The notes beneath the pieces were generated by a model. The model saw only the letters and a list, made by a program, of their open reading frames with translations. It was not told where the DNA came from and did not search any database. Shown here piece by piece: positions 1-42,036 of a stretch of 42,036 bases of DNA. Positions within the stretch are counted from its first letter, which is position 1. Every line of letters starts with the position of its first letter. Source of the stretch: Deltaproteobacteria bacterium (lineage in GTDB: Bacteria; Desulfobacterota; GWC2-55-46); NCBI GenBank assembly GCA_016235365.1, contig JACRLF010000008.1, forward strand, positions 1 to 42,036, written 5' to 3'. A program made the position numbers and the translations under genes.

Positions 1-8
1 ACTATCAG

Positions 9-134
9 GTTGTTGAAAAAGTCCATCTACTGCGTTGTCATCGTCGCTCGTCAGTGCGGCGTATGGACAAAATACGCCTCATTCCTCGCTCCTCGACGCC
101 TCCAACGCCAAGTGGCGTGGGTCGGGAGCTTTTT
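9..134 (-). repeat. Dispersed palindromic element, copy 1 (family also at 25.7 kb)
   Basis: This stretch reads, on the minus strand, like the 135-bp element at 25679-25813. It shares a GAAAAAGTCCATCT-type end, a central run with GCGGCGTA and TACGCCTCATTCC, and a GGAGC-TTTTT end. It is nested inside a larger 14-bp inverted repeat (7-20 against 274-287, AGGTTGTTGAAAAA and its complement) that also encloses the next repeat. No coding function is visible. Confidence 0.6.
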
Positions 135-252
135 GAACATGCATAGCGAGCGTCCAGCCCGCAGCTTGGCTAGCGGGGCTAAGCGAGCGAATCGGATATA
201 GATACTTCCTTACATGTTGAAGTTCCCCGCGGCAAGCCGCGGGGAGCTTCAA
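134..252 (+). repeat. Two-hairpin dispersed repeat, copy A
   Basis: First of eight copies of a repeat of about 119 bp. It runs from TGAACATGCATAGCGAGCG to GGGGAGCTTCAA. It contains two short hairpins: a GC stem near the 5' side and a CCCCGCGG/CCGCGGGG stem at the 3' end. These are separated by a conserved ATAGATACTTCCTTA-type linker. The other copies are at 4050, 4792, 24511 (partial), 26539, 28074, 35004 and 35863. Confidence 0.85.
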
Positions 253-287
253 CAGCCTGAACGGACGCGAGGGTTTTTCAACAACCT

Positions 288-500
288 GCTAAATTCTCAA
301 CCGCGTACCTCGCAACCTGCTCAAACGCTATGGGGGCGGCCTGGAGATTGCTTCGTCGCGTGCGCTTCTCGCAATGGCGACTAAAGACTTTTCCGCAGCC
401 TGCTAAAGAGCCGCCGCATGGCAGACCAGAGCTCTGCCATGCGGCGCCACGTTCTATCCGTATTGTTTGGCCGGCAACCTGCCGGCCTCGTCTAAACCCC
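288..500. other. Gene-free stretch with repeat ends
   Basis: No convincing coding region. It contains further element-end sequences (TTTTTCAACAACCTGCTAAA and TTTTCCGCAGCCTGCTAAAG types) and an ATTGC/GCAAT-flanked palindromic stretch around 350-380. It looks like layered debris of short dispersed repeats. Open frames on both strands here have no recognisable product. Confidence 0.5.
413..445 (-). terminator. Hairpin terminator after the glutaredoxin-like gene
   Basis: A perfect 13-bp stem (GCCGCATGGCAGA with its complement) and a 7-nt loop lies about 55 nt past the stop codon at 501. On the minus strand it is followed by GGCTCTTTAG, a poor U tract, so termination is plausible but not certain. 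Confidence 0.5.
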
Positions 501-716
501 TCAGGTGCCCCCGAAGCCCGCCACCACGGTCCCGCCCTCAACTATCACCGGGACCTGCCTCATGCCGCCGCTTGCCTTGAGCATCCTGTCCATGTTCTCA
601 GGGGACGCCTTCACGTTGACGTATTCGACCAGGTACCCTTTTTTCGCGTATTCCTCACGGGCCGCGTTAGTGTACGGTCAGGTGTCCTTACCATAGATTA
701 TCACTTTTTCAGGCAT
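501..716 (-). CDS. Candidate selenocysteine glutaredoxin-like protein (in-frame TGA at codon 13)
   Basis: Read through one TGA, this is a 71-residue glutaredoxin/thioredoxin-fold protein. It opens MPEKVIIYGKDT, then TGA, then PYTNAAREEYAKKG, and ends in a conserved RQVPVIVEGGTVVAGFGG segment. The TGA (678-680) falls exactly where this family has its redox Cys (CPYC/CPYT), and the frame stays open with family-like residues on both sides. A strong ribosome site (AAAAAAGGAGGGATCC) precedes the ATG, and a good promoter lies at 782-809. Just after the UGA the RNA can fold: GACC-GUAC (679-672) pairs with GUAC-CU-GGUC (636-627), and a CGCG/CGCG pair lies inside, as a bacterial SECIS might. Sec-containing glutaredoxin homologues are known in deltaproteobacteria. 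The alternative is a nonsense mutation of a Cys codon. The likely role is thiol or peroxide redox chemistry, but the substrate is unknown. Confidence 0.75.
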
Positions 717-781
717 GGATCCCTCCTTTTTTGAAAACGACGTTATGCGCCCTTTGACTTCGCACTGAGGCGTCTCGATAG

Positions 782-809
782 ATTATATCAAAAATACCTC
801 TCCTATCAA
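782..809 (-). promoter_or_regulatory. Sigma70-type promoter for the glutaredoxin-like gene
   Basis: On the minus strand TTGATA (804-809), a 16-nt spacer and TATAAT (782-787). It sits about 65 nt upstream of the ATG at 716 and downstream of the nth stop, so the small gene has its own promoter. Confidence 0.65.
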
Positions 810-903
810 CGTATGCGCCGCCCCCCGCTGGCCCCATCGTACCATTCAGGGTCCGGCCTTTACAAGTCTTATCTTGAAGCCCCCCCGCTCGCCGATCCCT
901 CCG

Positions 904-1563
904 TCACCTGCTCCTCAAGACCCCACACCTCCGGCACAGGCCGTTCAGCCTGCATCCGCTGCACAGGGGAGAGACCGGCCTGCAGACGTTTTGCCCGAAG
1001 GCCACGAGCAGGTCGTTCAATATTATCCAGTACCTCTTCCGGAGCTTCTTCCTCAGCGCGAACTCGGTCTCATCCGGGGTCTTTGTATCTACGAAGCCCC
1101 AGCGGTTCACTATCCTGTGGACATGGGTATCCACGCATATGCCGGGCTTGCCGTACCCCATCGTCACAACGAGGTTGGCGGTCTTCCTCCCCACGCCCTT
1201 TAGCCTGAGAAGCCCCTCCATGGTGTCGGGGACGTGGCCGCCGTGGTCCCTCTCTATCTCCCTCGATATGTCGAGTATCACCCTTGATTTGACCCTGTAA
1301 AATCCGGCGGGGTAGATCGCCCGCTCTATCTCCTTTGCGTCAAGCCCCGATATGCCAGCCGGGGTATCGGCCAGGCGAAAGAGCCTCGTGGATGCCTCCC
1401 TCGTCACATCATCCTTTGTCCTCAGGCTCACGATGCAGGAGACGAGGACCTTGAACGGGTCTTTCCCCTGTCCGGCGGCGACCTCCGTGACATAGGGGGT
1501 CTTGAACCTGCCGTACTCCTGCTTGAGTATCCTTATCGCCTTCGGTATGTCTGAAGTCCGCAT
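904..1563 (-). CDS. nth: Endonuclease III (DNA glycosylase/AP lyase)
   Basis: 219 residues, normal for the family. Endonuclease III removes oxidised pyrimidines and nicks abasic sites in base excision repair. The helix-hairpin-helix LKGVGRKTANLVV carries the catalytic Lys, and VDTHVHRIVNR holds the catalytic Asp. The C-terminus has the [4Fe-4S] cluster signature C-x6-C-x2-C-x5-C (CRPVSPLC, SGC, RLNGLC). The ATG start at 1563 gives the usual N-terminus. The gene lies downstream of groEL on the same strand but is separated from it by a strong terminator hairpin, so it is probably transcribed separately. Confidence 0.95.
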   Translation of the reverse strand: MRTSDIPKAIRILKQEYGRFKTPYVTEVAAGQGKDPFKVLVSCIVSLRTKDDVTREASTRLFRLADTPAGISGLDAKEIERAIYPAGFYRVKSRVILDISREIERDHGGHVPDTMEGLLRLKGVGRKTANLVVTMGYGKPGICVDTHVHRIVNRWGFVDTKTPDETEFALRKKLRKRYWIILNDLLVAFGQNVCRPVSPLCSGCRLNGLCRRCGVLRSR

Positions 1564-1590
1564 GGATGGTTGCCGTGCCTCTGAAATTAA

Positions 1591-1621
1591 GACAGGGCGG
1601 CCCCAAAGGGGCCGCCCTGTC
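1591..1621 (-). terminator. Terminator after groEL
   Basis: A perfect 14-bp GC-rich stem (GACAGGGCGGCCCC and complement) with a 3-nt loop. On the minus strand it is followed by TTAATTTC. It lies about 80 nt after the groEL stop and immediately before the nth start. Confidence 0.75.
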
Positions 1622-1699
1622 TGTCTATCGTCTATCTACCCTATCGGGCATATCGGGCATATCTGGCCGAGGGCCTCTTGAAAGCGCCCTGGCGCCGTA

Positions 1700-3516
<1,817 letters not shown>

Positions 3517-3583
3517 TCTCTTGTTTTGGACTGCGTATCGTCTATGCCGCGCATCGCGGGGCCCTTCATCCCGCCCCGCGGGA

Positions 3584-3871
3584 TCACTTCTCGATGATGC
3601 CGAGGATGTCCTCTTCCCTCATGATGAGGTGCTCCTCGCCCTCTATCTTGACCTCGGTCCCGGCGTACTTGCTGAAGAGCACCCTGTCGCCGGCCTTGAC
3701 GTCAAGGGGGACGAGCTTGCCGTCTTCCCTCTTGCCTGCGCCGACCGCGATGACTTTGCCCTCGGCCGGGGCCTCTTTCGCGCTGTCGGGGATGATGATG
3801 CCTCCCTTGGTCTTCTCATCCTCGGCGACCCTCTTCAAAATCACACGGTCATGAAGCGGCTTAATCTTCAT
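3584..3871 (-). CDS. groES: 10-kDa co-chaperonin GroES
   Basis: 95 residues, the usual length. This is the heptameric lid of GroEL. It shows [12 protein letters not shown] at the N-terminus, the mobile-loop region [15 protein letters not shown], and [23 protein letters not shown]. The ATG has a strong ribosome site (AAAGGAGGAGGAAAG). Upstream are a consensus promoter (3943-3971) and a CIRCE operator (3980-4006). It is the first gene of groES-groEL, now separated from groEL by a repeat element. Confidence 0.97.
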
Positions 3872-3942
3872 TGGTTCTTTCCTCCTCCTTTAGATTGTTA
3901 TTATTCCGTCGATATAATGATTAGCGGGGTGTTGGTGATGTA

Positions 3943-3971
3943 AATATATGACCTGCCACCCTGTTTGTCAA
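3943..3971 (-). promoter_or_regulatory. Sigma70-type promoter of groES-groEL
   Basis: On the minus strand TTGACA (3966-3971), exactly 17 nt, then TATATT (3943-3948). It is about 70 nt upstream of the groES ATG and just downstream of CIRCE. Confidence 0.8.
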
Positions 3972-3979
3972 GGCGAAAC

Positions 3980-4006
3980 TTGGCACTCTTTGCCTGAGAG
4001 TGCTAA
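3980..4006. promoter_or_regulatory. CIRCE operator (HrcA site)
   Basis: TTGGCACTC, nine bases, GAGTGCTAA. This is the CIRCE inverted repeat with one mismatch in the left arm (TTAGCACTC is consensus). HrcA, a heat-shock repressor whose folding depends on GroE, binds such sites. It lies just upstream of the -35 of the groES promoter. No hrcA gene is in this window. Confidence 0.92.
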
Positions 4007-4049
4007 ACGCTTTGAAAAACTTAAGATTTTTAATGATAATGATTTGAAT

Positions 4050-4131
4050 TGAACATGCATAGCGAGCGCATAGAAATATATACTCCCTTATATGTCGAAG
4101 ATTCCCCGCGGCTTGCCGCGGGGAGCTTCAA
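4050..4131 (+). repeat. Two-hairpin dispersed repeat, copy B (internally deleted)
   Basis: Starts TGAACATGCATAGCGAGCG and ends GGGGAGCTTCAA, but lacks the first GC hairpin and is only 82 bp. It is the upstream member of a pair bracketing the gene at 4219-4794, with the downstream copy at 4792. Confidence 0.85.
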
Positions 4132-4218
4132 TATATTACCGAAGGTATAATAGAGACGTAACAGGCAACGTCGATTAAAAACAGGGATGGTAAGATTCCC
4201 AAGGAGGGGGGCAAGACG

Positions 4219-4794
4219 ATGTTGACATCCATGAGACCTATCGAGCACTTCAAGGAGATGGTCGGCGCGGCCATCGAGCACCAGAGGATAAAGACCAACG
4301 AGAGCGCCGAGTTCTACCTGTCGAACCTGCTCTCGGACTTCCTCCAGCGCGAGAGGTTGAGCGACGAGCCCCTTGCCATCACCTATATAAAGGCGCTGGG
4401 CGCGGCCAGGGAGATGCAGATACATCTTTTAAAGCAACTGGGCGACATCTCTCTTTTCACCTCCGGTTTCTTCTCGGACAGCCTTAAAAGAAAGATAGTG
4501 GACATAGACTACTACATATTGATGGGCGAGGCCTCTTACGGCTATCTCGCCTCCATCCATAAGCAGAGGTCCGGGCCTAAGGATATCTCCGTGCTCTACT
4601 CGGAGCTCGCCGCAAAGTTCAAACTATTCGTGGACGTGCTCGCCGAGGTGAGCGAGCGGAGCAGGCTGACGTCCTCAAGGGACATCCTTAGGGTCTATGA
4701 GAGGTGGCTCCGGACAAAGAGCAGGCAGGCGGAAAAGATATTGAGGGACCTCGGCATAGAGCCCGTGGCGGTCTCCACGAGTCCGCTGCACTGA
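4219..4794 (+). CDS. Conserved-looking hypothetical protein, helical
   Basis: 191 residues, not recognised. The sequence is rich in Leu, Arg, Glu and Lys with no signal peptide or membrane segment, so it should be a soluble, largely alpha-helical cytoplasmic protein. The ATG at 4219 has a strong ribosome site (AAGGAGGGG) 7-8 nt upstream. Codon use resembles that of its neighbours, and it has its own terminator at 4938-4978, so it is probably a real gene. Visible segments include FYLSNLLSDFLQRE, AREMQIHLLKQLGDISLF, YYILMGEASYGYLASI and YERWLRTKSRQAEKILRDLG. It is bracketed by repeat copies B and C. Its stop TGA is also the first three bases of copy C. Confidence 0.8.
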   Translation: MLTSMRPIEHFKEMVGAAIEHQRIKTNESAEFYLSNLLSDFLQRERLSDEPLAITYIKALGAAREMQIHLLKQLGDISLFTSGFFSDSLKRKIVDIDYYILMGEASYGYLASIHKQRSGPKDISVLYSELAAKFKLFVDVLAEVSERSRLTSSRDILRVYERWLRTKSRQAEKILRDLGIEPVAVSTSPLH

Positions 4795-4910
4795 ACATGC
4801 ATGGCGAGCGCGAGGCCCGCAATTTGCTGCGGGGTCAAGCGAGCGAATAGAAATAGATACTTCCTTAGATGTCGAAGATTCCCCGCGGCTTAAGCCGCGG
4901 GGAGCTTCAA
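4792..4910 (+). repeat. Two-hairpin dispersed repeat, copy C
   Basis: Full-length copy (119 bp). Its first three bases, TGA, are the stop codon of the 4219 gene. The first hairpin is GCCCGCAATTTGCTGCGGG-like, and the second is a CCCCGCGG/CCGCGGGG stem with loop CTTAAG. Confidence 0.9.
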
Positions 4911-4937
4911 CCCTCAATCGCCATTTATTTTATAATT

Positions 4938-4978
4938 ACAGGAATCCCGGCCGGAGTGAATCCGGCCGGGATTCCTGT
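4938..4978 (+). terminator. Terminator of the 4.2-kb gene
   Basis: An 18-bp perfect stem (ACAGGAATCCCGGCCGGA with its complement), 5-nt loop GTGAA, followed by TTTTG. It lies beyond repeat copy C. Confidence 0.85.
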
Positions 4979-5117
4979 TTTGGGGGTGTTGACTCAACAC
5001 CCCGCCCCAGGACGGATGGTTGCAGGGGAAAAGCCTTCTGGAAATCAAGGCCCTCCTGGGTTATAATTTATTGTTAAATCTCTTTCAACTTAAGAAGCAC
5101 TGCGGGCGCTGACACAT

Positions 5118-7874
5118 ATGGCGAAAAAAAAGATTGGCAGGGCCGAGGTCCTGCCGTTTGACATGCCGGCGGCAACCGATAAGGACGAGCTCATCGTAGA
5201 GGGCCTCCGGCAGAACAACCTGAAGAACCTGAGCCTGAGGATCCCCCACGACAGGATCACGACCATCGTGGGCTTGAGCGGCTCCGGGAAGTCCTCCCTC
5301 GCCTTCGACACGCTCTTTGCCGAGGGGAGGTGGAGGTTCATCGAATCCCTCTCAACCTACACGCGCCTCTTCCTTGAAAGGATGGACAGGCCCGACCTCG
5401 ACTCCATCCGCAACATACGCCCCGCCATAGCCGTGGAGCAGAAAAACCCGGTGCGCACGAGCCGCTCCACCGTAGGCACGACGACCGAGATAAACGACTA
5501 CATGCGCCTGCTCTTCGCCCGCATCGGGGAGGCGCACTGCCCCGTGTGCGGCTCCGTCGCGGCCCCATCCACCCCCGAAGGCGTTGCCGGGGCCCTCCTC
5601 GGCGCGCACGGCGGGGCCGCCGCGCTCATCGGGTTCAAGCTCCCGGTCTCCGGAAGGTCCTCCGGTGAGATAGCCGGGGAACTCCTTGAAAAAGGCTTCA
5701 CGCGGGTGCGGATAGGGTCCAGGGTCCATGACCTGGGCCTTGAAGCCCTCCCGGAGGCGATTGCGGGCGCGGTGGACGTGGTAGCCGACAGGCTCGTATT
5801 AAAGGGCTCTGAAAGGGGCAGGCTCGTTGAATCGCTTGAGGCGGCCTTTGCCATGGGAGGGGGGAGCGCGTGGGCCGCGCTCCCTGACAAGGTCGAGTTT
5901 TTTTCAAGCCTGCCCGTGTGCGCGGGGTGCGGGACCAGGGTGGAGAGGCCCACGCCCATTTCCCTCTCGTTCAACCACCCTGTGGGCGCGTGCCCGGAAT
6001 GCAAGGGCTTCGGCAACGTGCTCAAGTACGACGAAGACAAGGTGGTCCCGGACAAGGGGCTCACGCTGAAGGAAGGGGCCATAGAGCCGTGGACAAAGCC
6101 CGCGTACGGGTGGTGGCAGGACGAGCTTGAAAGGTGCGCCCATGAGATGGGAGTAGACCTCGACAAGCCGTTCTCCAGGCTCTCGAACAGGGAAAAAAAG
6201 CTCGTATTCGAGGGGACCCCGGAGTTCGAGGGCATAGACGGGTTCTTCGCTTACCTTGAGGGCAAAAAGTACAAGCTCCACGTCAAGGTATTCAGCTCAA
6301 GGTACAAGAAACAGGTCGTATGCAGGGCCTGCAAGGGCGCAAGGCTCAAGAAGGCCGCCCTCGGGATCACTGTAAACGGGCTGAACATAGCGCAGGCCTG
6401 CAAGCTTACCATAGGGGAGGCGATTGACTTCTTCGATGGGTTGAGGCTCTCCCCTTTCGAGCGGGAGGTCTCAAAAGAGATATTGAAGCAAATAATGCTA
6501 AAGCTCGGGTTCCTCAGCCAGACCGGGCTGCGGTACCTGACGCTCGACCGGCTTACAAAGACCTTATCCGGCGGAGAGGCCCAGAGGGTTGCGATAGCCA
6601 CGCAGCTCGCCTCGTCGCTCTGCGGGGTGCTCTACATACTCGACGAGCCCTCGATAGGGCTCCACCCCGTGGATATCGACATGCTCGCCGAGCAGATAAG
6701 AAGGCTCGCCTCGGCCGGCAATACCGTGGTGACGGTCGAGCACGACGCCTCGATGATCAAGGCGTCCGACCACATCATAGAACTCGGCCCAGGCGCGGGG
6801 GAGCAGGGCGGAAGGCTGGTGTACTCCGGCCCCATAGACGACTTCATGGAGAACGCCTCTACCCTGACCGCCGACTACCTGCGCGGGCGCCTGCATATCC
6901 ACGTGCCGAGATGGAGGAGGAAGGGGTCCGGCAGGTTCTTGACGCTTAAGGGGGCCTCGGGCAACAACCTCAAGGACGTGGAGTTCAAGCTGCCGCTCCG
7001 GGCCATGACCTGCGTGACCGGGGTATCGGGCTCTGGCAAGTCCACCCTCGTGGTGGACACCCTCTACAACATCCTCGCGGAGCGCTTAGGGCAGAGGTTT
7101 GAAACGCCGCTTGAGTACCGCTCCATAGAGGGGCTTGACGGCATCGAAGGGGTACAGCTCGTTGACCAGGGCCCGATAGGCAGGACCCCCCGCAGCAACC
7201 CGCTGACATACATCGGCGGGTTCGACGCGATACGGGCGGCCTTCGCCGGCACGAGATCAGCGAAGGCAAAGGGGCTCGCCCCCGGGTGCTTCTCGTTCAA
7301 CGTGACTGGGGGCAGGTGCGAGGCCTGCAAGGGCGAAGGGGTGGAAAAGCTCGATATGTACTTCCTCCCGGACGTCTACATAAAATGCGCGGAGTGCGGG
7401 GGCAGGAGATATAAAAAAGATGTGCTCGGGGTGAAGTACAGGGGAAAAAGCATATTCGACTGCCTTGAGATGACCTTCGATGAGGCAGCCCCGCTCTTCC
7501 CGTCGGAGGCGGACCTGCAGAGGAGGTTCTCGGTCATAAGGGCCGTCGGGCTCGGGTACCTGAAGCTCGGGCAATCCGCCCTGACGCTCTCCGGAGGAGA
7601 GGCGCAGCGGCTCAAGATAGTCAGGGAACTCATCGACGAGGGGGCGACGAACCGGCTCTACATGCTCGATGAGCCAACGACGGGGCTGCACATGGACGAC
7701 GTCAAAAAGCTCCTCTCGGTGCTCGGAAGGCTCGTTGACGCGGGCAATACCGTGCTCTTGATAGAGCACAACCTCGACTGCGTAAAGACGGCCGACCATG
7801 TTATCGACCTCGGCCCCGGAGGCGGAGACGCGGGGGGCTCAATCGTCGCGTCCGGGACCCCCCATCGGCCGTAG
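5118..7874 (+). CDS. uvrA: UvrA-family excinuclease ABC ATPase, probably a paralogue
   Basis: 918 residues with two ABC ATPase modules, as in UvrA, the damage-recognition subunit of nucleotide excision repair. Walker A motifs are GLSGSGKSSLAFDTL (N-terminal) and GVSGSGKSTLVVDTL (middle). ABC signatures are LSGGEAQRVAIATQL and LSGGEAQRLKIVREL. Zinc-finger pairs are CAGCG...CPECKG and CEACKGEG...CAECGG. Segments such as WRFIESLSTYTRLFLERMDRP differ from standard UvrA (RYVESLSAYARQFL type), so a UvrA paralogue is likely. The C-terminus stops abruptly at VASGTPHRP after a run of six C. Adding one C would give SGTPPSAVESVPSFTAGG, closer to the usual GTP-EEVA-SYTG ending, so a one-base frameshift is likely. 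The ATG is at 5118; no strong ribosome site is seen. Confidence 0.9.
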   Translation: MAKKKIGRAEVLPFDMPAATDKDELIVEGLRQNNLKNLSLRIPHDRITTIVGLSGSGKSSLAFDTLFAEGRWRFIESLSTYTRLFLERMDRPDLDSIRNIRPAIAVEQKNPVRTSRSTVGTTTEINDYMRLLFARIGEAHCPVCGSVAAPSTPEGVAGALLGAHGGAAALIGFKLPVSGRSSGEIAGELLEKGFTRVRIGSRVHDLGLEALPEAIAGAVDVVADRLVLKGSERGRLVESLEAAFAMGGGSAWAALPDKVEFFSSLPVCAGCGTRVERPTPISLSFNHPVGACPECKGFGNVLKYDEDKVVPDKGLTLKEGAIEPWTKPAYGWWQDELERCAHEMGVDLDKPFSRLSNREKKLVFEGTPEFEGIDGFFAYLEGKKYKLHVKVFSSRYKKQVVCRACKGARLKKAALGITVNGLNIAQACKLTIGEAIDFFDGLRLSPFEREVSKEILKQIMLKLGFLSQTGLRYLTLDRLTKTLSGGEAQRVAIATQLASSLCGVLYILDEPSIGLHPVDIDMLAEQIRRLASAGNTVVTVEHDASMIKASDHIIELGPGAGEQGGRLVYSGPIDDFMENASTLTADYLRGRLHIHVPRWRRKGSGRFLTLKGASGNNLKDVEFKLPLRAMTCVTGVSGSGKSTLVVDTLYNILAERLGQRFETPLEYRSIEGLDGIEGVQLVDQGPIGRTPRSNPLTYIGGFDAIRAAFAGTRSAKAKGLAPGCFSFNVTGGRCEACKGEGVEKLDMYFLPDVYIKCAECGGRRYKKDVLGVKYRGKSIFDCLEMTFDEAAPLFPSEADLQRRFSVIRAVGLGYLKLGQSALTLSGGEAQRLKIVRELIDEGATNRLYMLDEPTTGLHMDDVKKLLSVLGRLVDAGNTVLLIEHNLDCVKTADHVIDLGPGGGDAGGSIVASGTPHRP

Positions 7875-7952
7875 AGTCCGTACCGTCCTTTACCGCTGGA
7901 GGGCCCTCACTTGAACCTACCTGCGCCCCCGGCCGCGGCAACCAGGGATATC

Positions 7953-7975
7953 CGCCGCAAAACGGCCTTTTTTTG
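7953..7975 (+). terminator. Weak terminator after uvrA
   Basis: A short GCCG/CGGC stem with an A-rich loop followed by CTTTTTTTG. It lies about 80 nt past the uvrA stop and ahead of the next promoter. Confidence 0.45.
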
Positions 7976-8009
7976 CCCGGCGAACAACGGGCGCGGAGAG
8001 GCTTTTTGC

Positions 8010-8038
8010 TTGACACAACCCTCATGAACGAGTAATAT
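8010..8038 (+). promoter_or_regulatory. Sigma70-type promoter of the radical SAM gene
   Basis: TTGACA (8010-8015), 17-nt spacer, TAATAT (8033-8038). Both boxes are near consensus. It lies 30 nt before the ATG at 8068, which has an AAGGAGCG ribosome site. Confidence 0.8.
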
Positions 8039-8067
8039 GTGAGGCAATCCACCAAAGAAGGAGCGCA

Positions 8068-9147
8068 ATGAAAAAAATCATCTTTATCGAGCCCAACCCC
8101 CCCGATTTCCACATATACAGCAAGATGTCCCTCCCGAGGCTCGGCACCGTCCTCCTGAGCACGGTGCTGAAGCAGCACGGATACGACGTGAAAAGCTATG
8201 TCGAGTCGGTAGGGGAACTCGACCTCAAGGACGTCCTCACCGCCGACGCGGTCGGGATATCCACCATAACGTCGACCTCCAAACGCGCATACGAGATGGC
8301 CAAGCTTATCAGGATGGCCGGGATCCCGGTGTTCATTGGCGGCCCCCACGTCACGTACATGCCGGATGAGGCCCTTGAGTACGTGGACTACGTCATGAAG
8401 GGAGAGGCCGACGAGGTCATAGTCGATTTCATACACGCGCTCGAGGCTGGCAAGGGTTTTGAGAAGGTCCCTGGGCTATCGTACAGAAAAGACGGCAGGG
8501 TATTCCACAACAAGGTCTCTCCATTCGTCAAGGACATGGACAAGCTCACCTGCCCGGACTTCACCCTTATAAGCGGACTTGAGAAAGAGGGCTCAAGAAA
8601 ATTCTCGATTACGCCGATAATGACGTCAAGGGGCTGCCCATACGACTGCAGCTTCTGCTCCGTTACGGGCATGTTCGGCCAGAAGTACAGGTTCAGGAGA
8701 AAAGAGAACGTGATGAAAGAATTGCGCAACAACCACGACCTCGGCGGAAAGTGGGTCTTCTTCTACGACGACAACTTCTGCGCCCACAAGAAAAGGACGA
8801 AGGAGCTCCTCCATACCATGATAGAGGGCAAGCTTACGCCAAAGTGGACGGCCCAGGTGCGCACCGACGTAGCCAAAGACCAGGAACTCCTCGACCTTAT
8901 GAAGAAGTCAGGCTGCCACACCGTATATATCGGGCTTGAGTCGATAAACCCGCAGACCCTGAAGGCCTACAACAAGAAACAGTCGGTTGAGGACATCCGG
9001 GACTGCATCAAGACGCTCCACAAGAACCGCATACGCATACACGGGATGTTCGTCTTCGGCTCGGACATGGACACCACCGACACCATCGCCGAGACTGTGC
9101 GGTTCGCGAAGAAGAACAACCTGGAGTCCGTCCAGTTCCTGACTTAA
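8068..9147 (+). CDS. B12-binding-domain radical SAM protein, 5' part of a broken gene
   Basis: 359 residues before a premature TAA. Residues 1 to about 145 form a cobalamin-binding-like Rossmann domain (KKIIFIEPNPPDF, ADAVGISTITST, FIGGPHVTYMPDEAL). Then comes a radical SAM core with CPYDCSFC (C-x3-C-x2-C for the [4Fe-4S] cluster), VFFYDDNFC and YIGLESINPQTLKAYNKKQ. Enzymes of this layout (BchE-like) do radical chemistry such as methylation or cyclisation; the substrate here is unknown. At VQFLT the family normally continues P-L-P-G-T and about ten more residues, but here the frame breaks. The rest resumes in another frame from 9152. A small deletion plus frameshift is the simplest reading. 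The gene is probably inactive, unless the break is a sequence error. Confidence 0.85.
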   Translation: MKKIIFIEPNPPDFHIYSKMSLPRLGTVLLSTVLKQHGYDVKSYVESVGELDLKDVLTADAVGISTITSTSKRAYEMAKLIRMAGIPVFIGGPHVTYMPDEALEYVDYVMKGEADEVIVDFIHALEAGKGFEKVPGLSYRKDGRVFHNKVSPFVKDMDKLTCPDFTLISGLEKEGSRKFSITPIMTSRGCPYDCSFCSVTGMFGQKYRFRRKENVMKELRNNHDLGGKWVFFYDDNFCAHKKRTKELLHTMIEGKLTPKWTAQVRTDVAKDQELLDLMKKSGCHTVYIGLESINPQTLKAYNKKQSVEDIRDCIKTLHKNRIRIHGMFVFGSDMDTTDTIAETVRFAKKNNLESVQFLT

Positions 9148-9151
9148 CTCC

Positions 9152-9517
9152 GAGGGACGGATAATCACGAAGGACTGGGCCCTTTACGACGCGCATCACG
9201 TCGTCTACGAGCCCAAGCTCATGAGCTTCTACGAACTTCAGGCCGAGACCATGCGGGCCACGAGGGAGTTCTACTCCTTACGGCAGATAGCCAAGAGCTC
9301 GCTGCGCCTCGACCTCTTCAACGTCGGGCTCAAGACCTACGGCTACACGCTCGCCAAGCAGTGGATCAAGAAGAACCAGTACTTCATCGAATACACCAAG
9401 GCCGTCACCAAGGCCGGCAGGACCATAGAACTCGCCGCAAAGAAGACCGCTGAAGACATCAAGGAAAAATTCCGTCAGATGGAGACCTCCGGGGACATAC
9501 GGCTCCTCAAAAACTAA
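9152..9517 (+). pseudogene. C-terminal remainder of the radical SAM gene, out of frame
   Basis: From 9152 the second frame reads EGRIITKDWALYDAHHVV and then YEPKLMSFYELQAETMRATREFYS. This is the standard continuation of B12/radical SAM proteins after the core. An ATG at 9221 opens a 98-residue frame but has no ribosome site, so it is a remnant and not a separate gene. Between the two parts, about 12-15 residues (the PLPGT region) are missing. Confidence 0.8.
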
Positions 9518-9548
9518 TCCCCATCCTCACGAAAACCAAGGACCGGTT

Positions 9549-10760
9549 ATGAAAAGAAATCTTTTGACGGCCTGCTTCTGCGCCGCGCTCTTATGCTCGC
9601 CTGTCTTTTCGTATGCTGACCACGGACCGGCGGCGCAGGACCAAACCCCATACATCGCAATTTTCCAGGTACAGGCCAACACGGGCTGTGCCGCCGCCTT
9701 TGATGGAGCGGCAAAACACGTTTACGGACCTGATGAGTCCAGCGGGTCCGGGGCCGACCCGGCTGCCGACGCCGGCTGCCAGGGCCCGGACGACCTATCC
9801 GGGCCGGAAGAGCCTTTGTCCGGCCCGGTCGAGGCGTTTCTCGGCCCTCAGGCCTGCGTGGTTGAAGAGGCCGCGGCCGACCCGGCTGCCGACGCCGGCT
9901 CCATATGGGATACGTACCGCGCGGATGGAGACGGGAACGAAGACGCCGCCGGCCCGGACATACCGATTGTCGTGAACAAGAGCGTCGAGTCCCACATCAG
10001 GTACTTCCAGACAAGGGGAAGAAAGTACTTCGAGAAGTGGCTCGACAGGAGCAGGGACTACATGACGATGCTCCGGTCCATACTGAGGGAGAACGGCCTC
10101 CCTGAAGACCTCTCCTACATCGCCTTCATAGAGAGCGGGCTCAACCCCACGGTAAAGTCGAGGGCCAACGCCGTAGGCATGTGGCAGTTCATAAAAGGCA
10201 CGGCCAGGACGTACGGGCTCAGGGTCGACTGGTGGATAGATGAGAGGATGGACCCGGAGAAGGCCACCCTTGCCGCGGCAAAGTACTTCAGGAACCTCTA
10301 CGGCCAATTCGGCTCATGGTACCTCGCCGCCGCCGGATACAACGCCGGCGAGGGCAAGGTGATGCGGGTCATGCGGAGGCACGACTCCGAGGACTTCTGG
10401 GTGCTCGCGAGCCGCAAAAGGTCTTTCAAGAGGGAGACCAGGGAGTACGTCCCCAAATTCCTCGCGGCCATCTTGATAGGAAAAGACCCGACGGCTTACG
10501 GCTTCGAAGAGCAACCCGATGGAGCGCTCCTGTACGATAAGGCGGCCATCCCGAACGCCACGGACTTTAGGGTTATCGCTACGGCCGCCGGCACGACCGT
10601 GGAGGAGATAAAAAGGCTCAACCCCGAGCTCCTCAGGCGGTTCACGCCGCCGAACTACCCGGACTATGAGGTCAAGATACCTTACGGGACAAAAGAGCGG
10701 TTCGACGATTACATGAGCAAGACCCCGCCGTCAAAGACCATGATTCCGCCTACAAGATAG
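9549..10760 (+). CDS. MltD-like membrane-bound lytic murein transglycosylase, frameshifted at its 3' end
   Basis: 403 residues. A signal peptide (residues 1-24, LLTACFCAALLCSPVFSYA) is followed by a low-complexity region of about 100 residues rich in Gly, Pro, Ala and Asp. Next comes a transglycosylase SLT domain (about 165-300) with ENGLPEDLSYIAFIESGLNP, where the catalytic Glu is in IES, then AVGMWQFIKGTARTYGL and YLAAAGYNAGEGKV. It cleaves peptidoglycan glycan strands in the periplasm. A first LysM-like stretch follows, but the frame ends at TMIPPTR. A second LysM (SAYKIAKKYGASVEQVLYVNNL, ending NAEFQG) continues in another frame to the TGA at 10925-10927, so one indel lies near 10715-10740. 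The catalytic domain is intact; glycan binding is probably reduced. A 26-bp direct repeat (9752-9777 and 9875-9900) lies in the low-complexity part. Confidence 0.85.
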   Translation: MKRNLLTACFCAALLCSPVFSYADHGPAAQDQTPYIAIFQVQANTGCAAAFDGAAKHVYGPDESSGSGADPAADAGCQGPDDLSGPEEPLSGPVEAFLGPQACVVEEAAADPAADAGSIWDTYRADGDGNEDAAGPDIPIVVNKSVESHIRYFQTRGRKYFEKWLDRSRDYMTMLRSILRENGLPEDLSYIAFIESGLNPTVKSRANAVGMWQFIKGTARTYGLRVDWWIDERMDPEKATLAAAKYFRNLYGQFGSWYLAAAGYNAGEGKVMRVMRRHDSEDFWVLASRKRSFKRETREYVPKFLAAILIGKDPTAYGFEEQPDGALLYDKAAIPNATDFRVIATAAGTTVEEIKRLNPELLRRFTPPNYPDYEVKIPYGTKERFDDYMSKTPPSKTMIPPTR

Positions 10761-10949
10761 CGAAAAAGTACGGCGCCTCGGTGGAACAGGTCCTCTACGT
10801 CAATAACCTGCAAGACTCGAAGACGAGGCTCAAGCCAAAGACGGTGATAATGGTGCCGGTCAAACCCGGCAGCAAGATGGCCAGGGAAGCCGTGACGTTT
10901 ATGACTAACGCTGAATTCCAGGGCTGAGGCATCATTCAAAACATCAGAA

Positions 10950-10981
10950 GCGGGGCGGGATAAACCCTCCCCGCTTTTTTC
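10950..10981 (+). terminator. Terminator after the transglycosylase
   Basis: GCGGGG-C-GGG pairs with CCCTCCCCGC across a TAAA loop, followed by TTTTTTC. It lies 23 nt past the shifted-frame stop at 10927, which supports the longer original reading frame. Confidence 0.85.
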
Positions 10982-11170
10982 TGTCTTGCGGCGCGCGCGG
11001 CGGCGACATCCCCATCGGAAAAGGGCCTTTTTAAGCGTCGTTGCGGAGCGTAAGCGACGCGGCAATCTCCAAAATATCGATTCACATAGAGTCGGGACCG
11101 CGACGCTCCGCTCGCCATGTTTGTTGAAACGGATTTACTTATTTATTTTACAGTGATATCTTTTAGTGAT

Positions 11171-11313
11171 GGGAGCCTCTAAAAATTAGATATTTTTTTC
11201 CGAGGTCGAGGCGGGGTGAAAATAAAAAGCGGAGCATATATGCTAATATGTGAGCATTTTTATTTTCGCCCTAACGACGAGATCGGGGAAAAGAGCAATT
11301 TTTAGAGGCTCCC
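11171..11313. mobile_element. MITE-like palindromic element, second copy
   Basis: 143 bp with perfect 17-bp terminal inverted repeats (GGGAGCCTCTAAAAATT and complement). It is flanked by TGAT on both sides, a possible 4-bp target duplication. The interior is palindromic around GGAGCATATATGCTAATATGTGAGCA and A/T-rich arms. It matches the element inside groESL (3375-3516) in opposite orientation. No coding capacity, so it would need a transposase in trans. Confidence 0.85.
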
Positions 11314-11412
11314 TGATAATAAATACGGGTGCTTCACCGTACGCCTGCCCCTGTCCGGCGCGGCGTCGAGGGCCATGTATCGTAAAAAAACATATGAGAG
11401 CGGGTGTTTGAC

Positions 11413-12654
11413 ATGATAACGGTCGAAGAAGCGATAGAAACCATACTCAAGGAGATACGCCCCCTGAGAGTCGAGAGCGCCGATATCATCGGCGCCCTCG
11501 GCAGGGTGCTTGGCGAGGACATACGCGCCTTGAGGCCGAACCCGCCGTGGGACAACTCCGCCATGGCCGGCTACGCCATCGTCTCTGAGGACACTCTGGG
11601 CGCAACGGACGCAAACCCGGTCAGCCTCAAGGTCATCTACGACCTGCCGGCCGGCTCCACGCCGCAGGGGCCTGTTGTGAAGGGCACGGCCGTAAGGATA
11701 ATGACAGGGGCCCCCATGCCCGATGGGGCCACCGCCGTCATAATGGTGGAGAAGACCGCACAGGGGGCCGACGGCTCGGTAATCATACGCTCGGAGGTGA
11801 AGGCCGGGGAGAACGTAAGAAGGCGCGGGGAGGATTTCAACGCCGGGGACACGGTAATCAGAAAAGGCTCCGCAGTAAGGCCGGCCGAGGTGTCCATGCT
11901 CGCCACCGTCGGCGTCCCTTTCGTACCCGTCTACAAAAGGCCGCGGGTGGCGGTGCTATCCACCGGGGACGAGCTCTGCGAGATAGAAGAGACCCCGGCA
12001 CCGGGCAAGATAACCAACAGCAACGGGTACGCGCTGGCCGCGCTGGCCGCCGAATGCGGGGCCGAGGCCGTGCAACTGGGCATAGCGCGGGACAACAGGG
12101 AGAGCCTGCGCGAGAAGCTCGCCATAGCCATGAAGTACGACTGCATAATATCCTCAGGCGGGGTCTCCGTGGGGGACTACGACTTTGTCAAGGACGTGCT
12201 GAGGGAGATGGGCTCGGAGATGATATTCTGGAAGGTGGCGATGAAGCCGGGCAAGCCCCTTGCCTTCGGCGTCATTGGCGGCAAACCGGCGTTCGGCCTC
12301 CCCGGCAACCCCATCTCGTCGATGGTGGCCTTCGAGCAGTTCGTAAGGCCCGCGCTCCTCAAGATGTCCGGGAGGACTGACATCTTCCGGGGGACCATCA
12401 CCGCAACCCTCACCGGTGACGTGAAGATAAAGCCCGGCAGGATGAACTTCATACGCGCGGAGCTTAAGAGGGACAAGGGCGGCTTCCATGTGGCGCCCCT
12501 TGAGGGACAGGGCTCGGGCATGATCTCGACGATGGTCAGGGCCAATTCCTATATAGTCGTGCCGAAGGACTCCGCAGGGTTCAAGAAGGACTCTACCGTA
12601 AAGGTCCAGCCGTTCGACCCGTCCGTGCTCATGGAAAAGGAGCCGGGCTACTGA
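11413..12654 (+). CDS. moeA: Molybdopterin molybdenumtransferase MoeA
   Basis: About 413 residues, the family length. MoeA inserts molybdate into adenylylated molybdopterin, the last step of molybdenum cofactor synthesis. It shows PWDNSAMAGYAIV (domain II), RIMTGAPMPDGATAVIMVE, the MoCF-type segment ISSGGVSVGDYDFVKDVL, PGKPLAFG and LPGNPISSMVAFEQFV. I prefer the ATG at 11413 (MITVEEAIETI), which matches usual MoeA starts. An in-frame GTG three codons earlier (11404) is possible. It stands alone here, with the MITE-like element 100 nt upstream and mtnA 60 nt downstream on the same strand. Confidence 0.95.
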   Translation: MITVEEAIETILKEIRPLRVESADIIGALGRVLGEDIRALRPNPPWDNSAMAGYAIVSEDTLGATDANPVSLKVIYDLPAGSTPQGPVVKGTAVRIMTGAPMPDGATAVIMVEKTAQGADGSVIIRSEVKAGENVRRRGEDFNAGDTVIRKGSAVRPAEVSMLATVGVPFVPVYKRPRVAVLSTGDELCEIEETPAPGKITNSNGYALAALAAECGAEAVQLGIARDNRESLREKLAIAMKYDCIISSGGVSVGDYDFVKDVLREMGSEMIFWKVAMKPGKPLAFGVIGGKPAFGLPGNPISSMVAFEQFVRPALLKMSGRTDIFRGTITATLTGDVKIKPGRMNFIRAELKRDKGGFHVAPLEGQGSGMISTMVRANSYIVVPKDSAGFKKDSTVKVQPFDPSVLMEKEPGY

Positions 12655-12714
12655 GGGGCTTCACGGCGTGCTTTACAATATTTATAAATTTATATACGAA
12701 CGAGGTTCAAGGAC

Positions 12715-13749
12715 ATGTTCAAAACCGTTGAGTGGAAAAACAACAGGGTCGTGATGATAGACCAGAGGCTCCTGCCTGAAAAAGAAATATACAGGAGCTA
12801 CGCCAGGTATGAGGACGTAGCCGGCGCGATAAAGGATATGGTGGTGCGCGGCGCCCCGGCCATAGGCGTGGCGGCGGCCATGGGCGCGGCCCTCGGCGCC
12901 TCCGCCGTGAAGGCGAAAGACCTCAAGGGCTTCAAAAAGGAATTCGCCAGGATTGCGAAAACGCTCGCCTCCACAAGGCCCACGGCAATAAACCTCTTCT
13001 GGGCCATAGAGAGGATGAAGGGGGTCGTCGAGGAGAACGGGGATTTAAGCGTTGAGCGGCTCAAGAAAAGGCTCGTCGACGAGGCCAGGACGATACACAG
13101 AGAGGATATCGAGATAAACAGGCTCATGGGAAGGCACGGGGGCAGGCTCTTGAAGGACGGCTCCACGGTGCTTACCCACTGCAACGCCGGGGCGCTCGCC
13201 ACGGCCGGGTACGGCACGGCGCTCGGGGTCATACGCGGGGCCATAGAGGCCGGCAAGAGGATAAGTGTGTTCGCGGACGAGACGCGTCCGTTCCTTCAGG
13301 GCGCGAGACTCACGGCCTGGGAGCTGAAGAAGGACAAGATAGACGTCACGCTCATAACCGACAACATGGCCGGGTACATGATGAAAAAAGGGCTCATCGA
13401 CGCCGTGGTGGTCGGGGCCGACAGGATAGCCTCGAACGGGGACACGGCCAACAAGATAGGGACGTATTCGGTGGCGATCCTCGCCAGAGTGCACTCCATA
13501 CCCTTTTACGTCGCCGCGCCGCTATCCACCATAGACATGAAGATAAAGGACGGCGACGGGATCCCCATAGAGGAGCGCGACACGAGGGAAGTGACGCACA
13601 TGAAGGGCCGCATGATAGCCCCGAAGGGGGTAAAGGTACGGAACCCTGCGTTCGACGTCACGCCGAACAGGCTCGTGTCGGCCATAATAACCGAAAAGGG
13701 CGTCGTAAAGCCGCCGTACAGAAGGGCGTTGACAAGGCTCTTTGCCTGA
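12715..13749 (+). CDS. mtnA: S-methyl-5-thioribose-1-phosphate isomerase
   Basis: 344 residues, full length. It converts methylthioribose-1-phosphate to methylthioribulose-1-phosphate in methionine salvage. Family features are [19 protein letters not shown], the catalytic-Cys segment [37 protein letters not shown] and the catalytic-Asp segment [19 protein letters not shown]. The ATG at 12715 has an AAGGA ribosome site 4-5 nt upstream. It is preceded by an AT-rich stretch (12668-12700) that could hold a promoter. The C-terminus ([19 protein letters not shown]) is complete. Confidence 0.96.
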
Positions 13750-13830
13750 GGGGGGAAACGGGGCGGGTGAGAGGGTTGCGGCTTTGCGGGTGGGGGGAAC
13801 GCACGCTACTGCTCTGACGGTCGTAGGAGT

Positions 13831-13860
13831 GATGGGCTTCGCTGCGCTCAACCCATCCTT
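13831..13860 (-). repeat. REP-type repeat (GTAGGATGGGTTGAGCG family), partial
   Basis: Minus-strand copy of the family motif GGATGGGTTGAGCGCAGCGAAGCCCATC. Other copies lie at 14597, 15938, 30621, 30679, 31299 and 31545. The family is probably served by the tyrosine transposase at 30747-31274. It marks the left edge of the accessory island. Confidence 0.8.
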
Positions 13861-13869
13861 GTATATTAG

Positions 13870-14115
13870 AGACAGTTGATTTTAAGGCCGCTACTTGGTA
13901 AAAGTTACCCAGGGACGCCAGGGTAATACGGGGAAGATGAACCTGTGCCCATCCTTTGGCCTATGAGCCTGTTTCGTAGATTAGGTCTCTTCCCCTACGC
14001 TTTGTTCCAAAGATCGAACGGTATCTTAAGCCTCCCTTCGGGATGAGCTTGTATTCGCAAGGTTGATCTGAACGAAGTGGCTACCGGTGGCGCTATCCCT
14101 CACAAGGAGGCTCCT
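13870..14115 (+). other. Non-coding left end of the IS110-type element (possible bridge RNA region)
   Basis: About 245 nt without a gene directly upstream of the IS110 transposase start. In IS110-family elements this left-end region encodes the structured bridge RNA that pairs with target and donor DNA. Short complementary stretches are visible (for example CCTCCCTTCGGG), but I did not derive a full fold. Placement rests on family knowledge, not on a matched model. Confidence 0.4.
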
Positions 14116-15030
14116 ATGGCTGATTCAGTCCTCGGCATCGACATCGGCAAACGGAAGTTCGAAGTTCATCTGCTCGTAAACGGCAAGGCCAAATCCAAGT
14201 CAGTCAGCAACAGCAAAGAAGGCTTTCTTATTCTTTCCCTGTGGCTCAATAAGCACAACGCCGGCCTTGTGCATGCCTGTATGGAAGCCACAGGCAATTA
14301 CGGCGACGATCTCGCTCTCTATCTCTACGACGCCGGACACACCGTCAGCATCGTAAACCCTGCCCGCATAAAGGGCTTTGCCCAGAGCGAGCTGACCCGC
14401 ACAAAGAACGACACGGTCGACGCAGGCATAATAGCCCGTTTCTGTCTTGCCATGAAGCCGGAGCCGTGGACGCCGCCTGCGCCTGCCGTACGGCGTCTCC
14501 AGGCTATCGCAAGGCGTCTGGACGCCCTCATCGCCATGCGCACACAGGAGTTAAACCGCCTGGGAGTTGCCCACTCGCTCGTGGAGCCTTCCATCAAGCA
14601 CGGTAGGATGGGTTGAGCGAAGCGAAGCCCATCAAGCGGAGCGTAACCCAACTACCCTTCCGGCAAATCGTTGGGTTTAAAAACGCAACCCAACCTCAAT
14701 CGCCTATATCACCCCCCCTCATGCCAAAAGCCCCTCCTTGCCTTCATGGGCCTTGCGCCTAAGGACACTCTTTCAGGCACCTCCGTAAAAGGCAAGCCCA
14801 GGCTCTGCAAAATAGGCAACGCAAGGCTCAGAAAGTGTTTCTACATGCCAGCCATGGTCGCCATAAGGTTCACTCCTGTCGTTGCAGAGTTTCACCGCCG
14901 CCTCAAGGAGAACGGTAAAAACGGCAAGGTCATCGTATGCGCCGCGATGAGAAAACTCGTTCATATAATCTACGGCGTATTAAAAACCGGCAAGCCCTTC
15001 AATCCGCATTACGCACAAAATATCGCTTGA
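14116..15030 (+). pseudogene. IS110-family transposase, interrupted by a 141-bp repeat
   Basis: The N-terminal half (from ATG 14116 with ribosome site AAGGAGG) is the RuvC-like DEDD domain: VLGIDIGKRKFEVHL, ACMEATGNYGDDLALYL, FAQSELTRTKNDTVDAGIIARFC. At 14597 the frame runs into a repeat and stops at 14616. After the repeat the C-terminal domain resumes: LAFMGLAPKDTLSGTSVKG with the catalytic Ser, then GNARLRKCFYMPAMVA, ending HYAQNIA at 15030. Roughly 60-70 central residues are lost, so this is a deletion-replacement and not a clean insertion. The protein cannot be active. Confidence 0.9.
14597..14737 (+). repeat. 141-bp REP unit carrying a copy of a nudix gene 3' end
   Basis: Identical by eye over 141 bp to 15938-16078. 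It begins AGCACGGTAGGATGGGTTGAG. It includes a second palindromic part with AATCGTTGGGTTTAAAAACG and ends with 28 bp (CACCCCCCCTCATGCC... CCCCTCC) that is the stop-codon end of the nudix gene at 16088. Here it sits inside the IS110 transposase gene. Confidence 0.9.
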
Positions 15031-15066
15031 CGGGCAAAACGGTATCTACCGGGCTACCGGGCTGGC

Positions 15067-15381
15067 GGGTTCAGGTTTGCAACCACTGCTGTCCAAGATA
15101 GGATTTTTGAAGACTGAATTTGGACAGCATTTTGAAAATCTCCCCTAACCCCTCTTTTCCTAAGAGGGGAATTAACGATATTTTCCCCCTTTGTAAAGGG
15201 GGATTAATTAAGGGGGATTTCTTCGTTACAGTATTTGTTCCGGCAATTTGGACAGCATATTTCTATAACGATAACCTCGTTTTTCGGTATTTCGAGGTTA
15301 TCAATAAAATCAATATGTTAACCTGTCCGAAAAGGCAGTTTTATAATTGTCTTGGACAGCAATGATTTGCAACCTGAACCC
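15067..15381. mobile_element. AT-rich 315-bp element with 32-bp imperfect terminal inverted repeats
   Basis: Left end 15067-15098 (GGGTTCAGG...CTGTCCAAGA) and right end 15350-15381 are inverted copies matching at about 26 of 32 positions. TTGGACAGCA recurs inside (near 15119 and 15248). It contains a perfect 10-bp hairpin (15270-15279 with 15293-15302) and a CCCCCTTTGTAAAGGGGG-type repeat (15185-15218) also seen near 19.8 kb. It has no coding frame, and its base composition is clearly more AT-rich than its surroundings. Confidence 0.65.
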
Positions 15382-15513
15382 TGAATTTCGTATGGCAGCC
15401 ACGAATCATTCGGGTTCAATCTGGAAGATTGAACATGCCAAGAGCGGTAGCATTCGCTATATCAAAGGCGTGTTATACGGATCAATCTAATCAATGTTAG
15501 CCTGCACAAAACC

Positions 15514-15858
15514 ATGACCACGCGCATCAATTACAGAAAGCTTGCGTTCGACAAATACCCCCCGATCTGCGCTTACTGTGGATTCGGAGTCCCAGAAGTT
15601 CTGGAGGTGGCTCACCTTGATGGTAATCGAGGGAATAATGCCGTGGAAAATATAGCCATCCTCTGTCCCAATTGCCACAAGATGCATGATATCGATTTAA
15701 TCCCAACGGAAACGATTGTGCTCATGAGGGATCGAGAAAAACGTGTTGCCTGGAGCAAACGCATGAAAGATGCTGGTGCAAAGGCAGCAGCTACTCGAAA
15801 ACGCAAACAGGCCGCAAGAAAGGCAGTAGAAACAAGGAAGCGAAATGCAGCAGGCTAA
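15514..15858 (+). CDS. Small HNH endonuclease-like protein
   Basis: 114 residues. A zinc-binding HNH fold is visible: CAYCGFGVPEVLEVAHLDG, NRGNNAVENIAILCPNCHKMHD, with two CxxC pairs and the His-Asn-His set. The tail (about 85-114) is very basic and Ala/Lys/Arg-rich (AKAAATRKRKQAARKAVETRKR), suited to nucleic-acid binding. Such proteins are metal-dependent nucleases of phages, restriction systems or cassettes; no methylase or toxin partner is nearby. Base composition is lower in GC than in flanking housekeeping genes, which suggests transfer. The stop TAA overlaps an attC-like sequence (see the next feature). The ATG at 15514 has no good ribosome site. Confidence 0.8.
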   Translation: MTTRINYRKLAFDKYPPICAYCGFGVPEVLEVAHLDGNRGNNAVENIAILCPNCHKMHDIDLIPTETIVLMRDREKRVAWSKRMKDAGAKAAATRKRKQAARKAVETRKRNAAG

Positions 15859-15925
15859 CAAATCGCTCAACCTGGACGAGCAAAAACGGCGCTTCGCTCT
15901 GCTTCTGGCGGATTCAGGGCCATAG
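15853..15925 (+). other. Possible truncated integron attC site
   Basis: GGCTAACAAATCGCTCAACC starts on the HNH stop codon and resembles the left half of attC sites (inverse core plus TCAA-type arm). GGCTAAC is the exact complement of GTTAGCC at 15496-15502, just upstream of the HNH start. This is what is expected for the two ends of one inserted cassette. The right half lacks a GTTRRRY core and is cut off by the REP unit, so the call is tentative. Confidence 0.35.
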
Positions 15926-15937
15926 GATGAGCACGGT

Positions 15938-16078
15938 AGCACGGTAGGATGGGTTGAGCGAAGCGAAGCCCATCAAGCGGAGCGTAACCCAACTACCCTT
16001 CCGGCAAATCGTTGGGTTTAAAAACGCAACCCAACCTCAATCGCCTATATCACCCCCCCTCATGCCAAAAGCCCCTCC
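15938..16078 (+). repeat. 141-bp REP unit, copy at the nudix 3' end
   Basis: Same sequence as 14597-14737. Its last 28 bp (16051-16078) are a perfect tandem duplicate of 16079-16106, which holds the real end of the nudix gene. AGCACGGT is also repeated just before it. Confidence 0.9.
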
Positions 16079-16106
16079 CACCCCCCCTCATGCCAAAAGC
16101 CCCTCC
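16051..16106. repeat. Tandem 28-bp duplication of the nudix stop-codon region
   Basis: Two back-to-back identical 28-bp units (CACCCCCCCTCATGCCAAAA...). The second contains the true stop codon and last coding bases of the nudix gene. The first belongs to the REP unit. Confidence 0.95.
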
Positions 16107-16492
16107 AGATCCTCCATCGCCTCCGCCATATTGGGCACGAGGCAGCCCTCCGCCTTAAGCCTCCTCAACTCATCCATCCCGTACCACCCGAACGAAGGTA
16201 TCTTCTCCGGCTCCATCACCCTCGGCTCACCCTCCACTATCCCGCAGACGTACATGCGGACAAAGAACTCCCCCTCGGGCGAATGGGTGGGGTAGACGCC
16301 GAGGAGCCTCATGGGCTCGGCCCTTATCCCGAGCTCCTCTTCCATCTCCCTTGCAAGCGCCTCTGAGTCCGTCTCCCCGGCGTGAATCTTGCCCCCCGGA
16401 GGCTCGACCCTCTTATGCCCGTGCTTCAGGTTGTGGACGAGCAGTACCCTGCCCTCTCTTATGACAAGCCCGGCCACAAGCTCTCTTTTCAT
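16088..16492 (-). CDS. Nudix hydrolase
   Basis: 134 residues, typical of small MutT-like nudix enzymes, which cleave nucleoside diphosphates linked to another group. The nudix box is complete: GGKIHAGETDSEALAREMEEELGI split as G-x5-E-x7-R-E-x-x-E-E-x-G-I. N-terminal KRELVAGLVIREGRVLLV and VEPPGGK are usual for the fold. The specific substrate cannot be told. The gene runs opposite to ntrB, and its last 17 coding bases are duplicated in the adjoining REP unit. Confidence 0.92.
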   Translation of the reverse strand: MKRELVAGLVIREGRVLLVHNLKHGHKRVEPPGGKIHAGETDSEALAREMEEELGIRAEPMRLLGVYPTHSPEGEFFVRMYVCGIVEGEPRVMEPEKIPSFGWYGMDELRRLKAEGCLVPNMAEAMEDLEGLLA

Positions 16493-16538
16493 AACCCCGA
16501 TTATTCTTCAACACGCTACGAAGGTCAAGGGTTAATAT

Positions 16539-16583
16539 TGCCTTTTCTCCCCAATGCGTGCTATCATGCCTAATAATTAGGCA
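16539..16583 (+). promoter_or_regulatory. Probable ntrB promoter with adjoining palindrome
   Basis: TTGCCT (16539-16544), 18-nt spacer, TATCAT (16563-16568), followed directly by the 15-bp palindrome GCCTAATAATTAGGC (16569-16583) where transcription would start. The palindrome could be an operator. It lies 40 nt before the ntrB ATG. Confidence 0.45.
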
Positions 16584-16623
16584 ACCCTGAACATATTCCC
16601 ATAGCGCATCCGGGCCAATAGAA

Positions 16624-17706
16624 ATGCTCTCTATCGAAGACATATTAGAGAACCTCGCCGAGGGCGTGGTCGCCATAGACCTCGACATGGACGTGAGGGT
16701 ATTCAACCAGTCGGCTGAGAAGATCACCGAGACGTCGAGGTCCGTTGCCATAGGCAGGCCGCTAAAGGACCTCTTCAGGTCCGACCTCAGGGTGGTCGAG
16801 ATACTGGAGAAGACCCTTAAAGAGGGGCGGCTCTTTGCCGAGTATGAGGTGAAGCTCCACAGGAAGTTCTCCGGCGAGGTCCCGGTGGTGATAACGACGA
16901 GCCAGGTCTTCGATGTTGAGGGCGTTCTCAGCGGGGCCGCGGCCCTCATAAAGGACCTCTCCGGCATTAAATCGATAGAGGAGGGGTCTTTGCGCAAGGA
17001 ACGGCTCGCCTACATCGGCGCCTTCGCCTCGAACCTCGCCCATGAGATAAAGAACCCGCTCACCGGCATAAGGGGGGCCGCCCAGCTCCTCACGAGAAGG
17101 GTCAAGGACAGCGGCCTCAAGGAATATACCTCCGTCATAATGAGCGAGGCGGACAGGCTCAACGCCATACTGAACGACCTCCTTGACTTCGCCAGGCCCG
17201 CCGCACTCAACAGAAAGAGCGTCAACATACACATGGTGCTCGATTCGGTGATACTGCTCCTTCAAGAAGGCGCGGAGGATGGGGGCCCTGCGCCGCGCTT
17301 CATAAAGGAGTACGACCCGAGCCTCCCGCCGGTATACGGGGACGGGCACCAGCTCACGCAGGTCTTCCTGAACCTCATCAAGAACGCGCAGGAGGCCCTG
17401 AGCGAGGGCGGAGACGTCCAGGTATTGACGAGGATGATAACGGAATTCCACCTCGTGGAGGCGGGCTCTACCGGGGGCAAGATGGCGGCCGTAGAGATAA
17501 GGGACAACGGGTGCGGCATCAAGGGCGAAGACCTCGAGAATATCTTTACGCCCTTTTTCACGACAAAGCCGAAGGGCAGCGGGCTCGGCATGGCCATTTC
17601 ATTGAAGATAGTCAAGGAGCACGGCGGGCTCCTGAAGATAGACTCTGCCCCCGGCAAGGGGACTGCCGTGGCGGTATATCTGCCCATAGCGGAGAAGGAA
17701 GGTTAG
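16624..17706 (+). CDS. PAS-domain sensor histidine kinase, NtrB-like
   Basis: 360 residues, soluble, no membrane segment. A PAS domain (about 1-110, SIEDILENLAEGVVAIDLDMDVRVFN) is followed by a HisKA dimerisation region with the phospho-acceptor His140 in LAHEIKNPLTGIRG. Then comes an ATPase domain with N box LNLIKNAQEAL, G1 DNGCGI, F box FTPFFTTK and G2 GSGLGMAI. This is the layout of NtrB (GlnL), the cytoplasmic kinase/phosphatase of NtrC, which is controlled by PII. It is immediately upstream of ntrC (stop TAG, one base, GTG). A PII gene and amt nearby support a nitrogen role. No clear ribosome site precedes the ATG. Confidence 0.9.
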   Translation: MLSIEDILENLAEGVVAIDLDMDVRVFNQSAEKITETSRSVAIGRPLKDLFRSDLRVVEILEKTLKEGRLFAEYEVKLHRKFSGEVPVVITTSQVFDVEGVLSGAAALIKDLSGIKSIEEGSLRKERLAYIGAFASNLAHEIKNPLTGIRGAAQLLTRRVKDSGLKEYTSVIMSEADRLNAILNDLLDFARPAALNRKSVNIHMVLDSVILLLQEGAEDGGPAPRFIKEYDPSLPPVYGDGHQLTQVFLNLIKNAQEALSEGGDVQVLTRMITEFHLVEAGSTGGKMAAVEIRDNGCGIKGEDLENIFTPFFTTKPKGSGLGMAISLKIVKEHGGLLKIDSAPGKGTAVAVYLPIAEKEG

Positions 17707-17707
17707 A

Positions 17708-19132
17708 GTGGAGAGGATAAAGGCCCTCATAGCGGACGACGACGAAAGCATACTCTGGGTGCTTGAGAAGTTCCTCCAGGAAAAGTCCATCGAGGTCGTC
17801 AAGGCACGGGACGGGATCGAGGCGCGCAGGCTCCTTCATGAGCCGGGGCTCTCCATCGCCATAATTGACATAAACATGCCCGGTGCCGGCGGGCTCGAAG
17901 TATTGAAGGACGCCGGGGAGTCCGGCTCCCGGGCCGCCATAATCATAATGACGGCCGAGGGGACGATGAAGAACACGCTCGAGGCGATGAAGCTCGGGGC
18001 CTTCGATTACGCGACAAAGCCATTCGACCTGGGCGAGCTCGAGGTGATGGTGGACAGGGCGGTCGAGCACGTGAGGATGAAGACCAGGCTCACAAACCTC
18101 TCCGACAGGCTCAAGGAGAGGCTCGCCGGAGAGACCGTCTTCGTGGGCAAGAGCAAGGCCGTCCAGGACGTATTCAAGACCGTGGGCAAGGTGGCCCACC
18201 GCGACGTCACGGTGCTCATACTCGGGGAGAGCGGCACCGGCAAGGAGCTTATGGCCAGGCTCATCCACATGAACAGCCCCATGGGCGAGGGGCCGTTCGT
18301 CGCCGTGAACTCGGCCGCGGTGCCGAGAGAGCTCATGGAAAGCGAGATATTCGGGTTTGAGAAGGGCGCCTTCACCGGGGCGGTAGAGGGCAAGAAGGGC
18401 AAGTTCGAGCTCGCCGACGGCGGGACCCTCCTGCTTGACGAGATAGGGGACATGAACGTGGACCTGCAGGCGCGGCTCCTGCGGGCCATACAGGAAAAGG
18501 AGTTCTACAGGGTGGGCGGCAAGGAGCCCGTGAAGGTCGACGCGCGGATCATAGCCGCGACAAACCAGGACCTCGAACGGGCGGTGCATGAGAAGAGGTT
18601 CAGGGAAGACCTCCTCTACAGGCTCAACGGCGTCACGCTCAAGCTCCCCCCGCTCCGGGAGCGCAAGGGCGACGTCCCGATACTCGCCGAGTACTTCCTC
18701 GACAGGTTCGCCCGCGAGTTCGGCGGCGAGAGGAAGACCCTCTCGGAGAAGGCGATTGAGGCCCTGGAGAACTACCGCTGGCCCGGCAACGTGAGGGAGC
18801 TTGAGAACGTATTGAGAAGGGCCGTGCTCCTGTGCCCATCCCTCAAGCTGTCGCTCTCGGACTTGAACCTTCCCGCGTCGCGCCAGCAGAGGGACTCGCT
18901 CGAGGAGATAATCTCGGCCAAGCTAAAGCCTTTCATAGAGAGGACAGACCACAGGAGCAAGCAGGAGCTCTATTCCTTCATGATGCCCTTCATGGAGAGG
19001 CCCCTTATAAAGCTCGTCCTCGAAAAGACGCGCGGCAACCAGGTGCAGGCCGCCGAGGTGCTCGGCATAAACAGGAATACGCTCAGGAAGAAGATGAAGG
19101 ACCTCAATATAAAGATAATGGATATAAAATAG
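17708..19132 (+). CDS. Sigma54-dependent response regulator, NtrC-like
   Basis: 474 residues. The receiver domain (1-120) has the acidic pocket DDD (10-12), phospho-acceptor Asp54 in IIDINMP and Lys in TKPF. A central AAA+ domain has Walker A GESGTGKE, the sigma54-contact loop GAFTGA, LLLDEIGDM and the arginine-finger region RFREDLLYRLN. The C-terminal Fis-type helix-turn-helix is VLEKTRGNQVQAAEVLGINRNTLRKKM. It activates sigma54 promoters when phosphorylated by its kinase. It starts with GTG one base after the ntrB stop, so the two are co-translated. A near-perfect sigma54 promoter for amt-glnK lies at 24808-24823. Confidence 0.93.
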   Translation: MERIKALIADDDESILWVLEKFLQEKSIEVVKARDGIEARRLLHEPGLSIAIIDINMPGAGGLEVLKDAGESGSRAAIIIMTAEGTMKNTLEAMKLGAFDYATKPFDLGELEVMVDRAVEHVRMKTRLTNLSDRLKERLAGETVFVGKSKAVQDVFKTVGKVAHRDVTVLILGESGTGKELMARLIHMNSPMGEGPFVAVNSAAVPRELMESEIFGFEKGAFTGAVEGKKGKFELADGGTLLLDEIGDMNVDLQARLLRAIQEKEFYRVGGKEPVKVDARIIAATNQDLERAVHEKRFREDLLYRLNGVTLKLPPLRERKGDVPILAEYFLDRFAREFGGERKTLSEKAIEALENYRWPGNVRELENVLRRAVLLCPSLKLSLSDLNLPASRQQRDSLEEIISAKLKPFIERTDHRSKQELYSFMMPFMERPLIKLVLEKTRGNQVQAAEVLGINRNTLRKKMKDLNIKIMDIK

Positions 19133-19136
19133 ACCG

Positions 19137-19799
19137 ATGGGAAAGGACGCCATAAAGATACGCGGCCTCTACGCGTTCATAGACGCCGCATACGTCGGCA
19201 TGGACGGCGTTGAGGAAGCCGTTACGGGTCTCGTAAGCGGCGGGGCGCGCATAGTGCAGCTCCGCGCAAAAGATGCGGCGCCGAGGGATATCCTCATTGC
19301 CGCGCGGGTCATAAGGGAGGCTGCCACAAGGTCCGGGGCGCTATTCATAGTGAACGACAGGGCCGATATCGCCATGATAGCCGGGGCCGACGGCGTGCAC
19401 CTCGGCCAGGACGACCTGCCCGTGGCGGAAGCCCGCAGTCTCCTTGGTCCGGACAGGATAATAGGGCTCTCCACCCACGACGTGAAAGAGGCGGTAGAGG
19501 CCGAGGCGCTCGGCGCGGACTATATCTCCCTCGGCCCGATATTCCCGACAAGGACGAAGAAAGACGCTCAAGCGCCGAGGGGCCTGCCGCTTCTCTCGGA
19601 GGTAAGGTCCGCGGTCCGATTGCCGATAGTCGCCATCGGGGGGATAACGCGGGAGAACATGGAGGAAGTATTCAAGGCAGGGGCGGACTCCGTGGCGATC
19701 ATATCCGGGATACTGATGGAGCAGGATATCAAGGCCAGGGTCGCCTCCATAGTCTCCATTATTGAGCGGCCCGGCGCCTATCAATCTCCCCCTTGGTAA
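19137..19799 (+). CDS. thiE: Thiamine-phosphate synthase
   Basis: 220 residues, a TIM barrel. ThiE joins hydroxymethylpyrimidine diphosphate and thiazole phosphate to make thiamine phosphate. Motifs are GGARIVQLRAKDA, LFIVNDRADIAMIAGADGVHLGQDDL, IGLSTHD, ADYISLGPIFPTRTKKDA, and the phosphate-binding VAIGGITREN and ADSVAIISGI. The ATG lies 4 nt after the ntrC stop, so it is third in the ntrB-ntrC operon, an unusual partner. The last residues (GAYQSPPW) are encoded by a CCCCCTT-type repeat that runs over the stop codon, so the native C-terminus seems to have been replaced. Confidence 0.93.
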   Translation: MGKDAIKIRGLYAFIDAAYVGMDGVEEAVTGLVSGGARIVQLRAKDAAPRDILIAARVIREAATRSGALFIVNDRADIAMIAGADGVHLGQDDLPVAEARSLLGPDRIIGLSTHDVKEAVEAEALGADYISLGPIFPTRTKKDAQAPRGLPLLSEVRSAVRLPIVAIGGITRENMEEVFKAGADSVAIISGILMEQDIKARVASIVSIIERPGAYQSPPW

Positions 19800-19870
19800 A
19801 GGGGGAACAAGGGGGATTATAAATGCGTCTCTTCAATCCCCCCGCACCCCCCCTTTTACAAAGGGGGGGA
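19782..19870. repeat. CCCCCTTGGTAAAGGGGG-type dispersed repeat
   Basis: Two short inverted hairpins (CCCCCTTGGTAAAGGGGG and CCCCCCCTTTTACAAAGGGGGG) lie between the convergent thiE and nirB 3' parts. They may double as a terminator for both. A related sequence lies inside the element at 15185-15218. The repeat covers the last codons of thiE. Confidence 0.7.
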
Positions 19871-19940
19871 CCGAAAGATCAAACTCGCACTGGAAGTTTT
19901 CGTCTGGAAGGCGAGGGATTCCATATCCCATTGTGAGACA

Positions 19941-21149
19941 TCAATGCGCCGCCGGAGACCCCTCTGTCCGCTCCCTCCACGGGTCCTTGAGCACGCTCAG
20001 GGCCGCTTCAAGCCTCTGGTTTAAGGCCTTCCTGTTGGGGAGGTCGTCCACGACCCCCTTCTTTACGGCGTCGAGCCCGGCCCTCTCCAGCCATTTATAC
20101 GTCCTCTCCCCGTAGTCCGCCGCCTCCCTGTAGAGCTGGATGAACGCGGCCGTCATCTCCATGACCTCTTCCTCCGTCTTGACGGTAGCGAGGCGCTTGC
20201 CGACCTTGAGCTCTATGCCGCCGCATCCGCCGACGTAGATATCCCACCCGCCGGTTACTCCGACCACCCCGACGTCCTTTATGAGCGACTCGGCGCAGTT
20301 CCTCGGGCATCCCGTCACGCCCACCTTGAGCTTGGCGGGCGTCCAGAGGCATTTCAAGTGCCTCTCCATCTCCTGCCCGAGCCCCAGAGAGTCCTGCGTG
20401 CCGTACCTGCAGAACTGAGAGCCGACGCAGGTCTTGACCGTCCTCAACGCCTTGCCGTAGGCGAACCCGGAATCCATGTCGAGGTCCTTCCATATGGAGG
20501 CGAGGTCGTCCCTCTTGACGCCGAGGAGGTCTATCCTCTGGCCGCCGGTGAACTTCACGAGCGGGACCCTGTACTTTACGGCCACGTCCGCGATCCTTTT
20601 AAGCTCTCCGGGGTCTGTCACGCCCCCGTACATCCTCGGCACGACGGAAAAGGTGCCGTCCTTCTGTATATTGGCGTGCGCCCTCTCGTTCACCAGGCGC
20701 GAGGTCTGGTCGTCCTCGCTCTGCCCCGGCCAGACCATCGACACGTAGTAGTTGAGCGCGGGCCTGCACAGGTCGCACCCGACCGTCTCCCAGCCGAGGG
20801 TATCCATGACCTCCCTGACGGACTTGAGCCCCCGCTCCCTGATGTTCTTTATCACGTCGTCCCTCGAGTACCTGGTGCAGCCGCAGATGTTGGTGGGCTG
20901 TGGGCGGCCCTGGAAGTTGGAGCCGAGCGTGGCCTCTAATATCTGGTCAACGACAGAGGCGCACCCGCCGCATGAGCCCGACGCCTTGGTCTCCCTCTTC
21001 ACGTCGTCCCTTGTAAAGAGGCCCTTTTTCTCTATGGCCTCGACTATCATCTTCTTGGTTACGCCGTTGCACCCGCACACTATCGCGTCATCCGGCATCG
21101 CCTCCACGGAAGAGATGGCCTTGCCTCCGGCGGCGGTGTCCCCGAACAT
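19941..21149 (-). CDS. Nitrite reductase (NADH) large-subunit C-terminal part (split NirB)
   Basis: 402 residues covering the second half of NirB. It holds two BFD-type [2Fe-2S] domains (CGCNGVTKKMIVEAI...CGGC and CGCTRYSRDDVIKNI...CDLC), then the nitrite/sulfite reductase domain with siroheme/[4Fe-4S] ligands CVGSQFC and GCPRNC. It would reduce nitrite to ammonia in the cytoplasm. The start overlaps the upstream FAD half by TGATG. Bases before the ATG read, in this frame, TDVSQKRKSLMFGDTAAGG, which is normal NirB sequence, so the two halves come from one gene. A stretch of about 50 residues between them is missing. The split may still be translated by coupling, but function is doubtful. Confidence 0.85.
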   Translation of the reverse strand: MFGDTAAGGKAISSVEAMPDDAIVCGCNGVTKKMIVEAIEKKGLFTRDDVKRETKASGSCGGCASVVDQILEATLGSNFQGRPQPTNICGCTRYSRDDVIKNIRERGLKSVREVMDTLGWETVGCDLCRPALNYYVSMVWPGQSEDDQTSRLVNERAHANIQKDGTFSVVPRMYGGVTDPGELKRIADVAVKYRVPLVKFTGGQRIDLLGVKRDDLASIWKDLDMDSGFAYGKALRTVKTCVGSQFCRYGTQDSLGLGQEMERHLKCLWTPAKLKVGVTGCPRNCAESLIKDVGVVGVTGGWDIYVGGCGGIELKVGKRLATVKTEEEVMEMTAAFIQLYREAADYGERTYKWLERAGLDAVKKGVVDDLPNRKALNQRLEAALSVLKDPWRERTEGSPAAH

Positions 21150-22234
21150 CAGGCTCTTTCTCTTCTGAGAGACGTCCGTGGACTCTCCATGTACTCGATG
21201 GATTCGGCGCCCATGCCCTCGTCTATGACGCCGGCGGAATACAGGTCTATGCCCGGTATCTTAAGCCTTGTAGAGACGGCCTGGGGCTTGAATACGAGGC
21301 GGCAGTCCCCGGCGAGATGGTTCGCGAGCACCCGTGCCTGCTCGAATATCGGCCCGACGAGGCCGAAGGTAGAGCCCCTGTGCTCAACGCACTCGCCGAC
21401 CGAGTATACGGCCGGGTCGTAGGTCTGCATGCAGTCGCTGACGACTATCCCCTTGCGGCAGTATATCCCGGAAGACTCCGCAAGGGCCTTGTTCGGGACT
21501 ATCCCCACGGACATGACGACGATATCGGCCTCGGCCTCCGTCCCGTCCTTGAACTTTACGGCCGAGACCTTCCCGTCCCCCAGTATCTCCACCGTCTCCT
21601 TGCCAAGGAGGACCCTTATGCCGAGCCTTTCGATATCTTCCCTGAGGAAGCCCGCGGCCGCGGCGTCGAGCTGCCTTTCCATTAGGCGCTCCATCAGGTG
21701 CACTACAGTCGTCTCCATCCCCAGGCTCAAGACCCCCCGTGCCGCTTCGAGCCCGAGGAGGCCGCCTCCTATCACCACCGCCTTGCCGCCCGTCCTGGAA
21801 AGGGACCTTATCCTCTCGCAGTCGTCCATGTCCCTGAACGAGACAACGCCTTCCCTGTCGTTGCCCGGCACCGAGAGGTTTATCGGGTGGGAGCCTGTGG
21901 CGAAGATGAGCTTGTCGTAGCGCGCCTCCACCCCACCTTCGGCCACGACGAGCCGGCTGCCCCTCCTTATCTCCCTGACCGCGCAGGCGGTGTGGAGCCT
22001 TATGCCGTTTTTTTCGTACCAGCCCCTGTCATGGAGCGTTATGTCCCCGATGGTCTTCTCCCCGGTAAGGACGTGTGAGAGGAGCACGCGGTTGTAATTC
22101 GGGTGCCTTTCCCTGCCGAATACCGTAATCTCGTACCTCTCCGGGTTTGTTTTGAGTATCTCCTCCACGCAGGCGTTCCCGGCCATGCCGTTGCCTATGA
22201 CAACGAGTCTTTCCCTGCCCTTTTTCTCTCTCAT
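21149..22234 (-). CDS. NirB N-terminal FAD/NADH-binding part
   Basis: 361 residues. FAD- and NAD-binding Rossmann motifs are seen: RLVVIGNGMAGNACVEEIL, LIFATGSHP, KAVVIGGGLLGLEAA and VYSVGECVEHRG. This is the pyridine-nucleotide oxidoreductase half of assimilatory-type NirB, which passes electrons from NADH to the siroheme half. The frame ends SIEYMESPRTSLRRERA, where the last residues after EYMES are off-frame. The gene starts 27 nt after the terminator that ends glnK and seems to have no promoter of its own, so it may depend on readthrough from amt-glnK. Confidence 0.85.
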   Translation of the reverse strand: MREKKGRERLVVIGNGMAGNACVEEILKTNPERYEITVFGRERHPNYNRVLLSHVLTGEKTIGDITLHDRGWYEKNGIRLHTACAVREIRRGSRLVVAEGGVEARYDKLIFATGSHPINLSVPGNDREGVVSFRDMDDCERIRSLSRTGGKAVVIGGGLLGLEAARGVLSLGMETTVVHLMERLMERQLDAAAAGFLREDIERLGIRVLLGKETVEILGDGKVSAVKFKDGTEAEADIVVMSVGIVPNKALAESSGIYCRKGIVVSDCMQTYDPAVYSVGECVEHRGSTFGLVGPIFEQARVLANHLAGDCRLVFKPQAVSTRLKIPGIDLYSAGVIDEGMGAESIEYMESPRTSLRRERA

Positions 22235-22260
22235 AGCCCCTGCCTTTCTCTGTAAAACAG

Positions 22261-22290
22261 AAAGGCGCCCGGGGATTGCCGGGCGCCTTT
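22261..22290 (-). terminator. Terminator between glnK and nirB
   Basis: A 12-bp perfect stem (AAAGGCGCCCGG with complement) and 6-nt loop. On the minus strand it is followed by CTGTTTTAC. It ends the amt-glnK message unless read through. Confidence 0.8.
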
Positions 22291-22322
22291 GCCTATGGAA
22301 ACCGCCGATCCCGGCGTTGAAG

Positions 22323-22382
22323 CTACATCGTGTACCCGCTCTCGCTGTGCTGCGCCAAGTCGAGCCCCGCTTGTCCTCCAGG
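22323..22382 (-). pseudogene. Relic of an ammonium transporter C-terminus
   Basis: On the minus strand 19 codons plus stop read PGGQAGLDLAQHSESGYTM. The GLDLAQHSESGY segment is typical of the cytoplasmic C-terminal tail of Amt transporters (GLD-x-x-x-H-x-E-x-x-Y). It lies after glnK and before the operon terminator, so a second amt gene probably once followed glnK and was deleted to its last codons. Confidence 0.6.
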
Positions 22383-22437
22383 CCGCGGGAAGAGCCATCT
22401 TTAACGTATCAAGCGAGCGCAGGCTTGAAAGGAGCGG

Positions 22438-22803
<366 letters not shown>

Positions 22804-22836
22804 TCATGGGACATAGCGCGCCTTCCAACCAGTACC

Positions 22837-24408
22837 TCAGTGGGGTTTACGCACGCCGAAGTCAGGATAGGCGACGACCGACACCTCATGCTCGTCAAGC
22901 CCTTCTATCTCATGCTCCCTGGGCACCCTCATCGGGACTATCTTGTCGAGCACCCAGAAAAAGACGTACATCGTTATAAAGACAAAGACGATATTCGTAA
23001 CGGTGCCCACTATCTGCGCGCCGAATTGGCTCGCGTCCCCGTAGAAAAGCCCCCTTACCGTACCTGTCACGCCGTTGAGCCCGTCGCCGTAGGTGCCGTC
23101 AGCGAAGAGGCCGAGGGCGAGCACCCCCCACGCGCCGTTGACGCCGTGGACCGATATCGCGCCGACCGGGTCGTCAACCTTGAGCGTCCGCTCGATGAAG
23201 AAGACGCTTACGCAGACCAATACCCCGGCTATCAGCCCTATGATCACCGCCGATACGGAATTCACGAAGGCGCATGGGGCCGTTATCGCAACGAGCCCGG
23301 CGAGCATGCCGTTCGCGGACATCGATATATCGGGTTTGCCGTACCTGATCCACATGTACATCATCGAGGAGAACGCCGCCGCACCTCCGGCGAGCATTGT
23401 GTTCGTCGCTATGACCCCGATCCTCAAGTCCCCTCCCGCAAGCGTCGAGCCGGTGTTGAAGCCGAACCAGCCGAAGGCGAGGATAAAGCAGCCCACGACC
23501 GCCATTGGGATATGATGGCCGGGTATGGCCACCGGCGTGCCGTCGGCTTTGAATTTACCGAGCCTCGGGCCCAGAACCATCGCGCCCGCCAGACCCGCCA
23601 CGCCCCCCGTCATATGGACTACCGAAGACCCGGCAAAGTCGAGGTGGCCGTGGCCGAGCCCGAATTCCTTGCCCAACTGCGTAAGCCACCCGCCCCCCCA
23701 CACCCAGTTAGCGTAGAGCGGGTAGACTATTGCGGATATGAAAAACCCATAGAAGATGAACGACTTGAACGTCCAGCGCTCGGCCATCGAGCCCGTGGGG
23801 ATTGTAGCCGTGGTATCCATGAATACCATCTGGAAGAGGAAGACGGTGAATATTACGGCGTCATACGACATCCCTGAGAGGAAAAACCCGGTCGTGCCGA
23901 AGAGCCCGAAGTCCCTGCCGAAGAGGTGCACCGTAAATTCGTGGCTCAGGCTCGTGGCGCCCCCGAGAGAGGCCACCCCTCCGACCCCTCCCATCTGGAG
24001 GGCAAAGCCGCAGACCCAGTAGCCGAGCATGCCGAGGGCGTAGATCATGAAGTTCATCGCCATGGTGTGTCCCGCGTTCTTGGCCTGGGTAAAGCCGGTC
24101 TCGGCCATGGCGAACCCGGCCTGCATGAACATGACGAGGAAGCCGCAGACAAGCGTCCATACGATGTTTATGGCTATCCTGTTGTGTCCGACGACGTCGG
24201 CGAGCTTCGCGGCCAGGGGTTCGTTTGTCGCGAGGTTCTTAAGCTCATCCGCGGTCGGCGCATTGGCCGTGGCCCCGACCACGTCGGCCGCGCCGCCTAT
24301 CGACGCGCCGGAGGGGTCGGGGACCGGCCCTCCATCTGCAAAGGCCGCGCAGGCGGAAAATAGCATGCCTATCAGTAAAAAGATGCTCAGTAACCGTCTT
24401 ATTCGCAT
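22837..24408 (-). CDS. amt: Ammonium transporter (Amt family)
   Basis: 523 residues, longer than usual (about 400-450). A signal peptide (1-24, LLSIFLLIGMLFSACAAFA) and an extra periplasmic stretch of about 55 residues precede the eleven-helix core. The core shows VMFMQAGFAMAETGFTQAKN, the first pore His in DFAGSSVVHMTGG, FGWFGFNTGSTL and the second pore His in ISVHGVNGAWG. The cytoplasmic tail EIEGLDEHE is the PII-contact segment. Ammonium enters through the trimer and is blocked by PII. Expression seems to use a sigma54 promoter 400 nt upstream and an ANTAR-type RNA leader. A GGAGGAAT ribosome site precedes the ATG. Confidence 0.96.
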   Translation of the reverse strand: MRIRRLLSIFLLIGMLFSACAAFADGGPVPDPSGASIGGAADVVGATANAPTADELKNLATNEPLAAKLADVVGHNRIAINIVWTLVCGFLVMFMQAGFAMAETGFTQAKNAGHTMAMNFMIYALGMLGYWVCGFALQMGGVGGVASLGGATSLSHEFTVHLFGRDFGLFGTTGFFLSGMSYDAVIFTVFLFQMVFMDTTATIPTGSMAERWTFKSFIFYGFFISAIVYPLYANWVWGGGWLTQLGKEFGLGHGHLDFAGSSVVHMTGGVAGLAGAMVLGPRLGKFKADGTPVAIPGHHIPMAVVGCFILAFGWFGFNTGSTLAGGDLRIGVIATNTMLAGGAAAFSSMMYMWIRYGKPDISMSANGMLAGLVAITAPCAFVNSVSAVIIGLIAGVLVCVSVFFIERTLKVDDPVGAISVHGVNGAWGVLALGLFADGTYGDGLNGVTGTVRGLFYGDASQFGAQIVGTVTNIVFVFITMYVFFWVLDKIVPMRVPREHEIEGLDEHEVSVVAYPDFGVRKPH

Positions 24409-24510
24409 TTTATTCCTCCGGAAATCATCCTTCTTTAATGGGTGGCCGTTTTAGAGGCCGTGTGAGTTTGATAACTGGCCGTTAAAAAATCCGTGTCGCA
24501 TGTCGTCCGC

Positions 24511-24562
24511 TGAAAATGCATAGCGAGTGCCCAGCCCGTAGATAGCCGCGGGAGAGCTTCAA
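24511..24562 (+). repeat. Two-hairpin dispersed repeat, partial copy D
   Basis: 52-bp remnant with TGAAAATGCATAGCGAGTGC at one end and GGAGAGCTTCAA at the other. The middle is deleted. It lies within the untranslated leader of amt. Confidence 0.7.
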
Positions 24563-24696
24563 CCATCCGGGCTCGATACCCTGAGTTGAAACTATACCCG
24601 CCGCGGTTGGGACTATAACCCCTCTATCGATGCCTTGCCGATACCCTCCTCCCGGGATGTTTTTATGGAGGGGGAAAAGTCGCCCCCCTTGGCAGT

Positions 24697-24761
24697 GATA
24701 AGGCGCCTTTGCCTTATCTTGCGGCTTGCTATGGACAATTCAAGGTTACGCCGTTGTAACC
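24697..24761 (-). promoter_or_regulatory. Tandem hexaloop hairpins in the amt leader (ANTAR RNA target)
   Basis: On the minus strand the first hairpin is GGTTAC, loop AACGGC, GTAACC (24761-24744). The second is GATAAGGC, loop AAAGGC, GCCTTATC (24718-24697). They are 25 nt apart. Both loops are six bases with A at position 1 and G at position 4, the known binding signature of ANTAR antiterminators. A downstream G5/C5 hairpin (24667-24690) has no U tract, so the exact terminator is unclear. The ANTAR response regulator at 25816-26394 is the natural partner. Confidence 0.8.
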
Positions 24762-24807
24762 GGATATCTGACGGGGATAACCCGGTCATTTATATGTAAA
24801 GCGTTTC

Positions 24808-24823
24808 TGCAACTTCAGTGCCA
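24808..24823 (-). promoter_or_regulatory. Sigma54 (-24/-12) promoter for amt-glnK
   Basis: Minus strand TGGCAC, five bases, TTGCA. This matches the sigma54 consensus TGGCAC-N5-TTGCW exactly. Transcription would start near 24797 and run through the tandem-hairpin leader into amt. The NtrC-like activator at 17708 is in the same window. No clear NtrC inverted repeat was found upstream. Confidence 0.85.
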
Positions 24824-24916
24824 CTCGAAATAACGTCTTTATTTAGCGCGATTCAAAAAAAAGCGCCGCCTTCGAATGCGGTCTTGCCGAATATATAATC
24901 ATGGGCTGCACACAAA

Positions 24917-25630
24917 TCAGTCAATCGCCCTTAAAAACCTCTCTACCGCCGTATTGCCGTATCTGAGAAGGTCCGGGACGTTGCGCGGGGTCTCTTCCAC
25001 TATCTTTCCGGGGTCTATGACGCCCTTCAGTGCCTCAAGCTCCCGGCCGTTTACCTCTATCCAGTCCTTTATCATATCCCCGGTCACCTCAAGGTGGAAC
25101 TGCACGCCGTAGGCGTTCCTACCAACGCGTATGAGCTGATTTGGGAACATCTCCGAGGATGCGAGGTTGACGGCGCCGGGGGGGACGTCGAACGTGTCGC
25201 CGTGCCATTGAAAGACGGTAAACTCCTCGGGGAACCCCAGAAAGAGCCTGTCCGCCATCCCATCAATCGTGAGCCTTACTTTGTACCACCCTATCTCCTT
25301 GCCCTTACCCTTATACACCCTCGCCCCGGCCGCCCTGGCGAGCATCTGGGACCCGAGGCATACGCCTAAGAACGGCAGGCCGGACCTCAGGACCGACTCG
25401 ATGAGCCGGAGCTCCGCGCTTATGAACGGATGGATATCCTCCTCATATACCCCCATAGGGCCGCCGAGCGCTATGACCGCCGAATAACCCTGCGCGGTCC
25501 GGGGCAGACCCTGCCCCCTGAATACCTTTATGAACTCTGGCGCGAACCCGGCCCTTCTCAGAGGGGCCTCTATTATGCCGAGCCCTTCGCACTCCACGTG
25601 CTGTATGACAAGAACTTTTTTAAAGGCCAT
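24917..25630 (-). CDS. Class I glutamine amidotransferase (GMP synthase-like)
   Basis: 237 residues. A stand-alone GATase1 domain: nucleophile Cys91 in FLGVCLGSQMLARAAGA, oxyanion segment ALGGPMGVYEED, and catalytic His/Glu in YGVQFHLEVTGDMIKDW. It would release ammonia from glutamine or hydrolyse a gamma-glutamyl bond; the acceptor is unknown because no synthetase domain is attached. Similar free-standing proteins (YfeJ-like) often sit near nitrogen genes. It lies between the ANTAR regulator and amt on the same strand. The sigma54 promoter for amt lies about 95 nt downstream of its stop. Confidence 0.9.
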   Translation of the reverse strand: MAFKKVLVIQHVECEGLGIIEAPLRRAGFAPEFIKVFRGQGLPRTAQGYSAVIALGGPMGVYEEDIHPFISAELRLIESVLRSGLPFLGVCLGSQMLARAAGARVYKGKGKEIGWYKVRLTIDGMADRLFLGFPEEFTVFQWHGDTFDVPPGAVNLASSEMFPNQLIRVGRNAYGVQFHLEVTGDMIKDWIEVNGRELEALKGVIDPGKIVEETPRNVPDLLRYGNTAVERFLRAID

Positions 25631-25649
25631 GACGGATTCCTTTACGGGT

Positions 25650-25842
25650 CGCTAACCGTTCTTTCCCTCAAACGCCATAATACAGATTCATTAAGGCCGC
25701 TCAAAAGGCTCCAGATGCAAGGAGCCGAGGAGCGAGGAATGAGGCGTAGTGCGTTGCTACGCCGCAGTGACGAGCGACGATGACGACACCGCAGATGGGG
25801 CTTTTTCAGCGGCCGCTAACCGTTCTTTCCCTCAAACGCCAT
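25650..25842. repeat. Dispersed element flanked by a 29-bp direct duplication of a gene end
   Basis: A 135-bp element (25679-25813) lies between two identical 29-bp sequences (25650-25678 and 25814-25842). The second of these is the stop codon and last codons of the ANTAR regulator gene. The element has GGCCGCT-AAAA-type inverted ends and a GAGGCGTAG/CTACGCCGC centre, and matches the element at 9-134. Confidence 0.9.
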
Positions 25843-26394
25843 TATAAGCACCTCGGCTATCTCGGCCATCGTCTTCCTCTTATCCATGCTTATCTTTCTT
25901 ATGCGGGAGAACGCCTCGTTCTCGGAGAGCCTCTCCCTCTCCATCAGGAGCCCCTTGGCCCGCTCTATGAGCTTTCTCTCCTGTATGGCGTTTTTAAGGT
26001 CGCGGTTCTCCTTCTTCAGGTTCTGGAACTCCTGAAAACGGGAGAGCGCGAGCTCTATGGCGGGCCTCAGGTCCTCAAGCCTCACGGGTTTCATGAGGTA
26101 CGCCATGACCCCGGCCTGCGCGGCCCTCTTTACCGTATCCTCGTCCCAGATCGCGGTCAGGAGCACCACCGGCACCGGACAATCCCTCCCGATCTCGGAC
26201 GCCGCGCATACGCCGTCCTTGACCGGCATCTTGACGTCCATGATGACGAGGTCCGGGCCCTTTGTCCTGCATATCTCCACGGCCTCCTGCCCGTTGCTCC
26301 CCTCCGCGACAACGGTGAAGCCGCACTCCTCGACAAGGCCCTTTACCACGAAACGCTCTTTCGCGTTATCGTCTATTATGGCGATCCTCTTCAT
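25816..26394 (-). CDS. Receiver-ANTAR response regulator (GnfR/NasT-like antiterminator)
   Basis: 192 residues. The receiver domain (1-120) has DD (8-9), phospho-acceptor Asp53 in VIMDVKMPVKDG, Thr in LLTAIWDED and Lys in LMKPVRLEDL. After a coiled-coil linker (about 120-140) comes an ANTAR domain: LIERAKGLLMERERLSENEAF, then RIRKISMDKRKTMAEIAEVLI. Phosphorylated ANTAR proteins bind tandem hexaloop hairpins in nascent RNA and prevent termination; NasT/AmiR/GnfR control nitrogen genes this way. Such a target lies in the amt leader at 24697-24761. Its kinase is not adjacent. The gene's last codons are duplicated downstream around a repeat. Confidence 0.92.
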   Translation of the reverse strand: MKRIAIIDDNAKERFVVKGLVEECGFTVVAEGSNGQEAVEICRTKGPDLVIMDVKMPVKDGVCAASEIGRDCPVPVVLLTAIWDEDTVKRAAQAGVMAYLMKPVRLEDLRPAIELALSRFQEFQNLKKENRDLKNAIQERKLIERAKGLLMERERLSENEAFSRIRKISMDKRKTMAEIAEVLIMAFEGKNG

Positions 26395-26538
26395 GTCCGA
26401 TTTAAAATAGCAAGAACAATGCCGCCGTGATTTTACGGGGTTTTAAGCGGTTCAGGGCGTATCTTTGCCTGAGCGGGCGCGGGGTCTGCGGTTTTTTAAG
26501 GCTGGAGTGATGAAATTTTATGCAGATTTGAACATGCC

Positions 26539-26658
26539 TTGAAGATTCCCCGCGGCTTGCCGCGGGGAATCTTCGACATATAAGGAAGTATCTATTTCTA
26601 TTCGCTCGCTTGACCCCGCAGCTTGGCTATCGGGGAATGCGCTCGCTATGCATGTTCA
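26539..26658 (-). repeat. Two-hairpin dispersed repeat, copy E (inside the glgA 3' end)
   Basis: Full-length minus-strand copy. Its CATGTTCA end overlaps the glgA coding end, so the last nine or ten GlgA residues (MNMHSERIPR) and the stop codon come from the repeat. The distal hairpin here is a perfect extended palindrome (GAAGATTCCCCGCGG and complement). Confidence 0.9.
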
Positions 26659-28135
26659 TGTAGATATCCTTATACCTCCTTGCGGAGGCTTCCCACGAAA
26701 AGACCTCCCTCATCCCCTCCGCCTGAAGCGCCTTCCAGGCCTTTTTATCTCCGTAGGCCGCAATGGCCTCCATGACCTTGGCCGTCAGGGCCTCCGGGGA
26801 GTATTCGGCGAACTTGAAGCCGTTGGGGTTCTCCTCCGCGTAATCGCGCACCGTGTCATCGAGCCCGCCCGTGGCCCTGACGACCGGGACAGTGCCGTAC
26901 CTGAGGCTGTACATCTGGTTGAGGCCGCAGGGCTCGAACCTGGAAGGCATCAGGAAGATGTCGCTCCCCGCCTCCACAAGGTGCGACAGCCTGTGGTTGA
27001 AGGCTATCCTGACCGAGAGCTTTTCAGGATAGCGGACTGCCAGCCCTTTGATGAGGTCCTGGTACTTCCTGTCCCCTGAGCCGAGTATTACCATCCCGAG
27101 GCCGCGCTCCATAAGCTTCGGCATGGCGTCGCAGAGGATGTCGAACCCCTTCTGCTCTGCAAGCCTCGATATCATGCCTATGAGGGGGACTCCCGCCTTC
27201 AACTCAAGGCCAAACTCCTTGAGGAGGGCCTGTTTGCATATAGCCTTGCCACTTAAGTCTCTCTCCGAGTACCTTGCAGGGATGAGCGGGTCTGTCTCCG
27301 GGTTCCACTCGCCGTAGTCTATGCCGTTTATAACGCCGTGAAGGTCCTTGCTCCTTTTCTGCAAGACCCCTTCGAGCCCTGCTCCGTACTCCTTTGTCTG
27401 TATCTCCCTGCCGTACGCCTCGCTTACGGTCGTTATCATCCCGGAGAATACAAGCCCGGCCTTAAGCAGGTTCATCTTGCCCCAGAACTCAAGCCCCTCA
27501 GGGCCGAAGAGCTCTGGGCTCAAGCCAGTAAGCCGGAAAAGCTCCGCCGGAAAAACGCCCTGGTACGCGATGTTGTGGACAGTGAATACCGTGGCGGTCC
27601 TTGAAAAGAACGGGTCTTTGCCGTATGAATCCCTGAGATACGCCGGGATCAATCCCGTCTGCCAGTCGTTGCAGTGTATCACGTCGGGCCTGAACCCTAT
27701 GGCCTTGGCGGTTTCTATCACGGCCCTTGAGAAAAAGGCGAACCTCTCGAGGTTGTCGAAGTAGTCCCCTTCCGGAGTGCCGTAGAGAAAACTCCTGTCA
27801 AAGTACTCGTCGCGCCTTATGAAAAAGACGGGCACGCCCTTTGATGTCCCCTTCAACACCTCCACCCCTATCTTTCTCAAGCCCACGGGGACCGCCACGT
27901 CTATATCGACCGGCTTGACGTCGAAACCGCCCTCGGCCACCTGCCTGTGGAAAGGGAGGATGAGCGCCACGTTGCAGCCGAGGTCTTTGAGCGCGACGGC
28001 CAATGACCCGGCCACCTCCGCGAGCCCGCCGGTCTTGGCAAAAGGGATCGCCTCCGGGGAGGCTATCAATACATTGAAGCTCCCCGCGGCTTTTCCGCGG
28101 GAATCTTCGACATATAAGGAAGTATCTATTTCCAT
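26627..28135 (-). CDS. glgA: Glycogen synthase (ADP/UDP-glucose, GT5 family)
   Basis: 502 residues in the open frame, near the family length. GlgA elongates alpha-1,4-glucan from nucleotide-sugar. It shows the substrate loop PFAKTGGLAEVAGSLAVAL, VIHCNDWQTGLIPAYL, FTVHNIAYQG, GVINGIDYGEWNPETD, LIGMISRLAEQKGFD and FEPCGLNQMYSLRYGTVPVV. The ATG at 28135 and the first 20 residues (MEIDTSLYVEDSRGKAAGSF) are encoded by repeat copy F. Normal GlgA begins M-K-V-L-x-A-S, which matches FNVLIAS right after the repeat. The C-terminus (MNMHSERIPR) comes from copy E. The enzyme core is intact, so it may work with altered ends. No in-frame ATG closer to the core exists. Confidence 0.92.
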   Translation of the reverse strand: MEIDTSLYVEDSRGKAAGSFNVLIASPEAIPFAKTGGLAEVAGSLAVALKDLGCNVALILPFHRQVAEGGFDVKPVDIDVAVPVGLRKIGVEVLKGTSKGVPVFFIRRDEYFDRSFLYGTPEGDYFDNLERFAFFSRAVIETAKAIGFRPDVIHCNDWQTGLIPAYLRDSYGKDPFFSRTATVFTVHNIAYQGVFPAELFRLTGLSPELFGPEGLEFWGKMNLLKAGLVFSGMITTVSEAYGREIQTKEYGAGLEGVLQKRSKDLHGVINGIDYGEWNPETDPLIPARYSERDLSGKAICKQALLKEFGLELKAGVPLIGMISRLAEQKGFDILCDAMPKLMERGLGMVILGSGDRKYQDLIKGLAVRYPEKLSVRIAFNHRLSHLVEAGSDIFLMPSRFEPCGLNQMYSLRYGTVPVVRATGGLDDTVRDYAEENPNGFKFAEYSPEALTAKVMEAIAAYGDKKAWKALQAEGMREVFSWEASARRYKDIYMNMHSERIPR

Positions 28136-28190
28136 TCGCTCGCTTGCCCCCGCAGCAAGCTGCGGAGAATGCGCTCGCTATGCATGTTCA
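28074..28190 (-). repeat. Two-hairpin dispersed repeat, copy F (covers the glgA start)
   Basis: Full-length minus-strand copy. A base change relative to the other copies (GAATAG to GAATGG) makes an ATG, which now opens the glgA frame at 28135. It ends exactly two bases before the GlgA core sequence VLIAS. Confidence 0.9.
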
Positions 28191-28354
28191 GGCCCATGGC
28201 GCAAACTTAACAGAAAAAAGAGGGGGTTTCAAGGGGATTTGGAAGGCCGTCATTCAGTACCGTCGTTTTGGTTTGCCTATCAAGCGCGGTTTATGTTAAA
28301 AATATATATACACTTACGGGCGCGCCCTTACATAATTTCCCCTGGAGATTAGAC

Positions 28355-30535
28355 TTGCCGTTCCTAAAATCCCTCAACCCCATACAGGCCGAGGCCGTCA
28401 CCTTCGGCGACGGCCCGCTCCTGATCCTCGCCGGGGCCGGCAGCGGCAAGACAAAGGTCCTTACCGCCCGCATCGCCTATCTCGTGCTCAGAAAGGGCGT
28501 CCCGCCGGAGAACGTCCTGGCCGTGACGTTCACGAACAAGGCCGCCGGAGAGATGCGCAGGAGGCTCTTCTCCCTTATCGGGGATAGGGCCCAGAGGCTC
28601 TGGCTCGGCACCTTCCACTCAATCGGCGTCAAGCTCCTCAGGAGGGAGGCGCGCTCCGCCGGCATCGGACACGACCTGACGATATACGACGACGACGACC
28701 AGCTCTCGCTCATAAAGCAGGTGATGGGAGATATCTCCATAAGCGAGAAGACCTTCTCCCCCAAGGCTGTCCTCGCGCGCATAAACCAGGCCAAGAACGA
28801 AAACATCAACGCCTCGGAGTTCGCGAAAGACGCCCGCGACTTCCTCTCCGAAAGGGTGGCCAGGGTGTACTCCCTCTACCAGAAGAAACTGCGGGAGTAC
28901 GGCGCCATGGACTTCGGGGACCTCATCTGCGAGCCGGTGAAGCTGCTCAGGCAGAACCCCCATATACTCAAGGGCTATCAGGACCTCTTCCAGTACCTGC
29001 TCGTGGACGAGTACCAGGACACGAACAGGGCCCAGTACGCGTTGACGAACCTCCTCGCCTCAGGGACGCGCAACCTCCTTGCCGTCGGCGACCCGGACCA
29101 GTCGATATACGCGTGGAGGGGGGCCGATATAGGCAACATACTCGACTTCGAGAAGGACTACCCGGACTCCACGACCCTGAGGCTCGAACAGAACTACCGC
29201 TCCACGAAGAACATCCTCTCGGCGGCAAACTCCGTCATAGTCAAGAACAGGGCGCGCCTGGAAAAGACGCTCTGGACTGAGAACCCGGCCGGGGATACGC
29301 TCCTCTACGAAGAGGCGCGGGACGAGTACGACGAGGCGCGCCGCGTGATAAAGGGGGTCAAGGGGCTCCTTGACGGGGACAGGTCGTGCTCCTACAGGGA
29401 CTGCGCGATATTCTACAGGACGAACGCCCAGTCAAGGGTCTTTGAAGAGCAGCTCATGCGCGAGGGCATACCCTATACGATAGTGGGCGGGGTGAGGTTC
29501 TACGACAGGAAAGAGATAAAGGACGCGGTCGCGTACCTCCGGGTGATAGCCAACCCGAATGACTCGCTGAGCCTCCAGCGCGTGATAAACAACCCTCCGA
29601 GGGGGGTGGGCAAGGCGACGTTCGACAGGGTGCTCGCCTTGAGCGCGGAGCGCGGGGTATCGCTCTTTCAGGCCTTTGGAGAGGCTATTAATAGCGGCGC
29701 GCTCAATAAGACGAGGGTCAGGGGGTTCCTGGAGGCCTGCGAGGGGTTCCGCAAGGACATCGGGAGGTTGAGCCTCCATGAACTCGCCCTGAGGCTACTT
29801 GAGGACTCCGGGTACATGCTCATGTGGCAGGAGGACGGCTCAGAGGAAGCCATGGAAAGGGTGGAGAACATCTTCGAGTTCATCTCCGCCATAAAGGACT
29901 TCGAGTCCGTGAACAAGGACGCCTCTCTGTCCGGCTTCCTCGACCAGGTGGCGCTCATAAGCGATATGGACACATACGACGACGCCCCTGACCGCGTTAC
30001 CCTCATGACGCTCCATTCGGCAAAGGGGCTTGAGTTCAGGGCGGTCTTCATGGCAGGCATGGAAGAGGGGCTCTTCCCCCATTCAAGGAGCAAGGACGAC
30101 CCGGAGAGCCTCGAAGAGGAGCGCAGGCTCTGCTACGTGGGCATGACGAGAGCCCGGGAGCGCCTCCACCTCTATTCGGCAAAGACAAGGACGGTCTACG
30201 GCGAGACGAGATACCAGATGCGGAGCAGGTTCATAGACGAGGTCCCTCCGGAGCTACTGACGATGATCTCTACGGAGCCCCAGGGCCAGAAGCGGGTATA
30301 TACGGACGAGCCTTACTATACCTCGGAAGACAGCCAGACAGGCGCGCATACGGACGACACATCAGACCCCCTGCCCTGGAAGGTAGGCTCGAAGGTCATG
30401 CACCCGAGCTTCGGCCCCGGGGTGATAAAGGAGCGTTGCGGACAGGGCCCTGACGCGAAGCTCACCGTGAACTTCAAGGACTACGGGGTGAAGAAGCTCG
30501 TCGTAAAGTACGCCTCCCTCTCGCCGATAAACTGA
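28355..30535 (+). CDS. ATP-dependent DNA helicase UvrD/PcrA
   Basis: About 726 residues from TTG 28355 (PFLKSLNPIQAEAV), which has a GGAG ribosome site and matches PcrA/UvrD starts. A longer frame from 28268 adds 29 unlikely residues. It is an SF1A helicase acting in repair and replication restart. Motifs: Walker A LAGAGSGKTKVLT, TFTNKAAGEMRRR, VDEYQDTNRAQ (II), GDPDQSIYAWRGAD (III), LEQNYRSTKNIL (IV), VTLMTLHSAKGLEF (V) and CYVGMTRARERL (VI). The C-terminus (GSKVMHPSFGPGVI) is the usual RNA-polymerase-binding Tudor-like tail. Upstream lies repeat copy F and a 165-nt gap. Confidence 0.95.
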   Translation: MPFLKSLNPIQAEAVTFGDGPLLILAGAGSGKTKVLTARIAYLVLRKGVPPENVLAVTFTNKAAGEMRRRLFSLIGDRAQRLWLGTFHSIGVKLLRREARSAGIGHDLTIYDDDDQLSLIKQVMGDISISEKTFSPKAVLARINQAKNENINASEFAKDARDFLSERVARVYSLYQKKLREYGAMDFGDLICEPVKLLRQNPHILKGYQDLFQYLLVDEYQDTNRAQYALTNLLASGTRNLLAVGDPDQSIYAWRGADIGNILDFEKDYPDSTTLRLEQNYRSTKNILSAANSVIVKNRARLEKTLWTENPAGDTLLYEEARDEYDEARRVIKGVKGLLDGDRSCSYRDCAIFYRTNAQSRVFEEQLMREGIPYTIVGGVRFYDRKEIKDAVAYLRVIANPNDSLSLQRVINNPPRGVGKATFDRVLALSAERGVSLFQAFGEAINSGALNKTRVRGFLEACEGFRKDIGRLSLHELALRLLEDSGYMLMWQEDGSEEAMERVENIFEFISAIKDFESVNKDASLSGFLDQVALISDMDTYDDAPDRVTLMTLHSAKGLEFRAVFMAGMEEGLFPHSRSKDDPESLEEERRLCYVGMTRARERLHLYSAKTRTVYGETRYQMRSRFIDEVPPELLTMISTEPQGQKRVYTDEPYYTSEDSQTGAHTDDTSDPLPWKVGSKVMHPSFGPGVIKERCGQGPDAKLTVNFKDYGVKKLVVKYASLSPIN

Positions 30536-30620
30536 GCTTGCGGGCGGTTTTGATCATATCAGTTATGGAAAATTCTTTGTTCCAATCCAAATGTTTACCT
30601 TTTACGAAAAATATGTAGAG

Positions 30621-30735
30621 GCGTAGGATGGGTTGAGCGCAGCGAAGCCCGTCATTCATGGCGTACAATAATTGAGAAGCGTAGGATGGGTTGAGCGCAG
30701 CGAAGCCCATCATTCATGGCGTACAATAATTTGAG
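30621..30735 (+). repeat. Tandem pair of REP sequences upstream of the REP transposase
   Basis: Two near-identical 57-58 bp units in direct tandem. Each reads GCGTAGGATGGGTTGAGCGC...CCCRTCATTCATGGCGTACAATAATT. Each has the palindromic REP core and a shared tail. They end 11 nt before the ATG of the transposase gene. Confidence 0.92.
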
Positions 30736-30746
30736 GCGTTGAGACG

Positions 30747-31274
30747 ATGACGGAATACCGTCGTTTGTGGCTTCCGGGCGGGACATATTTTTTCACCGTC
30801 AATCTCGCCGAGCGGAGGCGCGACTTATTGGTCAGGCATATCGACGTCTTACGCGAGGCCGTAAGACAGGTGAAGGCGCGCCATCCATTCCGTCTTGACG
30901 CCGTTGTTGTGTTGCCGGACCATCTGCATTGCGTCATAACATTGCCGCATGGCGATGACGATTTTGCCGTCCGGCTGGGCGCGGTCAAGGCGAATTTTTC
31001 GCGGCGCATCCCCAGCGGCGAGCGCCGCTCACCGAGCCGCGTCTCAAAACGCGAACGCGGCGTCTGGCAACGCAGGTATTGGGAGCACGCCATCCGCAAC
31101 GAGGATGACTTCAGACGGCATCTGGATTACCTTCATTACAATCCGGTCAAGCACGGGTTGGTAACGCGCGTGTCGGATTGGCCATATTCGTCATTCCACC
31201 GATACGTCCGTCGCGGCGCATACCCATTGGATTGGGCCGCTTGCACGGATGATGTCGCCGCAGGCGAGCGATGA
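30747..31274 (+). CDS. REP-associated tyrosine transposase (RAYT)
   Basis: 175 residues with the Y1/TnpA-REP fold. PGGTYFFTVNLAERR and AVVVLPDHLHCVITLPHGD hold the HxH (HLH) metal motif. Further on are RYWEHAIRNEDDFRRHLDYLHYNPVKHGLV, where the catalytic Tyr is likely in DYLHYNPVKHG, and the C-terminal WPYSSFHRYVRRG. RAYTs are single-copy IS200/IS605 relatives that cut REP hairpins. It is bounded by two direct REPs upstream and an inverted REP downstream (31299). The same REP family occurs at least seven times in the window. It appears intact. The ATG at 30747 has no strong ribosome site. Confidence 0.93.
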   Translation: MTEYRRLWLPGGTYFFTVNLAERRRDLLVRHIDVLREAVRQVKARHPFRLDAVVVLPDHLHCVITLPHGDDDFAVRLGAVKANFSRRIPSGERRSPSRVSKRERGVWQRRYWEHAIRNEDDFRRHLDYLHYNPVKHGLVTRVSDWPYSSFHRYVRRGAYPLDWAACTDDVAAGER

Positions 31275-31298
31275 TAATTTTGTGATGTGGTGTGATGC

Positions 31299-31335
31299 GA
31301 TGGGCTTCGCTTCGCTCAACCCATCCTACCGTGCT
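31299..31335 (-). repeat. REP copy downstream of the RAYT gene
   Basis: Minus-strand copy of AGCACGGTAGGATGGGTTGAGCGAAGCGAAGCCCATC. With the plus-strand copy at 31545 it forms an inverted pair around a 209-bp insert. Confidence 0.9.
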
Positions 31336-31518
31336 GAAATGCTCGGGGTACGCCCTCGACATGTACGCCGGCTGGCGCAAAAAGGGACGCTACGAAAAGA
31401 AGGGCGCGGCGTGTTCTTAAAAGAACATATCGCCGAGTGGAAGCGAAATCAATGTCCGCATGAAATGACAAATGGCACTATAAGCGGACCCGATCCCAAC
31501 GTTAGAGCCAACTTTTGA
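31336..31518 (+). pseudogene. Helix-turn-helix fragment between inverted REPs
   Basis: The open frame that runs out of the REP reads AEMLGVRPRHVRRLAQKGTL, then RKEGRGVFLKEHIAEWKRN. This resembles the DNA-binding N-terminus of phage terminase small subunits or MerR/excisionase-like proteins. It has no start codon of its own outside the REP, and nothing downstream continues it, so it is likely a captured fragment. The identity is tentative. Confidence 0.35.
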
Positions 31519-31544
31519 CAGAAGCACACCAGAAGTCCGCTTGA

Positions 31545-31581
31545 AGCACGGTAGGATGGGTTGAGCGCAGCGAAGCCCATC
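31545..31581 (+). repeat. REP copy at the cysS 3' end
   Basis: AGCACGGTAGGATGGGTTGAGCGCAGCGAAGCCCATC, ending 3 nt from the cysS stop codon (31585-31587 on the minus strand). It may act as the end of the cysS transcript. Confidence 0.9.
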
Positions 31582-31584
31582 ACC

Positions 31585-33024
31585 TCAACGCCTCACCGTC
31601 CACTCCGTCCCCTTCGGCGTATCCTCCAGCGCTATGCCACGGCTCAAAAGCAACTCCCTTATCGAATCGGCCTTCTTGAAGTCCCTCAACCGGCGCGCCT
31701 CGTTCCTCTCCATTATAAGCCTCTCTATCTCTTCGGCGGGCATGGCTGAGCGGGAGTTCTTCTCCCTGAAGTACCCCTCCGGGTCCTTGTTGAAGATGCC
31801 GAGGAACCTGCCGGCCTCCTTGAACGCGAAGAGTATGAAAGACAGCTCCGTTGCGCTTGTCCGCTTTCCCGACGCCCTGGCCTCATCGAGGGCCCTGTTA
31901 GCCCTGTTGACCTCCTTGAAGATATTGCCTATCACCTCGGCGGTGTTGAAGTCGTCGTCCATCGCCTCTATCAGGCCGTTCAGCCTCTCCTCAGAGCCGC
32001 TTGGTCGGCTATCCGCGGCAACGGCATCGGGGCATTCGTCCGCTATCCTCTTTAGCGTCTTGTAGAACCTCTCCACCGCGGCCTCTGCCTCGTTCAGGGA
32101 GTCCTGCGTGTAGTCTATCGGCGAGCGGTAGTGGCTCGATAAGAGAAAGAGCCGCAGGACCTCGCTGGTATGCTCCTTGAGCGCGTCCCTGATGTTCAAT
32201 ATGTTGCCGAGCGACTTGCTCATCTTCTCTTTTTCGATGTTCACGAACCCGTTGTGGAGCCAGTACCTCGCATACGGGGCCTTGCCGGTAGCGGCCTCGC
32301 TCTGGGCTATCTCGTTCTCGTGGTGCGGGAATATGAGGTCCCTGCCCCCGCCGTGTATGTCTATGGTCTCATCGAGCCACTTCATGCACATGGCCGAGCA
32401 CTCTATGTGCCATCCAGGCCTGCCCATACCCCAGGGGCTCTCCCACGAGGGCTCCCCGGGCTTGCCCGCCTTCCAGAGGGCGAAGTCCAGCGGGTCATTC
32501 TTCCTCTCGTCCACCTCCACCCTGGCCCCGGCCTCGAGCTCGTCGATGTTCTTTCCGGAGAGCTTGCCGTAGTCCTTCTTGAGCTTGACCGAGTAGTAGA
32601 CGTCCCCGTCCACCGCGTAGGCGAAGCCCTTCCCTATCAGCCTTTCCGTCACCTCGATTATCTCTTTTATGGTCTCGGTCGCCTTCGGCCTGTAAGTGGG
32701 CAACTCCACGCCGAGGGCCGCCATATCCTCGTCGAACGCCTTGATGTAGCGGACCGCTAACTCCGCCGGGTCAACGCCCTCCTCGTTCGCGCGGTTTATT
32801 ATCTTGTCGTCCACGTCGGTATAGTTCCTGGCGTACTCCACCTTGTAGCCCCTGTACTTGAGGTACCTGTATATGACGTCGAACGAGACCGCGCTCCTTG
32901 CGTGCCCTATGTGGCTGTGGGCGTATACCGTGGGGCCGCAGACGTACATCAATACCCTGTCCGGGTTCCCCGGAGAGAAGTCCTCCTTACCCCTTGTAAG
33001 CGAATTGTAGAGTCTTATCCCCAT
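31585..33024 (-). CDS. cysS: Cysteinyl-tRNA synthetase
   Basis: 479 residues, full length, class I. It charges tRNA-Cys. The HIGH motif is in YVCGPTVYAHSHIGHARSAV, where Cys is a zinc ligand. Other zinc ligands are in WHIECSAMCMKWL and LIFPHHENEIAQSEA. The KMSKS motif is KEKMSKSLGNIL. The ATG at 33024 follows gltX by 59 nt on the same strand, the last gene of an ispD-ispF-gltX-cysS run as in Geobacter relatives. A REP abuts the stop codon. Confidence 0.97.
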   Translation of the reverse strand: MGIRLYNSLTRGKEDFSPGNPDRVLMYVCGPTVYAHSHIGHARSAVSFDVIYRYLKYRGYKVEYARNYTDVDDKIINRANEEGVDPAELAVRYIKAFDEDMAALGVELPTYRPKATETIKEIIEVTERLIGKGFAYAVDGDVYYSVKLKKDYGKLSGKNIDELEAGARVEVDERKNDPLDFALWKAGKPGEPSWESPWGMGRPGWHIECSAMCMKWLDETIDIHGGGRDLIFPHHENEIAQSEAATGKAPYARYWLHNGFVNIEKEKMSKSLGNILNIRDALKEHTSEVLRLFLLSSHYRSPIDYTQDSLNEAEAAVERFYKTLKRIADECPDAVAADSRPSGSEERLNGLIEAMDDDFNTAEVIGNIFKEVNRANRALDEARASGKRTSATELSFILFAFKEAGRFLGIFNKDPEGYFREKNSRSAMPAEEIERLIMERNEARRLRDFKKADSIRELLLSRGIALEDTPKGTEWTVRR

Positions 33025-33083
33025 ATAGACCGCCGTTGTCGTTTATTTTTCATGGCCATGCCAAAACCGCATGACCTCGTCTA

Positions 33084-34499
33084 TCACTCAAAGCCCTTGA
33101 GCCTCTCCATTGCCCTCTCCCTGCCGAGTATCTTGAAGACGTTCACCAACTCTATGCCCTCGGTCTGTCCCGTGAGGGCGCACCTTATAGGCATGAAGAG
33201 CCTCCTGCCCTTCTCACCCGTGGCCTCTTTAACCCCCTTGATGACCCTGGCGTAGGCCGCCTCGTCGATTGCCGAGAGCCCCTCGACCACGGCCCTTGCC
33301 GCCCTTATGACCGCCCTGGCGTAAGGCTCCCGGAGTATGGCGCGCGCCTCCTCCGTTACCGCCATCCCCTTGCCGATGAAGGGCTCCATGAGCCGCTTCA
33401 GATCGTTCAATGTAGCGGCGTTGTGCCTTAAGAGCCCGACTATCTCCTTGAGCCTCTCCTCGTCAACCCCTTCCACCCCAATGCCGGAGAGCTCGATGAG
33501 CCTTACGGGGTCTGCGCCTTCGATGGAGAGCCTGTTAAAGTGCCTGAGACTCTCGATATCGAATACCGAGGGGCTCCTTGAGAGCCTCTTGAGCGAAAAT
33601 GACCGGGCCATCTCATCAAGACACAAAAGCCCGGGGGCCGGAGTCCAGCCGAGCCTTGCCACGGTATTGAGCACCGCCTCAGGCAGAAACCCCTCCCCCC
33701 TCAAAGACCTGATCGAGGCGCTCTCATCCCTCTTGCCGAGCGGCGTCCTGTCCGTAGAGAGCACCAGGGGGATATGCGCGTAGTAAGGGGGCGCGAAACC
33801 GAGCGCCTCGAAAAGGAGCATCTGCCTCGGCGTATTGGATATGTGGTCGTCGCCCCTTATGATGTGCGTTATGGACATGAGCGCGTCATCGACGACCACG
33901 GCGAAGTTATATGAGGCGATGGCGTCCGAGCCGATGATGATGAAGTCCCCTATCACCCTTGAATCGAAGGTCAACGGGCCGTGCACCGCGTCCGTGAACC
34001 TGACTATCCTTTCAGGGACCTTGAACCTTATGACCGGGGCAACCCCCTCCGGCGCATCCGGGCCTTCGATGTACCTGCACCTGTTGTCGTACCGGGGCGG
34101 CAGGCCTTTTGATATCTGGGACCTTTTAAGCTCCTCAAGCCGCTCCTTCGCGCACCAGCACCTGTAGGCGAGCCCCCTTTGGACGAGCCCGGCGGCGTAA
34201 CCCCTGTAGATATCCAACCGCTCGGACTGCCTGTATGGGCCGCTGCCCCCGTTGTCCGGGCCCTCGTCCCAACGAAGCCCCAGCCACTCAAGGTCCTCAA
34301 GGGCGGCCTTCTCAAAGGCGGCGCTCGACCTCTCTACGTCGGTATCCTCTATCCGGAGGACGAGCTTGCCCCCGTGGACCCTGGCAAAGAGATAGTTGAA
34401 AAGGGCGGTCCTGACGCTGCCGACGTGGAGCAGGCCCGTGGGGCTCGGCGCGAACCGCGTCCTTATCTCTTCACGCCTGGTATCAATTCCAGTGCGCAA
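33084..34499 (-). CDS. gltX: Glutamyl-tRNA synthetase
   Basis: 471 residues, class I, charging tRNA-Glu. It has TRFAPSPTGLLHVGSVRTALF (HIGH variant HVGS), GKLVLRIEDTDVERS, RGDDHISNTPRQMLLFEALG and RLGWTPAPG. The KMSKS position is unusual: TPLGKRDESASI where most have KLSKRHG. The start is TTG at 34499, immediately after the ispF stop (TAG, one base), with the ribosome site AGAGGAGAAG inside the ispF end, so the two are coupled. No ATG in frame gives a normal N-terminus. Confidence 0.93.
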   Translation of the reverse strand: MRTGIDTRREEIRTRFAPSPTGLLHVGSVRTALFNYLFARVHGGKLVLRIEDTDVERSSAAFEKAALEDLEWLGLRWDEGPDNGGSGPYRQSERLDIYRGYAAGLVQRGLAYRCWCAKERLEELKRSQISKGLPPRYDNRCRYIEGPDAPEGVAPVIRFKVPERIVRFTDAVHGPLTFDSRVIGDFIIIGSDAIASYNFAVVVDDALMSITHIIRGDDHISNTPRQMLLFEALGFAPPYYAHIPLVLSTDRTPLGKRDESASIRSLRGEGFLPEAVLNTVARLGWTPAPGLLCLDEMARSFSLKRLSRSPSVFDIESLRHFNRLSIEGADPVRLIELSGIGVEGVDEERLKEIVGLLRHNAATLNDLKRLMEPFIGKGMAVTEEARAILREPYARAVIRAARAVVEGLSAIDEAAYARVIKGVKEATGEKGRRLFMPIRCALTGQTEGIELVNVFKILGRERAMERLKGFE

Positions 34500-34500
34500 T

Positions 34501-34977
34501 CTATCGCTTCTCCTCTATGAGCGCGACGGCATAGGCCGAGATCCCCTCGCCGCTGCCGGTAAAACCGAGCCCCTCTTCGGTCTTCGCCTTCACGTTCACC
34601 CTGCCTGAGTCGCACCCGGCGGCGCCGGATATCCTCTTTACCATCTCCGGTATGTGGGCCATGAGGCGCGGTGCCTCGCACACGACCGTCGAGTCTATGT
34701 TGACGACGCCGAAGCCCGCGTTGTCGACAAGACGCGCCGCCATGATGAGGAGCTCGATGCTCGATATGTCCTTATAGGCGGCGTCCGTCGCGGGGAAGTG
34801 CCTCCCTATGTCGCCCAGGGACGCGGCCCCTATGAGCGCGTCTATTATCGCGTGGAGAAGGACGTCCGCGTCCGAGTGGCCGAGGAGGCCCTTTGAAAAA
34901 GATATCTCCACGCCCCCCAGGACAAGCCTCCTGCCCTCTACCAGCCTGTGAGCGTCGTATCCGAAACCTACTCTCAT
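34501..34977 (-). CDS. ispF: 2-C-methyl-D-erythritol 2,4-cyclodiphosphate synthase
   Basis: 158 residues from ATG 34977 (MRVGFGYDAHRLVEGR), the classical IspF start with a GGGGGTT ribosome site. A longer frame into repeat copy G is spurious. It forms the cyclodiphosphate in the MEP isoprenoid pathway. Metal ligands are in YDAHRL and GLLGHSDADVLLHAI. DIGRHFP, KDISSIELL and KAKTEEGLGFTGSGEGI are family signatures. It follows ispD, separated by a repeat copy, and overlaps functionally with gltX translation. Confidence 0.96.
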   Translation of the reverse strand: MRVGFGYDAHRLVEGRRLVLGGVEISFSKGLLGHSDADVLLHAIIDALIGAASLGDIGRHFPATDAAYKDISSIELLIMAARLVDNAGFGVVNIDSTVVCEAPRLMAHIPEMVKRISGAAGCDSGRVNVKAKTEEGLGFTGSGEGISAYAVALIEEKR

Positions 34978-35003
34978 ATCAACCCCCGAACCCGGCGCCC
35001 GCC

Positions 35004-35122
35004 TTGAAGCTCCCCGCGGCTTGCCGCGGGGAATCTTCGACATGTAAGGAAGTATATATATCCGATTCGCTCGCCTGACCCCGCGGCTTTTCCGCGGGCT
35101 GGGCGCTCGCTATGCATGTTCA
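35004..35122 (-). repeat. Two-hairpin dispersed repeat, copy G
   Basis: Full-length minus-strand copy lying exactly between ispD and ispF. Its TGA start (35120-35122) is the ispD stop codon. Confidence 0.92.
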
Positions 35123-35836
35123 GCGGCCGCCGCTCTCTCTCCAATCGAGTATGCACCCGGCAAGGGCCATATCCTCGCCGGTGGTGATCTTTATATTCTC
35201 GTACGACCCCTCCACCACCGTCACGTCAAACCCCAGCCTCTCCACAAGCGAGCTCTCGTCCGTCCCCAGGAACCCGTCGCTCGCCGCGGCCTCCAACGCC
35301 TTTGAGAGTATGTCCGCCCTGAAGGCCTGGGGGGTGTGCACCGCCCAGAGGAGGTCCCTCGGCAACGTCCTTTTGACAACCCCTCCGGAGACCTCCTTCA
35401 CCGTATCCTTTACCCGGACAGCGGACACGGCGCACCCGGAGCGCCGTGCCGCCCGGAGCGTATCTTCCACGGCATCGAGCGTCACAAGCGGCCTCGCGCC
35501 GTCGTGGACGACCATATAGTCCCATCCGCCCCCCGCGGCCCTGACCCCGTTATATACCGAATCCTGCCGCTCCGGCCCGCCCGCCGTGACGGAGACGACC
35601 TTCTTGAAGGAGTGCTTATCGACTATCTCCCTCCGGCAGAAATCCTCATCCCCGGCCCCGACCACGACCACGATAGCCGTAACGAGGGTGGAGGCCTCGA
35701 ACGGAGCGAGAGCGCGCGCGAGCACCGGGACCCCGTTAAGCGGGAGGTAGTTCTTCCTCTTAGACCCCATCCTGCGCCCCATGCCGCCGGACGGGATGAT
35801 AGCCAGCACCTTTTTACCCGTGGCCTTATCTTCCAT
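35120..35836 (-). CDS. ispD: 2-C-methyl-D-erythritol 4-phosphate cytidylyltransferase
   Basis: 238 residues from ATG 35836 (MEDKATGKKVLAIIPSGG). Two TTG codons just upstream (35842, 35839) could also start; an AAGGG site fits the ATG. It makes CDP-methylerythritol from MEP and CTP. It shows AIIPSGGMGRRMGSKRKNYL (nucleotide loop, with PKQY of most homologues replaced by KRKNY), VTAGGPERQDSVYNGV, YMVVHDGARPLV and TPQAFRADIL, and ends KITTGEDMALAGCIL. The gene is bracketed by repeat copies H and G, which point in opposite directions. Its stop TGA is the first codon of copy G. Confidence 0.93.
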   Translation of the reverse strand: MEDKATGKKVLAIIPSGGMGRRMGSKRKNYLPLNGVPVLARALAPFEASTLVTAIVVVVGAGDEDFCRREIVDKHSFKKVVSVTAGGPERQDSVYNGVRAAGGGWDYMVVHDGARPLVTLDAVEDTLRAARRSGCAVSAVRVKDTVKEVSGGVVKRTLPRDLLWAVHTPQAFRADILSKALEAAASDGFLGTDESSLVERLGFDVTVVEGSYENIKITTGEDMALAGCILDWRESGGR

Positions 35837-35862
35837 CAACAACCCTTATACGCGAAGGTTTT

Positions 35863-35982
35863 TGAACATGCATAGCGAGCGCATTCCCCGTAGCTTGCTA
35901 CGGGGTCAAGCGAGCGAATAGGAATAGATACTTCCTTATATGTCGAAGATTCCCCGCGGCTTAGGCCAGCGGGGAGCTTCAA
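35863..35982 (+). repeat. Two-hairpin dispersed repeat, copy H
   Basis: Full-length plus-strand copy (TGAACATGCATAGCGAGCG to GGGGAGCTTCAA) 27 nt upstream of the ispD ATG. The first hairpin is CCCCGTAGCTTGCTACGGGG. Confidence 0.92.
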
Positions 35983-36109
35983 ACTCAAAAGGGGTCTGGG
36001 CCGCCTGGGGCCTGTTGTGAGCCTACAGTTTAATAGAATTCCCGCCCGTTTAAAAGCGATTTTTGCCGCGCACGAGCGCGGGGCGGCGGACAAGGCCGCC
36101 ATAAAAAAA

Positions 36110-36138
36110 GCCGGGTATTTTTGATTACAATACCCGGC
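36110..36138 (-). terminator. Terminator after the PIN/TRAM gene
   Basis: A 10-bp stem (GCCGGGTATT and complement), 9-nt loop, followed on the minus strand by TTTTTTTAT. It ends the carD-PIN/TRAM transcript. Confidence 0.88.
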
Positions 36139-36161
36139 CCGAACGTCCATGCCGCAAAGCG

Positions 36162-37229
36162 CTACTGGTATAAAGCCCTTTTCACGTTCTCCTTGAAGTC
36201 TTCCTTGACCTTGGAGAATATCATCCGTCCGCCCGCCGTCTGCAGGACGCTCGTTATGGACACATCGACCGTTTTTCCGACATACCCCCCGGCGTTGTCT
36301 ATCACCACCATCGTGCCGTCGTCAAGGTACCCTATCCCCTGGCCCTGCTCCTTGCCCTCCTTCATGACGGGTATGCTCATGACCTCACCGGGCAGGACCA
36401 CGGGCTTGAGGGCCGTGGCGAGCCTGTTTATATTCAGCACGTCGACCCCTTGGAGTTCGGCCACCTTATCAAGGTTGGAGTCGTTCGTAAGTATCTTGCC
36501 GCCTGTCTCCTTCGCCATGGCGACGAGCTTGGCGTCAACCTCTTTTATGTCCGGGAAGTCCCTGTCCGAGACAACCACCCTGATTTTTTTATTATCGCGC
36601 ATCTGCTTGAGTGTGTCGAACCCGCGTTTGCCGCGGGCCCTTTTGACCCCGTCTGAAGAGTCCGCCACGTACTGGAGTTCCTGGAGCACGAACTGCGGCA
36701 CTATGAACCCGCCTTCAAGAAAACCCGTCTCGCAGACCTCGGATATCCTGCCGTCGATTATGACGGACGTGTCCACGATAAGGTCCCGCGCGTCAGGCGT
36801 CGCCTTTTCGTCGAATTTCCTGCCTTTGAGGAGTTCGTTATTCTCCCTGATGACGTTGAAAGCGCCAACGCCCGCGAACTCATCCCCTTTTTTCATGCCG
36901 ATGCTCAAGCCCACATACCCTATCACGCTGTTGGCAAGGAGATAGGCCGCGAACTCGAGGTACTTGTCGTCCAGGAAGTTTAGTACGAGCGGATAGGTAA
37001 GGAGGTTTGCTACGATAAGTCCTATGATAAGCCCGGCAGCCCCGCCTGCTATGACCTTGAGCGGGGTCTTTTTCACCCTCTCTTCAAAGATTATCGCCAA
37101 TATGAATATCAACAGGCCGCTTACAAACCCTATGTAGGCGAGCTTTGAGCCGCTTATCTCGTATACGATTAAATACCCGCTCGCCGATGCGAAGACGGCC
37201 AGCAAAGCCCGCATCAAAATGAGGAACAC
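36162..37229 (-). CDS. PIN/TRAM-domain membrane protein (YacL-like)
   Basis: 355 residues. Four predicted membrane helices in residues 1-115 are followed by a PIN nuclease-like domain (about 148-265): [53 protein letters not shown]. Then comes a TRAM RNA-binding domain (about 285-345; [26 protein letters not shown]). The PIN acidic residues are present, so RNase activity is possible. The family is conserved with carD and ispD in many bacteria, but its substrate is not established. It lies 15 nt downstream of carD in the same operon and ends at a clear terminator. Confidence 0.92.
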
Positions 37230-37244
37230 CCACCAACCCCCCTT

Positions 37245-37751
37245 TTATTTCTGCATAATGCGGTATATCTCTTCTTCCACCTTTTCTTCTTTAAGATTTT
37301 TAGCGATGGAAAGCTCTTTTATCAGGAGGTTCTTGGCGGTATCCAGCATCCTTCGTTCGCCGAAAGAGAGTTCCTTGTCGTGCTTGAGCATGTAGAGGTC
37401 CCGGAGCACGCTGGCCACTTCCAATACGCAACCGCTCTTTATCTTGTCGGTATACTCACGGTAACGCCTGTTCCACGTCTGGTTGTCGAGCGTTATCTCC
37501 TTCTTTTCCTTCAAGATGTCATAGACCTTGATGACCATGCTCTTTTTGACTATCTTCCTGAGGCCGACCGTGGACGCGGTGTCGACAGGCACCATTATGG
37601 TGGCTTCCGAATCGAGTATCTTGAGGATGTAGAAGTGTTTGTTCTGGCCGGAGACATCCCTGCTTTCTATTCCCAGGATGGTCCCTACGCCGTGGGCGGG
37701 GTATACCGCGAGTTCGCCTATTTTAAAAGCCTGGACATCGGTCTTAAGCAT
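37245..37751 (-). CDS. CarD-family transcription regulator
   Basis: 168 residues, typical of CarD/CdnL. The N-terminal RNA-polymerase-interacting domain is FKIGELAVYPAHGVGTILGIE, then KHFYILKILDSEATIMVPVD. The C-terminal helical DNA-binding part has NRRYREYTDKIKSG and LRDLYMLKHDKELSFGERRMLDTA. It stabilises open promoter complexes, often of rRNA genes. The ATG has an AAGGAG ribosome site. A promoter lies at 37805-37834, and a CRISPR-type repeat lies directly upstream of that promoter. Confidence 0.93.
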   Translation of the reverse strand: MLKTDVQAFKIGELAVYPAHGVGTILGIESRDVSGQNKHFYILKILDSEATIMVPVDTASTVGLRKIVKKSMVIKVYDILKEKKEITLDNQTWNRRYREYTDKIKSGCVLEVASVLRDLYMLKHDKELSFGERRMLDTAKNLLIKELSIAKNLKEEKVEEEIYRIMQK

Positions 37752-37804
37752 CGAACTCCTTATACGTACGTCTGAGTGTGAGGAGGATATGGGTGTACAT
37801 GAAT

Positions 37805-37834
37805 TTTATAACACAGTCCATACATGCAAGTCAA
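37805..37834 (-). promoter_or_regulatory. Sigma70-type promoter of carD
   Basis: Minus strand TTGACT (37829-37834), 18-nt spacer, TATAAA (37805-37810). It lies 53 nt before the carD ATG. Confidence 0.65.
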
Positions 37835-37843
37835 ATCTTATTG

Positions 37844-37872
37844 CGGTTCATCCCCACGCCTGTGGGGAACAC
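37844..37872 (-). CRISPR. Single type I-E CRISPR-like repeat (orphan)
   Basis: 29 nt. Plus-strand CGGTTCATCCCC, ACGCCTG, TGGGGAACAC; read on minus, GTGTTCCCCACAGGCG then TGGGGATGAACCG. Length, internal stem (TCCCCACGCC-TGTGGGGA) and both conserved ends match the I-E repeat class. No second intact repeat and no cas gene are in the window. Exactly 32 nt further on (37905) a weak CGGTT...GAAAAC sequence could be a decayed repeat. It lies 10 nt upstream of the carD -35 box. Confidence 0.6.
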
Positions 37873-37985
37873 GAATTAAAATGTCAGCACAGCGCAGGGG
37901 CCAACGGTTTTATTTCGCCGGGCCTGAAAACCTAAACAAGACCGGAAAAAGGCCTGAACCGAAGTTTTTAAAGCCCCGCCCCCGG

Positions 37986-38651
37986 TCATCGGTCGACACT
38001 GGGGATGCTGAAAGACCCCGGCTCGACGTCCGGGTCTATCTCCACCTCCGAGTACCTGATGCTGAACCTCTCCCTGCCGTCGATGGAGATATTGAACGGG
38101 ATATATGCGCCTGAAACCTTTCTATAGTCGGCCAGGGCGACACTGAGCACCTCCGTGCCGCCCCTGGACTTTACGATATCCTTCACGCGGCCGTCCCCGT
38201 CCGTCGTTACGCTGTACCAGCTGCCGGCGGCCCTATTCATCGCCGGGGGCGCGCCCGCCTCCCCCATGAGGAAGGAGACCACTTCGCCCGCGCTGAAGGG
38301 ATACGGCATGGACGGGTCTTCCCAGTTGAATATCCGCGGAGGGCGTCCGGAAAATACAAAGAGCTCCCTCCCGTCGCTTACAAGGAGGGCGATCACCTGG
38401 TTGAAAGGCCCCATGACCTCTATCCTGAATTTATCCGGGCTCTCAACGAGTACGCGGGCCCTGCCGGTCAGAGGTATCGACCTCCTCAACTCCACCACCG
38501 CTTCAGCCCGCAATGCCTTGGGCCTTGCGGGGACGGCCTCCGCCAGGGGCCGCGCTTGCGGGGCGTAGAACACGGCGCACCCGCCGAGCAGCGCCGCCGC
38601 CGCGACGACGGGGATAAAGGCACGGACGCGCGATAGAGTGTTGCCGCGCAC
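37986..38651 (-). CDS. Outer-membrane lipoprotein of LolA/LolB-like fold
   Basis: 221 residues from GTG 38651. The lipobox is AALLGGCAVF, with lipidated Cys25, after a short signal sequence. The rest is beta-rich with RARVLVESPDKFRIEVMGPFNQVIALLVSDGRELFVF, here read as two pieces typical of the half-barrel LolA/LolB/DUF4292 group, and ends FSIRYSEVEIDPD and GSFSIPSVD. It probably binds lipid or lipoproteins at the inner face of the outer membrane. The start is 2 nt after the TPR gene stop, so the two form an operon. Exact assignment to LolB cannot be made. Confidence 0.82.
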   Translation of the reverse strand: MRGNTLSRVRAFIPVVAAAALLGGCAVFYAPQARPLAEAVPARPKALRAEAVVELRRSIPLTGRARVLVESPDKFRIEVMGPFNQVIALLVSDGRELFVFSGRPPRIFNWEDPSMPYPFSAGEVVSFLMGEAGAPPAMNRAAGSWYSVTTDGDGRVKDIVKSRGGTEVLSVALADYRKVSGAYIPFNISIDGRERFSIRYSEVEIDPDVEPGSFSIPSVDR

Positions 38652-38653
38652 CG

Positions 38654-40378
38654 TTACCTGACCTTGAGCTCTTTGCGGAGCTTTTCAAGCTTGTCTTTTA
38701 TCTTGACGTTGGACGGGTCCGCTTCCATAGCCGACTCGTAGGAGACAAGCGCCTTCTGCCTGGAGTTGTTCTTCAGGTACGCATCCCCCAGGTGCTCCAT
38801 GACGATAGGGTCCTTCGGCAGCAGCCTGGTAGCCTTCTCAAGCTCCGCCACGGCCTTGCCGAACTCGCCTTTCTTGTAATACACCCAGCCGAGGCTGTCT
38901 ATGATCTGGCCGCTGTCGGGCTTTATATCGAGGGCCTTTTTTACGAGCCGCTCGGCCTCATCGAGCTTCACCCCCCTCTCGGCGTATGTATACCCTATGT
39001 AGTTGAGCGCGTTGGCGTGCTTGTCGTCGATGCCCAGGACCTTGTACATCGCATCGATGACCTTCTCATCCATCTTGGCGTCGTCATAAAGCACGCCGAG
39101 CTGGAAATAGAGCTCCGGGTCTTTCGGGTTTATCTTGATCGCCTGCTCCATGACCCCTATGCCCTCGCCGTACCGCTTGGCCTCCCTGTAGACCGAGGCA
39201 AGGAGCTTCAGGAGGTCGACGCTGTCGGGCTTGAGCTTGACCGCCTCGCTCAGCTCCTTTATCGTGCTCTCTATCCTCCCCTGGCGCTCATAGATGTACG
39301 CAAGGTGTATCTTGGCGTCTATGAAGCCCGCGTCGTTCTGCGGTATCATCTTGAACTGGGCGGCCGCGCTTTCGATGTCGCCTTTTTCCTCGTACACGGT
39401 GGCGAGATAGTAGCGCACCCTCGTGGAATCCGGGCTTGCGGCCAGCACGCTCATGAACTTTTCTATCGCGTCGTCGTACTGCTTTTTCTCGAAGTAGATG
39501 ATGCCCGTCTTGACCATCGCCTCGAGCCTGTTATCCTCGTACCTCTCAAGCTCCCTGTACTGCTCCAGCGCCTCATCGAGCCTGTTCTGCTGCAGATAGA
39601 GGGCCCCGAGGCGGTTTATCGCCGCCGGGTTTGGCATCACGGTCAGCCCCTTGCGGTAGACCTCGATGGCCTCGTCGAACTTCTTCTCTATCTCATAGGC
39701 TATGCCGAGCTCGAAGTAGGCGGCGGCGAAATGCGGGTTTATCTCCGCGGCCTTCGTGTAGTGCTTCTCCGCTTCGGCGTAGTTGCCCCTCTCGAACTCT
39801 ATCTTGGCCAGGTAGTAGTAGGCCATTATCGAATCCGGGTTCACGGACAGGAGCCACTTGAGCGTCTCAACCCCCTTGTCGTACTCCTTCTGCCTCGCGT
39901 ACAGGGCGCCGAGGAAGAGGTAGTTCTTGGTGTTCTTCGGATCGAGCCGTATCGCGGCCCTGTACTTCTCGGCGGCGGCGGCGTCGTTCTTTATCGAGGA
40001 GAAGAGCTCCGCGAGCGACACATAGGAGTTCGGGTACTTCGGGTCTATCTCTATGGCCTTCTCAAGGTGCTTCTGCGCCTGCTCGACGTTGCCGGCCGAC
40101 ATGTAGAGCTGCCCTATTTCGGCGTAGAGGACCACGGACTTCGGGTCAAGGGCTATCGCTTTCCTGTAGGCGTCGATAGCGGCAGTGAAGTCGCCTTGCT
40201 TCCTGAGGAGCTGCGCGGTCAGGAAGTAATAGTATGACTCGGAGTTTTCATTGGTCGAGCCTTTATAGGGGTATACCCGTCCCGCCTCCTGCGCCGAGGC
40301 GCCGTATACTGAAGCCTGGATAAGGAAAACGGCCGTCACCGCCGGCAGGATGATCCTTTTCATGATATCAGATACCAT
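38654..40378 (-). CDS. Tetratricopeptide-repeat protein, exported
   Basis: About 574 residues from ATG 40378 (MVSDIMKRIILPAVTAV), which has a GGAGG ribosome site. The open frame extends upstream to 40459 without support. A signal peptide (ILPAVTAVFLIQASVYGASA) precedes about fifteen 34-residue TPR units, seen as repeated Y-Y-x-G/A patterns and P-(D/K) ends (AIDAYRKAIALDPKSVVLY, AQKHLEKAIEIDPKYPNSY, EKHYTKAAEINPHFAAAY). TPR arrays are protein scaffolds; this one probably acts in the periplasm or envelope assembly with the lipoprotein it precedes. No enzyme domain is attached. Confidence 0.92.
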   Translation of the reverse strand: MVSDIMKRIILPAVTAVFLIQASVYGASAQEAGRVYPYKGSTNENSESYYYFLTAQLLRKQGDFTAAIDAYRKAIALDPKSVVLYAEIGQLYMSAGNVEQAQKHLEKAIEIDPKYPNSYVSLAELFSSIKNDAAAAEKYRAAIRLDPKNTKNYLFLGALYARQKEYDKGVETLKWLLSVNPDSIMAYYYLAKIEFERGNYAEAEKHYTKAAEINPHFAAAYFELGIAYEIEKKFDEAIEVYRKGLTVMPNPAAINRLGALYLQQNRLDEALEQYRELERYEDNRLEAMVKTGIIYFEKKQYDDAIEKFMSVLAASPDSTRVRYYLATVYEEKGDIESAAAQFKMIPQNDAGFIDAKIHLAYIYERQGRIESTIKELSEAVKLKPDSVDLLKLLASVYREAKRYGEGIGVMEQAIKINPKDPELYFQLGVLYDDAKMDEKVIDAMYKVLGIDDKHANALNYIGYTYAERGVKLDEAERLVKKALDIKPDSGQIIDSLGWVYYKKGEFGKAVAELEKATRLLPKDPIVMEHLGDAYLKNNSRQKALVSYESAMEADPSNVKIKDKLEKLRKELKVR

Positions 40379-40719
40379 ATTCTCTGAGCCTCCGAATGGC
40401 GCCGGTATACGGCTGAAGAGTCCATATTTCTTAGTATTATAGTTAGCTATCGCCGGCAAGGTGTATGGTGTTGGGAAGACTGCTTTTGGATGGTTTCAGC
40501 GCCTTTTCTTCGACGAGCAGAAAAAGATTGAGACAAACCGGAGTGCGCCATGTTTAATTCTAACATCTTTCACGGGTACAGTCAATAAATCCCGTTGTAC
40601 CGCGGTGCGCGCAATACGAGGGGTTTTCCCGATGGGATGAAGGGTGTGGACGTCTTGCGACGCCTCGGATTTTACGGAAGGCGGCCTAATAAGGCCGGGG
40701 CCGCAGGCATGTGTACAGG

Positions 40720-40992
40720 TCAGTTCTTCCTCTGCCTCTCAAGCCTCTCGCGGACGTCCGGGGGCAGGTGCAGGCCCTCGGTGTCTATGCCGGAGAGGAT
40801 GTCGGTGAGCACCTCTATCCTGTCCCTGACGTTGAGGCCCTTATGTATGAGTATCCTCTGCTCTCCCCTGAGCTTGAATATCCCGCCGTACGTGTAGACG
40901 GCGCCTTTGCAGAGGTCCTCGTAGCCGAGTTTTATAGAAAGCTTTTCAGCCGTCTCTTCGAGCTTTGTCAGAAGGGTTTCGTCTTTCATCAC
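40720..40992 (-). CDS. Small conserved-looking protein of unknown function
   Basis: 90 residues, or 89 from the ATG at 40989; the frame opens with GTG-ATG, so either may start. It is soluble and shows ETAEKLSIKLGYEDLCKGAVYTYGG then FKLRGEQRILIHKGLNVRDRIEVLTDIL, listed here in two parts. I recall similar short proteins in deltaproteobacteria, but no function. One Cys, no metal motif, no signal peptide. It stands alone between the TPR gene and thioredoxin, on the opposite strand from thioredoxin. Confidence 0.72.
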   Translation of the reverse strand: MMKDETLLTKLEETAEKLSIKLGYEDLCKGAVYTYGGIFKLRGEQRILIHKGLNVRDRIEVLTDILSGIDTEGLHLPPDVRERLERQRKN

Positions 40993-41059
40993 GTATTATT
41001 TTCCCCGTTTACGCCCCCACTGTCAAGGAAAAGAATGACAGGAAGGGAATAACGAAGCC

Positions 41060-41095
41060 CCCGGGTTCTCCTGCGCCGGCCCCGGAGAACCCGGG
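41060..41095. terminator. Strong GC hairpin between divergent genes
   Basis: A 12-bp perfect stem (CCCGGGTTCTCC and complement) with a 12-nt loop. No U tract on either side. It lies between the divergently transcribed small gene and trxA, so it may block read-through or be a regulatory hairpin. Confidence 0.4.
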
Positions 41096-41128
41096 CCCAA
41101 CCCATGAAAAAACAAAAAAACAAAGGGG

Positions 41129-41157
41129 TTGACACCATACGGTCATTGGTTTATATT
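41129..41157 (+). promoter_or_regulatory. Sigma70-type promoter of trxA
   Basis: TTGACA (41129-41134), 17 nt, TATATT (41152-41157), 70 nt before the trxA ATG. Confidence 0.82.
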
Positions 41158-41228
41158 TCATACAGGGTCGCCGCAGAAGGCGCCCGGATAAGATTTGCCG
41201 GCACAAAATGCATGAAAGGAGCGCCCGG

Positions 41229-41555
41229 ATGTCCGAGAACATCATAAACGTCTCAGATTCCAATTTCGATTCCATTATCCTAAAGTCCGATATGCCCGCG
41301 CTGGTGGACTTCTGGGCGAGCTGGTGCGCCCCGTGCAAGGCGATAGCCCCTGTGGTGGACGAGATGGCCGCGCAGTACAGCGGCAAGGTAAGGGTGGCCA
41401 AGATGAACGTGGACGACAACCCCGCCACGCCCGGCAAATACGGCGTCAGGGGCATCCCGACACTTATCCTCTTCAAGAACGGGAAGATAGTGGACCAGCT
41501 CGTAGGGGCGGTGCCCAAGAGCCAGATAAAAGAGCTTATCGACAAGGCCCTGTAA
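41229..41555 (+). CDS. trxA: Thioredoxin
   Basis: 108 residues from ATG 41229 (MSENIINVSDSNF), which has an AAAGGAG ribosome site; an ATG seven codons earlier lacks one. It is a cytoplasmic disulfide reductase. The active site is WASWCAPCKAIAPVV, where the usual WCGPC is WCAPC. The cis-Pro region is YGVRGIPTLILFKNG, and the C-terminus SQIKELIDKAL is complete. It is monocistronic with its own promoter. Confidence 0.96.
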   Translation: MSENIINVSDSNFDSIILKSDMPALVDFWASWCAPCKAIAPVVDEMAAQYSGKVRVAKMNVDDNPATPGKYGVRGIPTLILFKNGKIVDQLVGAVPKSQIKELIDKAL

Positions 41556-41693
41556 CCCCCTGCAATGCCCCCTTCGCTCAACGCCGCCGGACGGGCCGAC
41601 AGCCATGCTTCTTAAAAAATGGCGGGGATGCGCGTGCATCTCCGCCCTTTTTTCGTCTCGACGCCTATGATCCTCGATCCGGGCGCATCACCC

Positions 41694-42036
41694 TCACTTC
41701 TCCGGCCCCTTCCCCTCGTACCTGCATTTACAGATATCCGTCCTTATGAACTTCACGATATCCCTTATCGCGTCGTCGCTCAATGCGGCGCCGAAGGAGA
41801 CCATGACGTCGGAAAACCCGGCGCTCCGCCCGCCTTCCCTTATCACCTTGAAGAGATCGTCGTCGGTGCGGCTTGACATCAACCGCCTGTCGGTAAGGTC
41901 CCTCGGCCTGACGTCGAGCGTGTTGGCCATCTGGCCGTCGCCCCTGCCCCTGGTGCCGTGGCATACGGCGCAGTTGGCCTCGAAGTCCGCTCTGGCACTG
42001 GCCCTGCCGGCCTTTGTAATGTCCGCGCCTACGGCC
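41694..42036 (-). CDS. Cytochrome c, partial (runs off the window)
   Basis: 114 codons at the C-terminal end of a gene whose start is beyond 42036. A single haem-binding site, CAVCH, is followed by GTRGRGDGQMANTLDVRPRDL and, 50-60 residues later, SDVMVSFGAALSDDAIRDIVKFI, where the Met is the likely axial ligand. This is the class I cytochrome c/cbb3-type domain found in periplasmic electron carriers. The tail KCRYEGKGPEK is charged. A downstream ATG at 41930 (MANTLDV) would drop the haem motif and is not the start. Confidence 0.9.
   Translation of the reverse strand, partial: AVGADITKAGRASARADFEANCAVCHGTRGRGDGQMANTLDVRPRDLTDRRLMSSRTDDDLFKVIREGGRSAGFSDVMVSFGAALSDDAIRDIVKFIRTDICKCRYEGKGPEK

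Follow-up and report, generated by a model that had tools for sequence, protein, structure and literature searches.

A putative UXX-star family 1 gene for a small glutaredoxin-fold protein with two predicted selenocysteines in a Desulfobacterota genome

INTRODUCTION

The closest described system to the gene reported here is UXX-star selenoprotein family 1 (NCBIfam NF041114), which appears in reviews as 'distant Grx-like protein 1' and is listed in a 2026 review with a UxxT motif and two selenocysteines (Sec) (PMC13188914). The natural meaning of the name 'UXX-star' is a Sec followed by two residues and then a stop, and the gene studied here shows exactly such an end. The encoded protein resembles family 1 in its full-length match to the model, its UxxT active site, its C-terminal U-x-x-stop and its two predicted Sec residues, and we find no difference of substance between them. 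The same glutaredoxin-like domain is shared with Uxx-star family glutaredoxin-like (seleno)proteins (NF041212) and with UXX-star families 2 and 3 (NF041211 and NF047338).

Sec-glutaredoxin is listed in reviews with a UxxC motif, whereas the present protein has UxxT together with a C-terminal Sec tail. It also differs from the classical dithiol glutaredoxins (CxxC), in that the second Cys of the motif is absent. Native cGrx1, the Sec-containing glutaredoxin of Clostridium (Alkaliphilus) oremlandii, shares with it the glutaredoxin fold and a Sec at the N-terminal active-site position. Mammalian thioredoxin reductase ends in a GCUG tail and likewise carries a Sec near its C-terminus on a Gly-containing tail, but its fold and partner site differ, and the likeness is one of analogy only.

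Here, we describe this gene in a stretch of 42,036 nucleotides (the window; contig JACRLF010000008.1 of assembly GCA_016235365.1) from a deltaproteobacterium of the phylum Desulfobacterota. A sequence-only reading of the window had proposed a Sec-containing glutaredoxin. The comparisons below uphold the selenoprotein part of that proposal, but they point to a member of the curated UXX-star family 1 rather than to a generic Sec-glutaredoxin, and to a second Sec that had been missed.

RESULTS

A short minus-strand gene with two in-frame TGA codons

Read on the minus strand from position 716, the frame begins MPEKVIIYGKDT-TGA-PYTNAAREEYAKKG..., and its internal TGA is codon 13, at the glutaredoxin active-site position. 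Translated from 716 to 501 it gives MPEKVIIYGKDT-U-PYTNAAREEYAKKGYLVEYVNVKASPENMDRMLKASGGMRQVPVIVEGGTVVAGFGGT-TGA, which had been taken for a whole gene of 71 codons broken by one TGA. Past the TGA at 503-501, the window continues TGA-GGG-GTT-TAG, or U-G-V-stop, for a tail of ...GFGGT-U-G-V-TAG. The frame and its codon-13 TGA therefore stand, but the 3' end does not: the TGA at 503-501 would be Sec72, and the gene would end at the TAG at 494-492. Its features are as follows:

492 to 716, minus strand: predicted UXX-star family 1 selenoprotein gene, complete, 74 codons (full-length NF041114 match and translation).
492 to 716, minus strand: predicted protein, MPEKVIIYGKDTUPYTNAAREEYAKKGYLVEYVNVKASPENMDRMLKASGGMRQVPVIVEGGTVVAGFGGTUGV, then TAG.
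678 to 680, minus strand: TGA codon 13, predicted Sec in the U-P-Y-T active-site motif (homologue codon counts).
501 to 503, minus strand: TGA codon 72, predicted second Sec, then Gly-Val-stop (homologue codon counts).
492 to 494, minus strand: true stop, TAG (translation; homologues have TAA, TAG or TGA at the corresponding codon).
721 to 728, minus strand: Shine-Dalgarno sequence AAGGAGGG (read from sequence).
782 to 809, minus strand: sigma-70-like promoter, TTGATA-16-TATAAT, with an extended -10 (TG before the -10); 11 of 12 consensus matches.

The good promoter and the ribosome site claimed by the sequence-only reading are both borne out, at 809-782 and 728-721, respectively; promoter-like sites with 11/12 consensus matches are expected 0.1 times by chance, as judged from shuffles. 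It was also right that long frames on the opposite strand hide the gene, as the same DNA holds longer plus-strand frames at 330-734 and 505-696. As genes in their own right, these two frames are mechanical, meaningless and without support.

Family membership and the C-terminal Sec codon

With Cys in place of U, the read-through protein matched NF041114 ('UXX-star selenoprotein family 1') at 113.4 bits (E = 4e-33; curated cut-off, 72 bits), and adding U-G-V raised the score to 117.4 bits, with profile positions 1-70 of 70 covered. The kinship with a described Sec family that had been expected of the translated frame is thus found. The protein also matched the subfamily model NF041212 (93.4 bits; cut-off, 66) and the Pfam Glutaredoxin model PF00462 (40 bits), and it fell far below the cut-offs of UXX-star families 2 and 3 (56 against 100 for NF041211 and 58 against 97 for NF047338). 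Matches to NF041114 above its cut-off were present in 75 of 297 sampled genomes of the phylum, most of them with two internal TGA codons. The kind is known and common in the phylum, and the window gene adds one member. The window's own genome holds a single UXX-star gene; the nearest relative (G012) has two of family 1 (L147 and L166), which are 94% and 76% identical to the window's and both look double-Sec.

Homologues were collected from GTDB contigs and the genomes of relatives, 110 distinct sequences in all. Of these, 108 have TGA at codon 72; L143, which ends TGC-GGG-GTT-TAA, has TGC there, and L140 has TCA. A stop lies exactly three codons past TGA-72 in 97 of the 108, where about 5% (3/64 codons) would be expected by chance. 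Of the two codons in between, the first mostly specifies Gly or Ala and the second mostly Val or Ile, and codons 73 and 74 vary mainly at third positions (GTC/GTT/GTG/GTA, GGG/GGC/GGT/GGA), a coding-type pattern. Because the NF041114 score rises with U-G-V, and because the homologues keep TGA at codon 72 with a conserved three-codon stop, we assign the gene to 716-492 and reject a gene ending at 501.

These data bear directly on the simpler reading that the gene encodes a single-Sec glutaredoxin, with Sec13 translated, a genuine stop in the TGA at 503-501 and a terminator in the hairpin past it. UGA is, after all, an ordinary stop codon, and a GC-rich hairpin follows it directly. We nevertheless consider this reading very improbable, given the conserved G/A-V/I-stop with coding-type third positions and the one homologue with TGC, given a hairpin that lacks a T-run, sits at a nearly constant distance from the UGA and has a bSECIS-type G/GU loop, and given a family model that ends in U-G-V-type residues for a family listed with two Sec (PMC13188914). 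The comparisons indicate, instead, that the window gene is almost certainly a double-Sec UXX-star family 1 selenoprotein gene. On this view the gene looks monocistronic, and its 74-residue product would be a selenoprotein of glutaredoxin fold that has Sec13 at its U-P-Y-T active site and carries Sec72 on a G-G-T-U-G-V tail at the C-terminus.

Codon 13 and the selenocysteine machinery

Codon 13 is TGA in 91 of the 110 homologues and a Cys codon in 19 (11 TGC and 8 TGT); the Cys set includes close relatives with about 80% identity to the window protein. This alternation, which the sequence-only reading had looked to homologues for, is at the codon level the classical Cys/Sec pair pattern. Nearly all Cys13 genes still have TGA at codon 72, and the predicted Sec72 is more conserved than the predicted Sec13 (108/110 vs 91/110).

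The genes selA, selB, selC and selD, whose presence the selenoprotein proposal called for, were all found in the window's own assembly (88.5% complete), with profile matches of 555 bits for SelA, 297 bits for SelB and 373 bits for SelD, and a tRNA-Sec with a UCA anticodon. The selB and selD genes adjoin on contig 37 (L017), with selD just downstream of selB, and selD is itself a selenoprotein gene, with an in-frame TGA at the catalytic position (SCAGUAAKIG).

Candidate bSECIS hairpins

Two hairpins are associated with the two Sec codons:

469 to 487, minus strand: candidate bSECIS for Sec72, GGCCGGCA-GGU-UGCCGGCC (fold, covariation and position).
645 to 666, minus strand: candidate bSECIS for Sec13, CGCG..CC-GUGA-GG....CGCG, within the coding sequence (covariation and Arg20 codons).

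The hairpin at 487-469, about 20 nt past UGA-72 and just downstream of the true stop, has a folding energy of -16.8 kcal/mol (z -2.61). Stems of at least 7 bp after UGA-72 occur in 78% of family sequences compared with 18% of shuffles, and in nearly all homologues the loop starts 16 to 24 nt past UGA-72 and contains G or GU. Covariation across the family reaches 0.945, compared with a shuffled value of 0.266, and each of the eight pairs shows double-sided changes; the hairpins were chosen for pairing, so that the inner pairs inflate the value of 0.945 and the clustering of position, as evidence, carries less bias. In L143 and L140, the two homologues that lack TGA-72, the hairpin looks, by eye, broken or displaced, as would be expected if it were no longer needed. 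From this comparative evidence, the hairpin is likely the bSECIS for Sec72, and UGA-72 would be read by SelB and Sec-tRNA with the aid of this strong hairpin, beginning just past the true stop.

The same hairpin may be part of what had been taken for a good terminator. That claim was not sustained, as a terminator scan of the locus found none, and the adjoining 487-469 hairpin has no T-run and is bSECIS-like. A separate 13-bp hairpin with a weak T tract, seen by eye at 445-413, might be a terminator.

For UGA-13, the sequence-only reading placed a foldable stem at the UGA itself, which our results do not support. Folded alone, the 44 nt from UGA-13 are no stabler than shuffles (z = 0.02), and the stem that does have comparative support, at 666-645, starts 14 nt past the UGA's first base, with its loop 22 nt past that base. 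Covariation in this stem is 0.239 vs 0.116 in shuffles (0/500 shuffles as high), with the outer stem unpaired in about 20% of the cells of the comparison, and the hairpin is thermodynamically weak. Its loop takes in the codon for Arg20, which is CGT, CGG or AGG in all 88 of the Sec13 genes compared. The codons CGC, AGA and CGA are used for Arg20 in 9/16 Cys13 genes vs 0/88 Sec13 genes (Fisher P = 4e-9), and at other Arg codons of the Sec13 genes in 109/283 vs none at Arg20 (Fisher P = 4e-16), although the homologues are related, so that these P values overstate independence and are too small. UGA-13 would, by the same comparative reasoning, be read by SelB and Sec-tRNA with the aid of this weak intra-coding hairpin.

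The Arg20 codons also speak to whether the window simply holds a pseudogene or a sequencing error, such that codon 13 of a Cys-type glutaredoxin had become a nonsense codon by mutation. Such an origin is suggested by TGC or TGT at this codon in some close relatives. However, TGA recurs there in 91/110 sequences from independent genomes, the frame is otherwise intact, the genome also carries selA-D and tRNA-Sec, and the synonymous codons of Arg20 are constrained only in the TGA genes. We regard this explanation as having virtually no chance of being correct and, on the recurrence of the codon-13 TGA across homologues, rejected it in favor of the double-Sec gene.

Predicted structure

An AlphaFold model of the protein is of high confidence, with a pLDDT of 93.6, and the nearest solved folds are glutaredoxins and NrdH, with the glutaredoxins cGrx1 and cGrx2 among the matches (7c10, 7c12, 4tr0 and 4tr1). 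The active site is UPYT and so lacks the second Cys of CxxC; all aligned homologues have Thr at residue 16.

Genomic context and repeats

The conserved neighbors, named by eye from sequence, are groEL, nth, ndk, rlmN, an mtnP-like gene and a gene for a PfkB-like kinase. These are housekeeping genes only, and the neighborhoods of the locus and of the relatives examined gave no clue to function. Searches of viral contigs returned only distant glutaredoxins (34% identity) and searches of plasmids only ordinary grxC, so nothing here points to the gene having come from a phage or a mobile element. Across the whole window, Rfam gave nothing at gathering scores, and we attribute a snoRNA match near the gene (E 3.9) to chance. 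Read-through frames in the window's other intergenic gaps, inspected by eye, contained nothing selenoprotein-like.

The window also contains several repeats. Its first ~290 bases, at the contig end (1-293), belong to a dispersed repeat with a CCGCGGCAAGCCGCGGGG palindrome and form one of its many whole or partial copies in the genome (74 BLAST matches on many contigs, at up to 96-98% identity). Related intergenic repeats at 4061-4114, 4792-4896, 26547-26622, 28081-28156, 35011-35086 and 35863-35967 have a CCCCGCGG palindrome and a 'AGCGAGCGAATAGAAATAGATACTTCC' core, and are perhaps a MITE or REP-like family. In addition, an exact 141-bp direct repeat (14597-14737 and 15938-16078, 1341 bp apart) adjoins frames resembling a transposase (14077-15030) and an HNH-like protein (15514-15858).

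DISCUSSION

The protein probably works as a small thiol/selenol oxidoreductase. Since the UxxT site lacks the second cysteine of CxxC, the most likely resolving partner would be Sec72 on a mobile tail, such that a Sec13-Sec72 diselenide would form in the window protein and a selenenylsulfide in the Cys13 homologues. A redox pair of this kind, with a reversible intramolecular Se-Se (or Se-S) bond, is the mechanism that we prefer, and we put it forward tentatively, as a possibility of somewhat less than even standing.

The main functional alternative keeps the same gene and the same two Sec residues, but has them bind or transfer a metal, a metalloid or a selenium species instead of taking part in thiol/disulfide exchange. 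A 2026 review suggests, for the Sec of UXX-star proteins, a possible role as a metal-binding ligand or in interactions with substrates not yet known (PMC13188914), and a UxxT site without the second Cys of dithiol glutaredoxins would be in keeping with such a role. On the other hand, no metal-related neighbors were recognized here or in the relatives examined, and both the model and the solved-fold matches describe a plain glutaredoxin. We hold this alternative, too, to be plausible at somewhat less than an even chance. Should the protein instead be a diselenide glutaredoxin, as we prefer, then the functional core of the family would lie in Sec72, given its higher conservation, and Cys could stand in for Sec13.

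The locus is a clean case of two predicted selenocysteines in a very small protein, one of them at its very end, and ordinary gene calling on such a gene would yield nothing or a truncated product. The outcome of the comparison is of use outside the window gene as well. Codon 72 is nearly always UGA, codon 13 flips between Sec and Cys, and a change to Cys at codon 13 relaxes the synonymous constraint on the first hairpin, a pattern that directs experiments on this family toward the C-terminal Sec, and not toward the active-site Sec alone.
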